A DNA stretch of 64,000 nucleotides from Phycisphaerales bacterium (GTDB lineage: Bacteria; Planctomycetota; Phycisphaerae; Phycisphaerales; UBA5793): assembly GCA_020852515.1 (NCBI GenBank), contig JADZAS010000026.1, positions 1 to 64,000 on the forward strand, in the 5' to 3' direction. Of this stretch, positions 1 to 64,000 are shown piece after piece. Each line of letters begins with the position of its first letter. Within the stretch, counting starts at the first letter, position 1. The notes under the pieces are model-generated. The model saw nothing but the letters and a program-made list of their open reading frames with translations, did not search any database and had not been told where the DNA came from. Position numbers and translations under genes: made by a program.

Positions 1-150
1 AGCGTGCGCCTCATTAACAACTTCGGCACCGGCAACGGCAGCGGCATGGTCTCGGGCAGCGCCGGCACCGGCGCCTGTGGCGGCTGGCTGCAACTGGTCG
101 AAGTGCCCGGCTGCGCGGTGAGCAACGACGCGCAGGTGCCGCAGCCTTGA
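1..150 (+). CDS. 3' end of a secreted protein with the four-cysteine C-terminal module (partial)
   Basis: The reading frame is open from base 1 and stops at 150, so only the last 49 residues are visible. They hold a Gly/Ser-rich stretch, then CGGWLQLVEVPGC and a VSN tripeptide close to the end. This matches the end of the proteins encoded at 23466-26081, 44518-44910, 44945-45325, 52663-53664 and 54109-54981, whose last segment reads CGG(Y/F)-Q then C-TSNVV. The N-terminal part lies outside the window. The function of the module is unknown; from its relatives it is inferred to be secreted. Confidence 0.75.
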   Translation, partial: SVRLINNFGTGNGSGMVSGSAGTGACGGWLQLVEVPGCAVSNDAQVPQP

Positions 151-187
151 AGCCGCCCTGCCGCAAGACGCACACAGAGCGCCCCAC

Positions 188-300
188 GATTTGAACACGA
201 AGACTCAAAGGCACGAAGGCAGAAGGCGCCGAGGCGCCGAGGCAATGAGAATCGGGTCGTGCCGATTCGATCTTCCTGGTGACTCTGTGCCTTGTGTTGA
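188..300. repeat. Intergenic imperfect inverted repeat, 'cacgaag' type
   Basis: The left arm carries AACACGAAGACTCAAAGG and a second CACGAAGG. The right arm carries GACTCTGTGCCTTGTGTT, an imperfect reverse complement. The element sits between two convergent genes. Similar elements occur at about 2640-2818 and 6567-6690, so this is a dispersed intergenic repeat rather than a gene. No protein is likely here. Confidence 0.55.
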
Positions 301-349
301 AAATGTTGGGCCACCGATCCAACAGCGGTCAGCAGGGCACACGGGTCGA

Positions 350-1471
350 TCATGAATCGAGAATGCGAGCGACTTGCCGCTGCATTGCCGCGTCAAAAGT
401 CGGCACGTCGAAGCGCAGGGCATTGCGGCGGCAGGCGTCGGCGTCGATTGCCGTCGATTCAAACTGCCGCATCGCTTCGCACAGCGCCGCAGCGCTCTGC
501 TGTTCGAATCGCACGCCGACGCGATCCGTCATCCAGTCTTCGGCGCCCCCGCGATGCAGGGCGATGATGGGGCAGCCGCACGCCATGGCTTCGACGGGAA
601 CAATGCCGAAGTCCTCGATGCCGGGAAAGAGCAGGGCTCGCGCAGTTCGGTATTCATCGCGCGTCTGCTGGTTGTCGAGCGGGCCGAGGAAGGTGACGGT
701 TGGTCCGGCGAGTCGGCGCAGAAAGCCGGCCTGCGAACCGTCGCCGCCGATGCGCAGCGGCACGCGCAGCGCGTTGGCCGCGTGAATGGCGAGGTCGATG
801 CGCTTGTAGGGCTCGAGCGCGGAGATGACGAGAAAGTGCTCGCCGCGCCCGATGCCCGGCCCGGGCGTGAAGAAGCCCGTGTCCACGGGCGGGTGCACGA
901 CGGTTGCTTCGCGCCCATAGCAGGACTGGATAGCCCGCGCGGTGTGGGCGCTGTTGGCAAGGAAGGTGTCCACGCGATCGCAGGTCTCGCGGTCATAGCG
1001 GCGCAGTCGATTGCCAAAGACGCCAAAGCCGGCGCGGCGGAGATGCCCGGCCCAGCCCCCGCTGCTGTACTCTTCCCTCAGCGACCAGAGGTAGCGGGCC
1101 GGGCAGTGGCAGTAGCACAGATGCGGCGCGCGGCCGCGGCCGTCGCGGCGCATCGGCGGCATGATGGCCTTGATCATCGCCGAACTTGTGGAAATGAGCA
1201 GATCGAAGCGCGGCTCGAGGCGCAGCGACTCCACCGCGCGCGGATAGAGCGGCAGGTACCAGCGGCGCAACCGGCCCGCGGCGCCGGGCCAGCGCTGCAG
1301 CGATGAGGTGTGGATGGTGCACGCATCGAGCGCCGGCGTGTAGCGGCGCGACGCGTCGTGCACCATCAAAAAGAGATCGGTGGGTCCGAACAGAGTCGCG
1401 AGCCGGTCGAGCACGCGCTCGCCGCCGCGCATGCCCACGAGCCAGTCGTGGGCCAGCGCGATGCGCGGCAT
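350..1471 (-). CDS. Glycosyltransferase family 4 (GT-B fold)
   Basis: This 373-residue protein begins MPRIALAHDWLVGMRGGERV, the usual N-terminal strand and glycine-rich loop of GT4 enzymes of the WbaZ/mannosyltransferase type. The C-terminal half holds the nucleotide-sugar-binding region: FLVISALEPYKRIDLAI, then LFPGIEDFGIVPVEAMACG, where the E-x7-E motif is expected. It should transfer a sugar from a nucleotide donor during surface polysaccharide synthesis at the cytoplasmic face. An in-frame ATG at 1519 would add 16 residues but overlap the divergent amidohydrolase; the ATG at 1471 fits the family better. Donor and acceptor cannot be told from sequence. Confidence 0.88.
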   Translation of the reverse strand: MPRIALAHDWLVGMRGGERVLDRLATLFGPTDLFLMVHDASRRYTPALDACTIHTSSLQRWPGAAGRLRRWYLPLYPRAVESLRLEPRFDLLISTSSAMIKAIMPPMRRDGRGRAPHLCYCHCPARYLWSLREEYSSGGWAGHLRRAGFGVFGNRLRRYDRETCDRVDTFLANSAHTARAIQSCYGREATVVHPPVDTGFFTPGPGIGRGEHFLVISALEPYKRIDLAIHAANALRVPLRIGGDGSQAGFLRRLAGPTVTFLGPLDNQQTRDEYRTARALLFPGIEDFGIVPVEAMACGCPIIALHRGGAEDWMTDRVGVRFEQQSAAALCEAMRQFESTAIDADACRRNALRFDVPTFDAAMQRQVARILDS

Positions 1472-1528
1472 GGCTGAGGCTGCTGGCGAGGCGTCGGGTT
1501 TGACTTGCGCGACTACCATCGATCACCC

Positions 1529-2623
1529 ATGCCCAGCCAGCCTGCTGTCCACGCCGCAAACCTGCACGGCCTCGACTATCGCACCGAGGCCAGGCGCCTT
1601 GGTCCGCCGCCGGCGCCGATCACCGATGTGCACACGCACATCAACGGGACGAAGGCCGTCGAGATCTACCGGCGCGCGGCGGAGCTGTTCGGCGTGCAGC
1701 AAGTCTATTCCATGACGCATCTCGAACACGTGGAAGTGACGCGCGAACTGTTCGGGCAGCGCCTGCGCTACATCGCCGTGCCGCAGTGGGGCGCCAGCGA
1801 CCGGCGCAAGGCGTTCACGACCGACTGGCTCGACCGCATCGAGCGCTACGCCGCGATCGGCTGCCGCATCTGCAAGTTCTGGGCCGCGCCGCGCTCGCGC
1901 GACATCGGCATCGAACTGGGCGAGCCGGATCTCTTCGCGCTCGACGGGCCGCATCGGCGCGAGGCGATGGAGGTCGCCCGGCAATGCGGCATGATGTTCA
2001 TGACCCACGTGGCTGATCCCGACACGTGGTTTGCCACCAAATACGCCGACGCGAAGCGCTACGGCACCAAGCTCGATCAATACAAACCGCTGGAGCGCGT
2101 GCTTGACGAGTTCGGCGATGTGCCGTGGATCGCCGCGCACATGGGCGGCTATCCGGAAGATCTCGATTTTCTCGACGCGCTGCTGCAGCGGCACGACAAT
2201 CTGCATCTCGACACTTCGGCGACGAAATGGATGATCCGCGAAATCTCGCGCCAGCCGCGCCAGCGCGTCGTGGAGTTTCTGACCCGGTGGAAGGGCCGCA
2301 TCCTCTTCGGCTCGGACATCGTCACGACGGATGAACACCTCAAACCGACGGCGACGGCCATGGGCATGGGGCATCTCGCCGCCGATGAAGAACAGGCATT
2401 CGATCTCTACGCGAGCCGCTACTACGCGCTGCGCCTGATGTGGGAGACGGATCACCACGGGCTGTCGCCGATTGCCGATCCGGACCTGGCGATGGTGGAG
2501 CCGGAGCGATTTGATTCGAACGCATCGCCGGTGCTTGAGGGCAAGCGGCTGCCGCGCGACCTGCTGGTGAGCCTGTACCATGACGCGGCGGCGAACCTGC
2601 TCGACGCGTGGCACGCCTCCTGA
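1529..2623 (+). CDS. Amidohydrolase (TIM-barrel metal-dependent hydrolase)
   Basis: The 364-residue product shows the amidohydrolase-2 pattern: an HxH metal motif early (TDVHTHIN), a second histidine strand (FMTHVAD), a third (WIAAHMGGYPEDLD), and the late aspartate in LFGSDIV. It is a cytoplasmic hydrolase or decarboxylase-like enzyme; no signal peptide is seen. The substrate is unknown. The ATG at 1529 is chosen because it leaves room for the divergent glycosyltransferase; an in-frame ATG at 1505 exists. The two genes are head to head with a gap of about 57 bases, which must hold both promoters. Confidence 0.85.
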   Translation: MPSQPAVHAANLHGLDYRTEARRLGPPPAPITDVHTHINGTKAVEIYRRAAELFGVQQVYSMTHLEHVEVTRELFGQRLRYIAVPQWGASDRRKAFTTDWLDRIERYAAIGCRICKFWAAPRSRDIGIELGEPDLFALDGPHRREAMEVARQCGMMFMTHVADPDTWFATKYADAKRYGTKLDQYKPLERVLDEFGDVPWIAAHMGGYPEDLDFLDALLQRHDNLHLDTSATKWMIREISRQPRQRVVEFLTRWKGRILFGSDIVTTDEHLKPTATAMGMGHLAADEEQAFDLYASRYYALRLMWETDHHGLSPIADPDLAMVEPERFDSNASPVLEGKRLPRDLLVSLYHDAAANLLDAWHAS

Positions 2624-2639
2624 TTGCCGCACGTCCAAT

Positions 2640-2818
2640 GTTTACCACAAAGCGCACGAAGGCCACGAAGAGAATTCACGAAGAGTGAAGAGATTTAGCC
2701 GCAAAAAGGCTCAAAATGCGCAAGAGAAGAATTGATTCGATCTCGTCCGAACGGCGTTTCCCAAGCCTCTTTGCTTCTTTTCTTTTTGTGTCTTCTGTGC
2801 CTCTTTGCGGCTGATTCT
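2640..2818. repeat. Intergenic inverted repeat, 'cacgaag/ctttgtg' type
   Basis: The spacer between two convergent genes begins with purine-rich CACGAAGGCCACGAAGAG units, then AGCCGCAAAAAGGCTC. It ends with the approximate reverse complement, GTGCCTCTTTGCGGCT. The pairing can form a long imperfect hairpin. It is of the same type as the elements at 188-300 and 6567-6690. It might serve as a bidirectional terminator here, but that is inference. Confidence 0.55.
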
Positions 2819-3507
2819 CAGTGCGTAAGAACCCAGGCGAGGACGTTCGCGTTGATGTACTTGGCGTCGCGGATCTCGTTGCCGCCGCAGCAGCAGCAGC
2901 CGCCGCCTGCGTTGCCGGTGTCGTTGAGCCCCTCGGGCGAGTAGATCATGGCGAGCCGGCCGTTGAAGCGCAGCCCGTAGAGTTGCACGCTGGCTTTGTT
3001 CGTCTTGGTGCGCAGGCTGGTGATGTGAAAGACGGTCTGGAAGATGTCCTCGTCCAGTTCGAGCGGCTCGAGAGGAACATCGGCGAACACCTGCGCGATC
3101 TCGTGCCTGAACGAACGGTTCCAGTCGGCGCTCGAACAGCCGGCCGAGGCGAGAATGAAGCCGCCGCGCTCGATGTACTGGCGGATGGCGGTGAACTGTT
3201 CATCCGTGAACGTGAATGCGCCCTCGCCGCTGAGCACCGCGAAGGGGTAGTCGTAGAGTTGGGGCGAGTCGAGCGCGATGCGGGCCGGCTCGCGATTGAC
3301 TTTGATTTCCGTTTCGCGCGTGAGCAGATCGAGGTAGCCTGAGGCAAAGCACTGGGCGGTCTTGTTCTGGTCGTAAACGAGATGCGCCACCTGAACGACC
3401 GCGGCCTCCTGCGGCGGATCCTGCGCCGCCGGCACGAGGCGCAGCGGCTCAATGATCGGCAGCACCATTGCGGCTGCGAGCGCGAGGCGGCGGAGATCAA
3501 GGCTCAT
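2818..3507 (-). CDS. DUF4159 domain protein, exported
   Basis: The 229-residue protein has a hydrophobic N-terminal segment (LALAAAMVLPII) and then the DUF4159 pattern: a strand ending PFAVLSGEGAFTFTDEQ, YIERGGFILASAGC, an FHITSL segment, and NGRLAMIYSPEGLND. DUF4159 proteins have a class I glutamine amidotransferase-like fold of unknown activity and occur in BatA/MoxR-type operons. The ATG at 3507 is preceded by AAGGAG and overlaps the upstream gene's stop region by 11 bases, which suggests translational coupling. Near the C terminus is a run of four cysteines between glycines, encoded by a TGC repeat. The longer reading frame upstream is not used. Confidence 0.82.
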   Translation of the reverse strand: MSLDLRRLALAAAMVLPIIEPLRLVPAAQDPPQEAAVVQVAHLVYDQNKTAQCFASGYLDLLTRETEIKVNREPARIALDSPQLYDYPFAVLSGEGAFTFTDEQFTAIRQYIERGGFILASAGCSSADWNRSFRHEIAQVFADVPLEPLELDEDIFQTVFHITSLRTKTNKASVQLYGLRFNGRLAMIYSPEGLNDTGNAGGGCCCCGGNEIRDAKYINANVLAWVLTH

Positions 3508-5719
3508 CGATAGTCTCCTTCGTGTCGGACGCGGCCTGCTGGCTCGCCAGGCGACGGAAGTAGCGGGCCGCGAGGTCGCGATAGCGCGCAGGGATTGTGC
3601 CGAGCGCTTCGCCCGGTTCGCTCTGCTGCGCCTGCTGCGAGCGGACCGTTGACCGGCTCGCGGCGATTTCGGGCGGCGCGGCGGGGTCGTCAAGTTCGGT
3701 CAGATGCCGGCGCGGACTGTCTGGGTCGCTGCGGCCGGCGACGGGTTCGGCGGCGCCGTCTCGATTGATGAGCGATCGACTGCGCGCTTCGTCAAGCAGC
3801 GCGCTCGAAGCGGATGTCTCGCCGGAGGTCATTGCAGCCGCACCGCCGGTCGGGGAATCGGGGTTGGCGTTTTGTCCCTGGCCCAAACCTGGTGTGCCGC
3901 TCTGGGCCGGCGAATCACCGGAAGCGCCCTGGCCGGGCTGCTGGCCCTCACCGCCGGCATCGGATTCGCCGGACTGAGCATCGGGTGCTCCGCTGCCGCC
4001 TGGCGCCTCGCCCGCCGCGTCCGCGTCAGACTGAGCGCCGGCGGATTCTCCGCCGCCTTGCCCTTCACTGGCGCCGGCGCCTGAAGCGCTCGATGGCGAG
4101 GCGCCGCTGCCTGCCTGCGCGCTGCCGCCGCTGCACGCGGAGTACGTCGCCTCGTCGATGATGAGAATATCGCACGCCGCCGCGGCGGAGTTCTGCGGCC
4201 CGCCGAACTCATCGGGCCGGTTGTCGGCGGCGGTCGCCTGGAGGCGCACGGTGTCGCCCGGTTGAAGTTCCAGCTGCGACAGGTCGATCTCCGCGGCAGC
4301 GGCGCTGCGGCCGCCCGATTCCTGCGGCGCATCCAGCGGCTGGGGCGCCTGGGCGATAAGTTCGCCTTCGCGCCAGACCTGTGCCGTAAGTTCAACTTGC
4401 GAGACGCCGAGGTCATCGCTCGCCTGCACTTGCGCGGTAAAGCGCTGATCCGCCAGTGCCGCAGCGCGCGGCGGCGGCTGCGCGATCGACACCTGCGGCG
4501 GCGCATCGGCCACAACTTCGATGCGCAACGGCGTGGGGGTCGAAGCGAGCCCGGTCGGACCGATCAGACGGAGCGCAATCTCGTGCACGCCGACGGCGGC
4601 GGCGTCCCAGTTCCACGTCGCGGCGTGCGCATCTTGAGAAACCAACCCGTCGCTCGCGCCCTGGCCGGTGGCGCGGAGCGCGCTGAGCGGCAGGGTTGAG
4701 GTGGCTTCGAGCGTGAGATGGCTCGCCTGCAGGACGCGGATCGGCTCGGGCTTCTCGCCCAGCGGCAGGCGGCGGAGATCCAGCGCCGAGCCGTAGGTCG
4801 GACCGCGGATGATCAGCGTGCGCGACTCCCAGCGAGGCTCGAGGCGCGGGGTGATGGCGATCCACTCGCTGCGGCCGCGCGGCGTGTCGATCATGACCTG
4901 CACCGGCTCGCGACAGTCGCGCAGCGTGCCGGTGAAGCACTGCTCACTGGCGTCCGCATCGCCGGGTTGAAGCGGCAGGCGAACGGGCTCGGCGGCGCGA
5001 TCATCGAGGTCGCGGCAGACGAGATCGGCGCTGGCCGGCTCGCCGCCGGTGATGCGCACCTGGATCGCAGCGCTGTCGCCATAGACAACTTCATCGCACT
5101 GCGGCTCGAACGAGATGTCAAAGACCAGCGGGGTGTAGGGTGGATGATCGCCGAATGGGTCGATGAGGCGCAGGGCGACGGCGGCGACCGGCCGCGGCGC
5201 GGTCAAGCCGGCGGCGACGATGAACGCGAGCGCCCCGAGCAGCGCGAGCAGCGAGCGGCGGCGCGCGGCGGTGGCGGTGAGGCGCCGCGACTCGGTTCCG
5301 CGCGCTGCGGCTTCGCCCTGCTCGCTCGTGCGGGCGCGAAGCAGGGCGCCGACGTCTGCCGGGGCTGCGAGCGACGGCGCCACCTGCAATTGCACGGCGG
5401 AGATGAGCGGATTGTGCCGCAGGCTGCAGCGCTGCTCGATCTCGCGCGCCAGCCGAGCGGGTGAGGCGTGGCGGATGGCACGCGGCGGGATGCATCGCCA
5501 GATGAGACGAGCCGCCCCGGCCAGCAGCACGAGCCCGAGCCCCAGCCGCAGCCACGGAGGCAGCGGCCAGAGCGCATCGACAACCACGACAGCCGCCGCG
5601 AGCAGCAGCCACTGCCACAGCGCCGCGGTCAGGCGGCCGGCGACGCCGACGAGCGCAAGTTCGACTCGCGCGCTGGACAGGCGCTGGCGAAGCGTCGGGA
5701 TGGGGTCGCGGCTGGACAT
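3497..5719 (-). CDS. Large membrane protein, DUF4175-like
   Basis: The 740-residue product has two N-terminal membrane segments (around residues 25-45 and 50-65), a third near residue 155, then a long beta-rich extracytoplasmic region. A low-complexity Gly/Ala/Ser/Gln/Glu linker of over 150 residues follows. The protein ends in IPARYRDLAARYFRRLA, a tail often seen in planctomycete proteins next to MoxR/DUF58/VWA (Bat) genes. It is translationally coupled to the DUF4159 gene. The function is unknown; a role in cell-envelope maintenance is inferred only from family context. The ATG at 5719 fits the first membrane segment; the open frame to 6097 overlaps the divergent lipoprotein gene. Confidence 0.75.
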   Translation of the reverse strand: MSSRDPIPTLRQRLSSARVELALVGVAGRLTAALWQWLLLAAAVVVVDALWPLPPWLRLGLGLVLLAGAARLIWRCIPPRAIRHASPARLAREIEQRCSLRHNPLISAVQLQVAPSLAAPADVGALLRARTSEQGEAAARGTESRRLTATAARRRSLLALLGALAFIVAAGLTAPRPVAAVALRLIDPFGDHPPYTPLVFDISFEPQCDEVVYGDSAAIQVRITGGEPASADLVCRDLDDRAAEPVRLPLQPGDADASEQCFTGTLRDCREPVQVMIDTPRGRSEWIAITPRLEPRWESRTLIIRGPTYGSALDLRRLPLGEKPEPIRVLQASHLTLEATSTLPLSALRATGQGASDGLVSQDAHAATWNWDAAAVGVHEIALRLIGPTGLASTPTPLRIEVVADAPPQVSIAQPPPRAAALADQRFTAQVQASDDLGVSQVELTAQVWREGELIAQAPQPLDAPQESGGRSAAAAEIDLSQLELQPGDTVRLQATAADNRPDEFGGPQNSAAAACDILIIDEATYSACSGGSAQAGSGASPSSASGAGASEGQGGGESAGAQSDADAAGEAPGGSGAPDAQSGESDAGGEGQQPGQGASGDSPAQSGTPGLGQGQNANPDSPTGGAAAMTSGETSASSALLDEARSRSLINRDGAAEPVAGRSDPDSPRRHLTELDDPAAPPEIAASRSTVRSQQAQQSEPGEALGTIPARYRDLAARYFRRLASQQAASDTKETIDEP

Positions 5720-5825
5720 GGGCGCTGGTTCGCTGCTCAATGCTACCGAAAACGATCGGCCCGGCCGCATGGCCGGAGCGAAATTGTCCGCAGCCGCGAC
5801 TGGCGCGAGCCCGCTAGCCTTGTTC

Positions 5826-6557
5826 ATGGAACCGCTTCTCCGCCCTGGTTTGATCGTCCTGATGCTGATGGCGCTGAATCTGGCGGGGTGCGCCCGCGAG
5901 CGTGAGGCCGGTTCACTGCCGGGCTTTGAGGCGACGCAATGGCTCGGCGACGAACAGAGCACCGGCGATCTGCCCGCCGGCGCTTCGCTGGAGCACTTCG
6001 AGGCGGGCCGGCGTGAGTTTGCGATCATCGTTGATGGACGCGTCGATGAGGTCATCGAAATGGACGTCGCCTCGGCTCCGAATGACTCGTGGCGCACCGT
6101 GATCGAAGGGCAGCGGGCGGCGCTGGTGCGCGAGCAGGATGGCGACCTGCTGCTGGTGCAGACGACGGATTACCCCAACAACGCGGTGACGACGTTTGAG
6201 CCCCCGCTGCCGCTCATCATGGCGGGCATGGAGGTCGGGCAGGAGCACGCGAGCGAGCACGCCGTTACCGTGCGGCCCCTTGATGACCCCTCGGCGATGA
6301 TCGACCGCGGCCAGGCGACGCAGACGCTGCGCCGCCGGCCGGATCAGGCCCTGCGCCTGCCGCACGACCGCATGGACCATGCGGCGGTGTTTGAGCGGAC
6401 GTTGGTGCTGGACCTCGCGCGCGCCAAAGTGAACGAGACGACCCGCGCGTGGTACGTGCCGGAGCTGGGCCTTGCCGCCGAGCAGAGCCGCGAGCAGGTG
6501 AAGGTGCTGGGCCCGCTGGGCTGGACGCACGAACGGCTGATGCTGCGCGTGCCGTGA
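5826..6557 (+). CDS. Hypothetical lipoprotein
   Basis: The 243-residue protein starts with MEPLLRPGLIVLMLMALNLAGC. The LNLAGC segment is a lipobox, so Cys22 should be lipidated and the protein anchored in the outer or inner membrane. The rest is hydrophilic without a recognised domain; LIMAGMEVGQEHASEHAVTV and AWYVPELGLAAEQ are typical of planctomycete envelope proteins of unknown role. The gene is divergent from the DUF4175-like gene, 106 bases away. I do not recognise a family. Confidence 0.72.
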   Translation: MEPLLRPGLIVLMLMALNLAGCAREREAGSLPGFEATQWLGDEQSTGDLPAGASLEHFEAGRREFAIIVDGRVDEVIEMDVASAPNDSWRTVIEGQRAALVREQDGDLLLVQTTDYPNNAVTTFEPPLPLIMAGMEVGQEHASEHAVTVRPLDDPSAMIDRGQATQTLRRRPDQALRLPHDRMDHAAVFERTLVLDLARAKVNETTRAWYVPELGLAAEQSREQVKVLGPLGWTHERLMLRVP

Positions 6558-6566
6558 CGCCGGGAG

Positions 6567-6690
6567 TCCAACTCTGCAGCACGAAGGCACCGTGGCGCCA
6601 AGTTACAGCGAAGACGAGTTCAATCGTCATTCCAGTCGTCGTGTCTTCGTGTCGATGTGTCTTCGTGCTGGAACGTTGGGCGAGCGCTCA
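6567..6690. repeat. Intergenic inverted repeat, 'cacgaag' type
   Basis: The left arm contains CAGCACGAAGGCACCGTGG. The right arm contains GTGTCTTCGTGCTGGAAC, whose reverse complement begins GTTCCAGCACGAAGACAC. The element lies between the convergent lipoprotein gene and kdsB and belongs to the same dispersed family as 188-300 and 2640-2818. Confidence 0.5.
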
Positions 6691-6720
6691 ACGCGCGTCT
6701 CCGCTCCGCGGCGCCGCGCA

Positions 6721-7455
6721 CTACGCCGGATGCTCTGCGAGCCAGCGCTTGACGAATTCGTTGTACTGCTCGGGCGTGTCGATGCCGTGGTGGCGCGCAT
6801 CGGCGATGACGACCTGGATGCGCCGGCCGTGTTCGAGCACGCGCAACTGTTCGAGATGCTCGGTGCGTTCGAGCGGCGTGGGCGTCATGCCGACGTACTC
6901 GATGAGAAACTCGCGGCGGTAGGAATACAGCCCGACGTGCTTGAGCGGCTGGCTCGGGCCGATCGCATCGCGCTTGAAGGGGATGAGCGCCCGCGAGAAG
7001 TACAGGGCCCGGCCCATGCGATCGACAACAACCTTGACGATGTTCGGGTTGGCCGGATCTTCGTCGGCGGCAAAAGGCGAGGCGACGGTGCACATGTCGG
7101 CGTCGCCCAGCGCCTGGGCGGCCTTGTCGATCAGCGCGGGATCGATGTCGGGCTCATCGCCCTGCACGTTGACGACGATCGTGCCGTGCGCGAGGTCGCG
7201 GGCGACTTCGGCCAGGCGGCTGGTGCCGTTGGGATGATCGGCGCGGGTCATGACGACTTCGCCGCCAAAGCCCTGCACCGCCTTGGCGATGCGCGAGTCA
7301 TCGGTGGCGACGAGCACACGCGAAGCGCAGGTCGCCAGAGCAGCGCGCTCGCAGACGTGCTGAATGAGGGGGCGGCCGGTGCGGGCGGCCAGTGGTTTCC
7401 CGGGGAAGCGACTGGATGCGTAACGGGCGGGAATGACCACGACCACGTCGCTCAT
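6721..7455 (-). CDS. kdsB: 3-deoxy-manno-octulosonate cytidylyltransferase
   Basis: KdsB activates KDO with CTP to CMP-KDO, which is needed to build the inner core of lipopolysaccharide in the cytoplasm. The 244 residues match the family length. The N terminus VVVVIPARYASSRFPGKPL is the nucleotide-binding signature; VLVATDDSRI, VNVQGDEPDI and HVGLYSYRREFL follow in the expected order. Its presence indicates a Gram-negative outer membrane. It lies 4 bases downstream of the TPR gene and is probably cotranscribed with it. No kdsA is in the window. Confidence 0.96.
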   Translation of the reverse strand: MSDVVVVIPARYASSRFPGKPLAARTGRPLIQHVCERAALATCASRVLVATDDSRIAKAVQGFGGEVVMTRADHPNGTSRLAEVARDLAHGTIVVNVQGDEPDIDPALIDKAAQALGDADMCTVASPFAADEDPANPNIVKVVVDRMGRALYFSRALIPFKRDAIGPSQPLKHVGLYSYRREFLIEYVGMTPTPLERTEHLEQLRVLEHGRRIQVVIADARHHGIDTPEQYNEFVKRWLAEHPA

Positions 7456-7459
7456 GCCA

Positions 7460-8947
7460 TCACTGCTTTGCCTTGATATCTTTGATCAACTGGCGGATTT
7501 CGTCGCGCTTGCTGCGGATGTCGCGGAAGGACAGTTGCTTGAGCGCGATGGTCTTGGCGTGCTCGCCGGCTTCCTCGGCCGCAGCGAGATCGTCGTTCTC
7601 CCGCGCGTGCGCCTGCAGAGCCGACATGAGGTCGTAGCGCATGGCCAGGTGCGCATCGTCATCCTTGAACTCGTAGTTGTCCACAGCGGTGCGCAGCGAC
7701 TCGACCGCCTCGTCGAACCACTCGTGCTTTAGAAAGCACAGGCCGATGAGGTGCTGTGCTTTGGAGCGATGACGCGCGTCGTTCTGAGCTTCCTGAAGCG
7801 AGGGAATCGCCTCGTCGTACTCGCCCAGTTCGTAGAGGCGCCTGCCCAGTTCGAAGCGCAGCCCGAGGTCGGTGGGATACTTCTCGCAGCGCTCGCGGTA
7901 CTCGCCAACTTCGGCCGTGAGGATTTCGCGCTCGCCTTTTTCAACGCGGGCCTGGTCGACGGGATCGCCGGTTTCCTCGGCCTTCTCTTTGAGAGCGCGG
8001 AGTTTCCGCCGCGCCTGCATGAGCTTGATATCGCCGGCCTGCATGCGGAAGCGATACTCGGAGGTGTCTTCGTAGCCTTTGCGGAAGACGGCGATGGCCT
8101 CGGTCTCGAGCTTCTCATCGCCTGATTTACCCATCGCTTCGGCGTAGCGCTGGATGGCATTGGGATCGAGCGGGTTCGCCTGCCACTCGGCCCGCGCCGT
8201 CTGAATGCGGCGAAGCATCTGGTCGGTGCCGGCCGCGTAGTTGTCCTCTTCAGTGAGCAGCTTCTGGGCTTCGGCGTCGCGGATCGAGCCGCGGTAGGAA
8301 CCTTCCTGACCGACGTTGGTGTCGTAGCGGCCCTTGTCCATGGTCGCCTGGGCGGAGAGGTTGCGGATGCGGGCCTGGAGGGCGGCGTCGGTGCGATCGA
8401 GGCTCAGCGCCACCTCGCCGACCTTGACGGCCATCTCGTAGGCGCCGATTTCCTCGAAGAGGTCCACGTACTGGACAAAGGCGTTCTTGGAAGGCTTCTT
8501 TGTGGAGCGGCCGAGCACGTTGATGCCGATGCCGCCAAAATGCAGGGCGACGTCGCTCAGCCCGAGGCCGGCCGCCTCATTGAGGAACTTGAGATTGAGG
8601 TTCGAGTTGAGGACGTCGGTCATCCAGGCAAGTTCGGCCGCGGCAAGGCGATCGACGGGCCGGTTGTCGCCGCGCATCTCGCGGATTTCCTTGCCGGTGG
8701 CGGGCTTGCCGCCGGTCTTGACGTGGAGGCTGGCGATCTCCCAGAGGCTCTTGTGGGCTTCGAGGTTGGTCGGGTCAAACTTGATGCCGTTGAGGTAGCA
8801 CTGGATGGCGTAGGGGTAATTGCGCGTATCGGCGGCAGTCCGCGCCTGGTTGAACCACGCGCGCGCCTTCTCCGGCTGGATGTTCAGCCCACCGCCCCCC
8901 TCGCCGTCGGATGAGCCGTTGCCTTCTTTACGCTTGAACCACGCCAA
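7460..8947 (-). CDS. Tetratricopeptide repeat protein
   Basis: The 495-residue protein lacks a signal peptide. It has several helical repeats of TPR type: ARAWFNQARTAADTRNYPYAIQ near the start and LRFELGRRLYELGEYDEAI near residue 390, plus a charged central coiled-coil-like stretch (LKEKAEETGDP). It probably acts as a cytoplasmic protein-protein scaffold. The start is a TTG at 8947, with AGAGGA about 7 bases upstream. It directly precedes kdsB. The specific role is unknown. Confidence 0.8.
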   Translation of the reverse strand: MAWFKRKEGNGSSDGEGGGGLNIQPEKARAWFNQARTAADTRNYPYAIQCYLNGIKFDPTNLEAHKSLWEIASLHVKTGGKPATGKEIREMRGDNRPVDRLAAAELAWMTDVLNSNLNLKFLNEAAGLGLSDVALHFGGIGINVLGRSTKKPSKNAFVQYVDLFEEIGAYEMAVKVGEVALSLDRTDAALQARIRNLSAQATMDKGRYDTNVGQEGSYRGSIRDAEAQKLLTEEDNYAAGTDQMLRRIQTARAEWQANPLDPNAIQRYAEAMGKSGDEKLETEAIAVFRKGYEDTSEYRFRMQAGDIKLMQARRKLRALKEKAEETGDPVDQARVEKGEREILTAEVGEYRERCEKYPTDLGLRFELGRRLYELGEYDEAIPSLQEAQNDARHRSKAQHLIGLCFLKHEWFDEAVESLRTAVDNYEFKDDDAHLAMRYDLMSALQAHARENDDLAAAEEAGEHAKTIALKQLSFRDIRSKRDEIRQLIKDIKAKQ

Positions 8948-9145
8948 TGAGCATTCCTCTGCTGCCTGGTGTCGCCATCGCCCGTTCCGCCTATCGTCCA
9001 GATTATTGGATGGGTTCAGGCCCGGGGCCTGTCTGCCTTTGCGGCAAAGCGGCTTTCACAATAGAGATTGGCGCTGCGCGCGTCAACCGCGTGGCCGGCC
9101 CCAACTGCAGCGCTGCACAGGCGCAGCGAGGCCTACCATCGCCCG

Positions 9146-9667
9146 ATGAGCGTCGATCCGGCATCTCTGCGCATCCTCCGATACCCCCATCCGGCCCTGC
9201 TGCGCACGGCGCGCCCGCTTGAGGACATCACCGACGAAACGCGAAGCGTCGCCGCCCGCATGCTCGATCTCATGCGCGAGGCGCGCGGCGTGGGGCTGGC
9301 CGCGCCGCAGGTCGGCCTGGCCTGGCGGATGTTCGTCACCAACAGCGGAGCCGACGACGAGCCCGACCGCGTGTACATCAATCCCGTGCTGCGCGAGCCC
9401 GAAGGCGGCCTCGAAGCGCACGAGGAGGGATGCCTGAGCCTGCCGGATGTACTCGGCGACGTCTGGCGGCCGCCGACGATCTCGATCGAGGCGACGGACC
9501 TTGAGGGCAACCGCTTCACGCTCCGCAGCGGCGAACTGCTCGCGCGCGTGTGGCAGCATGAGTACGACCACCTCGACGGCCGGCTCATCATCCACCGCTT
9601 CGGCCAGATGGCCAAACTCGCCAACCGCCGCGTGCTCAAGGAACTCGAGCGCGCGGGGACGCCGTGA
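9146..9667 (+). CDS. def: Peptide deformylase
   Basis: The enzyme removes the N-formyl group from nascent proteins. At 173 residues it is of standard length and holds all three metal-site motifs: GVGLAAPQ (48-55), EGCLSLP (94-100, Cys ligand) and HEYDHLDG (138-145, two His ligands and the catalytic Glu replaced in the usual HExxH by HEYDH). The ATG at 9146 is chosen because upstream codons have no family similarity. It is followed by fmt, the usual functional partner, 58 bases downstream. Confidence 0.97.
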   Translation: MSVDPASLRILRYPHPALLRTARPLEDITDETRSVAARMLDLMREARGVGLAAPQVGLAWRMFVTNSGADDEPDRVYINPVLREPEGGLEAHEEGCLSLPDVLGDVWRPPTISIEATDLEGNRFTLRSGELLARVWQHEYDHLDGRLIIHRFGQMAKLANRRVLKELERAGTP

Positions 9668-9725
9668 CCCGCACAATCGCGCGGCGGACCTATGGTTTGG
9701 CACCTTGAGCGCCGACGGCAAACCC

Positions 9726-10664
9726 ATGCGACTGGTGTACTTCGGCAGCGGGGCCTTTGGCCTGCCGACGCTGCAATTTCTCTGCGCGCAGCGCGATCGA
9801 TTCGAGATCACTCTCGTCGTATCGCAGCCGGATAAACCCGCGGGACGCAAGCGGCAGTTGACGCCCACGCCCGTGGCCCAGTGGGCCCACGAGCAAGGCC
9901 TGGCGTGCATCAAGCCGGCGCGGGTAAACGAGCCGGAGGTCGTCGAGCGGGTGCGCTCGGCAGATGCACAGGCGTTCGTGGTCATCGCGTTCGGCCAGAA
10001 GATCGGGCCCGCGCTGCTCGAGGGCGTGTTCGCCATCAATCTGCACGGCTCGATCCTGCCGGCATATCGCGGGGCAGCGCCGATCCAGCGGGCGATGATG
10101 GATGGCTGCGCGACAACCGGGGTCAGCGTCATCACGCTGGCCCAGCGCATGGATGCCGGCGACATCCTCGCGACCGAATCCACGCCGATCGGCTCGAATG
10201 AAACGGCGGGCGAACTGCACGACCGGCTGGCGCTGCTCGGGCCGGGGGTCGTGGCGCGGGTGCTGGAGCAGTTTCGCGCGGGCACACTTGAGCCGCAGCC
10301 GCAGGATGAGCGCAACGCGACCAGCGCGCCCAAGTTGGCCAAGCGCGAAGGCACGACGGATTTTGCGCTGCCCGCCGAGCGCGTTCGCGCCTGGATTCAC
10401 GGGCTCAACCCCTGGCCGGGCTGCACGGTCAACCTGGATGGCGATGAGGTGCGGCTGATTCGCGTGCGCGACTGGCCCGATGAATCGCACGACGCAGCGC
10501 CGGGCACGGTGCTGAATTCGCTGCACATTGCGTGCGCTTCAGGCGCGGTTGAGGTGCTCGAACTGCAACCGCTGGGCGGGCGAGTCATGGCGCTGGACGC
10601 CTACCGGCGCGGCCGCGCGTTCGAAGCCAGAATGCAGTTCACGCCTCGCGCGGGCGAGGCGTGA
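9726..10664 (+). CDS. fmt: Methionyl-tRNA formyltransferase
   Basis: Fmt formylates initiator Met-tRNA using 10-formyl-tetrahydrofolate. The 312-residue protein has the N-terminal Rossmann start MRLVYFGSGAFGLPTL, the catalytic INLHGSILPAYRGAAPI (104-120; Asn, His and the formyl-transfer loop), and the C-terminal oligonucleotide-binding domain beginning near WIHGLNPWPGC. It forms a def-fmt pair, so formylation and deformylation are likely coexpressed. The ATG at 9726 aligns with the family N terminus; the open frame further upstream overlaps def. Confidence 0.97.
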   Translation: MRLVYFGSGAFGLPTLQFLCAQRDRFEITLVVSQPDKPAGRKRQLTPTPVAQWAHEQGLACIKPARVNEPEVVERVRSADAQAFVVIAFGQKIGPALLEGVFAINLHGSILPAYRGAAPIQRAMMDGCATTGVSVITLAQRMDAGDILATESTPIGSNETAGELHDRLALLGPGVVARVLEQFRAGTLEPQPQDERNATSAPKLAKREGTTDFALPAERVRAWIHGLNPWPGCTVNLDGDEVRLIRVRDWPDESHDAAPGTVLNSLHIACASGAVEVLELQPLGGRVMALDAYRRGRAFEARMQFTPRAGEA

Positions 10665-10665
10665 A
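10638..10665 (+). terminator. Perfect 12-bp hairpin at the end of fmt
   Basis: TTCACGCCTCGC and GCGAGGCGTGAA pair perfectly across a 4-base loop. The hairpin covers the last codons and stop of fmt. No T tract follows, so it is a doubtful intrinsic terminator; it could stall polymerase or protect the 3' end between the convergent genes. Confidence 0.4.
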
Positions 10666-10706
10666 CGCGTGATGTATCGTGAGTTGCGGATCGGCGCGGC
10701 TTGACG

Positions 10707-11684
10707 TTACTTCGCCGCTTCGCGGGCGTCGCGCATGGTGGCCAGCAGGCGATCGACCGCGGCATCAGAGAGGTTGCGCCGGGCCTTGCGGAGCATGTCG
10801 CCGAACGCGTTGATCTCTTCGTCGGTCCACGGGCAGCCGACGTTGCCGTTGGGCCCGTCGCTGGTGACGATGGTTTCGCCCTTGGCGTCGAGGAAGGCAA
10901 ACCACGGAATCCCGCCGGATTCCGACTTGCGATAGCGGTTGAGCATTTCAGCGCCGCCGATCATGCGATCGGTGTCGATCTTCACCTCGACGAAGTCCTT
11001 GGCGAGGATCTTGCTGATCTCGTTCCTGGCGAGCCAGTCTTCGAGGCGGTGGCACCAGCCGCACCACGGCGCGCCGAAGTGCACGAAGACGACGCGATCG
11101 CTCTCGCGGGCCTTGGTCATCGCTTCGCTGAGCACGGCTTCGGCGTCGAGGTACGCCGCCTGGTGCTTCTCGAGAAACTCGAGCACCTTGGCCGGATCGT
11201 GGCTCTGCTCTTTGACGCCCTTGACTTCCAGATCATCGGTGCGCTGATTGGTGACGACCTTGCCTTCACCATCGAGGATGGTGAGGTAGGGCACGCCGGC
11301 GTCCTTGAGGTTCGCGCCGTAGGAGGCGGCGAGTTCCATGTTCTTATCGAGCTTGCCGATGTCCACGTAGACGACGTCGTATTCGTAGAGCAGTTTGCGC
11401 CTGATCTTCGCATCGGTCTGGAAGGTGTTGTGCAGCACGCGGCACCAGGAGCACCAGTTGGCGCCCCACTGGATGAGCACGCGCCGGTTTTCCTCCTTCG
11501 CTCTGGCGACGGCGGCCTCGATCTGCTTGCTCGCGTCGGCCTGCTCGTCGTAGATCGGCTTGGGCTGCTCGGGCTGGGCGGCGCCGGGGGCGGCGGAAAC
11601 CTGGGCCGTAGCGGCCATGGGAACGGAGGCCAAACTGAAGGCGGCCAAGGTGCAGGCCAGGAGCACGGTTCGGGGAACGGACAT
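10707..11684 (-). CDS. Exported protein with two thioredoxin domains
   Basis: The 325-residue protein has a signal peptide (VLLACTLAAFSLASVPMAATAQ) and two thioredoxin-fold domains in tandem. The first has VLIQWGANWCSWC (active site CSWC, 78-81) and the second VVFVHFGAPWCGWC (CGWC, 208-211). Each is followed by the expected Pro-containing strand (GVPYL, GIPWF). It probably acts as a periplasmic thiol-disulfide reductant or isomerase. AAGGAGGATT precedes the ATG at 11684. Tandem exported thioredoxins are found in planctomycetes; the electron donor is unknown. Confidence 0.87.
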   Translation of the reverse strand: MSVPRTVLLACTLAAFSLASVPMAATAQVSAAPGAAQPEQPKPIYDEQADASKQIEAAVARAKEENRRVLIQWGANWCSWCRVLHNTFQTDAKIRRKLLYEYDVVYVDIGKLDKNMELAASYGANLKDAGVPYLTILDGEGKVVTNQRTDDLEVKGVKEQSHDPAKVLEFLEKHQAAYLDAEAVLSEAMTKARESDRVVFVHFGAPWCGWCHRLEDWLARNEISKILAKDFVEVKIDTDRMIGGAEMLNRYRKSESGGIPWFAFLDAKGETIVTSDGPNGNVGCPWTDEEINAFGDMLRKARRNLSDAAVDRLLATMRDAREAAK

Positions 11685-11823
11685 CGCAATCCTCCTTCAA
11701 GGGGTGCAGGGTGGGCGCATTGTACCGGATTTGACCCCGGCTTGGAGCTTGCGGAGTGATTTGGACCGCGAATCGGGACGCAGCGAAGCGAGCCAAGGCT
11801 AAACTCTACCAGAGGAAGACGAC

Positions 11824-12354
11824 ATGGCCGGGACGACGAAATCGCGGCTGATTCACCAGGGCCGGCGATTTGCTTTTGAGGAACTGGAAGTGCACCGAAA
11901 CGGCCACCGCGTGGTCCTGGATGCGGTGCGCGGGCCGGGGGCGGTGGTGGTGGTGCCGGTGCTGCCCGACGGGCGGCTGGTGCTCATCCGCAACCACCGG
12001 GCGGTCGTCAATAGAATCCTCTGGGAGTTTTGCGCCGGCGGGATCGAGGCGGGCGAAGAGCCGGCGGCCACGGCGCGGCGCGAACTCATTGAGGAAACGG
12101 GATATGAGGCGAACCAGGTGCGGCATCTCGGCACGTTTTTCACCTCGCCAGGATTCTGCGACGAGCAGATGCACGCCTACCTCGCGACCGGACTTGAGCA
12201 CGTGGGTCAGTGTCTCGAACAGAGTGAGGAAATTGCCGTCGTCGCCGCGCCGCGCGAGCAGGTATGGTCCATGATCGACGGCGGCGAACTCATCGACGCC
12301 AAGAGCATCGCCGCGATGACCTTGTACGAGCGCCATTGCCATGAGCCCGTTTGA
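11824..12354 (+). CDS. NUDIX hydrolase, ADP-ribose pyrophosphatase-like
   Basis: The 176-residue protein has a complete Nudix box at residues 72-94: G, E78, REL at 86-88, EE at 90-91 and G93. The flanking sequences (VVPVLPDGRLVLIRNHR and GTFFTSPGFCDEQMH) match the ADP-sugar pyrophosphatase group. It likely hydrolyses ADP-ribose or a related nucleotide sugar in the cytoplasm. It overlaps the following gene by 14 bases, indicating coupling, although no functional link with the membrane proteins downstream is obvious. Confidence 0.88.
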   Translation: MAGTTKSRLIHQGRRFAFEELEVHRNGHRVVLDAVRGPGAVVVVPVLPDGRLVLIRNHRAVVNRILWEFCAGGIEAGEEPAATARRELIEETGYEANQVRHLGTFFTSPGFCDEQMHAYLATGLEHVGQCLEQSEEIAVVAAPREQVWSMIDGGELIDAKSIAAMTLYERHCHEPV

Positions 12355-13480
12355 CCGTTCAACCCGCAGGTCGCGCCGAAGCGAAAGGCTCGGCTGGTGG
12401 CGCCTGGCCGATGACGTTGCGGCGTGGTCGCTGCCGGTGGGACGCCTCATGGGCGTGCGCCTGCGCGTGCACGCGCTGCTCATTCTGCTCATCGCGGTGG
12501 AGATGCTTCGCTCGACGTGGCTGGCGGACCAGGAGACGGCCAGCGGCCCGGCCATCATGGCCACGGCTCTGCTGGCGCTGGTCATCGTCGTCTTCGCGCA
12601 TGAAATCGGCAAGGCGCTCATGACGCGCTGGATGGGAGGCGCCGCCGAGACGATCGTGCTCTGGCCCCTGGGCGGTCTCTCCGAGCACCAGCAGCCGGCG
12701 GCGTGGCGGCGACGGCTCATCGCCTCGACCGGCGGCGTGCTGCTCAGCCTCGTGCTCGCCTCGGCGCTGTGGCCCATGCTCATGGAGATCACGCCCAACT
12801 GGTACACGACGATCACGCATCCGCTCACGCCGGGCGAGTCGTTCGGCGAGTGGCTGCTGGTGGCCAAGGCCCGGCCGCCCTGGTGGATGCTGCTGGTGTG
12901 GTGGATCGGGTATGCAAACCTGATCGTGCTCGCGGCGAATCTCATTCCGATCTATCCGCTCGACGCGGCTCACGCGCTCGAGAGCGTGCTTATGGCCGCA
13001 CTCGGCCGGCGGCGCGGCCGGAGCGTTTCGATCGCTGTGGCGCTGTGTCTGTCTCTGGTGGTGGTGTCCGCGTCGCTGCTGGTCGATCAGATCGCGGGCG
13101 TGTTCCTCGGCGGGTTCGCGATGCTCTGCTGCATCACCACGGCGAGGCGGCACGCGTTTATCGAAGCGCCGGTCGATACCGTCGATGTCCCCCCGCCGCT
13201 GCAGCAGGCGCCGGACCGCGATGAACTCAATGACGTCGTAGTGCGCTCGCCACGATCGCTGGCCAACCTGGAGACGACGGCCTTCCAGGTGCGGCTGGAG
13301 GCGTCGCCGGACACGCAACGGCGCACGCAGCCGCGAGCCGTGCAAGGCGATCGGCTGGCCACCGAAGAAGAGGTGGTGGACCGGATTCTGGCCAAGATCA
13401 GCGCCGAGGGGATCGCCGGATTGAGCGAGCAGGAGCGCAAGATTCTCGAATCAGTCACGGCCCGTCGCCGCCGGGGATAG
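12341..13480 (+). CDS. Site-2-protease-like membrane protein lacking one zinc histidine
   Basis: The 379-residue protein has the membrane core of the M50 family: a helix carrying FAHEIGKALM, then PLGGLSEH, and later NLIPIYPLDAAHA. In active enzymes the first motif is HExxH; here it is H87-E88-I-G-K91, so the second zinc ligand is a lysine. The PLDGG segment has also become PLDAA around Asp208. It may therefore be a catalytically dead homolog. The last 40 residues (VDRILAKI ... GLSEQERKIL) resemble the end of the rhomboid protein encoded 16 bases downstream. It may bind or regulate rather than cut substrates. Confidence 0.82.
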   Translation: MSPFDRSTRRSRRSERLGWWRLADDVAAWSLPVGRLMGVRLRVHALLILLIAVEMLRSTWLADQETASGPAIMATALLALVIVVFAHEIGKALMTRWMGGAAETIVLWPLGGLSEHQQPAAWRRRLIASTGGVLLSLVLASALWPMLMEITPNWYTTITHPLTPGESFGEWLLVAKARPPWWMLLVWWIGYANLIVLAANLIPIYPLDAAHALESVLMAALGRRRGRSVSIAVALCLSLVVVSASLLVDQIAGVFLGGFAMLCCITTARRHAFIEAPVDTVDVPPPLQQAPDRDELNDVVVRSPRSLANLETTAFQVRLEASPDTQRRTQPRAVQGDRLATEEEVVDRILAKISAEGIAGLSEQERKILESVTARRRRG

Positions 13481-13495
13481 ACTTCCTCTTCACCA

Positions 13496-14539
13496 ATGGG
13501 CATCTACGACCGGCAATACGTGCGTGAAGACCACGGCGGGGGCAGCCCCTTTCCCTCCGGCATGGCGGCGATGTCGGGCTGGTCGTTTAACACCTGGCTC
13601 ATCATCCTCAACGTCGCAGTATTCGTGCTCGATGCGCTGCTCGCGCCGGCGTTTGCCCAGAACCTGCTGCTGGGCGTCAATGCGGCAACGGGCGAGCCGG
13701 TGTTCCAGGCGATGGCGCCGCTGGCCTACTTCGGCCACTTCTCCACGACCACGGCGCTCGTTCACTTCCAGGTCTGGCGCTTTCTGACGTTTCAGTTTCT
13801 GCACGCCAGCGTGCTGCACATTGCCTTCAACATGCTGGCGCTGTACGTGTTCGGGCCGATGGTTGAGCACTACCTCGGCAGTCGGCGCTACCTCGCGTTC
13901 TACCTGCTGTGCGGGGTGGCGGGCGCGGCGTTGTACCTGCTGCTCAACCTGGCGGGGCTGATGATCGGGCGCGGCCTGCCGCTGGTGCTGTTCAATAACC
14001 CCGCCACGCCGCTGGTGGGAGCGTCTGCGGGGATCTTCGGCGTGCTCTTTGCCGCCGCGTACCTGCGACCCAACCAGGTCATCACGCTGTTTCTGTTTTT
14101 CGTCCTGCCCATCAGCATGCGCATCAAGACGCTGGCGATCGGGCTGCTCGTCATTGCCATCTTCGTCCTCTACACCGGCGGGGACAACGCGGGCGGCCAG
14201 GCGGGGCACATCGGCGGCGCCGCGCTTGGCGCGCTGCTCATCCGGCACGCGAACTGGCTCAACTGGGCGCTCTGGCTGCCGCTCGACGGTCTCAAGCGGC
14301 GCGGGCACCACGCCTTCGGCCGCTACTCGGGCGGAGCCGCCGGCGGGCGCGAGTTCTTCACCGGCAAGCCGGCCCGGCGGCCGGGCTTCTTCGAACGCCG
14401 CAAACAGGCGAAAGAACAGTCTGAACTCGACGAAGTCGATCGCATTCTCGCCAAGATCGCCAACCAGGGCATGGGCAGCCTCACCGAGCGAGAAAAGGGC
14501 ATCCTCCAGCGCGACACCGAGCGCAAGCGAGGCGCGTAG
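13496..14539 (+). CDS. Rhomboid family intramembrane serine protease
   Basis: The 347-residue protein has six or more membrane helices. The catalytic Ser177 lies in GASAGIFG and the partner His238 in GHIGGAALG, so the dyad is intact. HASVLHIAFNMLALYVFG is the usual helix with the conserved His and Asn. It should cleave membrane proteins within the bilayer. The C-terminal cytoplasmic tail, EVDRILAKIANQGMGSLTE, matches the DUF6576-type motif found at the end of rhomboids and is shared with the preceding S2P-like protein. The short gap suggests one operon with that gene. Confidence 0.93.
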   Translation: MGIYDRQYVREDHGGGSPFPSGMAAMSGWSFNTWLIILNVAVFVLDALLAPAFAQNLLLGVNAATGEPVFQAMAPLAYFGHFSTTTALVHFQVWRFLTFQFLHASVLHIAFNMLALYVFGPMVEHYLGSRRYLAFYLLCGVAGAALYLLLNLAGLMIGRGLPLVLFNNPATPLVGASAGIFGVLFAAAYLRPNQVITLFLFFVLPISMRIKTLAIGLLVIAIFVLYTGGDNAGGQAGHIGGAALGALLIRHANWLNWALWLPLDGLKRRGHHAFGRYSGGAAGGREFFTGKPARRPGFFERRKQAKEQSELDEVDRILAKIANQGMGSLTEREKGILQRDTERKRGA

Positions 14540-14542
14540 CAG

Positions 14543-15706
14543 GTGGCCGCGCTGCGATTCGAGATCAAAGCCCGCTCACGCGCGTGCGGCGCCCGGATGG
14601 GCGTCGTGCACACGCCGCACGGCTCGTTCGACACGCCCGCGTTCATGCCCGTGGGCACCAAGGCGTCCGTCAAGGGCCTTCTGCCTGAACTCGTCAGGCG
14701 CACCGGCTCGCAGATCATCCTCGGCAACACCTACCACCTCATGCTGCGGCCCGGCAGCGACGTAGTCGCCCACTTCGGCGGCCTGCACCGCTTCATGCGC
14801 TGGGATGGACCGATCCTGACTGACAGCGGCGGCTATCAGGTCTTCTCGATGTCGGACATCAATCGCATCACCGACGACGGCGTGGTGTTCAAGTCGATCA
14901 TCGACGGTTCAATGGTCGATCTCACGCCCGAGCGCTCGATGCAGGTGCAGAACGAACTCGGCGCCGACATCATCATGGCCTTTGATGATTGCCCGCCCAG
15001 CGGACCATGCGAAGACGCAAGCGGCGCTTACGCGGCGCGCCTTGATATCGCGATGGAGCGCACCATTGCCTGGCTGGAGCGGTGCGCCGCGAGCCACGCG
15101 CGCCCGGACGAACAGGCGCTCTTTGGAATTGTCCAGGGCGGCACCGATCTCGACCGCCGCCGGCGGAGCGTCGAGCAGGTGTGCGGCATCGACCTGCCCG
15201 GTTATGCGATCGGCGGCGTGGCGGTGGGCGAGGGCACGGAGGAGATCCGGCGCATCGTGGAGCACACGGCCCCCCTGCTGCCCGCTGACCGGCCTCGGTA
15301 TCTCATGGGAGTCGGCTACGAGTGGGACCTCATCATGGCGGTGCGGGCGGGGGTTGACATGTTCGACTGCGTCCTGCCGACCCGCAACGGGCGCAACGCC
15401 AACGCCTTCACGCGGCGCGGGCCGGTTCGGCTGCGCAATGCGGTGCACGCGCGGGACGAATCGCCCATCGAGGCGGGCTGCGACTGCCCGGCCTGCGGCG
15501 AGAGTTTCAGCCGGGGGTACCTGCGGCATCTTTTCCTCGCCGAGGAGATGCTTGGTCCCATCCTCGTCAGCCTGCATAACATAGCCCACTTTCAACGGCT
15601 GATGGCAGACGCGCGCCAGGCCGTGGTGGATGATGACTGGGCCCGGCTGACGGCCGACTGGCCGGTGCTGGGCGGCGCGGACGTCGCCTTGGCCGAGGAC
15701 GCCTGA
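14543..15706 (+). CDS. tgt: Queuine tRNA-ribosyltransferase
   Basis: Tgt exchanges guanine 34 for preQ1 in tRNAs with GUN anticodons. The 387-residue protein starts at a GTG 3 bases after the rhomboid stop. It shows LTDSGGYQVFS (Asp94, base recognition), FGIVQGG, AIGGVAVGE, DMFDCVLPTRNGRNANAF (the nucleophile aspartate near residue 274), and the zinc site CDCPACGE followed by the HNIAH region. It leads the tgt-yajC-secDF cluster that is common in bacteria. Confidence 0.97.
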   Translation: MAALRFEIKARSRACGARMGVVHTPHGSFDTPAFMPVGTKASVKGLLPELVRRTGSQIILGNTYHLMLRPGSDVVAHFGGLHRFMRWDGPILTDSGGYQVFSMSDINRITDDGVVFKSIIDGSMVDLTPERSMQVQNELGADIIMAFDDCPPSGPCEDASGAYAARLDIAMERTIAWLERCAASHARPDEQALFGIVQGGTDLDRRRRSVEQVCGIDLPGYAIGGVAVGEGTEEIRRIVEHTAPLLPADRPRYLMGVGYEWDLIMAVRAGVDMFDCVLPTRNGRNANAFTRRGPVRLRNAVHARDESPIEAGCDCPACGESFSRGYLRHLFLAEEMLGPILVSLHNIAHFQRLMADARQAVVDDDWARLTADWPVLGGADVALAEDA

Positions 15707-15758
15707 CGGACCGCAAACTGCTCTCTCGAAGGGCGCTCGACGCCGATTGGACCGCACC

Positions 15759-16199
15759 ATGGAGTTCCCTTTCACGATTTTGACGCTCGCGCAGGCGGAT
15801 AACCCGTCGGACACCGGTGCCTCGCCGACCCCCGCGGGGGGCGAAGCGAGCAGCGGCTCGCCCGGCGCGGGAGGCGGCGGGAGTGCCCCGGCGGCCAACC
15901 CGTGGGGCAGCGCCTTTATCTTCATCCCCCTGCTGCTGATCATGGTCGTCATGATCTGGACGAGCAGTTCCGCCCAGCGCAAGGAAAAGAAGAAGCGCGA
16001 GCAGATGCTCGGGGCGCTCAAGCGACACGATCGGGTGCAGACGATCGGCGGGCTGATCGGCTCGGTGGTGGAAATCAAGGACAGCGAAGTGGTGCTAAAG
16101 GTGGACGAGGCGAACAACGTGAAGATGCGCTTCGCCAAGTCCGCCGTGCAGCAGGTGCTCTCCGAGGGCGAGGGGGAAGCAGCGTCCGGGGGCAGGTAG
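15759..16199 (+). CDS. yajC: Preprotein translocase accessory subunit YajC
   Basis: YajC associates with SecDF at the Sec translocon. The 146-residue protein has a Gly/Ser-rich N-terminal part, one membrane helix (FIFIPLLLIMVVMIW), and the family signature: SSAQRKEKKKREQMLGALK, then HDRVQTIGGLIGSVVEI and VVLKVDEANNVKMRFAKSAV. Its N-terminal extension is longer than in E. coli. It lies between tgt and secDF, the conserved order. The ATG at 15759 was preferred over an upstream TTG at 15747. Confidence 0.94.
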   Translation: MEFPFTILTLAQADNPSDTGASPTPAGGEASSGSPGAGGGGSAPAANPWGSAFIFIPLLLIMVVMIWTSSSAQRKEKKKREQMLGALKRHDRVQTIGGLIGSVVEIKDSEVVLKVDEANNVKMRFAKSAVQQVLSEGEGEAASGGR

Positions 16200-16319
16200 C
16201 GGCGGCGCGGCGGCGGGCGGCGATCAGCCGCGCGCGGCCCGGCAATTCAGCGGCTCGGATGAGCCGGTCTCTTCAGGTCGACCGCGAGGGGTCGGCCGTT
16301 TGTTTCGGAACAAGGTCAC

Positions 16320-19300
16320 ATGCGAACTCACCTGTGGAAGATCATTCTCGTCGTCGTCGCCGTCCTGCTTTGCGCCAATGCGATATTTCCGCCGCGCGAA
16401 AAGCTGAAACTCGGCAAGGACCTCGCGGGCGGCGTGACCATTCTCTATGGCGTCAAGCCCGACGCCAACACCGGCCGCCAGCCGACTTCGACGCAGGTGG
16501 CGCAGATGATCTCGGTCATCCGCGACCGCATCGACCCGAGGGGCATCTACGACATCAGCATCGAGGCGCTGGGGACGAACCAGATCGAGATTTCGATGCC
16601 GCTGCCTTCGCCGGAAGTGAAGGAAATGAGGCGGGAACTCGACGCGCATCTTGATGCGCTCGCCGCGTCGTCGATCCAGCCTTACGAACTCGATGAAGTG
16701 TTCCGGCTGAGCGGCGCCGAGCGTGAGGCGCGCATCGCGGCCCTTTCGGCGGAGGTGCCCGAACGAGAACCGCTCTTTGCCGACGCCATCGCCGCCTACG
16801 ACCGCTACCAGCGCCTCGCGGCGGATTATGCTCCGATCGAGGAGCAGGCGCGTCAGGCCAGGAAGGCGGCGCGGGACCAAGCCGATGCGGCCCAGGCGGT
16901 CGTGACCGAAAAACTGAATGCCGCCGAACAGGCCGGCGTGGACGCCATCGAACTGCCGCGGATGGCCGGCATTCCCGATGAGGCGGCTCAGCAGGCGCGC
17001 ATCGACGAACTCGTGGCCGAAACCGAGGACCCGCAGGCGGCCCGCGATGCGATCGCCGCGTACCTCGAAGCGCGGAACCACGTTGCCGATCTGCAGGCGG
17101 AGGCGGACCGGGTTCGCGCGCTGTGGCAGATCCGCCTCGAGCCGCTCGAACGCGCCGCCGTCCAGGCGGATGAGGTGTTCGAGCAGGCGCGCCAGGCGAT
17201 CATGAATACGAGCCTCAACGTGGAAGACGTCCGGCGCATCCTGGCGCTGGACAAGACGCCCAAGATGGTCCGCGACGCCGCGACGGGCAAGAACATCGAG
17301 GGGCCGAGCGTGCGCGAAGAGGCGCTCACGCGGCTCAAGGCTCAGTTTCCGGTGCTCGAGAGCGAGGTCAGCCAGGCGGTCACGCTCTACGACGCATACC
17401 GCAGTCGAGCCCGTGGCTACGACGACCCGAAAGACCTGATCGCGCTGCTGCGCGGCGCGGGTGTGCTCGCGTTTCGCATCACCGCCGAGAACTCTGACCC
17501 GCTCAACTTCCAGCAACTGCGCCAGGAACTGCGCGAGCGTGGCCCCACGGGTACGCGGTCTTCCGAGTCGGTCCGCTGGTTTGCCGTCGATCGGCCCGAG
17601 GGCTGGGCGGATGAGGATCGCGAGCAGCAGTTCCTTGCCAGCGATCCAGCAGGCTTCTTTGCGGCGCGCGGCTATGTGGCCGAAGAGTTCGACGGCGTCA
17701 TTTACCTGCTCGCCTACCAGACGCCCGACCGAGCCCTGACCGAGACCAGCGGCCCGTGGGAACTGACGGGCGCCTCGCGCACCATCGACCGCACCGGCCG
17801 GCCCGCGGTGTCGTTCCGACTGGATGCGGCCGGCGCGCGGCTGTTTTCCGACCTGACGGACAACAACATTGATCGGAAGATGGCGATCGTGCTCGACGAT
17901 CGAATCTTCTCGGCGCCGCAGATCCGCGGCCGCATCTCCGATCAGGGCGAGATCACCGGCAACTTCTCCCAGTCGGAGATCGACTACCTGCTCAAGGTGC
18001 TCAACGCGGGCTCGCTGCAAGCCCAGCTTACGGACTGGCCCATCGCCCAGAACACGGTGGGACCCAAACTCGGCCTCGACAACCTGAAGCGCGGTCTGGA
18101 AGCGGGCGTGCTCTCGTTCGTCGTCGTGTCGATCTTCATGATCATCTACTACTTCCGCTGCGGCGCCATCGCCGACGTAGCCCTGGCTCTCAACGGCCTG
18201 TTCATCCTCGGGGCCATGGCGCTCAACCAGGCGGCGTTCACCATGCCCGGCATCGCCGGCATCGTGCTCACCTTCGGCATGGCCGTGGACGCCAACGTGC
18301 TTATCTACGAGCGCATACGCGAAGAGCTGGAAGGCGGCGCCGACACGAAGACCGCCATCCGGCTCGGCTACGAAAAGGCCATGAGCAGCATCGTGGACGG
18401 CAACGTCACGAACCTGATCGTCTGCTTTGTGCTGGGATTCACCGCGTCGGCCGACGTCAAGGGCTTCGCCATCACGCTGGGTATCGGCGTGGTCTCGACG
18501 CTGTTCACCGCGCTGTTCATCACGCGGACGATCTTCGACATCGGACTGGCCACGGGCACCATCAAGCGCCTGAGCATGCTGCCAATGGCGTGGAGCGCGC
18601 TGGGCCGGGCGCTGCACCCGAACATCAACTGGGTGGCCCTGCGCAAGTTCTGCTACATGTTCAGCGCCACCGCGGTGATCGCGGGTCTGGCGCTGACGTA
18701 CGCCACCTGGCGCGAAATGCTCGATACCGAATTCCTCGGCGGCACGACCGTCACTTTCTCGTTCAAGAACAACGAGCAGGGCGAGCCGGTCAAGCTGCCT
18801 CGCGCCGAGGTCGAAGGCCGCATCAAGGCGTACGCGCAGCAGGCGCTCGCCGCCGGCGACATCACGCCCGAGCAGGAGCGGGCCTTCCTTAGCGTCAACG
18901 TCTTCAACCTGCACGCCGATGAAGTCGAGGGCGAAGGCTTCAGCGGCTCGGCGTTCACAATCAAGACCACCATCGACGATCAGAGTACGGTCGAAGCGGC
19001 GATCATCGAGTCATTCGGCGACATTCTCGACATCCCGCGCATCGTCGAGTTCCAGGGATCCGATCTCGCCGCCGACGAAAACCCGCCGGTCTACCCGATC
19101 CTCAAAGACTCACTGGGCGACAACATCAACCTGCCCACCGTGCGCACGAGCGTGAGCCAGTACCTCGGCGGGGTGGCCGTGGTGCTCGAGAACATCCAGC
19201 CTCCGCTGTCGCTCGGGGAGATCCAGAAGCGCATCGACACGAAGCGGCGGAGCCCGGAGTTTGAAGCGCTGCTCGGCCGGCAATCGACCGTCGTGGGCCT

Positions 19301-20078
19301 CACGCGCGACGCCGAGGCATCCGCGGGCGGCGAGAGCCGCTACAGCGACGCCGTGGTGGTGGTGGACAGCACGGTCTCGGGCGTGAGTTGGTTCGAGAAT
19401 CCCGATCTGTGGAAATCACTGGTGGCGGACCGGGAGTGGAATCTCATTTCCAGCGCGCTCACCGAGCCGCCGACGCTCGATCAGATCACGACGATCTCGC
19501 CGACCGTCGCCGAACAGTTCCGCGCCACGGCGGTCGTGTCGATCGGGCTGAGCCTGTTGGGCATCCTGGCCTACATCTGGGTGCGGTTCGGCTCGTTCCG
19601 TTACTCCGCGGCGGCGGTGGTGGCGCTGGTGCACGACGTGTGCGTCACGCTGGGAATGCTCTCGCTCACGCACTACCTGTACAACACGGCGTTCGGGCGG
19701 GTGCTGCTCATCGAGCCATTCAAGATCGACATGGGTGTCATTGCGGCGCTGCTGACGATCATCGGCTACTCGCTCAACGACACGATCATCGTCATGGACC
19801 GCATCCGCGAGAACCGCGGCAAACTGACCCTGGCCACGCCCGAAGTCGTGAACAAGTCGATCAACTCGACGATGAGCCGCACGCTGCTCACCTCGGGCAC
19901 GACGCTGCTGGCGCTGGTGATCATGTACTTCGAGGGCGGCACGGGCATCCGGCCGTTCGCCTTCGCCATGCTCTGCGGCATCATGATCGGCACGTACAGT
20001 TCGGTCGGCGTGGCATCGCCCATGGTGCTCACGCACCGCAAGCCCAAGGCCCGGGCGCAGGGGCTTAGTGCAGTATGA
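16320..20078 (+). CDS. secDF: SecD-SecF fusion, protein-export membrane protein
   Basis: The 1252-residue fusion uses the proton motive force to complete export through SecYEG. The SecD half starts with a membrane helix and LGKDLAGGVTILYGV. It has the P1-type region (ASRTIDRTGRPAVSF, LNAGSLQAQL), five more helices after residue 600, and the GMAVDANVLIYERIREE motif near 653. The SecF half starts near 766, with LDTEFLGGTTVTF and YSLNDTIIVMDRIRENR near 1149. Between residues about 100 and 380 is an Ala/Glu/Arg-rich helical insertion that most SecD proteins lack. AAGGTCAC precedes the ATG. Confidence 0.96.
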   Translation: MRTHLWKIILVVVAVLLCANAIFPPREKLKLGKDLAGGVTILYGVKPDANTGRQPTSTQVAQMISVIRDRIDPRGIYDISIEALGTNQIEISMPLPSPEVKEMRRELDAHLDALAASSIQPYELDEVFRLSGAEREARIAALSAEVPEREPLFADAIAAYDRYQRLAADYAPIEEQARQARKAARDQADAAQAVVTEKLNAAEQAGVDAIELPRMAGIPDEAAQQARIDELVAETEDPQAARDAIAAYLEARNHVADLQAEADRVRALWQIRLEPLERAAVQADEVFEQARQAIMNTSLNVEDVRRILALDKTPKMVRDAATGKNIEGPSVREEALTRLKAQFPVLESEVSQAVTLYDAYRSRARGYDDPKDLIALLRGAGVLAFRITAENSDPLNFQQLRQELRERGPTGTRSSESVRWFAVDRPEGWADEDREQQFLASDPAGFFAARGYVAEEFDGVIYLLAYQTPDRALTETSGPWELTGASRTIDRTGRPAVSFRLDAAGARLFSDLTDNNIDRKMAIVLDDRIFSAPQIRGRISDQGEITGNFSQSEIDYLLKVLNAGSLQAQLTDWPIAQNTVGPKLGLDNLKRGLEAGVLSFVVVSIFMIIYYFRCGAIADVALALNGLFILGAMALNQAAFTMPGIAGIVLTFGMAVDANVLIYERIREELEGGADTKTAIRLGYEKAMSSIVDGNVTNLIVCFVLGFTASADVKGFAITLGIGVVSTLFTALFITRTIFDIGLATGTIKRLSMLPMAWSALGRALHPNINWVALRKFCYMFSATAVIAGLALTYATWREMLDTEFLGGTTVTFSFKNNEQGEPVKLPRAEVEGRIKAYAQQALAAGDITPEQERAFLSVNVFNLHADEVEGEGFSGSAFTIKTTIDDQSTVEAAIIESFGDILDIPRIVEFQGSDLAADENPPVYPILKDSLGDNINLPTVRTSVSQYLGGVAVVLENIQPPLSLGEIQKRIDTKRRSPEFEALLGRQSTVVGLTRDAEASAGGESRYSDAVVVVDSTVSGVSWFENPDLWKSLVADREWNLISSALTEPPTLDQITTISPTVAEQFRATAVVSIGLSLLGILAYIWVRFGSFRYSAAAVVALVHDVCVTLGMLSLTHYLYNTAFGRVLLIEPFKIDMGVIAALLTIIGYSLNDTIIVMDRIRENRGKLTLATPEVVNKSINSTMSRTLLTSGTTLLALVIMYFEGGTGIRPFAFAMLCGIMIGTYSSVGVASPMVLTHRKPKARAQGLSAV

Positions 20079-20148
20079 CCGGGCCCGGCGGCCGATATGA
20101 TCGAAGCGGACCGGCACGAACGATCGCGCGCCGGCCGGAGGATTGAGC

Positions 20149-20832
20149 ATGACCGGAACCAGCCGCATCGGCGTCCTGCTGCTGCTCGTGCTCGCCGGGT
20201 GGGTGGTGCTGTGGTACCTCGTCTTTTCCGACATTGCCCGTAGCGACGTGGAACCGGGCGACGGGCTGAACATTCTCGAGTCAGACACCGTCGGCACGAA
20301 TCCGGATGACGAGCCGGTCGTCGAAGAACAGCCGCCGCCGGTGCAGCGCGAGCCTGAGCCGCGAACGGTTGAACCCGAGCCCGACCCCGGCGAGCAAGCG
20401 CCGCCGGCGGGCCGGGAGAGCAGCGTCATCCCCCCGCCGCCGCCGACCACGCCTTACACCGTGCAGCACCGCGACACGATGGAGTCGATCGCGGCGGAGT
20501 GGTTCGGCGACAAGTCCAAGTGGGTCCTCATCGCACATGAGAACCCGCTGGTGGACCCGCTCAAACTCAAGGCGGGCCAGAACCTGCGCCTGCCGCCCAG
20601 GGACGCCAAACTTGACGCCATTTCCATCGAAGAACTCCGTCGCCTGACGCGGAGCACGAAATACGTCGTCGTCGATGGCGACAGCCTGTGGAAGATCGCG
20701 GCAAAGTTCTACGGCAACGGCGCGCTGCATCCGATCATCGCGGAGGCGAACCGCGATGTGCTCGGACGCAGCAGCGACCTGCAACTGGGGATGGAACTCG
20801 TCATCCCGCCCTACCAGAAACCGGCTGATTGA
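20149..20832 (+). CDS. Membrane-anchored protein with two LysM domains
   Basis: The 227-residue protein has one N-terminal membrane helix (VLLLLVLAGWVVLWYLVF), a Pro/Glu-rich linker, and two LysM motifs: YTVQHRDTMESIAAEWFGD near residue 100, and KYVVVDGDSLWKIAAKFYG near residue 170, ending LVIPPYQKP. LysM binds peptidoglycan glycan chains, so the protein probably links inner membrane and cell wall. CGGAGG lies 7 bases before the ATG at 20149. It follows secDF by 70 bases and may be cotranscribed. Confidence 0.88.
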   Translation: MTGTSRIGVLLLLVLAGWVVLWYLVFSDIARSDVEPGDGLNILESDTVGTNPDDEPVVEEQPPPVQREPEPRTVEPEPDPGEQAPPAGRESSVIPPPPPTTPYTVQHRDTMESIAAEWFGDKSKWVLIAHENPLVDPLKLKAGQNLRLPPRDAKLDAISIEELRRLTRSTKYVVVDGDSLWKIAAKFYGNGALHPIIAEANRDVLGRSSDLQLGMELVIPPYQKPAD

Positions 20833-20862
20833 CCAGCGCCCGGATCGGCGCGGCCGACGCGA

Positions 20863-21366
20863 TCACATCGCCGAAGGCAACCCGATGCAGCGGCGCCACG
20901 ACGACACCTGGCCCAGGTGCATCGTCACGTGGTTGGCGAAAAGGAAGTGCAGCACGTGCCCGATCTGCGGAAAACGAGAGGCGTAGCGCTCGTGCGCCGT
21001 GGGACGCTGCAGGACCTCGTCATCGACCGTCTCCAGGTAGTCGAGCATGACGGCGTGGCGTTCGCGCAACTCCGCCATGATCTCATCCTTGGCGGGATAG
21101 ATCGAGGCGTCGTCGAGGCACTTGCTGCCCGGTTCGAAGAGTTTGGTGAAGCGTTCGTTGGTCCGCGCGAGATCCGTGCGGCCGAGAATTGAATTGAACG
21201 CGCGATCGGGATAGAGCGACAGATGCCCGAAGCACCATGCAGGATGGTTGATCGTCGGATGGGGTTTGAACGCGAACTTGTCGGCGGGGATGTCCCTGGC
21301 GAGCGCGTCGGCCAGTCCCAGGGTAATGCGAAGATTGCCGGCCAGGAACTGCGTGGATGAGGTCAT
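20863..21366 (-). CDS. DinB family protein
   Basis: The 167-residue protein has the DinB/DfsB four-helix pattern: an early histidine in NHPAWCFGHLSLY, and the C-terminal HVLHFLFANHVTMHLGQVSSWRR, which supplies the other metal-binding histidines. Members are thought to be metal-dependent enzymes, some of them thiol transferases, but most have no known reaction. GAGGAG precedes the ATG. It is convergent with the LysM gene, with 30 bases between. Confidence 0.85.
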   Translation of the reverse strand: MTSSTQFLAGNLRITLGLADALARDIPADKFAFKPHPTINHPAWCFGHLSLYPDRAFNSILGRTDLARTNERFTKLFEPGSKCLDDASIYPAKDEIMAELRERHAVMLDYLETVDDEVLQRPTAHERYASRFPQIGHVLHFLFANHVTMHLGQVSSWRRCIGLPSAM

Positions 21367-21450
21367 CGTCTGTCACTCCTCGGTCAAGGTTGAGCGGGGA
21401 CTGGCCCCGAGAGAGTGGAGTTTAGCGCGGGCGTTCGCGTCGCTGCAGTG

Positions 21451-22536
21451 TCACGCGCCCAGGTACTTCGCGTAGATTCCGCGGGCCACTTCCGGCCGGC
21501 TCGTGCCCTTGATGATCGCCCGGCCGTTGGGAAAGACGGTCAATTCGATTGGGCCGGAGGCGTCGTTGAGCCGCGCGCGAAGCAGGAAACGATTGCACTC
21601 GACCCGGCCGTGCGGTTCGAGGCGCGCGGCCAGCGCACGCAGATCAGTTTCCGCAGCGCTGCGCGGCACGATCTGGACCGCGTCGCGACCGCACAACGAC
21701 GCCGCAGCGCCGCGGAACGCGCCGGCAAGGTGCTCGAAGCGCCCCTGCCCGCAGCACACGCACAACCCCGGCTGATAGGCGCCGCGCACGTCCAGCCGCT
21801 GGTGCTCGCCGTGCCAGAGGTCCATCGACAGGAGGTCGCGGCTGACGACATCGAATCGACCACAGAGAATCTTGATCGCCTCGGCCGCCTCGTACTGGCT
21901 GATCACCCCCACCATCGGCCCGAGCACGCCGGCAGTATCGCAGGTGAGACTCGCGCCGGCCGGTGGGGCGGCGTCGAACACGCAGCGCAGACACGGGCCG
22001 GCGTGCTCGTCCCACTCGCGCGCCGGCCGGCAGGCCGGTGAAGCATGCGGCAGGAACGTGGCCGTCATGCCGTGCGTGGCGACCGCGCCGCCGTAGATGT
22101 ACGGGACGCCGTACTTGACGGAAACATCGTTGAGCAGATAGCGGGTTTCAAAGTTGTCCAGGCCGTCGATGATGACGTCCGCGCCCGAGGCGACGGCTTC
22201 GACGTTGGAGGGATTCACATCATCGACGATGGCGTCGATGCGGATACTCGAGTTCACGCGCAGCAGGCGGCGGCGGGCGGCTTCGGCCTTGGGCAGGCCG
22301 TCGGCGAGATCCTGCTCGTCGTAGAGGACCTGGCGCTGGAGGTTGGTCAGTTCGATCAGGTCGCGATCGACCAGCGTGAGCCGGCCGACGCCGGCGCGGG
22401 CGAGCATGTCCGCCACGCCCGAGCCCAGCGCGCCGCAGCCGATAACCGCAGCGTGCGCCGCAAGCAGGCGCTGCTGGCCCTCGGCGCCGATCTGCCCCAG
22501 GAGCATCTGGCGGTGATAACGCGACAGGTCGGTCAT
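21451..22536 (-). CDS. ThiF/MoeB family E1-like adenylyltransferase
   Basis: The 361-residue protein adenylates the C terminus of a ubiquitin-like sulfur carrier (ThiS or MoaD type) for thiamine, molybdopterin or related sulfur transfer. It has AVIGCGALGSGVADMLARAG (nucleotide binding), LVDRDLIELTNLQRQVLY, DNFETRYLLND, a zinc cysteine pair in CLRC, a second CVCC, and the candidate transfer cysteine in LTCDTAGVLG. A C-terminal part of about 100 residues (ending GIYAKYLGA) replaces the rhodanese domain of MoeZ-type enzymes and looks like a small beta-grasp or unknown domain. No carrier-protein gene is adjacent. Confidence 0.9.
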   Translation of the reverse strand: MTDLSRYHRQMLLGQIGAEGQQRLLAAHAAVIGCGALGSGVADMLARAGVGRLTLVDRDLIELTNLQRQVLYDEQDLADGLPKAEAARRRLLRVNSSIRIDAIVDDVNPSNVEAVASGADVIIDGLDNFETRYLLNDVSVKYGVPYIYGGAVATHGMTATFLPHASPACRPAREWDEHAGPCLRCVFDAAPPAGASLTCDTAGVLGPMVGVISQYEAAEAIKILCGRFDVVSRDLLSMDLWHGEHQRLDVRGAYQPGLCVCCGQGRFEHLAGAFRGAAASLCGRDAVQIVPRSAAETDLRALAARLEPHGRVECNRFLLRARLNDASGPIELTVFPNGRAIIKGTSRPEVARGIYAKYLGA

Positions 22537-22774
22537 GCGGCGGATTCTAGGGTCACGCCGGCCCTGTTCGTGGATCGCTGTTGCAACCCACAGGCGAGGG
22601 TCCGGGAACGTGCGCGTTTACCGCGATTGCCGAGACGGCATCAGGCGCGATCCGCGGGCAAATCGCGATCGCCGCCGCTGGCGTGCGGACGCGGTGAATT
22701 GGAATCTTGTTCACGTGGCGGATGGGAATGCCGCCGGATAACCCGCACCGGATTGACTCCCGGAGAACAGCGCG

Positions 22775-23350
22775 ATGAACAAGAACCTGATGAGCAGTGT
22801 GTGTGCAGCAGCGGCGGTCCTGAGCCTGGCCGGCATGAGCCGCGGCGACATCATCATGGGCGAGCCCGTGCGCACGCCGTCGGGCGCGGCGTCCAACGCG
22901 ACCATCGAGTTCCGCGGCAGCAGCGCGGGATACACCGGACAACTCTACTTCCTCGGCTGGGGCGACGAGAGCAACGTGATCCACTACGCCGACGGGAGCG
23001 ACCTCGGCCAACTGCTCTTCAACAACCACGCCAGCGAGATCGGCGCAACGGTGCTGCTCGTGGGCGAATTCGAAGCTGGCAGCGTGCTGCACTTCGCCTA
23101 TGAGGTGATCGCGCCGCGCAGCAAGTATGACCTGTTCCGCACGGATGTGGAGGACGATCGATTCAACTTCGCCTACGACGCCGCGACAGGCGACTACGCG
23201 ATCGAAGATCTGCGCATGGACTACCGGCACTACGACGGCGACTACAACGATGCGATGTTCCGCATCTCGCTGCAGAGCGTTCCCGCACCAGGAAGCCTCG
23301 CGCTGCTCGGCCTCGCCGGCCTCGCCATGACGCGGCGCCGGCGGCGCTGA
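22775..23350 (+). CDS. PEP-CTERM sorted secreted protein
   Basis: The 191-residue protein has a signal peptide (MNKNLMSSVCAAAAVLSLAG) and a C-terminal sorting signal: VPAPGS, a hydrophobic helix (LALLGLAGLAM) and TRRRRR. Such proteins are exported and processed by an exosortase/archaeosortase-type enzyme, which is not in the window. The middle, with DYNDAMFRISL, resembles DUF4114-like exported domains. Its function is unknown. It is followed by a strong intrinsic terminator. The ATG at 22775 is preceded by CGGAGAACAG. Confidence 0.85.
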   Translation: MNKNLMSSVCAAAAVLSLAGMSRGDIIMGEPVRTPSGAASNATIEFRGSSAGYTGQLYFLGWGDESNVIHYADGSDLGQLLFNNHASEIGATVLLVGEFEAGSVLHFAYEVIAPRSKYDLFRTDVEDDRFNFAYDAATGDYAIEDLRMDYRHYDGDYNDAMFRISLQSVPAPGSLALLGLAGLAMTRRRRR

Positions 23351-23392
23351 AGCGGCACGGGACGAAATGAGCCCATCCTCCTTTCAGGTCGG

Positions 23393-23430
23393 CGCGCCCC
23401 GGAGAGGCACCTCCGGGGCGCGTCGTTTTT
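23393..23430 (+). terminator. Rho-independent terminator
   Basis: A perfect 12-bp GC stem (CGCGCCCCGGAG / CTCCGGGGCGCG) with a 6-base loop is followed by TCGTTTTT. It lies 43 bases after the stop of the PEP-CTERM gene and ends its transcript before the convergent SBBP gene. Confidence 0.85.
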
Positions 23431-23465
23431 CTGACGAGATGTCGCCTGAACACTCGCTGCGAGGC

Positions 23466-26081
23466 TTACTCCACGCGAACCACATTGCTCGTGCCGCAGG
23501 TTGGGACGTCGAGGAGTTGCAGGTAGCCGCCACAAGCGCCGGGGCCGGCGGTGCGGCCGACGGCGCCGCTGCCGTCGGGGCCGGTGTTGCCGGTCCAGAC
23601 GACCTGCAGTTGGCGGGAGCCGAGACCCAGGATCGTGCCGGCGCAGGGCATCTGCGGCGGAAGAACAAACGCGCCTTGTTCACTTGCGAAGATCAGCGCG
23701 GCCAATCGTCCGGGCGTCGCGCCGGACCATGAGACATGGATGGGGCCGCCCGAGGGGCAGGTCGCGGCGACGCTCAATTGCGGAGCGTCGGCGATGCGGA
23801 GTTTGACGACAAACGCGTCATTGTAGTTGTGCTTGACGTTGTTCCGGCCTTCGAAATCGGTCGAGAAGGTGTAGCCCGTCACCAGCGCGTTGCCGGCGCT
23901 GTCCACTGCGATGCCGATGCCATAGTCGTCGCCGCTTCCACCGAGGTAGGTCATCCACTGGAGAGCGCCTGTGGCACTGACCTTGACAACAAACGCGTCG
24001 TAGTAAACGCCGCCGCGGTATGCGTTGTTCCGACCTTCGAAGTCGGTCGAGTATGTGTAGCCCGTTACCAGCGCATTGCCGACGCTGTCAACGGCGATGC
24101 GCCCGCCCCAATCAAAGGAAGTTCCGCCGAGGTAGATCATCCACTGAAGCGTGCCTGAGGCGCTGACCTTGAGGACAAACGCGTCGAAATCGCCGCCGTG
24201 GTGTGCGTTGTTCCGACCTTCGAAGTCGCTCGAGTAGGTTGCGCCCATCACCAGAGCGTTGCCGGCGCTGTCCACGGCGATGCCGGAGCCAAATTCGCCG
24301 TCGCTTCCGCCAAGGTAGCTCATCCACTGGAGGGCGCCCGAGGCATTGACCTTCACCGCAAACGCGTCGGCGTCATATTCGCCGCCGTGCAAGACGTTGT
24401 TCCGGCCCTCGAAGTCAGTTGAGGACGTCCAGCCCGTCACCAGCGCGTTGCCGGCGCTGTCCACTGCGATGCCAAAGCAATAGTCATTGCGGCTTCCGCC
24501 AAGGTAGTTCATCCACTGAAGGACGCCCGAGGCGCTGACCTTGACGATGAACGCGTCGTCGGCGCCGCCGTGGTGCGCGTTGTTCCGGCCTTCGAAGTCG
24601 GCCGAAGTGGCGTAGCCCGTCACCAGCGCGTTGCCGGCGCTGTCCACGGCGATGCCGATGCCATAGTCGTCGCCGCTTCCACCGAGGTAGGTCATCCACT
24701 GGAGAGCGCCTGTGGCACTGACCTTGACAATAAACGCGTCGTAGTAAACGCCGCCGTGGTATGCGTTATTCCGACCTTCGAAGTCAAATGACAAGGTCGA
24801 GCCCGTCACCAGCCCGTTGCCGGCGCTGTCCAAGGCGATGCCATCGCCAAAGTCGCCACCGGTTCCTCCGAGGTAGGTCATCCATTGCAGGGCGCCTGAA
24901 GCGCTGACCTTGAGGACAAACGCGTCGAAATCGCCGCCGTGGTGTGCGTTGTTCCGACCTTCGAAGTCGGTTGAATGGGTCCAGCCCGTCACCAGCGCGT
25001 TGCCGGCGCTGTCCACGGCGATGCCGCGGCCTTCGTCCTCTCTGATTCCGCCGAGGTAGGTCATCCACTGCAGCTCGGGGTCGATGATGAGTTCGCGAGT
25101 CGGATCGACGGGGCCATCGAGTGCGATGCGGTAGGTGTGAGCATCGCAGAGTTCGAAGCGGGCGGGGAGATGTTGGCGCGAGGGAGCACTCTCCGGTTCC
25201 CTCCCCCGGCTTTGCGGGGGAGGGTCAGGGTGGGGGTGATTCGAGAAATGCGCGGCGGTATTGGCGGGCGCTTCAGTGAAGTCAGAAGAAGACCCCCTCC
25301 CCGGCCCTCCCCCGCCGAGCCGGAGGAGGGGGTGAAGATCTTCCTGCCACACCACCGGCGCGCCGTCGGCGAGGGTGCCGAATGACGTGTTGATGTGCAG
25401 ATCGCCGGCGTCGTCGATGCACAGCGACTCGATGCCGTCGTAGGCGATGCGGATCTGTGAGTAGTCTGCTCCCGGCGCGACATGGAACTCGTACTTGAGC
25501 ACGCCATCGTCATTGCCCATGACGTGCAGATCCACGCCGTCGTAGAGGTTCTCGTAGATGACGGCGCCGAAGGAGGGAACGTCGCTCGCCGTGGTGCGAT
25601 CTTCCCCGCCGACGAAGTAGTTGAACTTCGCCGCTTGCGGGTTGCCGCCGACGGGCAGCACGGCGTGGCTGCCGGGGAAGGTGATGGTGAGTGTGAGGCG
25701 GTCGAGCGCGGCGGACTCCCGCAGCGAGCCCGAAGCGTCAGCGAGGAATGCTTCGTGCGAAGCGCCTCCAACACCTCCTCGCTCACGCTTCGGGCTCGCT
25801 TTGGTCGTTGCGTTTGATTCGTTCGCTTCGCGCGCCATGTGCATTGTCAGGGCCGACTGACGGCAGGCGACATCAAGGCCGCGCGAGCGCAGGCCGTAGT
25901 GAACTTCGCTATCGGCCCACTGCCCCTGGTTGGGGACGAAATACACGCCGCGCAGGCCGAGGCGCAGCATCTCGGTTGCGGCGGGATCAGACTCCGCTGG
26001 GCCGGCTGTGGCCGACGGCGGAAAGAGTGTGCAGCAGGCAAGGACCACAACCATCGCCGACGACGTGGTGAAACGACGCAT
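23466..26081 (-). CDS. Secreted SBBP-repeat (seven-blade propeller) protein with the four-cysteine C-terminal module
   Basis: The 871-residue protein has a signal peptide (MVVVLACCTLFPPSATAG), an N-terminal region with YFVPNQGQWADSEVHYGL and FNYFVGGEDRTTASDV typical of SBBP proteins, then seven near-identical blades of about 62 residues. Each has LQWM-YLGG, GIAVDSAGNALVTG, DFEGRNN and DAF-VKV-ASGA. The final 100 residues form the module TCPSGGP ... CAGTILGLG ... CGGYLQL ... TCGTSNVVRV. Two palindromic intergenic-type repeats are read through in frame, at residues about 88-123 and 247-297. It is probably an extracellular or surface protein; the ligand is unknown. Confidence 0.88.
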   Translation of the reverse strand: MRRFTTSSAMVVVLACCTLFPPSATAGPAESDPAATEMLRLGLRGVYFVPNQGQWADSEVHYGLRSRGLDVACRQSALTMHMAREANESNATTKASPKRERGGVGGASHEAFLADASGSLRESAALDRLTLTITFPGSHAVLPVGGNPQAAKFNYFVGGEDRTTASDVPSFGAVIYENLYDGVDLHVMGNDDGVLKYEFHVAPGADYSQIRIAYDGIESLCIDDAGDLHINTSFGTLADGAPVVWQEDLHPLLRLGGGGPGRGSSSDFTEAPANTAAHFSNHPHPDPPPQSRGREPESAPSRQHLPARFELCDAHTYRIALDGPVDPTRELIIDPELQWMTYLGGIREDEGRGIAVDSAGNALVTGWTHSTDFEGRNNAHHGGDFDAFVLKVSASGALQWMTYLGGTGGDFGDGIALDSAGNGLVTGSTLSFDFEGRNNAYHGGVYYDAFIVKVSATGALQWMTYLGGSGDDYGIGIAVDSAGNALVTGYATSADFEGRNNAHHGGADDAFIVKVSASGVLQWMNYLGGSRNDYCFGIAVDSAGNALVTGWTSSTDFEGRNNVLHGGEYDADAFAVKVNASGALQWMSYLGGSDGEFGSGIAVDSAGNALVMGATYSSDFEGRNNAHHGGDFDAFVLKVSASGTLQWMIYLGGTSFDWGGRIAVDSVGNALVTGYTYSTDFEGRNNAYRGGVYYDAFVVKVSATGALQWMTYLGGSGDDYGIGIAVDSAGNALVTGYTFSTDFEGRNNVKHNYNDAFVVKLRIADAPQLSVAATCPSGGPIHVSWSGATPGRLAALIFASEQGAFVLPPQMPCAGTILGLGSRQLQVVWTGNTGPDGSGAVGRTAGPGACGGYLQLLDVPTCGTSNVVRVE
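23775..25080 (-). repeat. Seven tandem repeats encoding SBBP blades
   Basis: Units of about 186 bases repeat seven times inside the coding sequence. The copies differ mostly by single bases. The stretch around 23881-23990 is almost identical to 24621-24730, 741 bases away (four units). This points to recent internal duplication or gene conversion rather than slow divergence of all blades. Confidence 0.85.
25190..25340. repeat. Palindromic GC repeat inserted in frame
   Basis: CCCTCCCCC and GGGGGAGGG form a hairpin at 25199-25224. A related G/C-skewed arm follows at about 25291-25332 (CCCCCTCCCC ... GGAGGAGGGGG). Such CCCTCCCC/GGGGAGGG repeats are usually intergenic. Here the element is translated as part of the SBBP protein (a Gly-rich then HPHPDPPPQSRG stretch), between the N-terminal domain and the first blade. 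Confidence 0.65.
25724..25799. repeat. MITE-like inverted repeat inserted in frame
   Basis: Arms of 23 bases (25724-25746, starting GCGAGCCCGAAGCGT, and 25777-25799, its reverse complement) match at 22 of 23 positions around a 30-base loop. The element is translated inside the SBBP gene as KASPKRERGGVGG ... ADASGSLRE, a stretch with no counterpart in the conserved domain. Confidence 0.7.
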
Positions 26082-26159
26082 CGCTGGAGCCTCCTCTCAC
26101 CCGACTATGCCGGCGGCAAAGGAACGGGATGGCCAATGCCGGCGCCGAGTGTGGAGCAC

Positions 26160-26188
26160 ATTATCCTGTATCCAGGCCGCATCTGCAA
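26160..26188 (-). promoter_or_regulatory. Predicted sigma-70-type promoter of the SBBP gene
   Basis: On the minus strand TTGCAG (26183-26188) is separated by 17 bases from GATAAT (26160-26165). It lies about 79 bases upstream of the ATG at 26081. The whole 315-base interval 26082-26396 shows no gene. Confidence 0.45.
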
Positions 26189-26396
26189 CGCCAAACCCGC
26201 CTGAAAGGCAAAAAAACCGCAGCTTCTTCTTCGTTGCAGTCCGGCGAAAGCCGCCGCGTGAAACTGGGGGTGGCGCCGTGCCACCAGAGCAGTCTCTCCA
26301 TCAACCGGCCATCGCCGCTCCGCCCGCGAGCGCGATCGAACCTAGGCTCCATGCGTGTCCGCAGCGAATTCGCGATCACTCTCGACTGGGCCCGCC

Positions 26397-26852
26397 GTGG
26401 TCTCTGAATCCACGTGGAGGGCGCTGGCGTCGATCCGGCACGAGCATCTGCTGCGCGAGATGTTCGGGCGGGTGGCCATGGCGCAAGCGGCGGCGCGGGC
26501 CGTGCAGGCGGATGGGCTGGCGCTGCCCGAGTGGCTTGAAGTGCGCGAGGCGCCCGAGATCGAGTTGCCGCCGCGACTTGCTCGCGTCGAAGGCAGCGAC
26601 CGCCACACCCTCCTGCTCGCGCTGCACCTCAAGGCCGCGATGACGCTGCTGGAAGGCAAAGGGCTGCTCGAGAAAGCCAAACTCAGTTTCATCAAGTCGA
26701 TGAGCACGGTGGCGCTGATCGTGCAGGCGTACCAGACGGGGCAGATCCGGGCCGCCAAGCCTCTGCTGGTCGCGCTGGAGCGCAAGGGGCACGAGATGCC
26801 GCCTCCCGAGCAGATGGCGGCGCTGCTGGCGGCCCTGGATGGACTCCAGTGA
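26397..26852 (+). CDS. DUF3368-like PIN domain protein, catalytic residues degenerate
   Basis: The 151-residue product aligns by eye with DUF3368 proteins, a PIN-like toxin/nuclease group: VSESTWRALASIRHEHLLREMFGRV corresponds to the usual VSDTSPL ... LL-ELFG-V start. AKLSFIKSMSTVALIVQAYQTGQI then KPLLVALERKGHEM corresponds to the C-terminal half. The expected acidic residues are altered: the first Asp is Glu, LDPGEAEA is VEGSDRHT, and the LLIDE segment is TLLEGK. It is probably an inactive derivative. The GTG at 26397 matches the family N terminus but has no clear ribosome site. No antitoxin gene is adjacent. Confidence 0.55.
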   Translation: MVSESTWRALASIRHEHLLREMFGRVAMAQAAARAVQADGLALPEWLEVREAPEIELPPRLARVEGSDRHTLLLALHLKAAMTLLEGKGLLEKAKLSFIKSMSTVALIVQAYQTGQIRAAKPLLVALERKGHEMPPPEQMAALLAALDGLQ

Positions 26853-27005
26853 GGGCCGTATTCTCTCCGGCCGAGGCGTGAATCGAGGCGGCGGCTCCCG
26901 GGAGAATTGACCTTTTTCCAGCTCGGGCCTAGGGTTGACATCCCGAATCGCCCAGCGGTGGGCGCGGGTCGCAGGCGATCAGTGCGGACCAGTCCGTGCG
27001 ATCGC

Positions 27006-27034
27006 TTGTTTCATCCTGATGGGGCGGATATTCT
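27006..27034 (+). promoter_or_regulatory. Predicted promoter of tRNA-Thr-tuf
   Basis: TTGTTT (27006-27011), 17 bases, then TATTCT (27029-27034). This is 53 bases upstream of tRNA-Thr. A consensus TTGACA at 26935-26940 lacks a good -10 partner. The interval 26853-27086 holds no gene. Confidence 0.35.
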
Positions 27035-27086
27035 GACCGTCCCGATCCGAGTGGAGTGCGGTTTCAAGCGGCATCGGGGGCCTGCT

Positions 27087-27158
<72 letters not shown>

Positions 27159-27352
27159 TTCTGCAGACGGCCTGGGCCGGGCCCGCCGTCGAAAATGCCC
27201 GCTCCGGCTGAAGCCGACGCGGGCGGAGATGTTGAACGGTGCGTCAGATCGCGCTTCGGCGCTGCCGCACTACAATCAAGGAACACACGCGACAAACCGG
27301 GTCGTCATGTCGGCGGCTCACCAGAGCGTACGAAGTTTGGAGGTTGCCTGCA

Positions 27353-28564
<1,212 letters not shown>

Positions 28565-28581
28565 ACAGTTCTTGGGCGTCA

Positions 28582-28619
28582 GGCTCTCCGGATCGACTCA
28601 GCCGAGTCGATCCGGAGCC
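28582..28619 (+). terminator. Strong hairpin between tuf and rpmG without T tract
   Basis: GGATCGACTC and GAGTCGATCC pair around AGCC, extended by GGCTC/GGAGCC with a two-base bulge. No T run follows. It may attenuate transcription or mark an RNA processing site between the highly expressed tuf and the downstream genes. Confidence 0.5.
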
Positions 28620-28664
28620 TGCCGCCAGGCCGGCCTGACCTAGTCGCGGCTGCGGAGCGCCATC

Positions 28665-28844
28665 ATGGCTAAGAAGTCAACGGGTCGCGAGTACGTGTGG
28701 CTCCAGTGCACGGAAAGCAACGACCTCAATTACCGAACGCAGATCAACCTCAAGGGCGGAATGCCCGAGAAACTCAAGGAGGGGCTGATGAAGTTCTCTC
28801 CGAGACTGCGCAAGCACACGCTGCATAAGATCAAGCGGAAATAA
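28665..28844 (+). CDS. rpmG: 50S ribosomal protein L33
   Basis: A 59-residue basic protein begins MAKKSTGREYVWLQC and contains NYRTQINLKG, MPEKLKEGLMKFSPRLRKH and ends LHKIKRK. The PEKL ... K-F-P-LRKH-LHK order is the L33 signature. It has one cysteine rather than the four zinc ligands of the C+ type. Its place between tuf and tRNA-Trp/secE is the conserved position in many bacteria. It is short and easily missed. Confidence 0.93.
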   Translation: MAKKSTGREYVWLQCTESNDLNYRTQINLKGGMPEKLKEGLMKFSPRLRKHTLHKIKRK

Positions 28845-28907
28845 CCCCGCGGGCGGGTTGACCCCTCCCGTGCGGATCGATCGAGGCGGGCCGTCGCGGC
28901 CCCGCGT

Positions 28908-28980
28908 ACGGGCGTAGCTCAATTGGTAGAGCAGCTGATTCCAAATCAGCAGGTTGGGGGTTCGAGTCCTCCTGCCCGTG
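28908..28980 (+). tRNA. tRNA-Trp(CCA)
   Basis: Acceptor arms ACGGGCG and TGCCCGT pair (one G-T). The anticodon stem GCTGA/TCAGC encloses TTCCAAA, giving anticodon CCA. The T arm holds GGGGGTTCGAGTCCTCC. The discriminator is G and CCA is not encoded. It lies between rpmG and secE, the standard arrangement. Confidence 0.96.
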
Positions 28981-29047
28981 TTTGAAACCTTCCCCCGCAG
29001 CGGCAAGCGGCGCTGCCTTTCCCCGAATCAGAGTCTGACCGATCCCC

Positions 29048-29476
29048 ATGGCTGGCGCAATCTACAAACCGGAACAGGGCTACTGGACGCGGGTGATGAG
29101 TTCCGTCGCGGTCGGCGTCATCGGCCTGGCCGGAGCCGTATGGATCTACGACCAGCTGACGGGCGCGAACATCTACCTGCGCGGCGGCTTGGCGGCGGGC
29201 TTCCTCATCGCCGCGGCGGCGCTGGTGTACTGGGTCTACGGCGTCAACCGCAAGACGGTGGATTTCTTCATCGCCACCGAGGGTGAGCTGAAGAAGGTGA
29301 ACTGGACGACGCGGCGCGAGATCATCGGCTCGACGTGGGTCGTGGTCATCGTCGCCGTCTCCATCGCCGCGATCCTCTTCGTCGTGGACATCTTCTTTAA
29401 GGAACTGTTCAGCGCCATCGGCATCCTGACGGGGGGCAGCTACTTCGTGGACCTCTTCAAGAGCCTGTTCGGTTGA
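29048..29476 (+). CDS. secE: Preprotein translocase subunit SecE
   Basis: SecE clamps SecY in the translocon. The 142-residue protein has three membrane segments (residues about 18-36, 48-66 and 95-115). The conserved amphipathic stretch ATEGELKKVNWTTRREIIGSTWVV lies just before the last helix. It is longer than minimal SecE because of the two extra N-terminal helices, as in E. coli. It sits 67 bases after tRNA-Trp and 49 bases before nusG, in one likely operon. Confidence 0.95.
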   Translation: MAGAIYKPEQGYWTRVMSSVAVGVIGLAGAVWIYDQLTGANIYLRGGLAAGFLIAAAALVYWVYGVNRKTVDFFIATEGELKKVNWTTRREIIGSTWVVVIVAVSIAAILFVVDIFFKELFSAIGILTGGSYFVDLFKSLFG

Positions 29477-29525
29477 CCGTGCTGCCCGGCAGCCAGCGCG
29501 GCCGAGTGTCCACCGAGGCGATACC

Positions 29526-30173
29526 ATGACCGTTAAGCCCAGCGTGAGCGAGCCCCATCCCGTGGAAGTCAAAGTGACCGACCAGCAAGAGAACATTCCC
29601 GAGGAACCGATCTACCAGCCCGGCATGGACTGGTTCGTGCTCCGCGTGGCCTCCAACAAGGAGAACTACGTCCGCGAGACGCTGCTGCGCAAGGTGCAGA
29701 TCGAGGGGCTGACCAATCTCGTCGGCCGCATCCTCGTGCCCACGGAAAAGACCAAGACCATGAAGGGCGGCAAGCAGCGCATCACCGAGACCAAGCTCTA
29801 CCCGGGCTACGTCTTCGTCGAGATGCGCCTCGAGCCCGACGGCCGCATCCCCCAGGACGTCTTCTTCCTCATCAAGGAGACGACCGGCGTGGGCGACTTC
29901 GTCGGCACGGCCGGCCGGCCCACGCCGATGAGCAAGAGCGAAGTCGAGCAGATGCTCCACGACGCGCGCAAGCCCGACGAGGTGCCGCAGGTCAAGGCCG
30001 AGTTCACCAAGGGCGACGTCGTGAAGATCAAGGAAGGCCCCTTCGAGAACATGGAAGGGACCGTCGACGAGTTCATGCCCGACAAGGGCATCGTGCGCGT
30101 CCTCGTCACCATCTTCGGCCGCCAGGCGCCCATCGAGGTCGAGTACTGGACCTTGTCGCGCGCGGATGAGTAG
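29526..30173 (+). CDS. nusG: Transcription termination/antitermination protein NusG
   Basis: NusG binds RNA polymerase and links it to Rho or the ribosome. The 215-residue protein has the NGN domain starting WFVLRVASNKENYVRETLLRKV, with LYPGYVFVEM and TTGVGDFVGTAGRPTPMS, and a C-terminal KOW domain FTKGDVVKIKEGPFENMEGTV. A 35-residue N-terminal extension precedes the NGN domain. Downstream, rplK is absent and a convergent gene ends 18 bases away, so the usual secE-nusG-rplKAJL-rpoBC series is interrupted here. Confidence 0.96.
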   Translation: MTVKPSVSEPHPVEVKVTDQQENIPEEPIYQPGMDWFVLRVASNKENYVRETLLRKVQIEGLTNLVGRILVPTEKTKTMKGGKQRITETKLYPGYVFVEMRLEPDGRIPQDVFFLIKETTGVGDFVGTAGRPTPMSKSEVEQMLHDARKPDEVPQVKAEFTKGDVVKIKEGPFENMEGTVDEFMPDKGIVRVLVTIFGRQAPIEVEYWTLSRADE

Positions 30174-30191
30174 AGCCCGTCACTTCCTAGA

Positions 30192-30803
30192 TTAATCCAG
30201 CAGCCGCGCGATCTCGCGCGCCCGCTGCAGATTGCGCCAGATGCGCTGTTCGCGGCCCTCGACATCGGCAAGGGCCTTGATGGCCTGGGATACGGAAGTG
30301 TACTTCTGCCGGTCGCGCCGGAGCCTCGCAAGGATTTCAGCCCCGCGCCCGGCCACGTCGCGGCAAGGGCGCACCGACACGCGCGTGTCAAGCACATCAG
30401 CCAGCGCCTGCGCGAAGACGCGGTCGATTGAGCCGCATGGTTCGGTGAAGCCGGTGATCACGAAGCGGCGCACGGGTATGCCCTGCGATTGCACGACTTG
30501 TACGGCGTCGCGCAGATTCAACGCCAGTCGCTCGCAGCTGGTGAGTGCGTCGATGCTCTCGCGCGGCCGCTCGATCGCCGGTCCCCACTGGATCGCGTAG
30601 GTGCAGTATCCCTCAGCCAGGCCCGCGGGGTGGAAGACCGCGCGCTGAATTGTCGAAACGGGAACGCGGCTGCTCATCGCCGTGCGCGGCCAGTCAGCGC
30701 CGGCGCCAACCTCGCCGGCGCATTCGATGACCAGGGTTGACGGCTCCGCCACGCCCGCCGCCGCAAGCCGCACGAGCAGTCGATCCAGCGGCTCGCGGGT
30801 CAC
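30192..30803 (-). CDS. Hypothetical protein, last gene of the nadD operon
   Basis: The 203-residue cytoplasmic protein is not recognised. It contains LVIECAGEVGAGADWPRTAMS near the start, a central RRFVITGFTEPCGSIDRVFAQAL, and an Arg-rich helical C terminus. It starts with a GTG that overlaps the nadD stop in a GTGA junction, so it is translationally coupled. This tight link suggests a role near NAD or nucleotide metabolism, but no catalytic motif is evident. Confidence 0.65.
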   Translation of the reverse strand: MTREPLDRLLVRLAAAGVAEPSTLVIECAGEVGAGADWPRTAMSSRVPVSTIQRAVFHPAGLAEGYCTYAIQWGPAIERPRESIDALTSCERLALNLRDAVQVVQSQGIPVRRFVITGFTEPCGSIDRVFAQALADVLDTRVSVRPCRDVAGRGAEILARLRRDRQKYTSVSQAIKALADVEGREQRIWRNLQRAREIARLLD

Positions 30804-31444
30804 GGCGAGGCATCGCTTTCATAGAGACGGTGCGAGCGAATGTACTCATGCACGCGCGGGTCGATGAGACCGGCGACCTCTTCGCCGCTGGCCAGGCGCC
30901 GGCGAACCTCGGTCGAACTGACGTAGTCGAGCGGCACATCGACGACCCACGCCAGGCGCTCGGCCGGCGCGCTCGAGGCGCGCAGCGATTCGCGCGTGTC
31001 CGGCGGCCTCAACACGACCACCGGCCGGGCCAGTTGCACGATTCGCTCCGGCTGGCGCCAGCGGTCGAACGTGCGGAGCTGGTCGCTGCCCATGAACAGC
31101 CGCAGTTGCACCTCGCCGGCCAGCGCTGCCCGCAGGGCTTCGAGTGTGTCCACCGTGTAACTCGCGCCGGTGCGCTCGATCTCGAAGGTGCTGATCGAAG
31201 TGCGCGGCTGATGCTCCAGCGCCAGGCGCAGCATCGCCAGGCGATGGCCGTCCGGAGTCTGCGGCGCCTGCTTGAGCGGCGACTGTTGCGCGGGGATGAA
31301 CAGGACGTGATCGCACTGCGCCGCATCCGCCGCCTCCAGGGCCAGGCGCAGGTGCGCGCGGTGCGGCGGGTCGAACGTCCCGCCCACCACCAGCAGCCGC
31401 CTCGTCTCAAGCGGCAGCGGCGGCTCGATCGGAAACCCCTTCAC
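30800..31444 (-). CDS. nadD: Nicotinate-nucleotide adenylyltransferase
   Basis: NadD makes deamido-NAD from nicotinate mononucleotide and ATP. The 214-residue protein has the nucleotidyltransferase start LLVVGGTFDPPHRAHLRLAL (GxFDPxHxGH type), FIPAQQSPLKQ, SYTVDTLEALR, LFMGSDQL and the ISSTEVRRRL-type motif as VSSTEVRRRLASG. The start is a GTG at 31444 within a GTGA overlap with the upstream gene. The open frame extending to 31702 is an overlap with that gene and is not used. Confidence 0.94.
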   Translation of the reverse strand: MKGFPIEPPLPLETRRLLVVGGTFDPPHRAHLRLALEAADAAQCDHVLFIPAQQSPLKQAPQTPDGHRLAMLRLALEHQPRTSISTFEIERTGASYTVDTLEALRAALAGEVQLRLFMGSDQLRTFDRWRQPERIVQLARPVVVLRPPDTRESLRASSAPAERLAWVVDVPLDYVSSTEVRRRLASGEEVAGLIDPRVHEYIRSHRLYESDASP

Positions 31445-32157
31445 GCCGGCGCCTCCTCCTCGCAGAGCAGGTTCTCGAGCACCCCCACCACTCCCCGCAT
31501 CGCCAGCTTGGAGCCCTCGCCCATGCGGCGCACCGTCGAAATCGCGCGCGGCTGGCGGAGCAGGTCGTAGCCGATGCGCCACGGCCGCACGCGGCCATTG
31601 CGGCCGATCCAGTGGTCGATGCCGTCGGGCAGGATGGTCTGCACATCGTCGCTCACGCCGCGCACCACGCCCCAGCTTTTGTGGTTCGTCTGCGTCGCCC
31701 ACGCGGCGAGCGCGGCGGATTCGGTGTCCACCAGCGCCGCCCCGGTCGTCTCATGCGCACTGCGGCGTTCTTCGGGCAGGCGGAGGATGCGGCGGCTGGT
31801 GAACATGTCGCACATCGCCAGGCCCCGCGCCGCGGATTCATCGCGCGGCCAGGTCGCGGTCCACTTCTCCCCATCATCGCTCATCACCCGCCGAGCCACG
31901 CGCACCTCGCCGGCGCGCAGCCGCGGCATCAGCGCGCCCGCCACGCCCGCAAAGACAATGATGCCAAAGTCGCTGCCGTCGAGTTCAAGGAGAAAATCGA
32001 GCACCGCCTCGACGCCCGGACCCGTGCAGTGAATCGACACTTCGCGCTCGAGGCGAGCCGACGCGTGCAGGTGTTCGGCTTCGTATTCAAGGGCGCACAG
32101 GACAATGGGCCGACTGAGTCGCCCCCTGCTGAGCCCGCTCTGGCCCGCTGTGCTCAC
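31441..32157 (-). CDS. Nucleoside phosphorylase superfamily protein
   Basis: The 238-residue protein has the phosphorylase/MTA-SAH nucleosidase fold pattern: IVLCALEYEAEHL at the N terminus, IIVFAGVAGALMPRLRAGEVRVA (glycine-rich loop), ALVDTESAALAAWA (the substrate-binding Met/Glu region) and VVRGVSDDV (the catalytic Asp region). It resembles the HpnG/MTAN group. Starting with GTG, it heads a three-gene operon with nadD and an unknown gene. The substrate (MTA, SAH, adenosyl-hopane or another) cannot be told. Confidence 0.78.
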   Translation of the reverse strand: MSTAGQSGLSRGRLSRPIVLCALEYEAEHLHASARLEREVSIHCTGPGVEAVLDFLLELDGSDFGIIVFAGVAGALMPRLRAGEVRVARRVMSDDGEKWTATWPRDESAARGLAMCDMFTSRRILRLPEERRSAHETTGAALVDTESAALAAWATQTNHKSWGVVRGVSDDVQTILPDGIDHWIGRNGRVRPWRIGYDLLRQPRAISTVRRMGEGSKLAMRGVVGVLENLLCEEEAPA

Positions 32158-32198
32158 GCCGTGAGTCTAGCGATGTCGGTTGCTGGAATGCAGCCGGC

Positions 32199-32588
32199 TC
32201 AGCGGTCGCCGATGACGGACCGCTCGTGCGCGTCATCCACGACGCCGATGCGCCTGTTCGGACCCATCATCTGCATGACCATGCGATCGAGGCCGTCGAA
32301 CTGCCGGCCGAGTTGCTCGATCGTCAGTCGCTCGGCCAGGAGCATGCCGTTCGCGTCGTACACGCTGTAGCGCGGCCCGGCGTCGCCGGCGCTGACGACG
32401 ATCTCGTGCTCGCGGCCGATAAGGCGACCGAGGACCGCCGGGCCCTCGGGCGAGGACACGCCGGCCGAACCCGCCGAACTGGTGCGCGGACTGAGGATGC
32501 TGGCCATCGCGACAAAGGCGAGCGACAGGCCGAAGATGGCCAGCAGGCGATTGAAGGTGCGGCCGAAGGGGTCCATGTCGAGGTTCAT
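32199..32588 (-). CDS. Hypothetical membrane-anchored protein
   Basis: The 129-residue protein has one N-terminal hydrophobic helix (LLAIFGLSLAFVAMASIL) and a small extracytoplasmic domain (LGRLIGREHEIVVSAG, RYSVYDANGMLLAERL). No family is recognised. An alternative ATG at 32576 would shorten it by four residues. It is 41 bases upstream of the phosphorylase gene and may be in its operon. Confidence 0.6.
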   Translation of the reverse strand: MNLDMDPFGRTFNRLLAIFGLSLAFVAMASILSPRTSSAGSAGVSSPEGPAVLGRLIGREHEIVVSAGDAGPRYSVYDANGMLLAERLTIEQLGRQFDGLDRMVMQMMGPNRRIGVVDDAHERSVIGDR

Positions 32589-32766
32589 CGGCCGGCTCGG
32601 CGGGGATTTGCGATGCGACTGCACAGAAGTGCGCGAGGCGCGGCGTGGCGGGCGTTTCACCCGCTACAGACGCCCGCACCCGGGCGGATTGCCAGTTTGG
32701 CCGTGCATGTTCCCGGGCCTACAATCGGCCCCTTCGAGTGCCGGGCCGCGCTCTCGAAGACCAGCC

Positions 32767-32841
32767 GACCCCATCGTCTAGCCAGGTCCAGGACACCAGG
32801 TTTTCATCCTGGTAACACGGGTTCAAATCCCGTTGGGGTCG
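32767..32841 (+). tRNA. tRNA-Glu(TTC)
   Basis: Acceptor arms GACCCCA and TGGGGTC pair fully. The D arm is in TCGTCTAGCCAGGTCCAGGA, the anticodon stem CCAGG/CCTGG encloses TTTTCAT (anticodon TTC), and the T arm is ACGGGTTCAAATCCCGT. CCA is not encoded. A CTTTTTG follows at once and may aid termination. From the tRNA to the peptidase gene at 33085 (243 bases) I see no gene. Confidence 0.96.
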
Positions 32842-33084
32842 CTTTTTGACAGTAGATCAATCACGCCCTGGCAGGGGCTCGCTCGCACGGCTGTGCCGGG
32901 CCGGTCGTGACGGGTCTGTGGCCGGGACTGGTCCGCGATCGCCGCAGCGCGCGAGACCGCCCAAGTTTCGCATCGCGATCAACCGATAGGACTGGCGACG
33001 CCCTGATGCGCCTGCACCGTTACCAGACTCGCCCGCCTGAAGTGCATTGAATTGTCACCCTGCGCGCATCGGAGACTGCTGCTC

Positions 33085-34629
33085 ATGCCCTTTCGCCGCC
33101 TGACCGTCCTGCCCACCATCCTGGCCCTGCTGCTGAGCGTGACGCTCGGCGTCGATGACGCGGCGGCGCAAACCTCGCGGCTCAACGTGGCAACCCAGGT
33201 GCGCGACAAGATCGCCGGGGCCCGGCTGGGCGGGGCGTCGATCACCTGCCAGGTCGTCGAGGTCGATACGGGCGATGTGCTCGCCTCGGTCGAGCCCGAG
33301 CGGGCGATGATTCCGGCGAGCAATCTCAAGCTCATCACTTCGGGCACCGCGCTGCTCGCGCTGGGGACGGATTTCAGTTTCGAGACGCACATGATCCGCA
33401 GCGGCGATCGCCTCATCATCGTCGGCAGCGGCGATCCGGCCCTGGCGGACCCCGAACTGCTCACGAGCATGCAGATGAGCATCGAGGCGTTCATCGACCT
33501 GTGGATCGACGATGTGGTCGCGTCGGGCATGACCGAAATCAGCGAACTCATCATCGATGACCGCGTCTTCGACCGGCAGTTCGTGAACGCGACGTGGGAA
33601 GAGGAAGACCTGCTCTACCCGTACGGAGCGCAGGTGAGCGGGTTCAACTACTTCGGCAACTGCCTGTGGTTCTACGCCTGGCCGGCGCGGCAGGCGGGCC
33701 AGGCGCCGACGTATCGCATCGAGCCGGATGTGTCTTCCTTCCTGCGCTTCAGAAACGAAGCGAGCACGACGGTGAGCGCCAAGGCCACGAACCAGATCTA
33801 CGTCGTGCGGCCGCTGACTGTCAATGAATTTGCCATGCGCGGCACGATCCGCCGGCCGCAGGCGGCGCCGATGAAGATCACGGTGCACAACCCGCCGTCG
33901 CTCTACGCGCAACTGTTCGCGCAGCGGCTGCGCCAGCGCGGCGTCAAGGTAGCCGCGGCGCGCACGGCCGGCGAGGGCGATCCCCTGCCGTTTGTCGGCG
34001 AGGTGCTCGGCCGCCCGGTGCGCTCGCCGATCGGCACGATCCTCACGCGCTGCAACCAGGACAGCGACAACCTCTACGCCGAGGCGCTGCTCAAGCGCAT
34101 CGGCCACGAAGTCACGGACCAGCCCGGCTCGTGGACGAACGGCGCCGCGGTGGTGCGGCTGGTGCTCAGCAAGCACCTCGGACCCGCCGCGGCCACGCAG
34201 GTGCGCATGATCGACGGCTCGGGCCTGAGCCGCGAGAACCGCGTCACCGCCGGCGTGGTGGCGTCGTGGCTGGCGATGCTCGGCCGCAATCCGCAGACGG
34301 CCGAAATGTTCCACGATTCGTTGGCGCTGGCGGGCGAGAACGGCACGCTGCGCAAGCGCTTCGGCGATCGCGATCTCACCTGCGAGGTGCGGGCCAAGAG
34401 CGGCTACATCTCCGGCGTGTCGTGCCTGTCCGGCTACGTCACGAGCCCGGCCGGACGGAGCCTGGCGTTCTCGGTGCTGGTCAACGACATCAAACAGGGC
34501 GAAGTTTCCGTTGCCAAGAAGCTGCACGAAGACATCGTCGCCGTTCTCGACCGCTACCTGTCGGCGACGGATCCGCGCGTCGTGGAAGGCGAGGAGGCCG
34601 AAGAAGCCGCGCCGCAACTGGGTGGGTAA
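33085..34629 (+). CDS. dacB: D-alanyl-D-alanine carboxypeptidase/endopeptidase, PBP4 type
   Basis: This peptidase family S13 protein trims and cuts peptidoglycan cross-links in the periplasm. The 514-residue protein has a signal peptide (VLPTILALLLSVTLG). The three penicillin-binding motifs are in order: S79-N-L-K82 (PASNLKLITSG), S327-D-N329 (QDSDNLYAE) and K438-S-G440 (AKSGYISGV). The long insertion between the first two motifs is typical. The ATG at 33085 is chosen over an upstream TTG at 33052 because it begins the signal peptide directly. The 237 bases after it hold no evident gene. Confidence 0.92.
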   Translation: MPFRRLTVLPTILALLLSVTLGVDDAAAQTSRLNVATQVRDKIAGARLGGASITCQVVEVDTGDVLASVEPERAMIPASNLKLITSGTALLALGTDFSFETHMIRSGDRLIIVGSGDPALADPELLTSMQMSIEAFIDLWIDDVVASGMTEISELIIDDRVFDRQFVNATWEEEDLLYPYGAQVSGFNYFGNCLWFYAWPARQAGQAPTYRIEPDVSSFLRFRNEASTTVSAKATNQIYVVRPLTVNEFAMRGTIRRPQAAPMKITVHNPPSLYAQLFAQRLRQRGVKVAAARTAGEGDPLPFVGEVLGRPVRSPIGTILTRCNQDSDNLYAEALLKRIGHEVTDQPGSWTNGAAVVRLVLSKHLGPAAATQVRMIDGSGLSRENRVTAGVVASWLAMLGRNPQTAEMFHDSLALAGENGTLRKRFGDRDLTCEVRAKSGYISGVSCLSGYVTSPAGRSLAFSVLVNDIKQGEVSVAKKLHEDIVAVLDRYLSATDPRVVEGEEAEEAAPQLGG

Positions 34630-34866
34630 GGCGAGGCGCCGCGCGCCGTCATGCCATGACGAGGCGCAAGCGCCCGCCTCCGCTCCGAAGAGGCACAAGC
34701 GGGTAGCCACGGGTAAGCGCAGCCGCAACGCGGCACAGCGCCGGCGTGAAGATCGGCGGCACGGGCACCGATGCGCGTGAGTGTACACCTTCGCCGTCCT
34801 GCGCGCAAGTGATGAGCTTCACAACCTCAATAGAGACGCAGCACAACTTAGGGGGACAGGTCATCG

Positions 34867-35514
34867 TCACTTCGACCTGTGAGCAGCACCGCACTCGGTG
34901 CAAATCGGCGAACTCCCACGAGGATATCCGCAATGCACGCACCTGCCGCGAATAGAACGGTGATACCGCCGAATCGCTGCCGGTCCAAACACCAGGATAA
35001 AAAGACTTGCAGAGTAGAAGAGCGAATTGAACACGCAGCCTCGCCAGATCGGCCGGGTCGGCAAGTATCGTTGATCGATTGCCCCCGGGATGCGATGTTT
35101 GCACCACGGTACCCACTCCGGGATGAGCAGCCCCTCTCTCCATCGACTCGGCGGCACCCAGGAAATCGGCGGGTAATAGTAAGCATTCACTTCCTGGCGG
35201 ATGCGTTCCAGGTAGACACTGTGCACGGGCCAACCGGCGCTCAGCGTCCATGTACGCGTGTAGGTCCCCATTAGCTGTCTTCGATCCGATCGAGTTATGC
35301 CGAGTCCTCGTTCCTCAATCAGCTGGATGGGATGAATACTTACCTCGGGCGGAGGCATGTGCGGTAGTCCGTTATACGTGATGCGCGTGTCTATTGTGGG
35401 CGACCAACATACGCAGGCCCAGGCCAAGGCGACATTCAGAATCGGTCCTGACACCAGAATGAACAGAATGATCAGAATCCGTCGACGAAGCTGGCTTCCC
35501 GATTCAGTGATCAT
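34867..35514 (-). CDS. Membrane protein with C-terminal zinc ribbon
   Basis: The 215-residue protein has a membrane helix near each end (ILIILFILVSGPILNVALAWA and VFNSLFYSASLFILVFG). The C terminus RCVHCGYPRGSSPICTECG is a four-cysteine zinc ribbon of a kind frequent in planctomycete membrane proteins. The region between the helices is predicted to be outside the membrane, with the ribbon in the cytoplasm. The function is unknown. Base composition is lower in GC than the neighbours, which could indicate a laterally acquired or fast-evolving gene. Confidence 0.72.
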   Translation of the reverse strand: MITESGSQLRRRILIILFILVSGPILNVALAWACVCWSPTIDTRITYNGLPHMPPPEVSIHPIQLIEERGLGITRSDRRQLMGTYTRTWTLSAGWPVHSVYLERIRQEVNAYYYPPISWVPPSRWREGLLIPEWVPWCKHRIPGAIDQRYLPTRPIWRGCVFNSLFYSASLFILVFGPAAIRRYHRSIRGRCVHCGYPRGSSPICTECGAAHRSK

Positions 35515-35593
35515 TGAGCGACTTCTGTATGTGTTAGAGCATCCCGCAGCAAACTTGGAGACTAGACCGCCCCTTCAGGGCTCAACTGGTTGA

Positions 35594-35660
35594 CCCAACC
35601 TCATCCCCGGGGCGATGCCCCGGGCTGCCATCTTCCGCCCCTTCGGGAGTCAAGAGATCG
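35594..35660. repeat. Intergenic palindromic element
   Basis: CCCGGGGC-GAT-GCCCCGGG forms a perfect 8-bp-arm palindrome at 35606-35624, followed by CTGCCATCTTCCGCCCCTTCGGGAG. This wording resembles small palindromic repeats scattered in planctomycete genomes. It separates the zinc-ribbon gene from the serine hydrolase gene. Confidence 0.5.
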
Positions 35661-35710
35661 GCTTGTTCTTCGCCGGCGCCGCGTCGCACGTCGCAACCGA
35701 CGAATCTCGT

Positions 35711-36925
35711 TCACGGAATCAGTTCCATGACTCTGAGCACTTCGACGATCGCTTCGTCGCACGCCGGCGCTGCGTGTTCGTTTGCGACGTTGGTCACGGC
35801 TATGGCGGCGGCGTGGCGCGCGGGCGCGATCCAGATGACGGCGAACCACAGGCCGTTGCTGCCGGCATGCGTGAGGATCGACCCGCCGGCCCACGGACGC
35901 TCGCCGGTCACCCAGCCCAGCGCGTAGTCCTGCTGGTAGAAGTCGTCATGCAGGATCGACCAGGCCTCGGGCTTGAGATACGTCGATGCCTCGCCCGCGC
36001 CGCCGCTCGCGCTCGCCGCGGCGAATTTCGCCCAGTCGGCCAGCGAAAGATGCACCGTGCCCGCCGGGCCGAGCGCGGCGGGATTGTCAGCGCCCGCCGT
36101 CCACGGGCCCACCGGCTTGAGCGTCGCACCCGCACCGGCGTGGCCCCACGGCTGCGAAGTTTCATCGTGACTTATCTTCTCGGATTGCGGCGCGCCGAAG
36201 CCGGCTGAGCGCATCTCGAGCGGCTCGAAGACTTCGCTTCGCATCAGATCTTCCCACGACCGTCCCGTGGCGTGCTCCATCATGGAGCCGGCGATGACGT
36301 AGCCGAAGTTGGAGTACGCCATTTCGCTGCCCGGCTCGGACGCCGGCGAGCGCGAGAGGATGAGCCGGGCCACGGCACGGCGCTGCTCGATGATCGGGCC
36401 GTTGAGCGACCGGACCGTGGGCCAGATGGCGGGGTCGGGCTGGCGATCTTCGGGCAGACCCGATCGGTGCGAGAGTAGTTGGCGCAGCGTGACGCCGCGC
36501 CAGGCCGGGAGGATTTCTTCGCCGACGCCCTCGATGGAGCCGAGCGAGGCGCCGATGGTGGTGTCCCACTCGATCTTGTCGGCCTCGACAAGTCGCGCGG
36601 CGAGCGCAGCGGTCATCGCCTTGGTGCACGAGCCAATGTGCCAGAGGTCATCGGTCGTGACCGGTTCAGCAAAGCCGGCGCGGCGCACTCCAACGGCCCC
36701 GATGGCCGCGACCTGGCCGTCGCGCACGGCGACGGCGGCGAGGGCGGGGAGTCGGCGCGATTCAAGGATGGACTGCAACTTGGGCGCGACGTCAATCGGC
36801 TTCGCCGGCGCATCGGCATCGGTCTGTGCCGCGGCGGCGCGGCTGAGCAGCAGCGCCGCTGCGACCAGCGCCGCACCAAGGCGTCTGGCAACGCATTGGG
36901 CGGAGGGAAGGTGCGCCGGGTTCAT
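35711..36925 (-). CDS. Serine hydrolase, beta-lactamase/DD-peptidase family
   Basis: The 404-residue protein has a signal peptide (LGAALVAAALLLSRAAAAQ) and class C beta-lactamase-type motifs: S99-C-T-K102 in HIGSCTKAM, Y204-S-N206 in MAYSNFGYV, LSHRSGLP, and HAGSNG in place of KTG. These enzymes include esterases, DD-peptidases and peptide hydrolases; resistance cannot be inferred. It overlaps the mscL stop by 4 bases (ATGA), so the two are coupled. Confidence 0.88.
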   Translation of the reverse strand: MNPAHLPSAQCVARRLGAALVAAALLLSRAAAAQTDADAPAKPIDVAPKLQSILESRRLPALAAVAVRDGQVAAIGAVGVRRAGFAEPVTTDDLWHIGSCTKAMTAALAARLVEADKIEWDTTIGASLGSIEGVGEEILPAWRGVTLRQLLSHRSGLPEDRQPDPAIWPTVRSLNGPIIEQRRAVARLILSRSPASEPGSEMAYSNFGYVIAGSMMEHATGRSWEDLMRSEVFEPLEMRSAGFGAPQSEKISHDETSQPWGHAGAGATLKPVGPWTAGADNPAALGPAGTVHLSLADWAKFAAASASGGAGEASTYLKPEAWSILHDDFYQQDYALGWVTGERPWAGGSILTHAGSNGLWFAVIWIAPARHAAAIAVTNVANEHAAPACDEAIVEVLRVMELIP

Positions 36926-37275
36926 GCCGCCGCCGCCTCGCGCTGCCGCAGCACGCGATTCATGACCTTGATGACGAAGAAGACGGACAAGCCGACGATG
37001 AGGAACTCGATGATGGTGTTGATGAACATGCCGTAGCGCATGGCGACCTCGGGCGTCACCACAACGCTGTTTTCATCCATGGTCGCCGCCCGGAGGAGGA
37101 TCTGGAGGTCTTTGAACTCGACGCGCCCCAGCGCCATGCCGATGGGCGGCATGAGAATGTCATTGACCATCGAGTTGACGATCTTGTTGAACGAAGCGCC
37201 GAGGATGATGCCCACGGCCATGTCCACGACGTTTCCCTTGACGGCGAACTCGCGAAACTCCTGAACGAAACCCAC
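36922..37275 (-). CDS. mscL: Large-conductance mechanosensitive channel
   Basis: MscL opens under membrane tension to release solutes during osmotic downshock. The 117-residue protein has the family start FVQEFREFAVKGNVVDMAVG, the pore helix VGIILGASFNKIVNSMVNDILMPPIG and the second helix INTIIEFLIVGLSVFFVIKVMN. The start is a GTG at 37275 with AAAGGAA upstream. The C-terminal cytoplasmic helix is shorter than in E. coli. Confidence 0.96.
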   Translation of the reverse strand: MGFVQEFREFAVKGNVVDMAVGIILGASFNKIVNSMVNDILMPPIGMALGRVEFKDLQILLRAATMDENSVVVTPEVAMRYGMFINTIIEFLIVGLSVFFVIKVMNRVLRQREAAAA

Positions 37276-37323
37276 GATGACACCGTTCCTTTCGAGGGCG
37301 CCAGGCGCCGGGTGAGCGAGACG

Positions 37324-37761
37324 CTATTCGATCGGAGGCAGGCCCTGCAACGCGCGCAGGAGCATGATCTGACCGACGTGGTAACTGTCGTGGAAGGCGA
37401 TGTACTGCAGGCGCTGCAGATCAGAGCCGTCGTCGGCGATCGCAGCGCGAACCTGCTCGTGCGACTGCCGCCAGCGCCGGCGGAGCTCTTCGGCCATGGA
37501 TGGAGAGGGCTCGGGCGGCGCGGCGAAGTTGCGGTGCTGCTGCTCTTCGGCGCTCACGTCCTGCCCGCGCGTCCGCCGCAGGGCGACATCGCGCCAGAAG
37601 AGCATGTGGTCGACGTACTGCCAGATGCAGTGGCGCTGCGGTTGCGGCCGCCAGACGAGTTGGGCGGGGGCGAGATCGTCAAGCACGCGGCTCCACGGCG
37701 CGGCCCACAGGCCGTCTTTCCACGCCTCGTCCCAGTGTCGAATCAGTGTGGTGCGGTCCAT
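37324..37761 (-). CDS. DinB family protein
   Basis: The 145-residue protein has the DinB four-helix pattern with IWQYVDHMLFWRDV (first histidine) and LQYIAFHDSYHVGQIMLLRAL (the two C-terminal histidines). It belongs to a putative metal-dependent enzyme family; the reaction is unknown. It is the second DinB gene in the window (the other is at 20863-21366), but the two differ clearly in sequence. It is 48 bases upstream of mscL. Confidence 0.87.
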   Translation of the reverse strand: MDRTTLIRHWDEAWKDGLWAAPWSRVLDDLAPAQLVWRPQPQRHCIWQYVDHMLFWRDVALRRTRGQDVSAEEQQHRNFAAPPEPSPSMAEELRRRWRQSHEQVRAAIADDGSDLQRLQYIAFHDSYHVGQIMLLRALQGLPPIE

Positions 37762-37815
37762 CTCGCCCTCCTGACTGGTGCGTGATGCTAGCAGCCATGT
37801 GAGCCGCGGATGCCT

Positions 37816-38178
37816 TCAGGCTCGGCGCGATGGATTGAGACTGTCGAGCGGGAACGCCGGGTTGGCGATCGGTCGCAGCGCGAGCGAAAGCAGCGTCAGG
37901 ACGTGATCGTCGCCGGCGATGCGGTTGGTGCGCAGCGTGTTGCATCCCGTGCAGCGGTGGACGATGGCCCACTCGCCGTCGCGGCGCACCTCCAGCGCGA
38001 TCGGCTCCATCGGGCCGCGACACGCGCAGCGCCGATCTCCCACCTGCTCATCCACGTGCCTCGACCAGAGGCATTGCGGACAGTGGTTGCGATGGCTGGT
38101 TCCATACGCCTGCGGCGACACGGCCTGGCGGCAGTGAATGCAGGTAAAGCCCGTTTCAGGGCGGGTCTTGTGTGACAT
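37816..38178 (-). CDS. RNHCP domain protein
   Basis: The 120-residue protein carries the RNHCP signature: FTCIHCRQAV, SHRNHCPQCLWSRHVD, DRRCACRGPMEPI and HRCTGCNTLRTNRIAGDD. The paired CxxC motifs should bind zinc. The family is small and of unknown function, possibly nucleic-acid binding. It lies upstream of the DinB gene in the same direction. The 250 bases beyond it (38179-38428) show no gene. Confidence 0.9.
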   Translation of the reverse strand: MSHKTRPETGFTCIHCRQAVSPQAYGTSHRNHCPQCLWSRHVDEQVGDRRCACRGPMEPIALEVRRDGEWAIVHRCTGCNTLRTNRIAGDDHVLTLLSLALRPIANPAFPLDSLNPSRRA

Positions 38179-38428
38179 GTGAAAGGCACATCCCGAGTCG
38201 GCGGCGCTGGCGAACTCCGGAGGAGCGCGCTTTGCCGCCGCGACGATTCAATTTGATTGTCTCGGAGATGCTGAGCGGCAACCCGCCGCCGCCTCGGCCT
38301 CGATCTCCCGACCGGCCGCAGCGCAGGGCGATGCGCCGCTGCGACAGGGCGCTGCGGCGCGATCAGCGACGGGTTGTTCTAGACAGTGGGTGCCATCAGT
38401 TGCAAGTGTATGCAAAAATCACCCGCGT

Positions 38429-39196
38429 TCAACTCATCCGGCGGCGCCGGCCGCCCATCCACCCCAGTGCCAGCGACACGAGCACGAAGGCGCCGGGCTC
38501 GGGAATCGGCAGGTACTCGATCATGAGCACCGGGCGGTAGAGTTCGTTGCGGTTCTCGCGGGTGTCGAATCGCTTGGCCGTGTAGGGGGTGGATTCGTTG
38601 CCGATGATCTCCCAGCCGAAACTGCTTGAAGGATCATCGAGCCACAGCTGGACGTCGGCGACCATCTCGGCAGTCGAGTTCCAGGTGTAGAACCCGTCGG
38701 TCGAACCGACGATGGTCGAGCCGCTGGCGTCTGCGACGAAGTCGCCGCCGAGGTTGGTCCACGATTGGGTGTTGTAGAAGGTGTAGCGCCAGGTGGCGTC
38801 GCCAGGCGCGGCCTGGCCGCCGCCGCCCTGCTCGCCGGGCGCGATGGAGGCGCCTTCGCCCCAATCGGCCAGCACGCGGTGGAGTGAGACGACCTGATCG
38901 CCGGCAATGGTCTGCGACATGTGCAGCGTGAGCGAGACGCTGAGGATCGTCGAGCCGGCGGGCACGGCGCCTGCGACGTCGAATGCTGCCAGGGCGCGGC
39001 GGTAGGCCCAGCCCGCGGTGGATCCGGCGAACATGTGCGCGCCGGCGCCGTTGCTCAGCGAGCCCTGGAAGTCTTCGTAGAGCGTGTTGTCTTTGGAAGT
39101 GGTAACCGACACCACGTCGCCCAGCGCAGCTGCGCTCAAGCCCCATACACCGATCGCCGCCGCGCACAGCGCTGCAGCCTTCAAGCCCCCGGCCAT
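38429..39196 (-). CDS. DNRLRE-domain PEP-CTERM protein
   Basis: The 255-residue protein has a signal peptide (AAALCAAAIGVWGLSAAALG) and a DNRLRE/CBM96-like domain: SKDNTLYEDFQGSLSNGAG near the start, RRALAAFDV, VSLTLHMSQT and KRFDTRENRNELYRPVLMIEY near the end. The C terminus IPEPGAFVLVSLALGWMGGRRRR is a PEP-CTERM signal. It is probably a surface-attached, possibly carbohydrate-binding protein. GAGGAGGG precedes the ATG. Confidence 0.87.
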   Translation of the reverse strand: MAGGLKAAALCAAAIGVWGLSAAALGDVVSVTTSKDNTLYEDFQGSLSNGAGAHMFAGSTAGWAYRRALAAFDVAGAVPAGSTILSVSLTLHMSQTIAGDQVVSLHRVLADWGEGASIAPGEQGGGGQAAPGDATWRYTFYNTQSWTNLGGDFVADASGSTIVGSTDGFYTWNSTAEMVADVQLWLDDPSSSFGWEIIGNESTPYTAKRFDTRENRNELYRPVLMIEYLPIPEPGAFVLVSLALGWMGGRRRRMS

Positions 39197-39400
39197 GTCT
39201 CGACCCTCCTCGAAAACCCGCGTCGCGACATCGTGCCGCGCGTGGACATTGTACCAGCCCGCCGCCGCAGGCGCGTCGCCCCGGCAGAATCGTCAACCCC
39301 TCGATCCGGCGCGATATTCCAGACCGGCACGAACACGATCACGGTGATGTCCGATAGCCGCAGGGCGGCAGGTTGGATTGAGCAGCGCGAGCCGGCCGAT

Positions 39401-39430
39401 GAAAAGACCCGCGCGGAAACGCACGGGTCT
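39401..39430 (-). terminator. Rho-independent terminator after the anti-sigma gene
   Basis: On the minus strand AGACCCGTGCG and CGCGCGGGTCT pair (one wobble) around TTTC and are followed by TTTT. It lies about 26 bases after the stop at 39457. Confidence 0.65.
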
Positions 39431-39456
39431 CTGAAGCAGGCTGGGGGAGTTGAAGC

Positions 39457-40356
39457 TTACTGCGTGTCGGGAATGATCTCGAGCAGAGCGACGAGTTCGC
39501 CTTCGATGCTTGCGGACGGACCCATGATCCACCACTTGGCGCCGCTCACATCGGCAGCGCCGCCGAGGGAGATGGGCACAGAGCACGTGCCGCCCTTGGC
39601 GTAGAACTCGGCGACTGGCCGGGCGTCCTGCAGGTCGCCGTAGCCCATGAGCAGGCGATAGGGATCGCTTGAGTCGGGCATGTTGATGGCCGCGAGGAAG
39701 CCGCGGTCCTGCGAGTTGATCACGGCGAGCATGGCGCGGCCCTTGAAGCCGCTGTCGGCGACGGTGAATGAACTCAGTCGCGATTCGGGATTGAACCAGA
39801 AGTCCTCGGGCAGCTGCCCGAACCTGACGGCGATGATCTCTTCGATGCGGTTGTTGACCATGGCGTCGGCCATGCGCATGGCGTTGGAGTAGGCGTCCAC
39901 GCCGAACCAGGTCAGGCCGAGCGTGACGGTGAGCAGCACGAGCGCGGCGATGCGCCACATCGGCGAGACGCGGCCGGCAGCGAATCGTTCGACCCAGTCG
40001 CCGCGGCGCGGAGCGGCAGCGCCGGCGGGCGGGAACTGCAGGCTGCCACGCAAGTCTTCCTCAACGAAGCGCTCAAACTCGCCAAGCACGCGGCGTTTGA
40101 GCGTCGGCGCCGGCTGGCGTTCGATGAGTTCGGCGACGTGGCCAACGGTGCGATCGCGCAGGTCCTCGTCGGGCCGGGCGTCGATGAGCAACTCGCCAAG
40201 CGCGATGATGTCATCCTGCACCACCCGCAGTTCGCGGCGCGTGTCTGCATCGGCGCGGCGGAACGCCGCCTCGAACGCCTCCGATTCATCGGGATCCAGC
40301 ATCCCCAGCGCGTCGCGGCTGGCCAGTTCAATGAGTTCTTCCCGTGACCACTTCAT
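39457..40356 (-). CDS. Putative anti-sigma factor
   Basis: The 299-residue protein has an N-terminal helical part (SREELIELASRDALGMLDPDESEAF), one membrane helix near residues 133-152 (RIAALVLLTVTLGLTWFGV), and an extracytoplasmic domain. It overlaps the ECF sigma gene by 4 bases, the classic sigma/anti-sigma layout. The N-terminal part resembles RskA-like anti-sigma domains, and no HxxxCxxC zinc motif is visible. The sensed signal is unknown. Confidence 0.75.
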   Translation of the reverse strand: MKWSREELIELASRDALGMLDPDESEAFEAAFRRADADTRRELRVVQDDIIALGELLIDARPDEDLRDRTVGHVAELIERQPAPTLKRRVLGEFERFVEEDLRGSLQFPPAGAAAPRRGDWVERFAAGRVSPMWRIAALVLLTVTLGLTWFGVDAYSNAMRMADAMVNNRIEEIIAVRFGQLPEDFWFNPESRLSSFTVADSGFKGRAMLAVINSQDRGFLAAINMPDSSDPYRLLMGYGDLQDARPVAEFYAKGGTCSVPISLGGAADVSGAKWWIMGPSASIEGELVALLEIIPDTQ

Positions 40357-40910
40357 GCGATACCTTCTTCACTCGGCACTCGTTCTCGCAGCACAGCCAG
40401 AGCGCGGCTCAGGGCTGACTTGACCGTCCCGATCGGCTTGTTGAGTTCCTGACCGATCTCCCGCAGCGTCTTGCCGCCCAGATAGGCCCGCTCGACCACC
40501 TCACGCTGCAATTCGGGCAGGGCCTCGATCTTCTCGCGCAGGCGCTGACGCCGCTCGTTCCTCTGCATCCCCGATCCCGGAGCCAGGATCGATTCATCTT
40601 CCGCCGACCACTGCTCGTCAAAGCCCCTGAACTTGGGCCGCACGCGCATCCGCCGCAACTGATCCACCAGGTAACGGCGGGTGATGAGCATAACCCAAGT
40701 CACCAGCGAGGCCCGATCGGGGTCGAAATGACCCGCGCTCTGCCACAGGCGGACAAACACCTCCTGCACCGCGTCTTCGGCATCCCCTTTTGAGGGGAGG
40801 AGTTGATAGGCCATTCGATACACGAGACAGGCGAAACGGTCGTACAGCTCGGCGACCGCAGCGCGATCTCCCTCCGCAACTCGCTGCATCAGGGACCAGT
40901 CATCGTGCAT
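40353..40910 (-). CDS. ECF sigma factor
   Basis: The 185-residue protein has region 2 (LYDRFACLVYRMAYQLL, DAEDAVQEVFVRLWQSA) and region 4 (LPELQREVVERAYLGGKTLREIGQELN, GTVKSALSRAL). It is of the SigK/RpoE-like group. It should direct RNA polymerase to a small regulon once released by the coupled membrane protein. Its own promoter must lie in the 215-base gap before the divergent pseudopilin gene. Confidence 0.93.
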   Translation of the reverse strand: MHDDWSLMQRVAEGDRAAVAELYDRFACLVYRMAYQLLPSKGDAEDAVQEVFVRLWQSAGHFDPDRASLVTWVMLITRRYLVDQLRRMRVRPKFRGFDEQWSAEDESILAPGSGMQRNERRQRLREKIEALPELQREVVERAYLGGKTLREIGQELNKPIGTVKSALSRALAVLRERVPSEEGIA

Positions 40911-41125
40911 TTCAAAGAATCCTAGCCGCCGGGCGACGCCGGCACACCACTGTCCGCAGCGTAAAGGGCTGAGGTTTCAGGATTTTCGGCGTAGGGATGA
41001 AATCCCTCACCTGATGCCCTGTTTCGGAAAAAAGGGGAAACTTTTGCAATCTGAGTGGATTCGGGGTTGTCCCCGCCGGGTTTGTGGTACATTAATTGAG
41101 TGCTGACGGACACCGGAGTTCAGCC

Positions 41126-41938
41126 GTGGCAGGTGAAATCCCCAGATCCGAATTGACATCGGCGCGGTCGCGCAACACCAGCGGAGCGTGCGCCGCGCTG
41201 TGCATCGCGCGCAGCGCGCAAGCGCGCCGCGGTTTCTCTCTCATTGAACTGCTCGTGGTGATGGGAGTTGCGAGTCTGCTCATCAGTCTGTTGATGCCTG
41301 CGTTCGCGCAGGTGCGCGAAGCCGCCCGCCGCGTTGCGTGTGCGAGCAACATGCATCAGATGGCGATCGCGCTCGAGTCGTATTCGCGCGACAACCGTAA
41401 CCGTATGCCGAATTCGTACTTTGCCGGCAACCAGTATCGCGAGCCCCGGCCCCAGGACATGATGATCCTCAATCGCGGCGCGCCGAGGGATGCATGGGAC
41501 GGCATGGGCCGGCTGTTCTCGCGCAACTACATCAACGCCGCAGGCGTCTTCTACTGCCCGTCGCACACCGGCAATCACACCATCGATCGGTACGAGGATT
41601 TCTGGAAGCGTGAAAGTCAGACGCTGATCTTCGGCAATTACCAATACCGAGGCATGCTGAACCTCAACAGCCAGCAGGCTGATCCCATCGACCGCTACGA
41701 CCGCGATCGGCTGCGCATGGAGCACCCCTCGGGCGTGTCGCTGCTGGCCGACGGCTTGCGCACCAAGAGCGACTTCAGCCACGTGATCGGCTGCAATCTG
41801 CTTGAGGATGATCTGAGCGTGACGTGGTACATCGACAAGTCTGCGCGCGTTTACAGCATCCTGCCTGACACGGAAAGCGAGAACTGGCCCCGCGCTCAGG
41901 TGTGGTTCCGTCTCGACCAGGGCCTGGGCAACCAGTAA
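41126..41938 (+). CDS. Pseudopilin-like protein with prepilin cleavage motif
   Basis: The 270-residue protein has RRG|FSLIELLVVMGVASLLISLLMPAF, a type IV/type II secretion prepilin cleavage and methylation site, followed by CASNMHQMAIALESYSRDN and ending near WFRLDQGLGNQ. Planctomycetes have many such proteins of unknown role. The GTG at 41126 has GGAG 7 bases upstream and is preferred to a TTG at 41096. The leader before the cleavage site is unusually long (about 36 residues). Confidence 0.8.
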   Translation: MAGEIPRSELTSARSRNTSGACAALCIARSAQARRGFSLIELLVVMGVASLLISLLMPAFAQVREAARRVACASNMHQMAIALESYSRDNRNRMPNSYFAGNQYREPRPQDMMILNRGAPRDAWDGMGRLFSRNYINAAGVFYCPSHTGNHTIDRYEDFWKRESQTLIFGNYQYRGMLNLNSQQADPIDRYDRDRLRMEHPSGVSLLADGLRTKSDFSHVIGCNLLEDDLSVTWYIDKSARVYSILPDTESENWPRAQVWFRLDQGLGNQ

Positions 41939-42081
41939 GCGTCTCAGGAATCGCCCTTGCAGCCCCCGGCGCCGCCGCCGCTGTTCTGCGCGTCTACCAT
42001 GAGTGCGCGGCTGCGCCATCCGGCAGGCTTTCGGCCGCCCGTGCCCGGCTTCCGTTGCCTTCGATCAGACGGTCCACGTCG

Positions 42082-42693
42082 ATGCTCAAGCGATTCTTCG
42101 GCCGCTCACCCGCCACACCCAGCCGCACGTTCATCACCGTCGTCTCCGGCCTGCCGCGCTCCGGCACGTCGATGATGATGAAGATGCTCGATGCCGGCGG
42201 CATCCCACCGATCATCGACAACATCCGCACCGCCGACGAGGACAACCCCAAGGGCTACTACGAATTCGAGCGCGTCAAGGCGCTGGACAAGGGCGACACG
42301 GCCTGGGTCGCCGACGCGGTGGGCAAGTCGGTCAAGGTCATCTCGGCGCTGCTGCGCCACCTGCCGGGCGGCTTTGAGTACCGCGTCGTGTTCATGCGCC
42401 GGCGCCTCGAAGAGAGCATCGAGTCGCAGAAGAAGATGCTCGTGCGCCGCGGCGAAGATCCGGACAAGATCAGCGACGCCGAGGTGCTGACGCTGCTGCA
42501 AAAGCACCTGGACATGGTGGACAACTGGCTCGGCCGCCAGCCCAACATCCGCTGCCTCGACGTGCAGTACCACGAAATGATCGCCAACCCGATCGACGGC
42601 GTCGCGCGGCTCAATGCATTTCTCGGCGGCGATCTCAACGCACAGGCCATGGCGCAGGTCGTCGACGAGAACCTCTATCGCAACCGCGCCTAG
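42082..42693 (+). CDS. Sulfotransferase family protein
   Basis: The 203-residue protein has FITVVSGLPRSGTSMMMKML, a PAPS 5'-phosphosulfate-binding-like loop, then KVISALLRHLPGGFEYRVVFMRRRLEESIESQKKML, the conserved Arg/Ser region of sulfotransferases. It might transfer sulfate to a carbohydrate or protein, or be a P-loop relative. It follows the pseudopilin gene in the same direction, 143 bases downstream. An upstream open frame is not used. Confidence 0.72.
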   Translation: MLKRFFGRSPATPSRTFITVVSGLPRSGTSMMMKMLDAGGIPPIIDNIRTADEDNPKGYYEFERVKALDKGDTAWVADAVGKSVKVISALLRHLPGGFEYRVVFMRRRLEESIESQKKMLVRRGEDPDKISDAEVLTLLQKHLDMVDNWLGRQPNIRCLDVQYHEMIANPIDGVARLNAFLGGDLNAQAMAQVVDENLYRNRA

Positions 42694-42710
42694 GACTCGA
42701 TGGACAAGGC

Positions 42711-42746
42711 AAAAGCGACAAACCCCGCGCATCGTGGCGCGGGGTT
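42711..42746 (-). terminator. Intrinsic terminator of the secreted protein gene
   Basis: A perfect 10-bp stem (AACCCCGCGC / GCGCGGGGTT) with a 6-base loop is followed on the minus strand by TGTCGCTTTT. It lies 28 bases after the stop at 42775. Confidence 0.65.
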
Positions 42747-42774
42747 CGCGAGGTCTTTACACCTCTGCCGCTTC

Positions 42775-43443
42775 TCAGCGGAAGTCGGTATCTGCGTACA
42801 CGCGGATGTTGTCCACGCCGAGGTGATGGAACTGGAAGATGTAGAAGAACTCGGGGTGGAAGTAGTGGAAGTTCAGTTGATCCACGTCGGTGACGACCTG
42901 GTCCCACGTGAAGTTCGGCGGCGTGTTCGGGCCGAGTTCCCACGCCACCCAGCCGTCGGGCGTCTGACCCGTCACCTGGCTGGGCATCGGGAAGCGGAAA
43001 GTGCGCACCTGGCCGTCGAAGGGCATCATCCGGCCCGTGACGTGGTAGAAGCCGAAGTCATCTGAACTGTCGCCGGGCGTGCCGTTGTCATTGACGATCG
43101 AGATGGTCATGTCGCGCACGGTGTTGAAGTCGGCGGTGCCGGCGGTGGTGATGGAGAACCCGATGACGCCCTCGGTGCGGTAGTTCTTGTTGCCGGCGAG
43201 GCGGTTCGAGCCATCGGTCTTGGTGCTCAGCGTGACGCCGAACGTGTCGATCGAGGTGCGCAGGTAGTGATTGCCGTTGTTCACTTCGATGCCTTCATCG
43301 CCCGAGTTGTACGTCCAGCCGGCCTGGGGGTCGCCCTGGATGTTCTCGAAGGTCTCGGTCAGGCTGACAATGGCGCCGAAGGCCATGGCGGCGCAGGCCG
43401 CGAGGCCGGCGGCGCCGACGATGATCTGCTTGGTCCGGTTCAT
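42775..43443 (-). CDS. Secreted protein of unknown function
   Basis: The 222-residue protein has a signal peptide (IIVGAAGLAACAAMAFGA) followed by SLTETFENIQGDPQAGWTYNSGDEG, the beginning of a beta-sandwich domain like those of planctomycete PEP-CTERM proteins. The C terminus lacks a PEP-CTERM signal and the four-cysteine module. GGAGC precedes the ATG. It is divergent from a helix-turn-helix regulator, 207 bases away, that is a likely controller. Confidence 0.7.
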   Translation of the reverse strand: MNRTKQIIVGAAGLAACAAMAFGAIVSLTETFENIQGDPQAGWTYNSGDEGIEVNNGNHYLRTSIDTFGVTLSTKTDGSNRLAGNKNYRTEGVIGFSITTAGTADFNTVRDMTISIVNDNGTPGDSSDDFGFYHVTGRMMPFDGQVRTFRFPMPSQVTGQTPDGWVAWELGPNTPPNFTWDQVVTDVDQLNFHYFHPEFFYIFQFHHLGVDNIRVYADTDFR

Positions 43444-43513
43444 GATGCTCCACTCTCTACAAAAAGGAATTGGGTCTGCCGCCCGTGTGTTTCGAGAAAA
43501 GGATACACCCGGT

Positions 43514-43548
43514 TTCGCAATGTTCAAATTATCTGGTAAAATTGAACA
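43514..43548 (+). promoter_or_regulatory. Palindromic operator-like site with promoter
   Basis: TGTTCAA (43521-43527) and TTGAACA (43542-43548) form a perfect inverted repeat separated by 14 bases of AT-rich sequence. TTCGCA (43514-43519) and TAAAAT (43537-43542) flank it with 17-base spacing, so the repeat overlaps a plausible promoter of the regulator. It lies between the divergent secreted-protein and regulator genes. Confidence 0.5.
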
Positions 43549-43650
43549 GAAGATTCTGCTGCCGGCCGGTCCGGTTCGGGTTTGACCCTCAGGCCCCGGC
43601 TGTTTGACCTTGGCCGTTTGACCCGAGCGGGCGGGCGGCGAAACTGGCGT

Positions 43651-44349
43651 ATGTCCAATCGCGACAAGACCATCATGATCCTCAATGCCGCGCAGCGCGA
43701 GGCGATCACCCAGTCGCCGGCGCGGCTCGAGGTGATCGACGCCATGTCGGAAATCGGGCCCTGTTCGGTGGCGGAACTGGCCCGAGAACTCGGCCGTTCG
43801 CCGCAGTCGCTCTACTACCACCTCGAGATCATGGTCGATGTCGGGCTGCTCCGGCAGACAGGCAGCCGCAAGGCCGGCAAGCGCGATGAGGCCCTTTACG
43901 ACATGGTCAGCGACCACTATCGCCTGGCCGGGAGCGGCGATGCGGCCGAGGATGTCCGTCGCACCCTGCTTCGCTTCAACAGCACGGTCTTCAAACTGAC
44001 CGAGCGGAACTACCGCGACGCGGTGACGCACGGCCTGCCCCGCCGCGTCGATCAGCGCGAGAACATCTACCTCCGCCGGCAGCGCGGCCGGCTCTCGGAT
44101 GAGAACCTCGCCCGCTTCTACGAACTGCTCGAAGAAATGGGCGCCCTGCTGGCCGCGGAAATCGGGACGAAACCGACCGGCGGCAAGCCGGGGCGGCGCC
44201 GCGCGGCCAGCGAGCCGCACCGCTACGCGCTGACTATCGCGCTCATTCCCCTCGAAGATGCGCCCGAAGTAAGCGAAGAGAATGGTGCACTACACGCCGC
44301 CAGCGACGCGAAACCGCGCAAGCGCCGCGCCGTGAAGAAGCCCGGATGA
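43651..44349 (+). CDS. Winged-helix transcriptional regulator, ArsR-like
   Basis: The 232-residue protein has a winged-helix domain near residues 20-75: ARLEVIDAMSEIGPCSVAELARELG, then SPQSLYYHLEIMVDVGLLRQTG. This is typical of HTH_20/ArsR-type regulators. The rest is helical with an Arg/Lys-rich tail. No ligand domain is recognised. The ATG at 43651 gives a standard start; an upstream TTG at 43582 is less likely. Autoregulation through the palindrome at 43521-43548 is inferred. Confidence 0.82.
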   Translation: MSNRDKTIMILNAAQREAITQSPARLEVIDAMSEIGPCSVAELARELGRSPQSLYYHLEIMVDVGLLRQTGSRKAGKRDEALYDMVSDHYRLAGSGDAAEDVRRTLLRFNSTVFKLTERNYRDAVTHGLPRRVDQRENIYLRRQRGRLSDENLARFYELLEEMGALLAAEIGTKPTGGKPGRRRAASEPHRYALTIALIPLEDAPEVSEENGALHAASDAKPRKRRAVKKPG

Positions 44350-44517
44350 GCGTTCGCAGCCTCGGCCCAAAGACGCTGAGACGGTGCGGCAATTGACCGC
44401 CGCGAACCGGCCACCGGGAACGCTGCCCTGATTACCGGAATCTGAAATCGCTCCGTAAGAATTCGCTTGCGGCCCCCTCGATTGCGTAGTAGTCTCATAA
44501 TCAGAGGGAGGTCGATC

Positions 44518-44910
44518 ATGCGAACTGGAATTTGCCTGGCGCTCGCTGCTGCGGCGATGGCGGGCGCTGCGAATCGTGCCTCTGCGCAGGATCCTGTGCT
44601 TTCGATCGAAGGCGTCTGCCCAGGCGAGGTGAGCGTGAGTTGGGAGGGCGCCATGTCGAGTAAGAGCGCTGCGCTGGTCTTCTCGCACGAAACCGGAGCG
44701 TACCGGATCTCGATTGGAGCGATTTGCGGCGGCACGACGCTTGGACTCGGCGTGGATGGCTTGCGTCTCCTGCGCCGATTCAACACCGGCCCCGAAGGCG
44801 CCGGCGCGATGCATGGCACCGCGAATCCCTATTCCTGCGGAGGCTACCTGCAGATCGTCGTCGTGAGTATGCCGCCATGCGAGACGAGCAACGTCGTGCA
44901 GATCCCGTGA
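44518..44910 (+). CDS. Small secreted protein consisting of the four-cysteine module (paralog 1)
   Basis: The 130-residue protein has a signal peptide (ICLALAAAAMAGAANRASA), then only the module: VCPGEVSVSWEGA, ALVFSHETGAYRI, ICGGTTLGLGVDGLRLL, FNTGPEGAG, SCGGYLQIVVV and PCETSNVVQIP. It is the first of three tandem genes. AGGGAGG precedes GTCGATCATG. The function is unknown; the four cysteines suggest two disulfides outside the cytoplasm. Confidence 0.8.
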   Translation: MRTGICLALAAAAMAGAANRASAQDPVLSIEGVCPGEVSVSWEGAMSSKSAALVFSHETGAYRISIGAICGGTTLGLGVDGLRLLRRFNTGPEGAGAMHGTANPYSCGGYLQIVVVSMPPCETSNVVQIP

Positions 44911-44944
44911 TGGCGGCGCGAGCGAGCCGCGGAAGGAGTCGATC

Positions 44945-45325
44945 ATGCTCAAGAGTGCACTCGTAGTGGCAACTGTCCTCCTCAGCGCCAGTGCCGTGGC
45001 ACGCGCGGGTGATCTGACCATCGGCGTCCAGGGCGAGTGTCCGGGCGCCATCACGCTGCGCTGGCAAGGCGCGACGCCGGACCGGTACATGGGAATCGTC
45101 TTCGCATTGGAAACCGGCACGTACATCATTCCCACGCCCTGCGGCGGCACGCAACTCGGCCTGGGCACGCGCGGCCTGTGGCTCGCCGCGATCGTGCAGA
45201 CCAGGAGCGACGGCCAGGGCCGCGTCACCGGCACGGCAGCGCCCGACTCGTGCGGGGGATACGTCCAGGCTGTCGTAATGGACGGCAACCCCTGTGCGAC
45301 GAGCAACGTCGTGCAAATTCCGTAA
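44945..45325 (+). CDS. Small secreted four-cysteine module protein (paralog 2)
   Basis: The 126-residue protein has a signal peptide (VVATVLLSASAVARAG) and the same module: ECPGAITLRWQGATPDRYM, IVFALETGTYIIP, PCGGTQLGLGTRGL, SCGGYVQAVVM and PCATSNVVQIP. The leader AAGGAGTCGATCATG closely resembles that of the preceding gene. The 34-base spacing suggests one transcript with it. Confidence 0.82.
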   Translation: MLKSALVVATVLLSASAVARAGDLTIGVQGECPGAITLRWQGATPDRYMGIVFALETGTYIIPTPCGGTQLGLGTRGLWLAAIVQTRSDGQGRVTGTAAPDSCGGYVQAVVMDGNPCATSNVVQIP

Positions 45326-45365
45326 GATGCTCGGCGGAATTGCCGCGCCAAAGAAGGGACGCATC

Positions 45366-45767
45366 ATGAAGACTGCGCATGCACTTGTCGCCAGCGCGAT
45401 CGTGTTCGGCGCATGCACAAGCGCCAATGCGGCGCTCATCGGGCCGGACAATCTGGTTCTGTCAGTCAGCGAGGGCTGTCCGGGCCGTGTGACGGTCCGC
45501 TGGGAAGGGGCCGCGCCAGACCACTGGGCGGCGATTGCTTTCAGTCTGTCACGGGGCCGCTATGTGATCCCGTCGATCCAGTGCGCGGGCACCGAGCTTG
45601 GCCTTGGCACTGACCACTTCGGAGCCACGCGGCCATTCCGCACCGGGCCCAAGGGTCAGGGCGAGTTTCACCCTCGGCTCTCCGCAAAAGCGTGCGGCGG
45701 CTATCTACAGATGATCGTCGTGGACGGATTCCCGTGCACGATCAGCGAGGTCGTGCAGATTCCGTAG
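45366..45767 (+). CDS. Small secreted four-cysteine module protein (paralog 3)
   Basis: The 133-residue protein has a signal peptide (LVASAIVFGACTSANA) and the module: GCPGRVTVRWEGAAPDHWA, AFSLSRGRYVIP, QCAGTELGLGTDHF, ACGGYLQMIVV and PCTISEVVQIP. The usual TSN near the end is replaced by ISE. It starts 40 bases after paralog 2. The longer open frame upstream overlaps paralog 2 and is not used. Confidence 0.82.
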   Translation: MKTAHALVASAIVFGACTSANAALIGPDNLVLSVSEGCPGRVTVRWEGAAPDHWAAIAFSLSRGRYVIPSIQCAGTELGLGTDHFGATRPFRTGPKGQGEFHPRLSAKACGGYLQMIVVDGFPCTISEVVQIP

Positions 45768-45819
45768 CGCCATCGACTGCGTTTTCTCAGACGCATGCGC
45801 GCACCCGCACTCGAACCGT

Positions 45820-47565
45820 TCAGTGCGAATCCACCGGTGTGAGCGTGATGCTCTGCAGGTTCATCACGGCCAGCGGCGGCTGGCCCTGTGCCTCCACGCG
45901 CACTTCGCACGCGCCGACCACCGGCAGATCCACTTCGCCGAGTTCGACTTCGACGAAGTCCGCCCAGCCCTGCGTCGGCTTCACGCGCATGCTCCGCGTT
46001 GCTTCGCCGATGGTGACATTGACAAGTGTGCCCGCCGTGTCCGCCGGGCAGGCCTGCGCGAGCGCCACGCGGAATCGGCCCGGCCGGCTGAGTTCGAAGC
46101 GCCACGCCACGACGTCGCTCGCATCGGTCCAGAAGCCGATGTTGTCCTTGCCGTTGCCTGATTCGTAGCGGGCGGTCATGCCGATGACATCGGCGTCGAT
46201 GGCGCGCAGCGTGATCGAGCCGTCATCGCGCTGCCGCAGGGGGATCGTGACGACGCGCGGCTCGCCGGCGAGATCGAGCGCGATCACGGTGGCGATCTCA
46301 TTGGACGGTTCGGCCGGCACTTCGAGGATCACCGATTCATTCCGGCGCGAGATGCGCAGCGGCTGGCCGGCTGAATCGCCGACGATCGCGGCGCTGATGA
46401 TTTCGTTCTGCAAGCCGGGCACGAGCAGACGCCCATCCGCGGGCCAGTCGAACACGTGCAGGTAGAGGCGGTTGCCCTTTCGCGTGCAGCGGCCCCACTC
46501 GAGCCTCTTGAAGGGCCCGGCCGTTGTGCCGTAGATCGCCTGCCCGTTCACGCGCAGCCACCGTCCCATGGCGCGCAGGCGCTCAACGCTCTCGGGGGGA
46601 ATTTCACCTTGTGCCGTGGGACCGACGTTGAGCAGGAAGTTGCCGCCCTTGCTCGACGTGTCGATGAGGTTGCGCACGAGCGTCGTTGCCGACTTCCAGT
46701 TGTGGTCGTCGCTGCGAAAGCCCCAGGTGTCGTTCATGGTCATGCAGGTTTCCCAGTCGTAGCCGGGAATACCCTGGCCGGGAATCTCCTGCTCGGGCGT
46801 GCCGAAGTCGCCGGCATTCTGAGATGGATCGTGCAGCCCGGCCATGCCGCCGCGCCCCTTGCCGACGCGGTTGTTGATGATGACCCTGGGCGCCACCTGG
46901 CGGATGTGCTCGTAAAGCGCACGGCCCTTTTCTTCGGTCCACTCGGGAATCCACTCGCCGTCGAACCACATGATGTCAATCGCGCCGTAGTTGGTGAGCA
47001 GTTCATCGACCTGCTTTTCGAGCACGGCGGCATACTCGTCAAAGCTCGGCCCCGCCGCATCGGGATGGTGCCAGTCCCAGATGCTGTGGTACCAGCCGAT
47101 CTTCAGATCGTACTTGCGACAGGCGGCGCTGATCTCGCGCATGATGTCGCGCTTGAAGGGCGTGGCCATGATGTCGTACTCGGTGTGCTCCGAGTCGAAC
47201 ATGCAGAAGCCGTCGTGGTGCTTGGTGGTGATGACGAGGTACTTCATGCCCGCTTCGCTGGCGGTGCGGGCCCACTGCTCGGCGTCGAATTTCACGGGGT
47301 TGAACTGCGGCACGAGCGTCGCGTAATCTTCGCGCGCGATGTGGCCGTTGTGCATGATCCACTCGCCGACGCCGGGCACGCTCTGGCCGTTCCACTGCCC
47401 CGCCGGAATGGCGTAGAGGCCCCAGTGAATGAACATGCCAAAGCGAGCCTCGCGCCACCAGTCGAGCCGGTCGTCGCTGGCGGCGACACCTTGACCGGGC
47501 GCGCGCATGGAGAGGACCATCATCAATGCAAGCGCGAGCAACGCAGCGAAGCGGCGCGGCATCAT
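45820..47565 (-). CDS. Alpha-L-fucosidase, glycoside hydrolase family 29
   Basis: The enzyme releases L-fucose from glycans. The 581-residue protein has a signal peptide (LLALALMMVLSMRAPGQ), then WWREARFGMFIHWGLYAIPAGQW, KYLVITTKHHDGF and IDIMWFDGEW, where Asp202 is the expected nucleophile. A C-terminal beta-rich domain follows (RLYLHVFDWPADGRLLVPG onward). It starts just after the epimerase-like gene, so the three genes from 49840 to 45820 probably form one operon for processing of fucose-containing polysaccharide. Confidence 0.93.
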   Translation of the reverse strand: MMPRRFAALLALALMMVLSMRAPGQGVAASDDRLDWWREARFGMFIHWGLYAIPAGQWNGQSVPGVGEWIMHNGHIAREDYATLVPQFNPVKFDAEQWARTASEAGMKYLVITTKHHDGFCMFDSEHTEYDIMATPFKRDIMREISAACRKYDLKIGWYHSIWDWHHPDAAGPSFDEYAAVLEKQVDELLTNYGAIDIMWFDGEWIPEWTEEKGRALYEHIRQVAPRVIINNRVGKGRGGMAGLHDPSQNAGDFGTPEQEIPGQGIPGYDWETCMTMNDTWGFRSDDHNWKSATTLVRNLIDTSSKGGNFLLNVGPTAQGEIPPESVERLRAMGRWLRVNGQAIYGTTAGPFKRLEWGRCTRKGNRLYLHVFDWPADGRLLVPGLQNEIISAAIVGDSAGQPLRISRRNESVILEVPAEPSNEIATVIALDLAGEPRVVTIPLRQRDDGSITLRAIDADVIGMTARYESGNGKDNIGFWTDASDVVAWRFELSRPGRFRVALAQACPADTAGTLVNVTIGEATRSMRVKPTQGWADFVEVELGEVDLPVVGACEVRVEAQGQPPLAVMNLQSITLTPVDSH

Positions 47566-47566
47566 C

Positions 47567-48493
47567 TCAGCCTCCAAAATCATCGCAGGCGCGATACGCG
47601 TCGATGACGGCCCGTTCGCCTTCCTTGGCGCCGCGGCTGTTGCCGTGCTCCATGCCCACGACGCCCTCAAACCCCTTCGAATGGATGTGACGAAACACGT
47701 TGCGGTAGTTGATCTCGCCGGTGGTCGGCTCGTTGCGGCCGGGGTTGTCGCCGGTCTGGAAATAGGCGATCTCGCTCCACGCCGCGTCGATGTTGGGAAT
47801 GAGATTGCCCTCGGTGATCTGCTGGTGGTAGAGATCATCGAGTATCTTGCACGCCGGACTGGCCACCGCGCGGCAGATCTGATATCCCTGGCCGATCGTG
47901 GTCAGAAACATGTTGGGATGATCGCGCCACGGGTTGAGCGGTTCGAGCACCATGACCAGGCCGTGCGACTCGAAGATCTCGGCGCCGCGGCGGAGGCAAT
48001 CGACGACGTTGGCCGTCTGGTAGTCGAGCGTGAGGCGCTGCGTGTAGGTGCCGGGCACGACGGTCATCCACTTCGCGTTGACGCGCTTGGCGACATCGAC
48101 GGCCTTGCGGCAGGCATCGACGAACTTGTCGCGCGCTTCGGCCGAGCCGCTTGACAGCGTCGGCCCCCACGCCGTATCCATGTTGACCACGAACACGCCC
48201 ATGGTGATGCCGAGATCGCTCATCGCCTTGGCGAGGCGGTTCTGGTCTTCGACGCTCCGGCCGGCCATGCCGTTGTCTTCCCACGCGCTGAAGCCCTCGT
48301 CGGCGGCGAACTTGAGCTGATCGACATCATCGTCGCCGGCGTGGTGGCGGAACATGCCAAAGTGCGGCGCGTATTTCAGTTTGAAAGGCGAGGCGTCTCG
48401 CCTGGAGTGCTCGCCGGCGGCCAATGTCGCTGTCGCGCCCGAGCCGAGCACCGCCGCCCCCGCCGCCATCTTCACAAATTCTCTTCGCATCAT
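47567..48493 (-). CDS. TAT-exported sugar phosphate isomerase/epimerase-like TIM-barrel protein
   Basis: The 308-residue protein begins MMRREFVKMAAGAAVLGSG, a twin-arginine-type signal, and has the AP endonuclease-2/xylose isomerase-like barrel: ITMGVFVVNMDT, KWMTVVPGTYTQRL, VMVLEPLNPW, and NIDAAWSEIAYFQTGDNPG, which carries metal-binding-type residues. It resembles the hydroxypyruvate isomerase group. It follows the oxidoreductase gene by 39 bases and precedes the fucosidase gene. The substrate is unknown but likely a sugar derived from the same polysaccharide. Confidence 0.85.
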   Translation of the reverse strand: MMRREFVKMAAGAAVLGSGATATLAAGEHSRRDASPFKLKYAPHFGMFRHHAGDDDVDQLKFAADEGFSAWEDNGMAGRSVEDQNRLAKAMSDLGITMGVFVVNMDTAWGPTLSSGSAEARDKFVDACRKAVDVAKRVNAKWMTVVPGTYTQRLTLDYQTANVVDCLRRGAEIFESHGLVMVLEPLNPWRDHPNMFLTTIGQGYQICRAVASPACKILDDLYHQQITEGNLIPNIDAAWSEIAYFQTGDNPGRNEPTTGEINYRNVFRHIHSKGFEGVVGMEHGNSRGAKEGERAVIDAYRACDDFGG

Positions 48494-48532
48494 GATTGCA
48501 TCCTTCGCAAGATTGCCTCGCTGCAACGACTC

Positions 48533-49840
48533 TCACACAAACGGCGTGCGCCCCGGCACGGCGACCGGCGGCACGGGCAGCGAACCAAACTCGTAGACAT
48601 CCGGGCCGAGGCTCTCCTGCGAATTGAGCGCCTGCTCCCACGTGATCTCCTGCCCGGTGTAGGCGCTCATGCGACCCATGATCGCCGTGAGCGTCGATTC
48701 TGCAATGCGCTGCGCTTCGTTGAGGCCCTTGCCTTCGCGCACGCTGGCGATCAGATCGACGTGCTCCTGCACGTACGGCTCGCCGTTGTCGCCTTCAAAG
48801 CGCCATGCCCTGGGGCCGAAGATCTCGGCGTAGCCGCTGTGCGTGCGCATGCGACCGGTCGTGCCGTAGACGACTTCCTCGACGCGGCTGGTGCAATTGT
48901 CGATCTGCCTGCACATGCTCTCGAGGAAGCCGCCGCTGGCGTATTCATACTCGACCGCGAAGTGATCGAAGATGTGGCCGTACTTCGGGCTCGTGCGCAC
49001 CTGCCGGCCTCCCATGCCCATGGCCTTGACGGGGTGCCCGCCCATCGCCCAGTTGACGGCGTCGAGATTGTGCACGTGCTGCTCGACGATGTGATCGCCG
49101 CTGAGCCAGGTGAAGTAGAGCCAGTTGCGCAGTTGCCACTCCATGTCGGACCACGAATCCTGCCGCTCGTTCATCCACAGGCCGCCCTGGTTCCAGTAGC
49201 AGCGCGCGGAGATGACCTCGCCGATCGCGCCGTCCTGGAGGCGTTTCATGGCTTCAAGATAGCAGGTCTCGTGTCGCCGCTGCGTGCCGGCGACGATGGA
49301 GAGCTTCTTGCGCTGCGCTTCCTGACCCGCTGCGATGACTTTGCGAATGCCCGGCGCATCGACGGCAACGGGCTTTTCCATGAAGACGTGCTTGCCCGCT
49401 TTGATCGCCGCTTCGAGATGCATCGGCCGGAAGTGCGGCGGCGTGGCGAGGATGACCAGATCGACATCCGCGTGTTCGAGCAGCTGCTGATACGCGTCGA
49501 AACCGAGATAGCAGTGCTCGTCGTCGATCTTGCCGCGCTCGTGTCGGGCGATGTGGCCGCGACTGCTCTGCACGCGTTCGCTGAAGACGTCGGCCAGTGC
49601 GACGACCTGCGTCTCGGGCGCCGCCTGCAGCGACTGCATCGCCGCGCCCGTGCCGCGCCCGCCGCAGCCGATGAGCCCGACGCGGATGGTGTCGGAACCC
49701 GCGACATGGGCCGAAGCGCCGGCCCAGGCGGTGGATGGGATCAGCGGAAAAGCCGCGGCGGCGGTGAGACCGGCCGTGGTCTTGACGAATTCGCGGCGGG
49801 TGAACGGCTTCTCTTCGCGAGGGGTTTCGTTGCGATTCAT
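48533..49840 (-). CDS. TAT-exported Gfo/Idh/MocA family oxidoreductase
   Basis: The 435-residue protein has a twin-arginine signal (TRREFVKTTAGLTAAAAFPL), a Rossmann domain with VGLIGCGGRGTG, LVILATPPHF and HVFMEKPVA (the catalytic lysine motif), and the C-terminal Gfo domain. Planctomycetes have many exported members. It probably oxidises or reduces a sugar with a tightly bound NAD(P). GGAGGAG precedes the ATG at 49840. It leads the operon with the epimerase and fucosidase genes. Confidence 0.93.
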   Translation of the reverse strand: MNRNETPREEKPFTRREFVKTTAGLTAAAAFPLIPSTAWAGASAHVAGSDTIRVGLIGCGGRGTGAAMQSLQAAPETQVVALADVFSERVQSSRGHIARHERGKIDDEHCYLGFDAYQQLLEHADVDLVILATPPHFRPMHLEAAIKAGKHVFMEKPVAVDAPGIRKVIAAGQEAQRKKLSIVAGTQRRHETCYLEAMKRLQDGAIGEVISARCYWNQGGLWMNERQDSWSDMEWQLRNWLYFTWLSGDHIVEQHVHNLDAVNWAMGGHPVKAMGMGGRQVRTSPKYGHIFDHFAVEYEYASGGFLESMCRQIDNCTSRVEEVVYGTTGRMRTHSGYAEIFGPRAWRFEGDNGEPYVQEHVDLIASVREGKGLNEAQRIAESTLTAIMGRMSAYTGQEITWEQALNSQESLGPDVYEFGSLPVPPVAVPGRTPFV

Positions 49841-49932
49841 GGCGTGCTCCTCCGGGTGGAATGACGCCATCAATATAGCGCGGGTGTGCAGGTCTTGCGG
49901 CCGATTCGATGGCCTCTCGCGGTCCACGGACG

Positions 49933-50301
49933 CTACCCCGCGCGGAGGATTTTCTCCATCTTCTTGCCTTTGGCGAGTTCATCCACGAGTTTGTCGAGGT
50001 ATCTCGCCTTCTGCGTGAGCGGGTTGTCAATCTCTTCCACCCGGTAGCCGCAGATCACGCCGGTGATGAGGTGTGCATTCGGGTTGAGCTTCGCGCGAGC
50101 AAAGAACTCCTCAAAGGTCACCTTGTCCTTGATCTGTTTGTCTATCGCCTTGTTGTCGAACCCCGTAAGCCACGTGATGACCTGGTGCAGTTCCTGTTTC
50201 GTCCGGCCCTTCTTCTCGACCTTCGCCACGTAGTGCGGGTAGACCGAAGAGAAGGTCATCTCAGCGATTCGCTTGTCGTGGTCGGGTGTGGTGGTTGGCA
50301 T
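49933..50301 (-). CDS. DUF2200 family protein
   Basis: The 122-residue protein matches DUF2200 by sequence pattern: [67 protein letters not shown], then [21 protein letters not shown]. The family is widespread, cytoplasmic and of unknown function. The ATG at 50301 is chosen by the family start. It is upstream of the oxidoreductase operon on the same strand, separated by 92 bases. Confidence 0.88.
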
Positions 50302-50435
50302 GTCTGATCTCCGTCTGGTTATCTGAGCAAGTCTCATCGCCCGGGATCGAATGGATTGAGCCGCATAGGTCACGGCGGGAGTACACCGGACCCGGCGTTT
50401 GCGTCGCGCTCGCAATCAAGGGCGTGCTCTCCGTG

Positions 50436-50723
50436 CTATTCTGCTTTCGCGTCTGCGAAGATCCGCTCGCGCTCGTCGGCGAGTTCCTTGCGGCGATTGG
50501 CCAGCCTCTGCTTGGCGTCCGGATCCCAAATCAGACCCCGAATCCAGCCGCGGCGTTTGTTTTCGAGCACGAATATCATGCCTAAGCCCGTGAACGCGCC
50601 GAGCACGGCCGCCACCCAAGGCGACTGAGCGGTATCCAAAATGAAATTCGACAGCGCGGCGACGCCGGCGAAGCAAACGGGCCACCAGCCAAAGTAGCAC
50701 AAGCATTTGAACACGAGTCGCAT
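50436..50723 (-). CDS. Small membrane protein, hypothetical
   Basis: The 95-residue protein has two membrane helices (FKCLCYFGWWPVCFAGVAALSNFI and SPWVAAVLGAFTGLGMIFVL) and a charged C-terminal helix (QRLANRRKELADERERIFAD). No family is recognised. The open frame extends upstream to 51077, but that part overlaps an inverted repeat and has no coding character, so the ATG at 50723 is preferred. Confidence 0.5.
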   Translation of the reverse strand: MRLVFKCLCYFGWWPVCFAGVAALSNFILDTAQSPWVAAVLGAFTGLGMIFVLENKRRGWIRGLIWDPDAKQRLANRRKELADERERIFADAKAE

Positions 50724-50826
50724 TGGCAGGCTCCGGACTGTCAACTCTAGCCTTTGGATGCGCCCGTCGTGAGAGATTCCGAAGCTGGCAAAGCAGGGAG
50801 ATTGTCGAGAGAGGTTGCGAATCGCG

Positions 50827-50955
50827 GCGTAGGTCGGGACCGCCGCTTTGGGCGCGGCCCGGCGGGTTGGGCGTGCGCTGCGCGGATGGTGGTTCACTCG
50901 CGCGCGATGGACACGCATCTGCCGGGCCTGCGCAGAGCCTGGTCCCGACCTACGC
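50827..50955. repeat. Inverted repeat pair in a 395-base gap
   Basis: GCGTAGGTCGGGACC at 50827-50841 and GGTCCCGACCTACGC at 50941-50955 are perfect reverse complements, 99 bases apart. The gap from 50724 to 51118 holds no gene besides this. It ends with CCTCGGCGCCTTGATACCTC, similar in wording to the repeat at 56335-56455. It could be a small non-autonomous element. Confidence 0.6.
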
Positions 50956-51118
50956 GCTGGCCTCGGCCCCATCGGGAGCGTGAAAAATTGTGATCGACGC
51001 GCGCGATGGCCACACAACGCCGGGGGACGGAACTTGATGCCTCCGTGCCTCGGCGCCTTGATACCTCGACCCCTCACTCCCTCATTCGCTTGTCAACCCT
51101 GCGCCGCTACCATCAGCC

Positions 51119-52226
51119 ATGCACTTTGACTCGCACCAATCCATCATCGACGACCTCGAGGCGCGGATTTTAACGATCCGCGACTCTCTTTGACGTCGAC
51201 TCCAAGCTCAAACGAATCGGCGAACTTGAAGAGTTGATGGGCGCCGGCGATTTCTGGTCCGAGCAGTCTTCCGCCCAGAAGACCGTCGCCGAACTCAAGA
51301 CCCTCAAAGCCCAGATCGATCCGATGCTGCGCGTGGAGCACGACTTCGAGGAAGCGCGCGTCACCTACGAACTGGCGCGCGAAGCCAGCGACAAGGAACT
51401 GCTCGCCGAGGCCGACGAAGGGCTTTTCCAACTCCAGAGCCGCATGGAGAAGGTCGAACTCCAGTCGCTGCTCTCCGGGCCGCACGATCACCGCAACTGC
51501 TTCTTCACCATCCACGCCGGCGACGGCGGCACCGAGGCCAACGACTGGGCCGAGATGCTCATGCGCATGTACCTCTACTACTTCGAGCAGATGGGCTGGA
51601 AGGTCGAGGAACTCGAAAAGAGCCACGGCAGCGAGATCGGCATCGATTCGGTCACCTTCCACGTCAAGGGCCCGTTCGCCTTCGGCTATCTCAAGTGCGA
51701 GCGCGGCGCGCACCGCCTGGCCCGGGTCTCGCCCTTCAACGCCCAGGGCAAGCGCCAGACCAGCTTTGCGACCGTGGATGTCACTCCCGAGATTGAGGAA
51801 GTCGATCTGCACATTCCCGACGGCGAGCTGGAGATCACCACCTTCGCCCGGTCCAGCGGGCCCGGCGGGCAGAACGTGAACAAAGTGGCCTCGGCGGTGC
51901 GGATCGTGCACAAGCCCACGGGGATCATGGTCGTGGCGTCGTCCTACCGCGAGCAGCCTCAGAACCGGCGGCAGGCCATGGAGCAGTTGACGGCCAAACT
52001 CCAGCAGATCGCCGACGAGAAGCGCGAGCAGGAACTCGCGGCGGCCTCGGGCGGCAAGGTCGATCGCGGCTGGGGGACGCAGATCCGCTCGTACGTGATC
52101 TACGACAACCGCGTGAAGGACCACCGCACCGGCTTCGAGGTGATGAACCCCCAGCGGGTGCTCGACGGCGACCTGCAGGGCTTCATCGACGCCGAACTGC
52201 AGAGGCGAAGGGCGCTGCAGAACTGA
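51119..52226 (+). CDS. prfB: Peptide chain release factor 2, with programmed +1 frameshift
   Basis: RF2 ends translation at UGA and UAA. A 24-codon zero frame starts at the ATG at 51119 (MHFDSHQSIIDDLEARIL) and reaches CTT TGA at 51188-51193. Reading resumes in the +1 frame at GAC (51192) as DVDSKLKRIGELEELMGAGDFW, giving 368 residues. The product has RVSPFNAQGKRQTSF (the SPF codon-recognition motif) and SSGPGGQNVNK (the catalytic GGQ). The slippery CTTTGAC is the standard autoregulatory site, but no AGGGGG-like sequence is seen just upstream of it. ORF callers would start the gene at 51234. Confidence 0.94.
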
Positions 52227-52662
52227 GCGGGTCGGCGTCGGGTTTGCACGACCCGGATGCCGATTCGAAAGTCGTCGCGCGCGAGGCAGATTGCCCCATT
52301 TCACTTTTCGTGGCTCGCTCGTGGCAAATTGGGGGCAGTATTCCCAAAGTGCGAAATAAAGCGCATTTTCCCTCGCAATCTTGGCGAAAATCGGTTATGA
52401 TGGATGCGCAAGGATGGAAAGCAGTCGGCGATCGCCGGCTCAGGAGAAAGTCAGCGCACCTTCCCGCATGGATCTCGCTGTATTTGCCCCGGAGTTTGGC
52501 AGTCGGTAGTGCTTGGGAAACCGGCGTGCCGGACTGACACTTGGGTATCGGTGCCCTCGCCGTAGCGGTGTGGGCATGCATTTTGGTCGGGCCGGGAGTC
52601 ACTCAGCCGTTCGTATACGGCTGGTCCGGCAATGACGTTTGTGCCTTCTCAGGAGAAGAGTG
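52227..52662 (+). other. 436-base interval with possible long leader, no gene seen
   Basis: This stretch lacks a convincing ORF. GGTTATGATGGAT at about 52394-52405 includes TATGAT, a possible -10 for the downstream secreted protein, which would give a leader of about 260 bases. The leader can form hairpins, such as AGCCGT/ACGGCT around 52605-52622. I could not match it to a known riboswitch class. Confidence 0.3.
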
Positions 52663-53664
52663 ATGAAGAAGAAGAATCTGGCCGTGGCAGCCCTCGCGCT
52701 GGTTGCGGCCCCCGCGTTCGGACAGACCTATGACAACGGCGGCATGGACCCGCGGTCCGGCGGTTGCAGCGGCGGCATGTACAGCGCCATCGAAGCGCCC
52801 GGCACCATCTACGGGAACAACACCATCGTCACCTCGTTCCACCAGGCCGACGACTTCACCGTCCCCAGTGGCCAGCAGTGGACTCCCACGGAACTCCGCT
52901 GGTACCTGTACCAGACCAACGCAGGGACCAACGAGCCGATCGTGGATGTGTACATCCAGCTGTGGCGGGGCAGCCAGGCCGACATGATCGCCGGCACGGC
53001 CACGCTCGTCGGCGGCGACATGACCACCGACCGCCTCATTTCCTCGACCTTCACCAACATCTACCGCACCACCGCGAGCGACATTCTGAGCTGCGCCCGC
53101 GCCATCAAGGAATGCCGCATTGACATGTCCTGGGTCGGCGCGCTTTCCAGCGGCCAGTACTGGATCGAAGTGGGCAGCACCGGCAACCCGTCGTTCAGCG
53201 GCCCCTGGGCCAACCACAAGGTGCCCCGCGACATCGTCAATGACAACTCGATCTTCTTCACCGTGGGCGGTGCGTGGGCTGCGAACACCGACGCCGGCTA
53301 CGGCGCTGGCTGGGACTATCCCTTCAAGCTCGACTACACCGGCGGCGGCGGCGGCTTCACCGCCCAGATCACCGGCACCTGCCCCGGCACCGTCCGCCTC
53401 GCGTGGAACGGCGCCCCGGCCAACAAGCCCATGGGCATCGTCTTCGCCCGCAACACCGGTTCGTTCACCATCAACAGCGGTCAGTGCGCCGGCACCCAGC
53501 TCGGCCTCGGCACCAACCAGCTGCAGCTGTACAACACCATCAACACGGGCAACGGCTCTGGCGCGGTCAACGCTCAGGCCAGCAGCGGCGCCTGCGGTGG
53601 CTTCGTGCAGCTCGTCGCGGTCGACAGCCCCTGCAAGACCAGCAACGTCGTCCAGGTTCCGTAA
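52663..53664 (+). CDS. Secreted protein with C-terminal four-cysteine module
   Basis: The 333-residue protein has a signal peptide (KKKNLAVAALALVAAPAFG) and an N-terminal beta-rich domain (VTSFHQADDFTVPSGQQWTP, VDVYIQLWRGSQADM, SSGQYWIEVGSTGN). A Gly-rich linker near residue 225 leads to the module: TCPGTVRLAWNGAPANKPM, IVFARNTGSFTI, QCAGTQLGLGTNQLQL, ACGGFVQLVAV and PCKTSNVVQVP. AGGAGAAGAG precedes the ATG. A strong terminator follows. The N-terminal domain resembles choice-of-anchor domains of planctomycete surface proteins; the function is unknown. Confidence 0.85.
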   Translation: MKKKNLAVAALALVAAPAFGQTYDNGGMDPRSGGCSGGMYSAIEAPGTIYGNNTIVTSFHQADDFTVPSGQQWTPTELRWYLYQTNAGTNEPIVDVYIQLWRGSQADMIAGTATLVGGDMTTDRLISSTFTNIYRTTASDILSCARAIKECRIDMSWVGALSSGQYWIEVGSTGNPSFSGPWANHKVPRDIVNDNSIFFTVGGAWAANTDAGYGAGWDYPFKLDYTGGGGGFTAQITGTCPGTVRLAWNGAPANKPMGIVFARNTGSFTINSGQCAGTQLGLGTNQLQLYNTINTGNGSGAVNAQASSGACGGFVQLVAVDSPCKTSNVVQVP

Positions 53665-53710
53665 TCAGGCATAGAGTCTGATTCGATCTGAACAGTCAAG
53701 TGCTACACGC

Positions 53711-53745
53711 GCATCTCGCTCCGAAAGGAGCGAGATGCTTTTTTT
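53711..53745 (+). terminator. Strong rho-independent terminator
   Basis: A perfect 12-bp stem GCATCTCGCTCC / GGAGCGAGATGC closed by a GAAA tetraloop is followed by seven T residues. It ends the transcript of the preceding secreted-protein gene. The remaining part of 53665-54108 holds only the next gene's promoter and leader. Confidence 0.92.
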
Positions 53746-53936
53746 CCCTCGCCTCCGCTCGCGCCTTCCGCGCCGCCGCGGCCGAATGCCATGCGGCGAG
53801 CCGAGGCGGGCGGCCGTCGGCGGCTGCAGATTACCGAGCTTCTCAACGGCGCGCCGAAAGCCGCGACTCTCCGCCGCACGCGTCGGCAGGCATGCAGAAT
53901 GCGCGGCGAAAAACAGCAGATCGGGCGGATTTTTCA

Positions 53937-53965
53937 TTGCGGGCCGCCGCGGATTGAGGTATATT
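53937..53965 (+). promoter_or_regulatory. Predicted sigma-70-type promoter
   Basis: TTGCGG (53937-53942), 17 bases, then TATATT (53960-53965), in an otherwise GC-rich region. The transcript would have a leader of about 135 bases before the ATG at 54109. Confidence 0.55.
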
Positions 53966-54108
53966 GAACACCGGTTCGACGGAGAGGAGGATTCACCCGC
54001 TGCGCGTCCCGCGGCGACCTTCGAAGTCCGTCTGACCTCGTGTGGCGAACCCGGAACTGTTTCGGGCGCCGTAGCAAATCAGGCTTGCATGGAAAGGAAG
54101 AGACGGCA

Positions 54109-54981
54109 ATGAGAAAGATGTGTGCACTTGTAGCTGCGCTGGGTCTGGGCGCGGCGGCGACGGGCGCGATGGGCGATGTCCTCGTGGCGAACGAGACCGC
54201 GAACAATGGCGGCTCGGCGGGATGGGGGCTCTTCTTCGACCTCACCTCGAATGGGCCTTCGATCACCGTCACCGAAATGACCACTGCCAGCAGCGCGCCG
54301 GCGAACGCGGCCTTCACCGTTGAGGTGTTCGTCCGCGAAGGCAGCGGCTTGGGCAACCCCGGACCCGGCCAGTCCCCCACCGGCTGGACCTCGCTGGGCG
54401 TCGCCAATGCGACGCAGGGCAGCATCGGCAGCGGCATCTCCCTGCCCATCGACATTCCTGATATCGCCGTCGGCCCCGGCGAGACCGTTGGCGTGGCGCT
54501 CATCTTCGGCGTGTCCGGCCCTCGCTACTACGGCACCGGCAGCCCGCCGCACCAGATCTTCGAGGACTCGAACCTCAAACTCACCACCGGCGACTCGCGC
54601 TCCGCGCCGTTCACCACCGGCGGCAGCTTCTTCTCTTCGCGCGGCCTGGTGGGCCAACTGACCTACGAGGCCGGCGGCTACCGCTGCTCAGTGAGCGGCA
54701 CCTGCCCCGGACAGATCACCGTCGCGTGGAGCGGCGCCGAGCCCAACGCGCAGCAGGCGATCGTCTTCGGCCAGAACCAGGGCAGCACGATCATCCCGGG
54801 CGGAGTGTGCCAGGGAACCATGCTCGGCATCCAGGATAACGTCCGCCTCGTGAACACCGTGCCCACCGGCAGCGGCAGCGGGCAGGTCAGCGGCAACGCG
54901 GGCACCGCGGCATGCGGCGGCTACATCCAGCTGATCACGGTACCCGGTTGCGCCACCAGCAACGTCGGCGGGCCAATCTGA
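54109..54981 (+). CDS. Secreted protein with C-terminal four-cysteine module
   Basis: The 290-residue protein has a signal peptide (RKMCALVAALGLGAAATGAMG) and a beta-sandwich-like N-terminal part (NNGGSAGWGLFFDLTSN, VEVFVREGSGLGNPG, VGPGETVGVALIFG). The module follows: TCPGQITVAWSGAEPNAQQA, IVFGQNQGSTIIP, VCQGTMLGI, ACGGYIQLITV and GCATSNVGGPI. The last residues are diverged (VGGPI instead of VVQ-P). GGAAAGGAAGAG precedes the ATG. The function is unknown; it is probably a surface or extracellular protein. Confidence 0.82.
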   Translation: MRKMCALVAALGLGAAATGAMGDVLVANETANNGGSAGWGLFFDLTSNGPSITVTEMTTASSAPANAAFTVEVFVREGSGLGNPGPGQSPTGWTSLGVANATQGSIGSGISLPIDIPDIAVGPGETVGVALIFGVSGPRYYGTGSPPHQIFEDSNLKLTTGDSRSAPFTTGGSFFSSRGLVGQLTYEAGGYRCSVSGTCPGQITVAWSGAEPNAQQAIVFGQNQGSTIIPGGVCQGTMLGIQDNVRLVNTVPTGSGSGQVSGNAGTAACGGYIQLITVPGCATSNVGGPI

Positions 54982-55022
54982 TCACGCGTGCAGCCAAGTG
55001 CTGCACCCTTTCTGCATTCAAG

Positions 55023-55059
55023 GGCGGCGTCACCTCGCAGTGACGCCGCCTGTTCTTTT
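55023..55059 (+). terminator. Rho-independent terminator
   Basis: A perfect 11-bp stem GGCGGCGTCAC / GTGACGCCGCC with a 6-base loop is followed by TGTTCTTTT. It lies 41 bases after the preceding stop. Confidence 0.75.
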
Positions 55060-55156
55060 GGGGCGGGACGCCGCGCCGTGCGGGCCCGTCAGCGTCGCCG
55101 GCAGTTCCTGCGCATCACAGGCCACGACAAAATGGTGGTCAAACGTGGGAATTCAC

Positions 55157-55184
55157 TTGGCGACGGGCTGAACTTCGGTATGCT
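55157..55184 (+). promoter_or_regulatory. Predicted csrA promoter
   Basis: TTGGCG (55157-55162), 16 bases, then TATGCT (55179-55184). csrA starts at 55271, leaving a leader of about 80 bases. Confidence 0.4.
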
Positions 55185-55270
55185 TTGACACAAGGTGCGG
55201 CGGGCTTGTGACCTGGTGGGAACTTGTCGCAGGCCGGCAACCGGTGAACAGGGGCAGGAGGTCCCGAATT

Positions 55271-55492
55271 ATGCTGGTCATCACTCGACGTGAAGGCGAG
55301 GAAGTCGTCATCGGCGACCCGCGAAATCCGCAGGGAATTGTGCGTATAGCCGGTATCAAGGGCGATCGCGTGCGCATCGCCTTCGAATTTCCGCGCGAAG
55401 TGCAGGTGCATCGCCGCGAGATCGCGGATCAGATCTCGGCAGGTGGAGACACTTCGGTGGTCGCCAAGATCGGCCGCGCCGCCAGCCCGTAA
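55271..55492 (+). CDS. csrA: Carbon storage regulator CsrA
   Basis: CsrA binds GGA motifs in mRNA leaders and changes translation or stability. The 73-residue protein begins MLVITRREGEEVVIGDPRNP and continues GIVRIAGIKGDRVRIAFEFPREVQVHRREIADQI, the full family pattern with the C-terminal Arg/His-containing RNA-binding strand (here REVQVHR). In many bacteria it controls flagellin or secretion genes; no flagellar gene is nearby. GGAGG lies 9 bases before the ATG and could itself be a CsrA site. Confidence 0.94.
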   Translation: MLVITRREGEEVVIGDPRNPQGIVRIAGIKGDRVRIAFEFPREVQVHRREIADQISAGGDTSVVAKIGRAASP

Positions 55493-55749
55493 GCGGCAGA
55501 TCACACCGACTTATCCACATTGTCCACGGGAATTCCCCTGGCTCTGAGCGAAATCCCTATCCTTTCGTAGGGGTAGGCGGGCTGTTTTTCTGCCCTGCCG
55601 CGCCCCGATCCCATAGGGGCTTTTGGCCCCCGCGGGGCGTGCTCGGGAAAATTACCGAACAAAATTCAAAAATACGCTGGACTTGTGCCGAGAATCGGTC
55701 ATGATTGGATACCGAACAGAGTCCGATCAAAGGACGTGGAGCACCAGTC

Positions 55750-56298
55750 ATGATCACACTCTCTCGAATCGAACGCACTGCCCTGGCCCACGGCTGGCAT
55801 CGCCTGCTCGATGATGTCCTGAGCAACGGCCGGCCGGTCGATCTGCCCATTCGGCTGCGGCTCATGGAGCCGCATACGCTGCACGCCGTCTCTGCTGCCT
55901 TTGCGCTGCAGCGCGTGTGCGAGTTGTCATATGCAGTCTGTCCGCTCGCCGAGGCCCTGTGCGATGACCTGCTGCATGCCCAGGGCGACGATGGCTCTTT
56001 CGGCTCCGTGGCGGCGACGGCCGTCGCGCTGCGCGCCCTGCTCGATCTCAAACGGATGCCAGGCAGCGAGACCATGGCGGCCCGGCTCGAGTTTGCCGCC
56101 GGGCACGCGCTGCGCAGCCTGGCGCTGAGCCAGGATGATGATGGCCTGCTGGGCGGCTGCGAGATCGACTCGGCCATCGCGCTCTGGCAGCTCGCCGGCC
56201 GCGATGAGTTTCAGCGGGCCGTGCGATTCGAAGAACTCGAGGTCGCCTTGATCGGCTCGCGCTGGCAGTGCTGCGCTGAAGCGACGGTTACGGCGTGA
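55750..56298 (+). CDS. Small alpha/alpha-toroid (prenyltransferase-repeat) like protein
   Basis: The 182-residue protein has helical repeats of the squalene cyclase/prenyltransferase type: AQGDDGSFGSVAATAVALRALLDL near residue 76 and LSQDDDGLLGGCEIDSAIALWQLAG near residue 130. These resemble QDDGSFG-A-ALRAL repeats (QW-type). It is only about half a toroid and lacks the DxDD and zinc-site motifs of active cyclases or transferases, so it is probably not catalytic. The function is unknown. The 257 bases before it hold GC-rich hairpins and CATGATTGGATA-like sequence but no gene. Confidence 0.5.
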   Translation: MITLSRIERTALAHGWHRLLDDVLSNGRPVDLPIRLRLMEPHTLHAVSAAFALQRVCELSYAVCPLAEALCDDLLHAQGDDGSFGSVAATAVALRALLDLKRMPGSETMAARLEFAAGHALRSLALSQDDDGLLGGCEIDSAIALWQLAGRDEFQRAVRFEELEVALIGSRWQCCAEATVTA

Positions 56299-56334
56299 TG
56301 TGAGGCGCGCGGGGCGGCGGAGAAGGAAGAAGAG

Positions 56335-56455
56335 TTGAAGGGTTGAAGGGGTGAAGGGGTGAGTGAGTGTCCGCGATGGGGAGTGCTGTCTGGTCCCGGC
56401 GCCTGGCGCCTGCTTCGTGATGCCTTGATGCCTCGCTGACCTGACGCCTTCTCCT
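56335..56455. repeat. Low-complexity intergenic element
   Basis: The segment has repeated GGGTTGAAGGGGTGAAGGGG units near 56338-56360, then pyrimidine-rich CGCCTGGCGCCTGCTTC and TGCCTTGATGCCTCGC. Similar wording in reverse appears at 58590-58620 (CACTCACCCCGTCACCCCGT) and at about 51040-51090. It looks like a dispersed non-coding repeat. Confidence 0.5.
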
Positions 56456-56504
56456 GTGCCTGAACCACCCCCGATAACAGCGCTCAACGAAAGGACGAAC
56501 AGAA

Positions 56505-56870
56505 ATGCGACGGATGGACAGACGACGGCCGATGACTGGTTGGCCGACGGCAGGTGGGGGAATCTCGACACGCGCGGAGGAGCGGATGAACGCAGGGGAA
56601 CGGGCAGGAGAAGATCGGCGGCCATTCGCGCCCGGCAGCGGCGCCATCCAATCCGGCTCGGGCGGCGGCCGCATCCACGGATCAAGCGTGGTGCGCGCCG
56701 GCGGCTGGCCTCAGCCGCGCCGCCATGCGCAGATGGTGTTCATCACGCCCATGGGCATCCCGATCGGCCCGTCCGTTCAGGAAGAACTCAGCATCCCAGA
56801 CGACCTCGACGACACCCTCCCCCCTGGCGACCTCCCCGGCCAACTCCTGCTGGATCTGGGGCTGGGGTGA
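56505..56870 (+). CDS. Possible small protein, hypothetical
   Basis: The 121-residue frame begins at an ATG with AAAGGAC upstream. It has an Arg/Gly-rich first half and a more ordered end (QMVFITPMGIPIGPSVQEELSIPDDLDD, then PGQLLLDLGLG). I do not recognise it. It overlaps other open frames and could be spurious, but the C-terminal wording has the look of a real protein. Confidence 0.35.
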   Translation: MRRMDRRRPMTGWPTAGGGISTRAEERMNAGERAGEDRRPFAPGSGAIQSGSGGGRIHGSSVVRAGGWPQPRRHAQMVFITPMGIPIGPSVQEELSIPDDLDDTLPPGDLPGQLLLDLGLG

Positions 56871-56947
56871 GCGGCCGCGCGGCCGCCAACCCCGTCAACG
56901 CAAGTGCGCTTCAAGGATGCGCTTTTTCAGGTCGTTGGCGATCTGCG

Positions 56948-57316
56948 GTGTTCGAGCGCCTGCGCGGTCGCGTGGTCGATCTCAATGAAGTGCGTGTCTG
57001 CCTGTCGGATCAGATCCAGACGCTCATCGGCGACCGTTATCCGCGCTCGCGCAAGCGGGCCAGCCGTACTCGCCGGGCGCTTCGCGACCTGCACCGGCGC
57101 GAGTTGAGCGTTTCGATCGACCACCTGCTCGAGACCCCCGCTTCCGATGCCAGCGCCTACCTGATGGGCCTCGACGGCATGCTGCCTTACACCGCAAATT
57201 TCACCTGCTTGAACGGCGTGAGCCACCCGGTAATCCCCATCGACGACCGGCTGCACGCGGCACTGATCGAAGAAGGCATCGCCGACACCGCCGCTTCGCC
57301 CGATGTGGGTGGATGA
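56948..57316 (+). CDS. C-terminal part of an endonuclease III-like (HhH-GPD) protein, probably truncated
   Basis: The 122 residues match the second half of planctomycete endonuclease III-like proteins: FERLRGRVVDLNEVRVCLSDQI, ARRTRRALRDLHRREL-type helix, then LMGLDGMLPYTANFTCLNGVSHPVIPIDDRL, the helix-hairpin-helix and following region. The family's usual first 40 residues are missing; just upstream another frame reads DALFQVVGDLR, which could be the lost part after a frameshift. The GTG at 56948 is only the first in-frame candidate. It may be a pseudogene or a shortened protein. Confidence 0.45.
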   Translation: MFERLRGRVVDLNEVRVCLSDQIQTLIGDRYPRSRKRASRTRRALRDLHRRELSVSIDHLLETPASDASAYLMGLDGMLPYTANFTCLNGVSHPVIPIDDRLHAALIEEGIADTAASPDVGG

Positions 57317-57532
57317 TCGCGATCGCGAATCGGGCTTGGATGGGGAGTAGGAAGGGGCGGGCGCGGCGTTCCCTGCTGTCTTCGGCTCCGAAGTGGCCAC
57401 GGGCCGTCGCTGGGTGCAGCGACAGGGCGACGGAGGACAATCAGTCCCCGACCGTGCACTCGCGTGGCCGTCCAGTCGCAGAGCCTGCCTGTGGATCCTG
57501 GGGCTCCGCTTCGCAGCCCTCTATGATCGCAG

Positions 57533-58006
57533 ATGAGTGCGACTTCGCGCCTCTCCGCTCTCCGCACCGGCGTCTGGATCACCATCGGGGCGCTGCTGGC
57601 GCTGCTCTTGTCAATTCTGGGTTACGGCGTCTGGGTCGGAGCGAAGTACGATCGTCCGCTGTACATCCAGGTGCTCTCGGATCACTCGCACCGGATTCAG
57701 GGGCCCCCGATCGATCTCGAGGGAGAATCAGACAGCAGGATCAGAGCGGTTCGAATGGTCTACGAAGGCTCGCTGCCAATGTTGAACGATCTTGATCAGG
57801 CACTCGAAGCACATCCAAGCGCCTCGGCGCGGGCTCGCGGGAAGGTCCAAGCGGTTCGCGATCTTGCGGCAAGAGTCGTGAGCCTGACGGAACCGATCGT
57901 CAAGGACCGGACGCTGGTCGAGTCGCTGGACTGGGACGAGTTCCTTGCCGAATTGATCCGATTGCGAGATGAAATCGACGACCGAATGATCACACTTCCA
58001 GAATGA
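57533..58006 (+). CDS. Membrane-anchored hypothetical protein
   Basis: The 157-residue protein has one N-terminal membrane helix (WITIGALLALLLSILGYGVWV). It is followed by an extracytoplasmic or cytoplasmic helical domain with many acidic and basic residues (NDLDQALEAHPSASARARG, WDEFLAELIRLRDEIDD). No family is recognised. It starts 216 bases after the HhH-GPD-like gene and precedes another small membrane protein gene. Confidence 0.6.
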   Translation: MSATSRLSALRTGVWITIGALLALLLSILGYGVWVGAKYDRPLYIQVLSDHSHRIQGPPIDLEGESDSRIRAVRMVYEGSLPMLNDLDQALEAHPSASARARGKVQAVRDLAARVVSLTEPIVKDRTLVESLDWDEFLAELIRLRDEIDDRMITLPE

Positions 58007-58070
58007 GGCCGATTGCAGTAGTGGACCGGGCACACCCGCAGAAGGCAGCATTCTACTTTTTCCTCCCGCT

Positions 58071-58466
58071 TTGGTCGAAGTGAGCTTGGGGTCGCGGGCG
58101 CAGTTGCAGCCGCCGCAGAGCCCCTTTGCAGAGGCTGCAACAAGGGTCTGCGATTTGCGTCGCAAGCATCTGCATTTCTGCGTTGTCGGTATCGCACTCC
58201 TGGCAGTGGCGGTGCTGCTGCTCAACTGGCGGCCAGTCAGGATGATGCGACTCATCCTCTTTGGTGCGTTCTCGACAGCAGACTTTCTGCAGATCGAACC
58301 AGGAATGAACGAGACAGACGTGCGGCGACTGATTGGGCCGCCGCTTTACGTCACGTCGATGAAGGACGGATCGCAACTGTGGGAGTACTGGGATGGGTTC
58401 ACGATCAGCGAATATACCGTGATCGTAAAGGACGGACTCGTCGTCTCACGAGAGATCGAAGACTAG
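58071..58466 (+). CDS. Membrane protein with BamE/SmpA-like domain
   Basis: The 131-residue protein has a membrane helix near residues 38-52 (FCVVGIALLAVAVLLLNW). It ends in a domain of the BamE (SmpA/OmlA) type: FLQIEPGMNETDVRRLIGPPLYVTSM, DGSQLWEYWDG, and YTVIVKDGLVVSREIED. This fold occurs in outer membrane assembly lipoproteins, but there is no lipobox here. The TTG start at 58071 is uncertain and has no clear ribosome site. The 232 bases after it hold no evident gene beyond the repeat-like CACCCCGTC run. Confidence 0.6.
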   Translation: MVEVSLGSRAQLQPPQSPFAEAATRVCDLRRKHLHFCVVGIALLAVAVLLLNWRPVRMMRLILFGAFSTADFLQIEPGMNETDVRRLIGPPLYVTSMKDGSQLWEYWDGFTISEYTVIVKDGLVVSREIED

Positions 58467-58698
58467 CGGCGGTCGAGGCTCGGCTGAGAGCGCTCGTGGC
58501 GTTGCCGGCGGCGTCGACCCGTCGGCTTCCATTCGACTCCCAGAGCGTTGCTCATCGCAAGCCGCCAACGGCCCGCGTGCTTTCATCCCTTCGCCCACTC
58601 ACCCCGTCACCCCGTCACGGCTCAGGCCCGAACCGCATGCCGAGCCGCCCGTATAATCTCGTGCCGCGTCCGCGTGAGCGGGGCGGGCGGGAGGCTGT

Positions 58699-59136
58699 GT
58701 GGGACTGAGCGCGAGCAGACAGGGCAGGCGACGGGCTGCGGGGATTCCCGGGCGCGAGGGCCTGCTCCACGCGCTGGCGGTCATCGCGATCCTCACAGCG
58801 GTTCTCCTGCCGGCCATGCACCGGCACGTCGATCAGCGCGACAGCCGCCCGGCTGCGAGCGCGGTCGATGCGGCACACTCGTCGTCAGCCGCCGCATCCA
58901 CCTCAGCCGATTGCGGGCATGATGGGCGGGATCCGGTGCGCGGGCCACAGCCGGATGATCGGGATTGCCCGATCTGCCACTGGCTGCACCAGACGACGCG
59001 CGGGCTGGCCATCGCGCCGCCTGCGACGGGCGCGCCTCTGGCCGCCCCGGTAACGGCGATCATCGCCGCTGAGCGCGAGCATCCCCTGCTCGTTCATCGC
59101 CGGACCCCAGGGCCGGCGCGCGCGCCTCCCTGCTGA
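58699..59136 (+). CDS. DUF2946-like small membrane protein
   Basis: The 145-residue protein has an N-terminal helix (LLHALAVIAILTAVLLPAMHRH), a histidine-containing segment, an Ala/Ser-rich middle, and DCPICHWLHQTTRG, a Cys-x2-Cys with His as in DUF2946 proteins. Those are often small exported or membrane proteins near metal uptake genes. The GTG at 58699 is the likely start. The family assignment rests on this short motif only. Confidence 0.4.
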   Translation: MGLSASRQGRRRAAGIPGREGLLHALAVIAILTAVLLPAMHRHVDQRDSRPAASAVDAAHSSSAAASTSADCGHDGRDPVRGPQPDDRDCPICHWLHQTTRGLAIAPPATGAPLAAPVTAIIAAEREHPLLVHRRTPGPARAPPC

Positions 59137-59244
59137 GCGCCTGAGCCCGCGGTTTCAGTTTCATCCGAATCAAATTGATCTGTACGACGCAGACGTCGGA
59201 GCGCGCATGGCGTTTCACCTGCGCCGATTCCGAGGAGGTACGCG

Positions 59245-59967
59245 ATGACTCAGCGTGCGTTCACGCTCATTGAGTTGCTCGTGGTTATTTCGATCATTGC
59301 GCTGCTGGTGGGCCTGCTTCTGCCGGCCCTTTCGCAGGCAAGGGTTGCAGGGCGACGAGCCGTCGACCTGGGCAACATCCGAACGATGGAAATCGCCCAC
59401 ACGATGTACGTGGACGACCACAAGGGCTGGCTCGTGGACGTCGGGCTGGGCCACGGCGGCGAGGAAGAGGATCCCGGCGCGTGGATCTTCACGCTCGAAC
59501 GGTACTACGGCAGCACACTCGCCCGCCGCTCGCCGGGCGATCGCAGCATCTACTGGCCGCCGGAGGATGGCGGTTCGGGTCAGTACGTTCCCGGCTCGAG
59601 CCGGTATCGCAAGACGAGTTACGGCATCAACAACTTCCTGACGAGCAAGGCGCCGCTGCGGCCGTGGCGGCAGTTCACGCCCATTGCTTCGCCGAGCCGC
59701 ACGGTGCACTTCCTGCTCATGACCGAAGAGGGCGAATACGCCGGAGCGGACCACCCGCACGTGGAAAGCTGGTGGATCGGCAACCGCGACGCCGTACCGA
59801 TCCTCGCGGCGCGGCACCTCAAGCTCCACGCCTTCGGCGGCGAGCCGGGAACATGGACAGCGCAGAGCAACTACGGCTTTCTCGATGGGCACGCCGAGTC
59901 GCTGCCCTTCAGTGGCGTCTACGACACGAACAAACGCAACCTGTTCGATCCGGATGTCGCGCGGTGA
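59245..59967 (+). CDS. Pseudopilin-like protein with prepilin cleavage motif
   Basis: The 240-residue protein begins [29 protein letters not shown], a prepilin peptidase cleavage site and helix. The rest holds [19 protein letters not shown] and, near the end, [14 protein letters not shown], the H-x-DG-type motif common to planctomycete pseudopilins. GAGGAGGT precedes the ATG. It is likely processed and assembled, or held in the inner membrane. It precedes a secreted-protein gene by 69 bases. Confidence 0.88.
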
Positions 59968-60035
59968 ATCTGTGCGCGGAACCGCACGCCTGCAATCGAA
60001 CCACAACTCCCCTTGAGGGAAGAAGCGAGATTCCA

Positions 60036-60953
60036 ATGTATAACCATCTCTGCACAGCGACAGTCGCATCCGGCCTTGTTCTGGCCGCGTCCGCCGCGGC
60101 CTTTGGCCAGCACGCCGGCGACATCCTGCTCGAAAACATCGACGGCACGCTCACGACGGGGCTCGTCAACGAAACGACGCGCATCCACGATCATCGCGCC
60201 TTCGGCGCCGAATTCGGCGAGTTCTTCATGAACTACACGGATGAGCCGGGGTTCGATTCGGACGCCGGTGAGTTTACGCCCGGCACGCACATCGGCTTCA
60301 ACGTGCTCGACGCCGTGCGCCGCTGGGACGGCCAGGATTTCGACGCCCTGTCGCCAGTCACCTTCACCATCAGCTATTCGAGTCTCGAAGTCGAAACGGG
60401 AACGGGATTCGTCGCCGGATTCGGCCTGCCGGTGGGCTCCAACGGGGAATTCCATCGTCATCTCAACTACGTGATCAACGACCCAGCGCCGCGCGGAATC
60501 TACCTGCTGGCGCTCGAACTCTGGAGCGACGACCCGACCCTGGGCGATTCGGAGCCGCTGTACATCGTCTTCAACCAGAATGAAGATGAATTGATCCACG
60601 CCGAGGCGCTCGAGTGGGCCAGCGCCAACCTGGTACCCGGCGTGCACTTCCGCCCGCTTGATCTCGCCGCCGGCCGCGTCAATGAGTTTGCTGTCGTTGG
60701 CTGCACTCCCCGGCAGCGCGTCCACTTCGTCTACGGCTTCGAGTTCGGGCGGACCGGCGTGCCGGGTTGTCCGGGAGTGAACATCGGCATTCGCCGGCCG
60801 ACGGTCATGGGCTCCGCCGTCGCGGATGGAGCGGGCCTGGCGACGATTTCGCGGTTCATTCCCGGCGGCGCCAGTGGGCGAACGGTGCTCTTCGGCGCCG
60901 TCGAGCAGGGAACGTGCTCGGTCGGGAACATTTTCGAGCACAGGTTCCCGTGA
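60036..60953 (+). CDS. Secreted protein with a CPG-type C-terminal domain
   Basis: The 305-residue protein has a signal peptide (TATVASGLVLAASAAAFGQ) and a domain with ILLENIDGTLTTGLVNETT, HRAFGAEFGEFFMNYTDEPGF, IGFNVLDAVRRWDG and HRHLNYVINDP. It has several histidines and some likeness to cyanobacterial All3515-type exported proteins, an uncertain comparison. The last 85 residues (RQRVHFVYGFEFGRTGVPGC onward, ending TCSVGNIFEHRFP) look like a distant or analogous version of the four-cysteine module. AGGGAAGAAGCGAGA precedes the ATG. Confidence 0.72.
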   Translation: MYNHLCTATVASGLVLAASAAAFGQHAGDILLENIDGTLTTGLVNETTRIHDHRAFGAEFGEFFMNYTDEPGFDSDAGEFTPGTHIGFNVLDAVRRWDGQDFDALSPVTFTISYSSLEVETGTGFVAGFGLPVGSNGEFHRHLNYVINDPAPRGIYLLALELWSDDPTLGDSEPLYIVFNQNEDELIHAEALEWASANLVPGVHFRPLDLAAGRVNEFAVVGCTPRQRVHFVYGFEFGRTGVPGCPGVNIGIRRPTVMGSAVADGAGLATISRFIPGGASGRTVLFGAVEQGTCSVGNIFEHRFP

Positions 60954-61039
60954 CATGGCGTCAGCGGTGCCGTCGGGTGACGATGGTTCGATCGCTCAAG
61001 AAAGCGGTCCGCACGGCGGACCCTACGAATTCGAGCAGA

Positions 61040-61078
61040 CAAAAACGAACACAGGCGAAGGTTGCCCTTCGCCTGTGT
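61040..61078 (-). terminator. Intrinsic terminator of the metalloprotease gene
   Basis: ACACAGGCGAAGG and CCTTCGCCTGTGT form a perfect 13-bp stem with a 4-base loop at 61049-61078. On the minus strand it is followed by CGTTTTTG. It lies 33 bases after the stop at 61111. Confidence 0.85.
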
Positions 61079-61110
61079 CGTGATACAGGTCAGCTCAAGT
61101 CAAACCCGGC

Positions 61111-63819
61111 TCAGTTGCCCGAGTAAGTCTTGATCGCGTCGATCGAGGTGCTCAGCCGCTGGTGGCACTCCTGCAGGTGTGAGCGGCTGTAGTCGTCGAG
61201 GTTCTTGGCGTCGCCGCTCTTGAGAATCTTGTCGAGGCGGTCGCGCAGGTTGACCATCCATTCCATGGAGAGCGCCTGCACGGCGCGGGGCGTGCCCCAA
61301 CTGCCGTCGATCTCGCTGAGGTCGATGAGGTTGGAGATGTACTCGCGCTGCAGGTTGCGCCGCAGCGATGAGATCATCGGCTTGCGGTTCGTGTACTTGC
61401 CGTTGACCGGGTTGGACTGGAGGATTTCGCTCCAGATCTCTTCGGTCAGGCCGTTGAGCAGTTCGGGCAGCGTGAACGCATCCTCGTTCTCGGGGACGAG
61501 GAACTCGTTGTCGTACACGCGGCTGAGGATGGTCGGGTTCATGAGCGTAAGCAGCACGCCGCGCTGCACGCCCATGACGGTGTCGTGCACGGGGAACTCG
61601 GGGCTGCCCGAGTAGTTGTCCCAGTGGCTCTGCTTGTCGGTGGCCAGATAGGCGAGCAGTTCGGGCGTCAGGCCGAACGCTTCATCGCGGAAGGCGTTCT
61701 CGACGACGAACTTGAACGCCTCGCGCTCGCGTGCGGCCTCGACGGGCACCATCGGCGGGCGGGCATTGGGATCGCCCTTGCGGTCGCGATGGACGTAAGT
61801 GCCGCCGATGAATCGGCTGACCATGCTGACCGAACCGGCCTGCTGGTAGAGGAGCATGTTGAAGAACTGGCGGGCGGGATACCACGGCTCGCCTTCCTTG
61901 ACGGCGCGGTCGAGCAGCTCGCCGCGCAGTTTGTGGACGAGTTCGATCTGCCGCTTGCCGTAGTTGATCGGATCGGCGCCGAGATCGAAGCGCCGCACGA
62001 GCGGGTCGGGGCCGGCGGCGTCTTCATCGGTGGCGTACTGCAGGCCGGCTTCGGCGACGCGGCCGGCGATCTCGGGCAGCTTCTTCTCGTCGGGCGTGTA
62101 GCCGTACTCGATAGCCCAGAAGTCGTAGGGGCCGATGACCGGGGTCACCCAGTCGCCCTGCTCGGCGCCCTGGGGCGCGAGGTTGAGCGGGTTGTAATCC
62201 ATGACCGAGCCGACCTGCGCTTCGCCGACGCCCGCGTTGATCTCTTCAAGGGTCTTCCAGGTGGAGGCCTTGAAGTTGTGGCGCAGGCCGAGGGTGTGGC
62301 CGACTTCGTGGGTGACGATTTCCTTGATGACCTGCGCGACGAATTTCTCGGGCAGGCCGTCGATGAGATCGGTGTCGCTGTAGCTGTGCGGGTTCATGCG
62401 CGCGGACATGGCGAGGCGCGCGAGGTTCATCTGGTGCGCCTTGCCGACGGCCATGTCGCAGCGGCGGTTCTTCTGCACCATGCGCTCAAGCATCGAGCCG
62501 GGATTGGTGTTGTCCTTGGCGAACATGACGCCCTGGTGATCGCCCTGCGGCAGGCCGGAAGGCGACTGCGACTGGTCAGCCCTGTCGCGCAGGTAGTTCG
62601 CCGGGTCCCAGTGCGGGTGGTCGGCGACCCATTGCATGGTCTCCGGGGTCGCATCTTCCTTGGGAACCTGGGCGATCATCTGCTGGTAGTTCAGCGCGTA
62701 GTAGCGGATCATCGAGTCGTCGAAGATGATGTCGGCGTCGAGGATCTCGCCGGTCTCGGGATTCGCCCGGCTCGGGCCCATGGCGAAGGCGTCTTCCGAA
62801 GTGATCCAGCGGAAGAAGTTGTAGCGGACATCTTCGGGATCGAGGTCCATGTAGGCGCCGGTCTTGGCGTCCTGCTGGCGGACTTCGATGGCGCCGTCGA
62901 TGCCGATCTCGCGGAAGGCGTTGTTCCACTCGAGAATGCCGTCGCGCACGTACCGGCGGTACTTGACGGGCACGGTGTGCTCGAGGTAGAAGATGATGGG
63001 CTTCTCGGGCGGACTGAGCGCGAGATTGGGATCGCGCTTCTTGACGTTCCAGCGGTTGATGTAGCGCACGAACTGCTTGCCGTCGTCGCTCTCCTTGGCG
63101 AAGTCCTTGAAGACGGTCATGAAATAGCCGATGCGCTCGTCGGCCTCGCGCGGCTGGTAGTCGGTGCGCGGGACGTTGCTCAGCGAGTAGTAGATGTCGG
63201 TGAGGCGGCCGTCCTGACCGGGGCCCTCGAACGACACTTCGACGTTCTCGGGGAAAGCCTTGCAGTTCTTGATGGTCGTCAGGCGCGGGTTGAGCGGCAG
63301 GGCAAACTGGCCCGACTGCCCCACGAGCAGCGCATCGAGGTCGATGACCGGCCCGCCGCCTGGGCCCATGCTCACGATGGGCACGGCGAGGATGACGCGG
63401 TCGGAGTAGGTGCGTTCGACGGATGATTTGATCTCGCTGTCGCCGCGCGCCTGGTACTGGAGTTCAGGCTGCATGAGGACGAGCTGGTCGTTGATGCGCC
63501 GCCAGTAGCAGTACATTTCGTTCCACTGCCAGCCGGTGAAGTAACTGCCGCCCGCGATGGACACGGCCGCGAAGAAGCGCTTGCCCTCGAAGTTGCGCGG
63601 CAATTCGGCGAGCAACTGGTTGTCCTCGCCGTGGCGATAGATGGTGTACATCGACGCGCTGCCGTCGGCGGTGGAGATGACCTTGGTGTAGCCCTCGCTG
63701 ACCTTGTCAAAGGGCGGAAAATCATCGCCGGCGCTGGCGCCGGTCGCGAACGCGAAGATCGCAGCGCACGCGGCGATGGCCATCGGTGCGCCTGTGCTGA
63801 GAGTCGATTGTCGGGCCAC
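61111..63819 (-). CDS. Exported zinc metalloprotease, DUF5117/DUF4953 (metzincin-like)
   Basis: The 902-residue protein has a signal peptide (MAIAACAAIFAFATGASAG). A DUF5118/DUF5117-like N-terminal half (GYTKVISTADGSASMYTIY; GPGQDGRLTDIYYSLSNVPRTDYQPR) precedes the metalloprotease domain. The zinc motif H504-E505-V-G-H508 ... H514 (THEVGHTLGLRHNFKAS) is of the metzincin type, and SVMDYNPLNL provides the Met-turn. It likely degrades proteins outside the cytoplasm. The start is a GTG at 63819 with AAGGAG upstream. It is monocistronic as far as visible; bases 63820-64000 hold only upstream sequence. Confidence 0.9.
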   Translation of the reverse strand: MARQSTLSTGAPMAIAACAAIFAFATGASAGDDFPPFDKVSEGYTKVISTADGSASMYTIYRHGEDNQLLAELPRNFEGKRFFAAVSIAGGSYFTGWQWNEMYCYWRRINDQLVLMQPELQYQARGDSEIKSSVERTYSDRVILAVPIVSMGPGGGPVIDLDALLVGQSGQFALPLNPRLTTIKNCKAFPENVEVSFEGPGQDGRLTDIYYSLSNVPRTDYQPREADERIGYFMTVFKDFAKESDDGKQFVRYINRWNVKKRDPNLALSPPEKPIIFYLEHTVPVKYRRYVRDGILEWNNAFREIGIDGAIEVRQQDAKTGAYMDLDPEDVRYNFFRWITSEDAFAMGPSRANPETGEILDADIIFDDSMIRYYALNYQQMIAQVPKEDATPETMQWVADHPHWDPANYLRDRADQSQSPSGLPQGDHQGVMFAKDNTNPGSMLERMVQKNRRCDMAVGKAHQMNLARLAMSARMNPHSYSDTDLIDGLPEKFVAQVIKEIVTHEVGHTLGLRHNFKASTWKTLEEINAGVGEAQVGSVMDYNPLNLAPQGAEQGDWVTPVIGPYDFWAIEYGYTPDEKKLPEIAGRVAEAGLQYATDEDAAGPDPLVRRFDLGADPINYGKRQIELVHKLRGELLDRAVKEGEPWYPARQFFNMLLYQQAGSVSMVSRFIGGTYVHRDRKGDPNARPPMVPVEAAREREAFKFVVENAFRDEAFGLTPELLAYLATDKQSHWDNYSGSPEFPVHDTVMGVQRGVLLTLMNPTILSRVYDNEFLVPENEDAFTLPELLNGLTEEIWSEILQSNPVNGKYTNRKPMISSLRRNLQREYISNLIDLSEIDGSWGTPRAVQALSMEWMVNLRDRLDKILKSGDAKNLDDYSRSHLQECHQRLSTSIDAIKTYSGN

Positions 63820-64000
63820 TTGGTTTCTCCTTGAAAATCGGACCGAGGCGAAGCGGCGGCTGGTGCGCCAGCCGCGAAGCAGTGAGGCTATGTTGTATCC
63901 GCGCCCACCAGATGCGCAGCAGTCGGTGAATGATACCGGCGTGGAAGCGCGGCGATGCCGGAACGGGCGGAAATCGGCGGGACTGGCTCGGGCCGCATCG

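Follow-up and report, generated by a model that had tools for sequence, protein, structure and literature searches.

A DUF6576 tail shared by rhomboid and S2P-like proteins marks a Nudix-linked gene position in which unrelated intramembrane protease cores are exchanged

The window analyzed here is a 64,000-nucleotide stretch of DNA from a Phycisphaerales bacterium in which two intramembrane protease-like genes of unrelated fold lie side by side on the forward strand, downstream of a Nudix hydrolase gene. The Nudix gene (positions 11824 to 12354, forward strand; Pfam NUDIX, 4.4e-18) is NudE/ADP-ribose pyrophosphatase-like, and its top NCBIfam match is NudE at 6.6e-24, which is under the NudE cut-off. 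Its 3′ end overlaps by 14 nt the start of a gene for an S2P/M50-like protein of 379 amino acids (12341 to 13480; Pfam M50, 1.8e-10). A gene for a rhomboid protease of 347 amino acids (13496 to 14539; Pfam Rhomboid, 1.7e-26) begins 15 nt past the S2P stop codon on the same strand, and the tgt-yajC-secDF operon (14543 to 20078, forward strand) follows, with tgt beginning 3 nt past the rhomboid stop. Judged from gene spacing, the Nudix, S2P, rhomboid, and tgt genes look like one operon; the tgt-yajC-secDF genes adjoin the protease position only in several families of the order. SecD and SecF appear to be encoded by a single fused open reading frame of 1252 amino acids (16320 to 20078).

A sequence-only reading of this DNA had proposed that the S2P-like protein carries HEIGK for HExxH and PLDAA for PLDGG, that the rhomboid keeps its Ser-His dyad, and that both proteins end in a DUF6576-like tail, and each of these observations was borne out. 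In the S2P open reading frame, HEIGK (12599 to 12613) places a Lys at the second zinc ligand, and PLDAA (12956 to 12970) retains the metal-ligand Asp. The rhomboid dyad is intact, with Ser177 in GASAG (codon at 14024-14026) and His238 in GHIGG (codon at 14207-14209). The tails of the S2P (13361 to 13453) and the rhomboid (14423 to 14512) score 28.0 and 31.0 bits, respectively, against the DUF6576 profile (PF20216) in Pfam, and 31.7 and 34.9 bits in the genome-wide search; all four values lie above the curated cut-off of 27.3 bits, so the resemblance of the tails goes beyond chance. The tail is a short two-helix hairpin with basic residues at its end. Its helices span residues 334-356 and 363-378 in the AF2 model of the S2P (block pLDDT mostly 92-97) and residues 683-709 and 716-731, for the rhomboid, in an AF2 model of an S2P-rhomboid fusion (block pLDDT mostly 92-96).

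A profile search of the window's genome returned no third DUF6576 match besides the S2P and the rhomboid, whereas the same profile matched in 144/150 genomes of the class. In the class loci that were fetched, the tails are found on rhomboids and M50/S2P proteins, and in the phylum sample the tail carrier is a rhomboid or an M50/S2P protein wherever it could be classified. Five tail-bearing open reading frames of the class matched neither a rhomboid nor an M50 core model; two are fragments at locus ends, and three (L077, L226, and L227) look like the degenerate rhomboids seen in f21, a family of the sample. A lipoprotein of G291 (L331) was rejected as a tail carrier, its match to the tail model (8.5e-4) falling below the family cut-off. 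We found no paper on DUF6576 in the open-licence literature, although a description may exist elsewhere, and none there on rhomboid and S2P pairing in planctomycetes.

Across the class, the tail is a property of a gene position. The same Nudix gene lies just upstream of the protease in 53/61 tail-bearing S2P loci and 57/84 tail-bearing rhomboid loci, counts drawn from genomes of which many are draft bins and which sample the families unevenly. Either protease can fill the slot after the Nudix gene, and where both are present, their order varies. Mapped onto a tree of 89 Nudix proteins, the slot content must have changed no fewer than 18 times; support is weak for many of the inner branches, but 3 to 5 changes per label are required even when only the starred branches are counted. 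Among all single-protease loci, the identity between S2P and rhomboid tails rises with the identity of the Nudix proteins (r = 0.24; 0/1000 permutations). The Nudix link was not found phylum-wide and is mostly absent outside the class. Same-fold tandems also occur, with two rhomboids or two S2Ps that are both tailed (L046 in G065 and L201 in G158).

A second shared element lies at the other end of the proteins. Most tail-bearing rhomboids start with a box of consensus MG[W/I/L]xDRxY (short form, MGWxDRxY), which in the window reads MGIYDRQY (13496 to 13519). In the class, this N-box is present in 92/102 tail-bearing rhomboids and 39/74 tail-bearing S2Ps, compared with 2/27 rhomboids and 0/36 M50 proteins that lack the tail and almost none of the shuffled prefixes; the genomes are not independent in these counts, and whole families behave alike. 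Among tail-bearing S2Ps, the box occurs in 37/47 without an adjacent rhomboid versus 2/27 with one. The S2Ps of the window's genus belong to the latter kind and have no clear N-box, the start of the window's protein (MSPFDRST) being a remnant at most.

Exchange of the core in place could be followed at the DNA level in two genera, g23 and g265, in which the flanking DNA and the tail are 85-91% identical. In the g23 pair G043/G007, both single-contig genomes, the core is of the M50 type (HEFGH) in one and of the rhomboid type (GASG) in the other. Their DNA is 91% identical across the Nudix gene and up to nt 20 of the protease gene (ATGAGCTGGGAGCATCGGGA, encoding MSWEHR), diverges completely thereafter, and returns to 85% identity at the tail and over the gene that follows; the two 32-residue tail motifs do not differ. 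The g265 pair G340/G342 likewise has an M50 core in one genome and a rhomboid core in the other at the same position, and its tails differ by a single residue. Its 5′ junction precedes the start codon, and thus the N-box was exchanged along with the core. Recombination at the tails or boxes that a tandem rhomboid-S2P pair carries twice, resolving the tandem, would be a simple route to such exchange.

The sequence-only reading had suggested that the two proteins bind a common partner or each other. A common partner for the tails is well supported by the sequence comparisons, in which the tail and N-box stay while the core changes. Mutual binding, with the pseudo-S2P as a dedicated adaptor of the adjacent rhomboid, is unlikely. 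In its favor, the pseudo-S2P is under strong constraint, and the two genes form a tight, conserved pair throughout the genus and, in either gene order, in several families. However, 109/146 tail-bearing genomes of the class have just one tail protein, which argues against mutual binding as the general purpose of the tail; the S2P is intact in most pairs; and paired tails are no more alike within a genome (0.47) than across families (0.46). The last comparison also led us to reject homogenization of paired tails within a genome. In an AF2 model of the two proteins as a fusion, built with read-through of the TAG, the cores and tails were confident, but the pTM was 0.55 and no confident mutual arrangement emerged; this is a weak test, since MAFFT misaligned the stand-alone S2P rows in their second half and the alignment was poor for half of the S2P.

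We also regard as improbable the explanation that the tail and N-box are generic signals for stability, topology, or turnover with no specific partner. A short, simple hairpin ending in basic residues would suit such a role, but a generic signal is difficult to reconcile with a tail limited to two protease families wherever carriers were classified in the phylum, present on two proteins of the genome, and remaining in the slot through core exchange.

The S2P of the window resembles the M50/S2P family members M. jannaschii S2P and SpoIVFB of B. subtilis in fold, Pfam profile, the HE of the motif, and the metal-ligand Asp. It differs from them in that the second zinc His is K or R throughout the window's genus and that a DUF6576 tail stands where SpoIVFB has a CBS domain. 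A Foldseek search with the structural model found M. jannaschii S2P (3b4r; E, 2.3e-8; TM by target, 0.77-0.81); the model also resembles SpoIVFB, and a search with the sequence only recovers both proteins too. The usual S2P motifs in the class are HE[FYLI]GH and DGG. Of the five species in the genus, four have HEIGK and one has HEIGR; all have PLDAA or PLDGA further on, with the Asp retained and GG changed to AA or GA. Every congener keeps the first His of the site, its Glu, and its Asp, and the rhomboid adjoins the S2P in all five. As K or R is found in five of five congeners, the loss is neither a sequencing error nor a one-genome event. The sister genus (G001) has an intact HELGH S2P at the equivalent def-fmt-nudix locus and encodes its tail-bearing rhomboid elsewhere in the genome. 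Intact orthologs at the locus, which the earlier reading had named as a sign of error or recent decay, are thus absent from the genus and present just outside it, indicating that the loss is fixed in the window's genus. A record titled Vicinamibacteraceae (Acidobacteriota), L004 (WYBR01000109.1), has this genus's planctomycete locus, and its translated S2P and rhomboid are identical to those of G003; it is probably a misnamed bin.

The open frame, fold, and tail of the S2P are preserved across the five species. A comparison of the window's species with its nearest relative gives dN/dS values of 0.071 (S2P) and 0.086 (rhomboid); the dead S2P is thus held as tightly as its neighbor and shows no drift. 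Active M50/S2P proteases have HExxH with two zinc-ligand His, a feature that the window S2P lacks; a catalytic residue is lost, the loss is conserved in orthologs, and the gene is under purifying selection. By these sequence measures, the protein behaves as a retained pseudoprotease. That the HEIGK/HEIGR protein instead remains catalytically active through a changed metal site is very unlikely: conservation of the first His, Glu, and Asp in all congeners would favor this, but a zinc ligand is replaced by a basic residue, and a basic residue in that position is not known to support M50 catalysis. That the S2P is a decaying pseudogene being lost, with everything else coincidental, is scarcely credible, since the missing catalytic ligand and the intact sister genus are outweighed by the preserved frame and tail, a dN/dS as low as that of the active neighbor, and a confident fold model.

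Catalytic residues, as called from alignment, have been lost repeatedly in rhomboid and S2P families alike, although an intact tail protease is retained in 145/146 tail-bearing genomes of the class. The second zinc ligand is also Arg in G107 (REAAR), G091 (HEFGR), and G078 (HELGR), and the S2P of G113 has HDFGH; our guess is that a basic side chain replaces the charge of the zinc in degenerate S2Ps. Degenerate and intact tail proteins occur together in the window's genus (pseudo-S2P and rhomboid), in G091 and G113 (pseudo-S2P and S2P), and in f21 (pseudo-rhomboid and an intact tail-bearing S2P); G107 is consistent with this pattern on direct inspection of its locus, and f47, f38, and f95 follow it outside the class. 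The f21 loci (L073, L077, L080, L226, and L227) present the mirror image of the window, with tailed rhomboid-like proteins that lack Ser-His, some of them with the N-box; for the three copies without a model match, degenerate status was assigned by resemblance. The generalization that each degenerate tail protein has an active tailed partner was rejected. In the class, it fails only in G078, where the sole tail protein is degenerate, but in f45, f85, and f98, which belong to other classes, all tail proteins found are without catalytic residues. Thus, the shell formed by the shared ends can outlast proteolysis and may serve some other function. Family f45 has rhomboid-like tail proteins of two kinds, apparently none with a catalytic dyad (L165, L167, L172, L178, L179, L323, L325, L326, L329, and L330).

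On balance, we consider it fairly probable that the Nudix-linked slot encodes an intramembrane protease with an exchangeable rhomboid or M50/S2P core inside a conserved docking shell. The shell would consist of the N-terminal box and the C-terminal DUF6576 hairpin, both of which we infer to be cytoplasmic, and would dock the protease at a single shared partner or site, where the core would need only to cut transmembrane substrates. The unrelated serine rhomboid and zinc S2P would then, with similar probability, be swappable cores of one shell, exchanged many times, with the spare core repeatedly becoming a pseudoprotease, and the dock rather than the chemistry would define the protease system. 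When two shell proteins occur together, a single active core would usually suffice; the other could lose its site while its shell is still selected. In the window's genus, the rhomboid would be the working protease, and the pseudo-S2P may occupy the same dock as a substrate adaptor or presenter, co-receptor, or regulator. Position and shell suggest that the S2P and rhomboid versions do the same job and that the place where the enzymes act is set by the shared ends and not by the cutting core. Putative partners are the Nudix enzyme, Sec auxiliary proteins, and FtsH, nominated by their neighborhood or by a parallel with the part that rhomboids play in quality control (PMC7232013).

Bacterial rhomboids such as GlpG act in the quality control of orphan membrane proteins (PMC7232013). 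The window rhomboid is like them in its profile and Ser-His dyad but differs in its N-box, its DUF6576 tail, and its exchangeability with an S2P in the same locus. Eukaryotic iRhoms and derlins are rhomboid pseudoproteases (PMC3149277, PMC12615303) and are likewise dead intramembrane proteases kept under selection alongside active relatives, whereas in the window the dead member differs in fold from its active neighbor. EGY3, a chloroplast S2P homologue of plants described as a pseudoprotease (PMC9355673), is of the S2P type like the window protein, but we found no report of its pairing with a rhomboid. The window's pseudo-S2P may represent a bacterial counterpart of iRhom and EGY3. Rhombosortase and myxosortase perform analogous sorting jobs with different intramembrane protease families (PMC3237569, PMC11980579), but their loci and tags are unrelated, and these two papers report no shared shell or in-place core exchange.

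How bacterial rhomboids and S2Ps find their substrates and sites is an open question, on which this locus bears as a natural domain-swap experiment: the ends, the locus, and the neighboring gene are constant, and two unrelated cores alternate between them. The docking account offers a possible role for DUF6576 and predicts that specificity resides in the shell, for which G043/G007 and G340/G342 provide matched pairs. As a separate observation on the first pair, the gene 3′ of the slot (L151:4853-5217 in G043 and L157:4831-5194 in G007) contains an in-frame TGA in both genomes, in the context TAC-TGC-AAT/CAG-CAG-TGA (YCxQ-U), resembling an Rdx/SelW-type selenoprotein.
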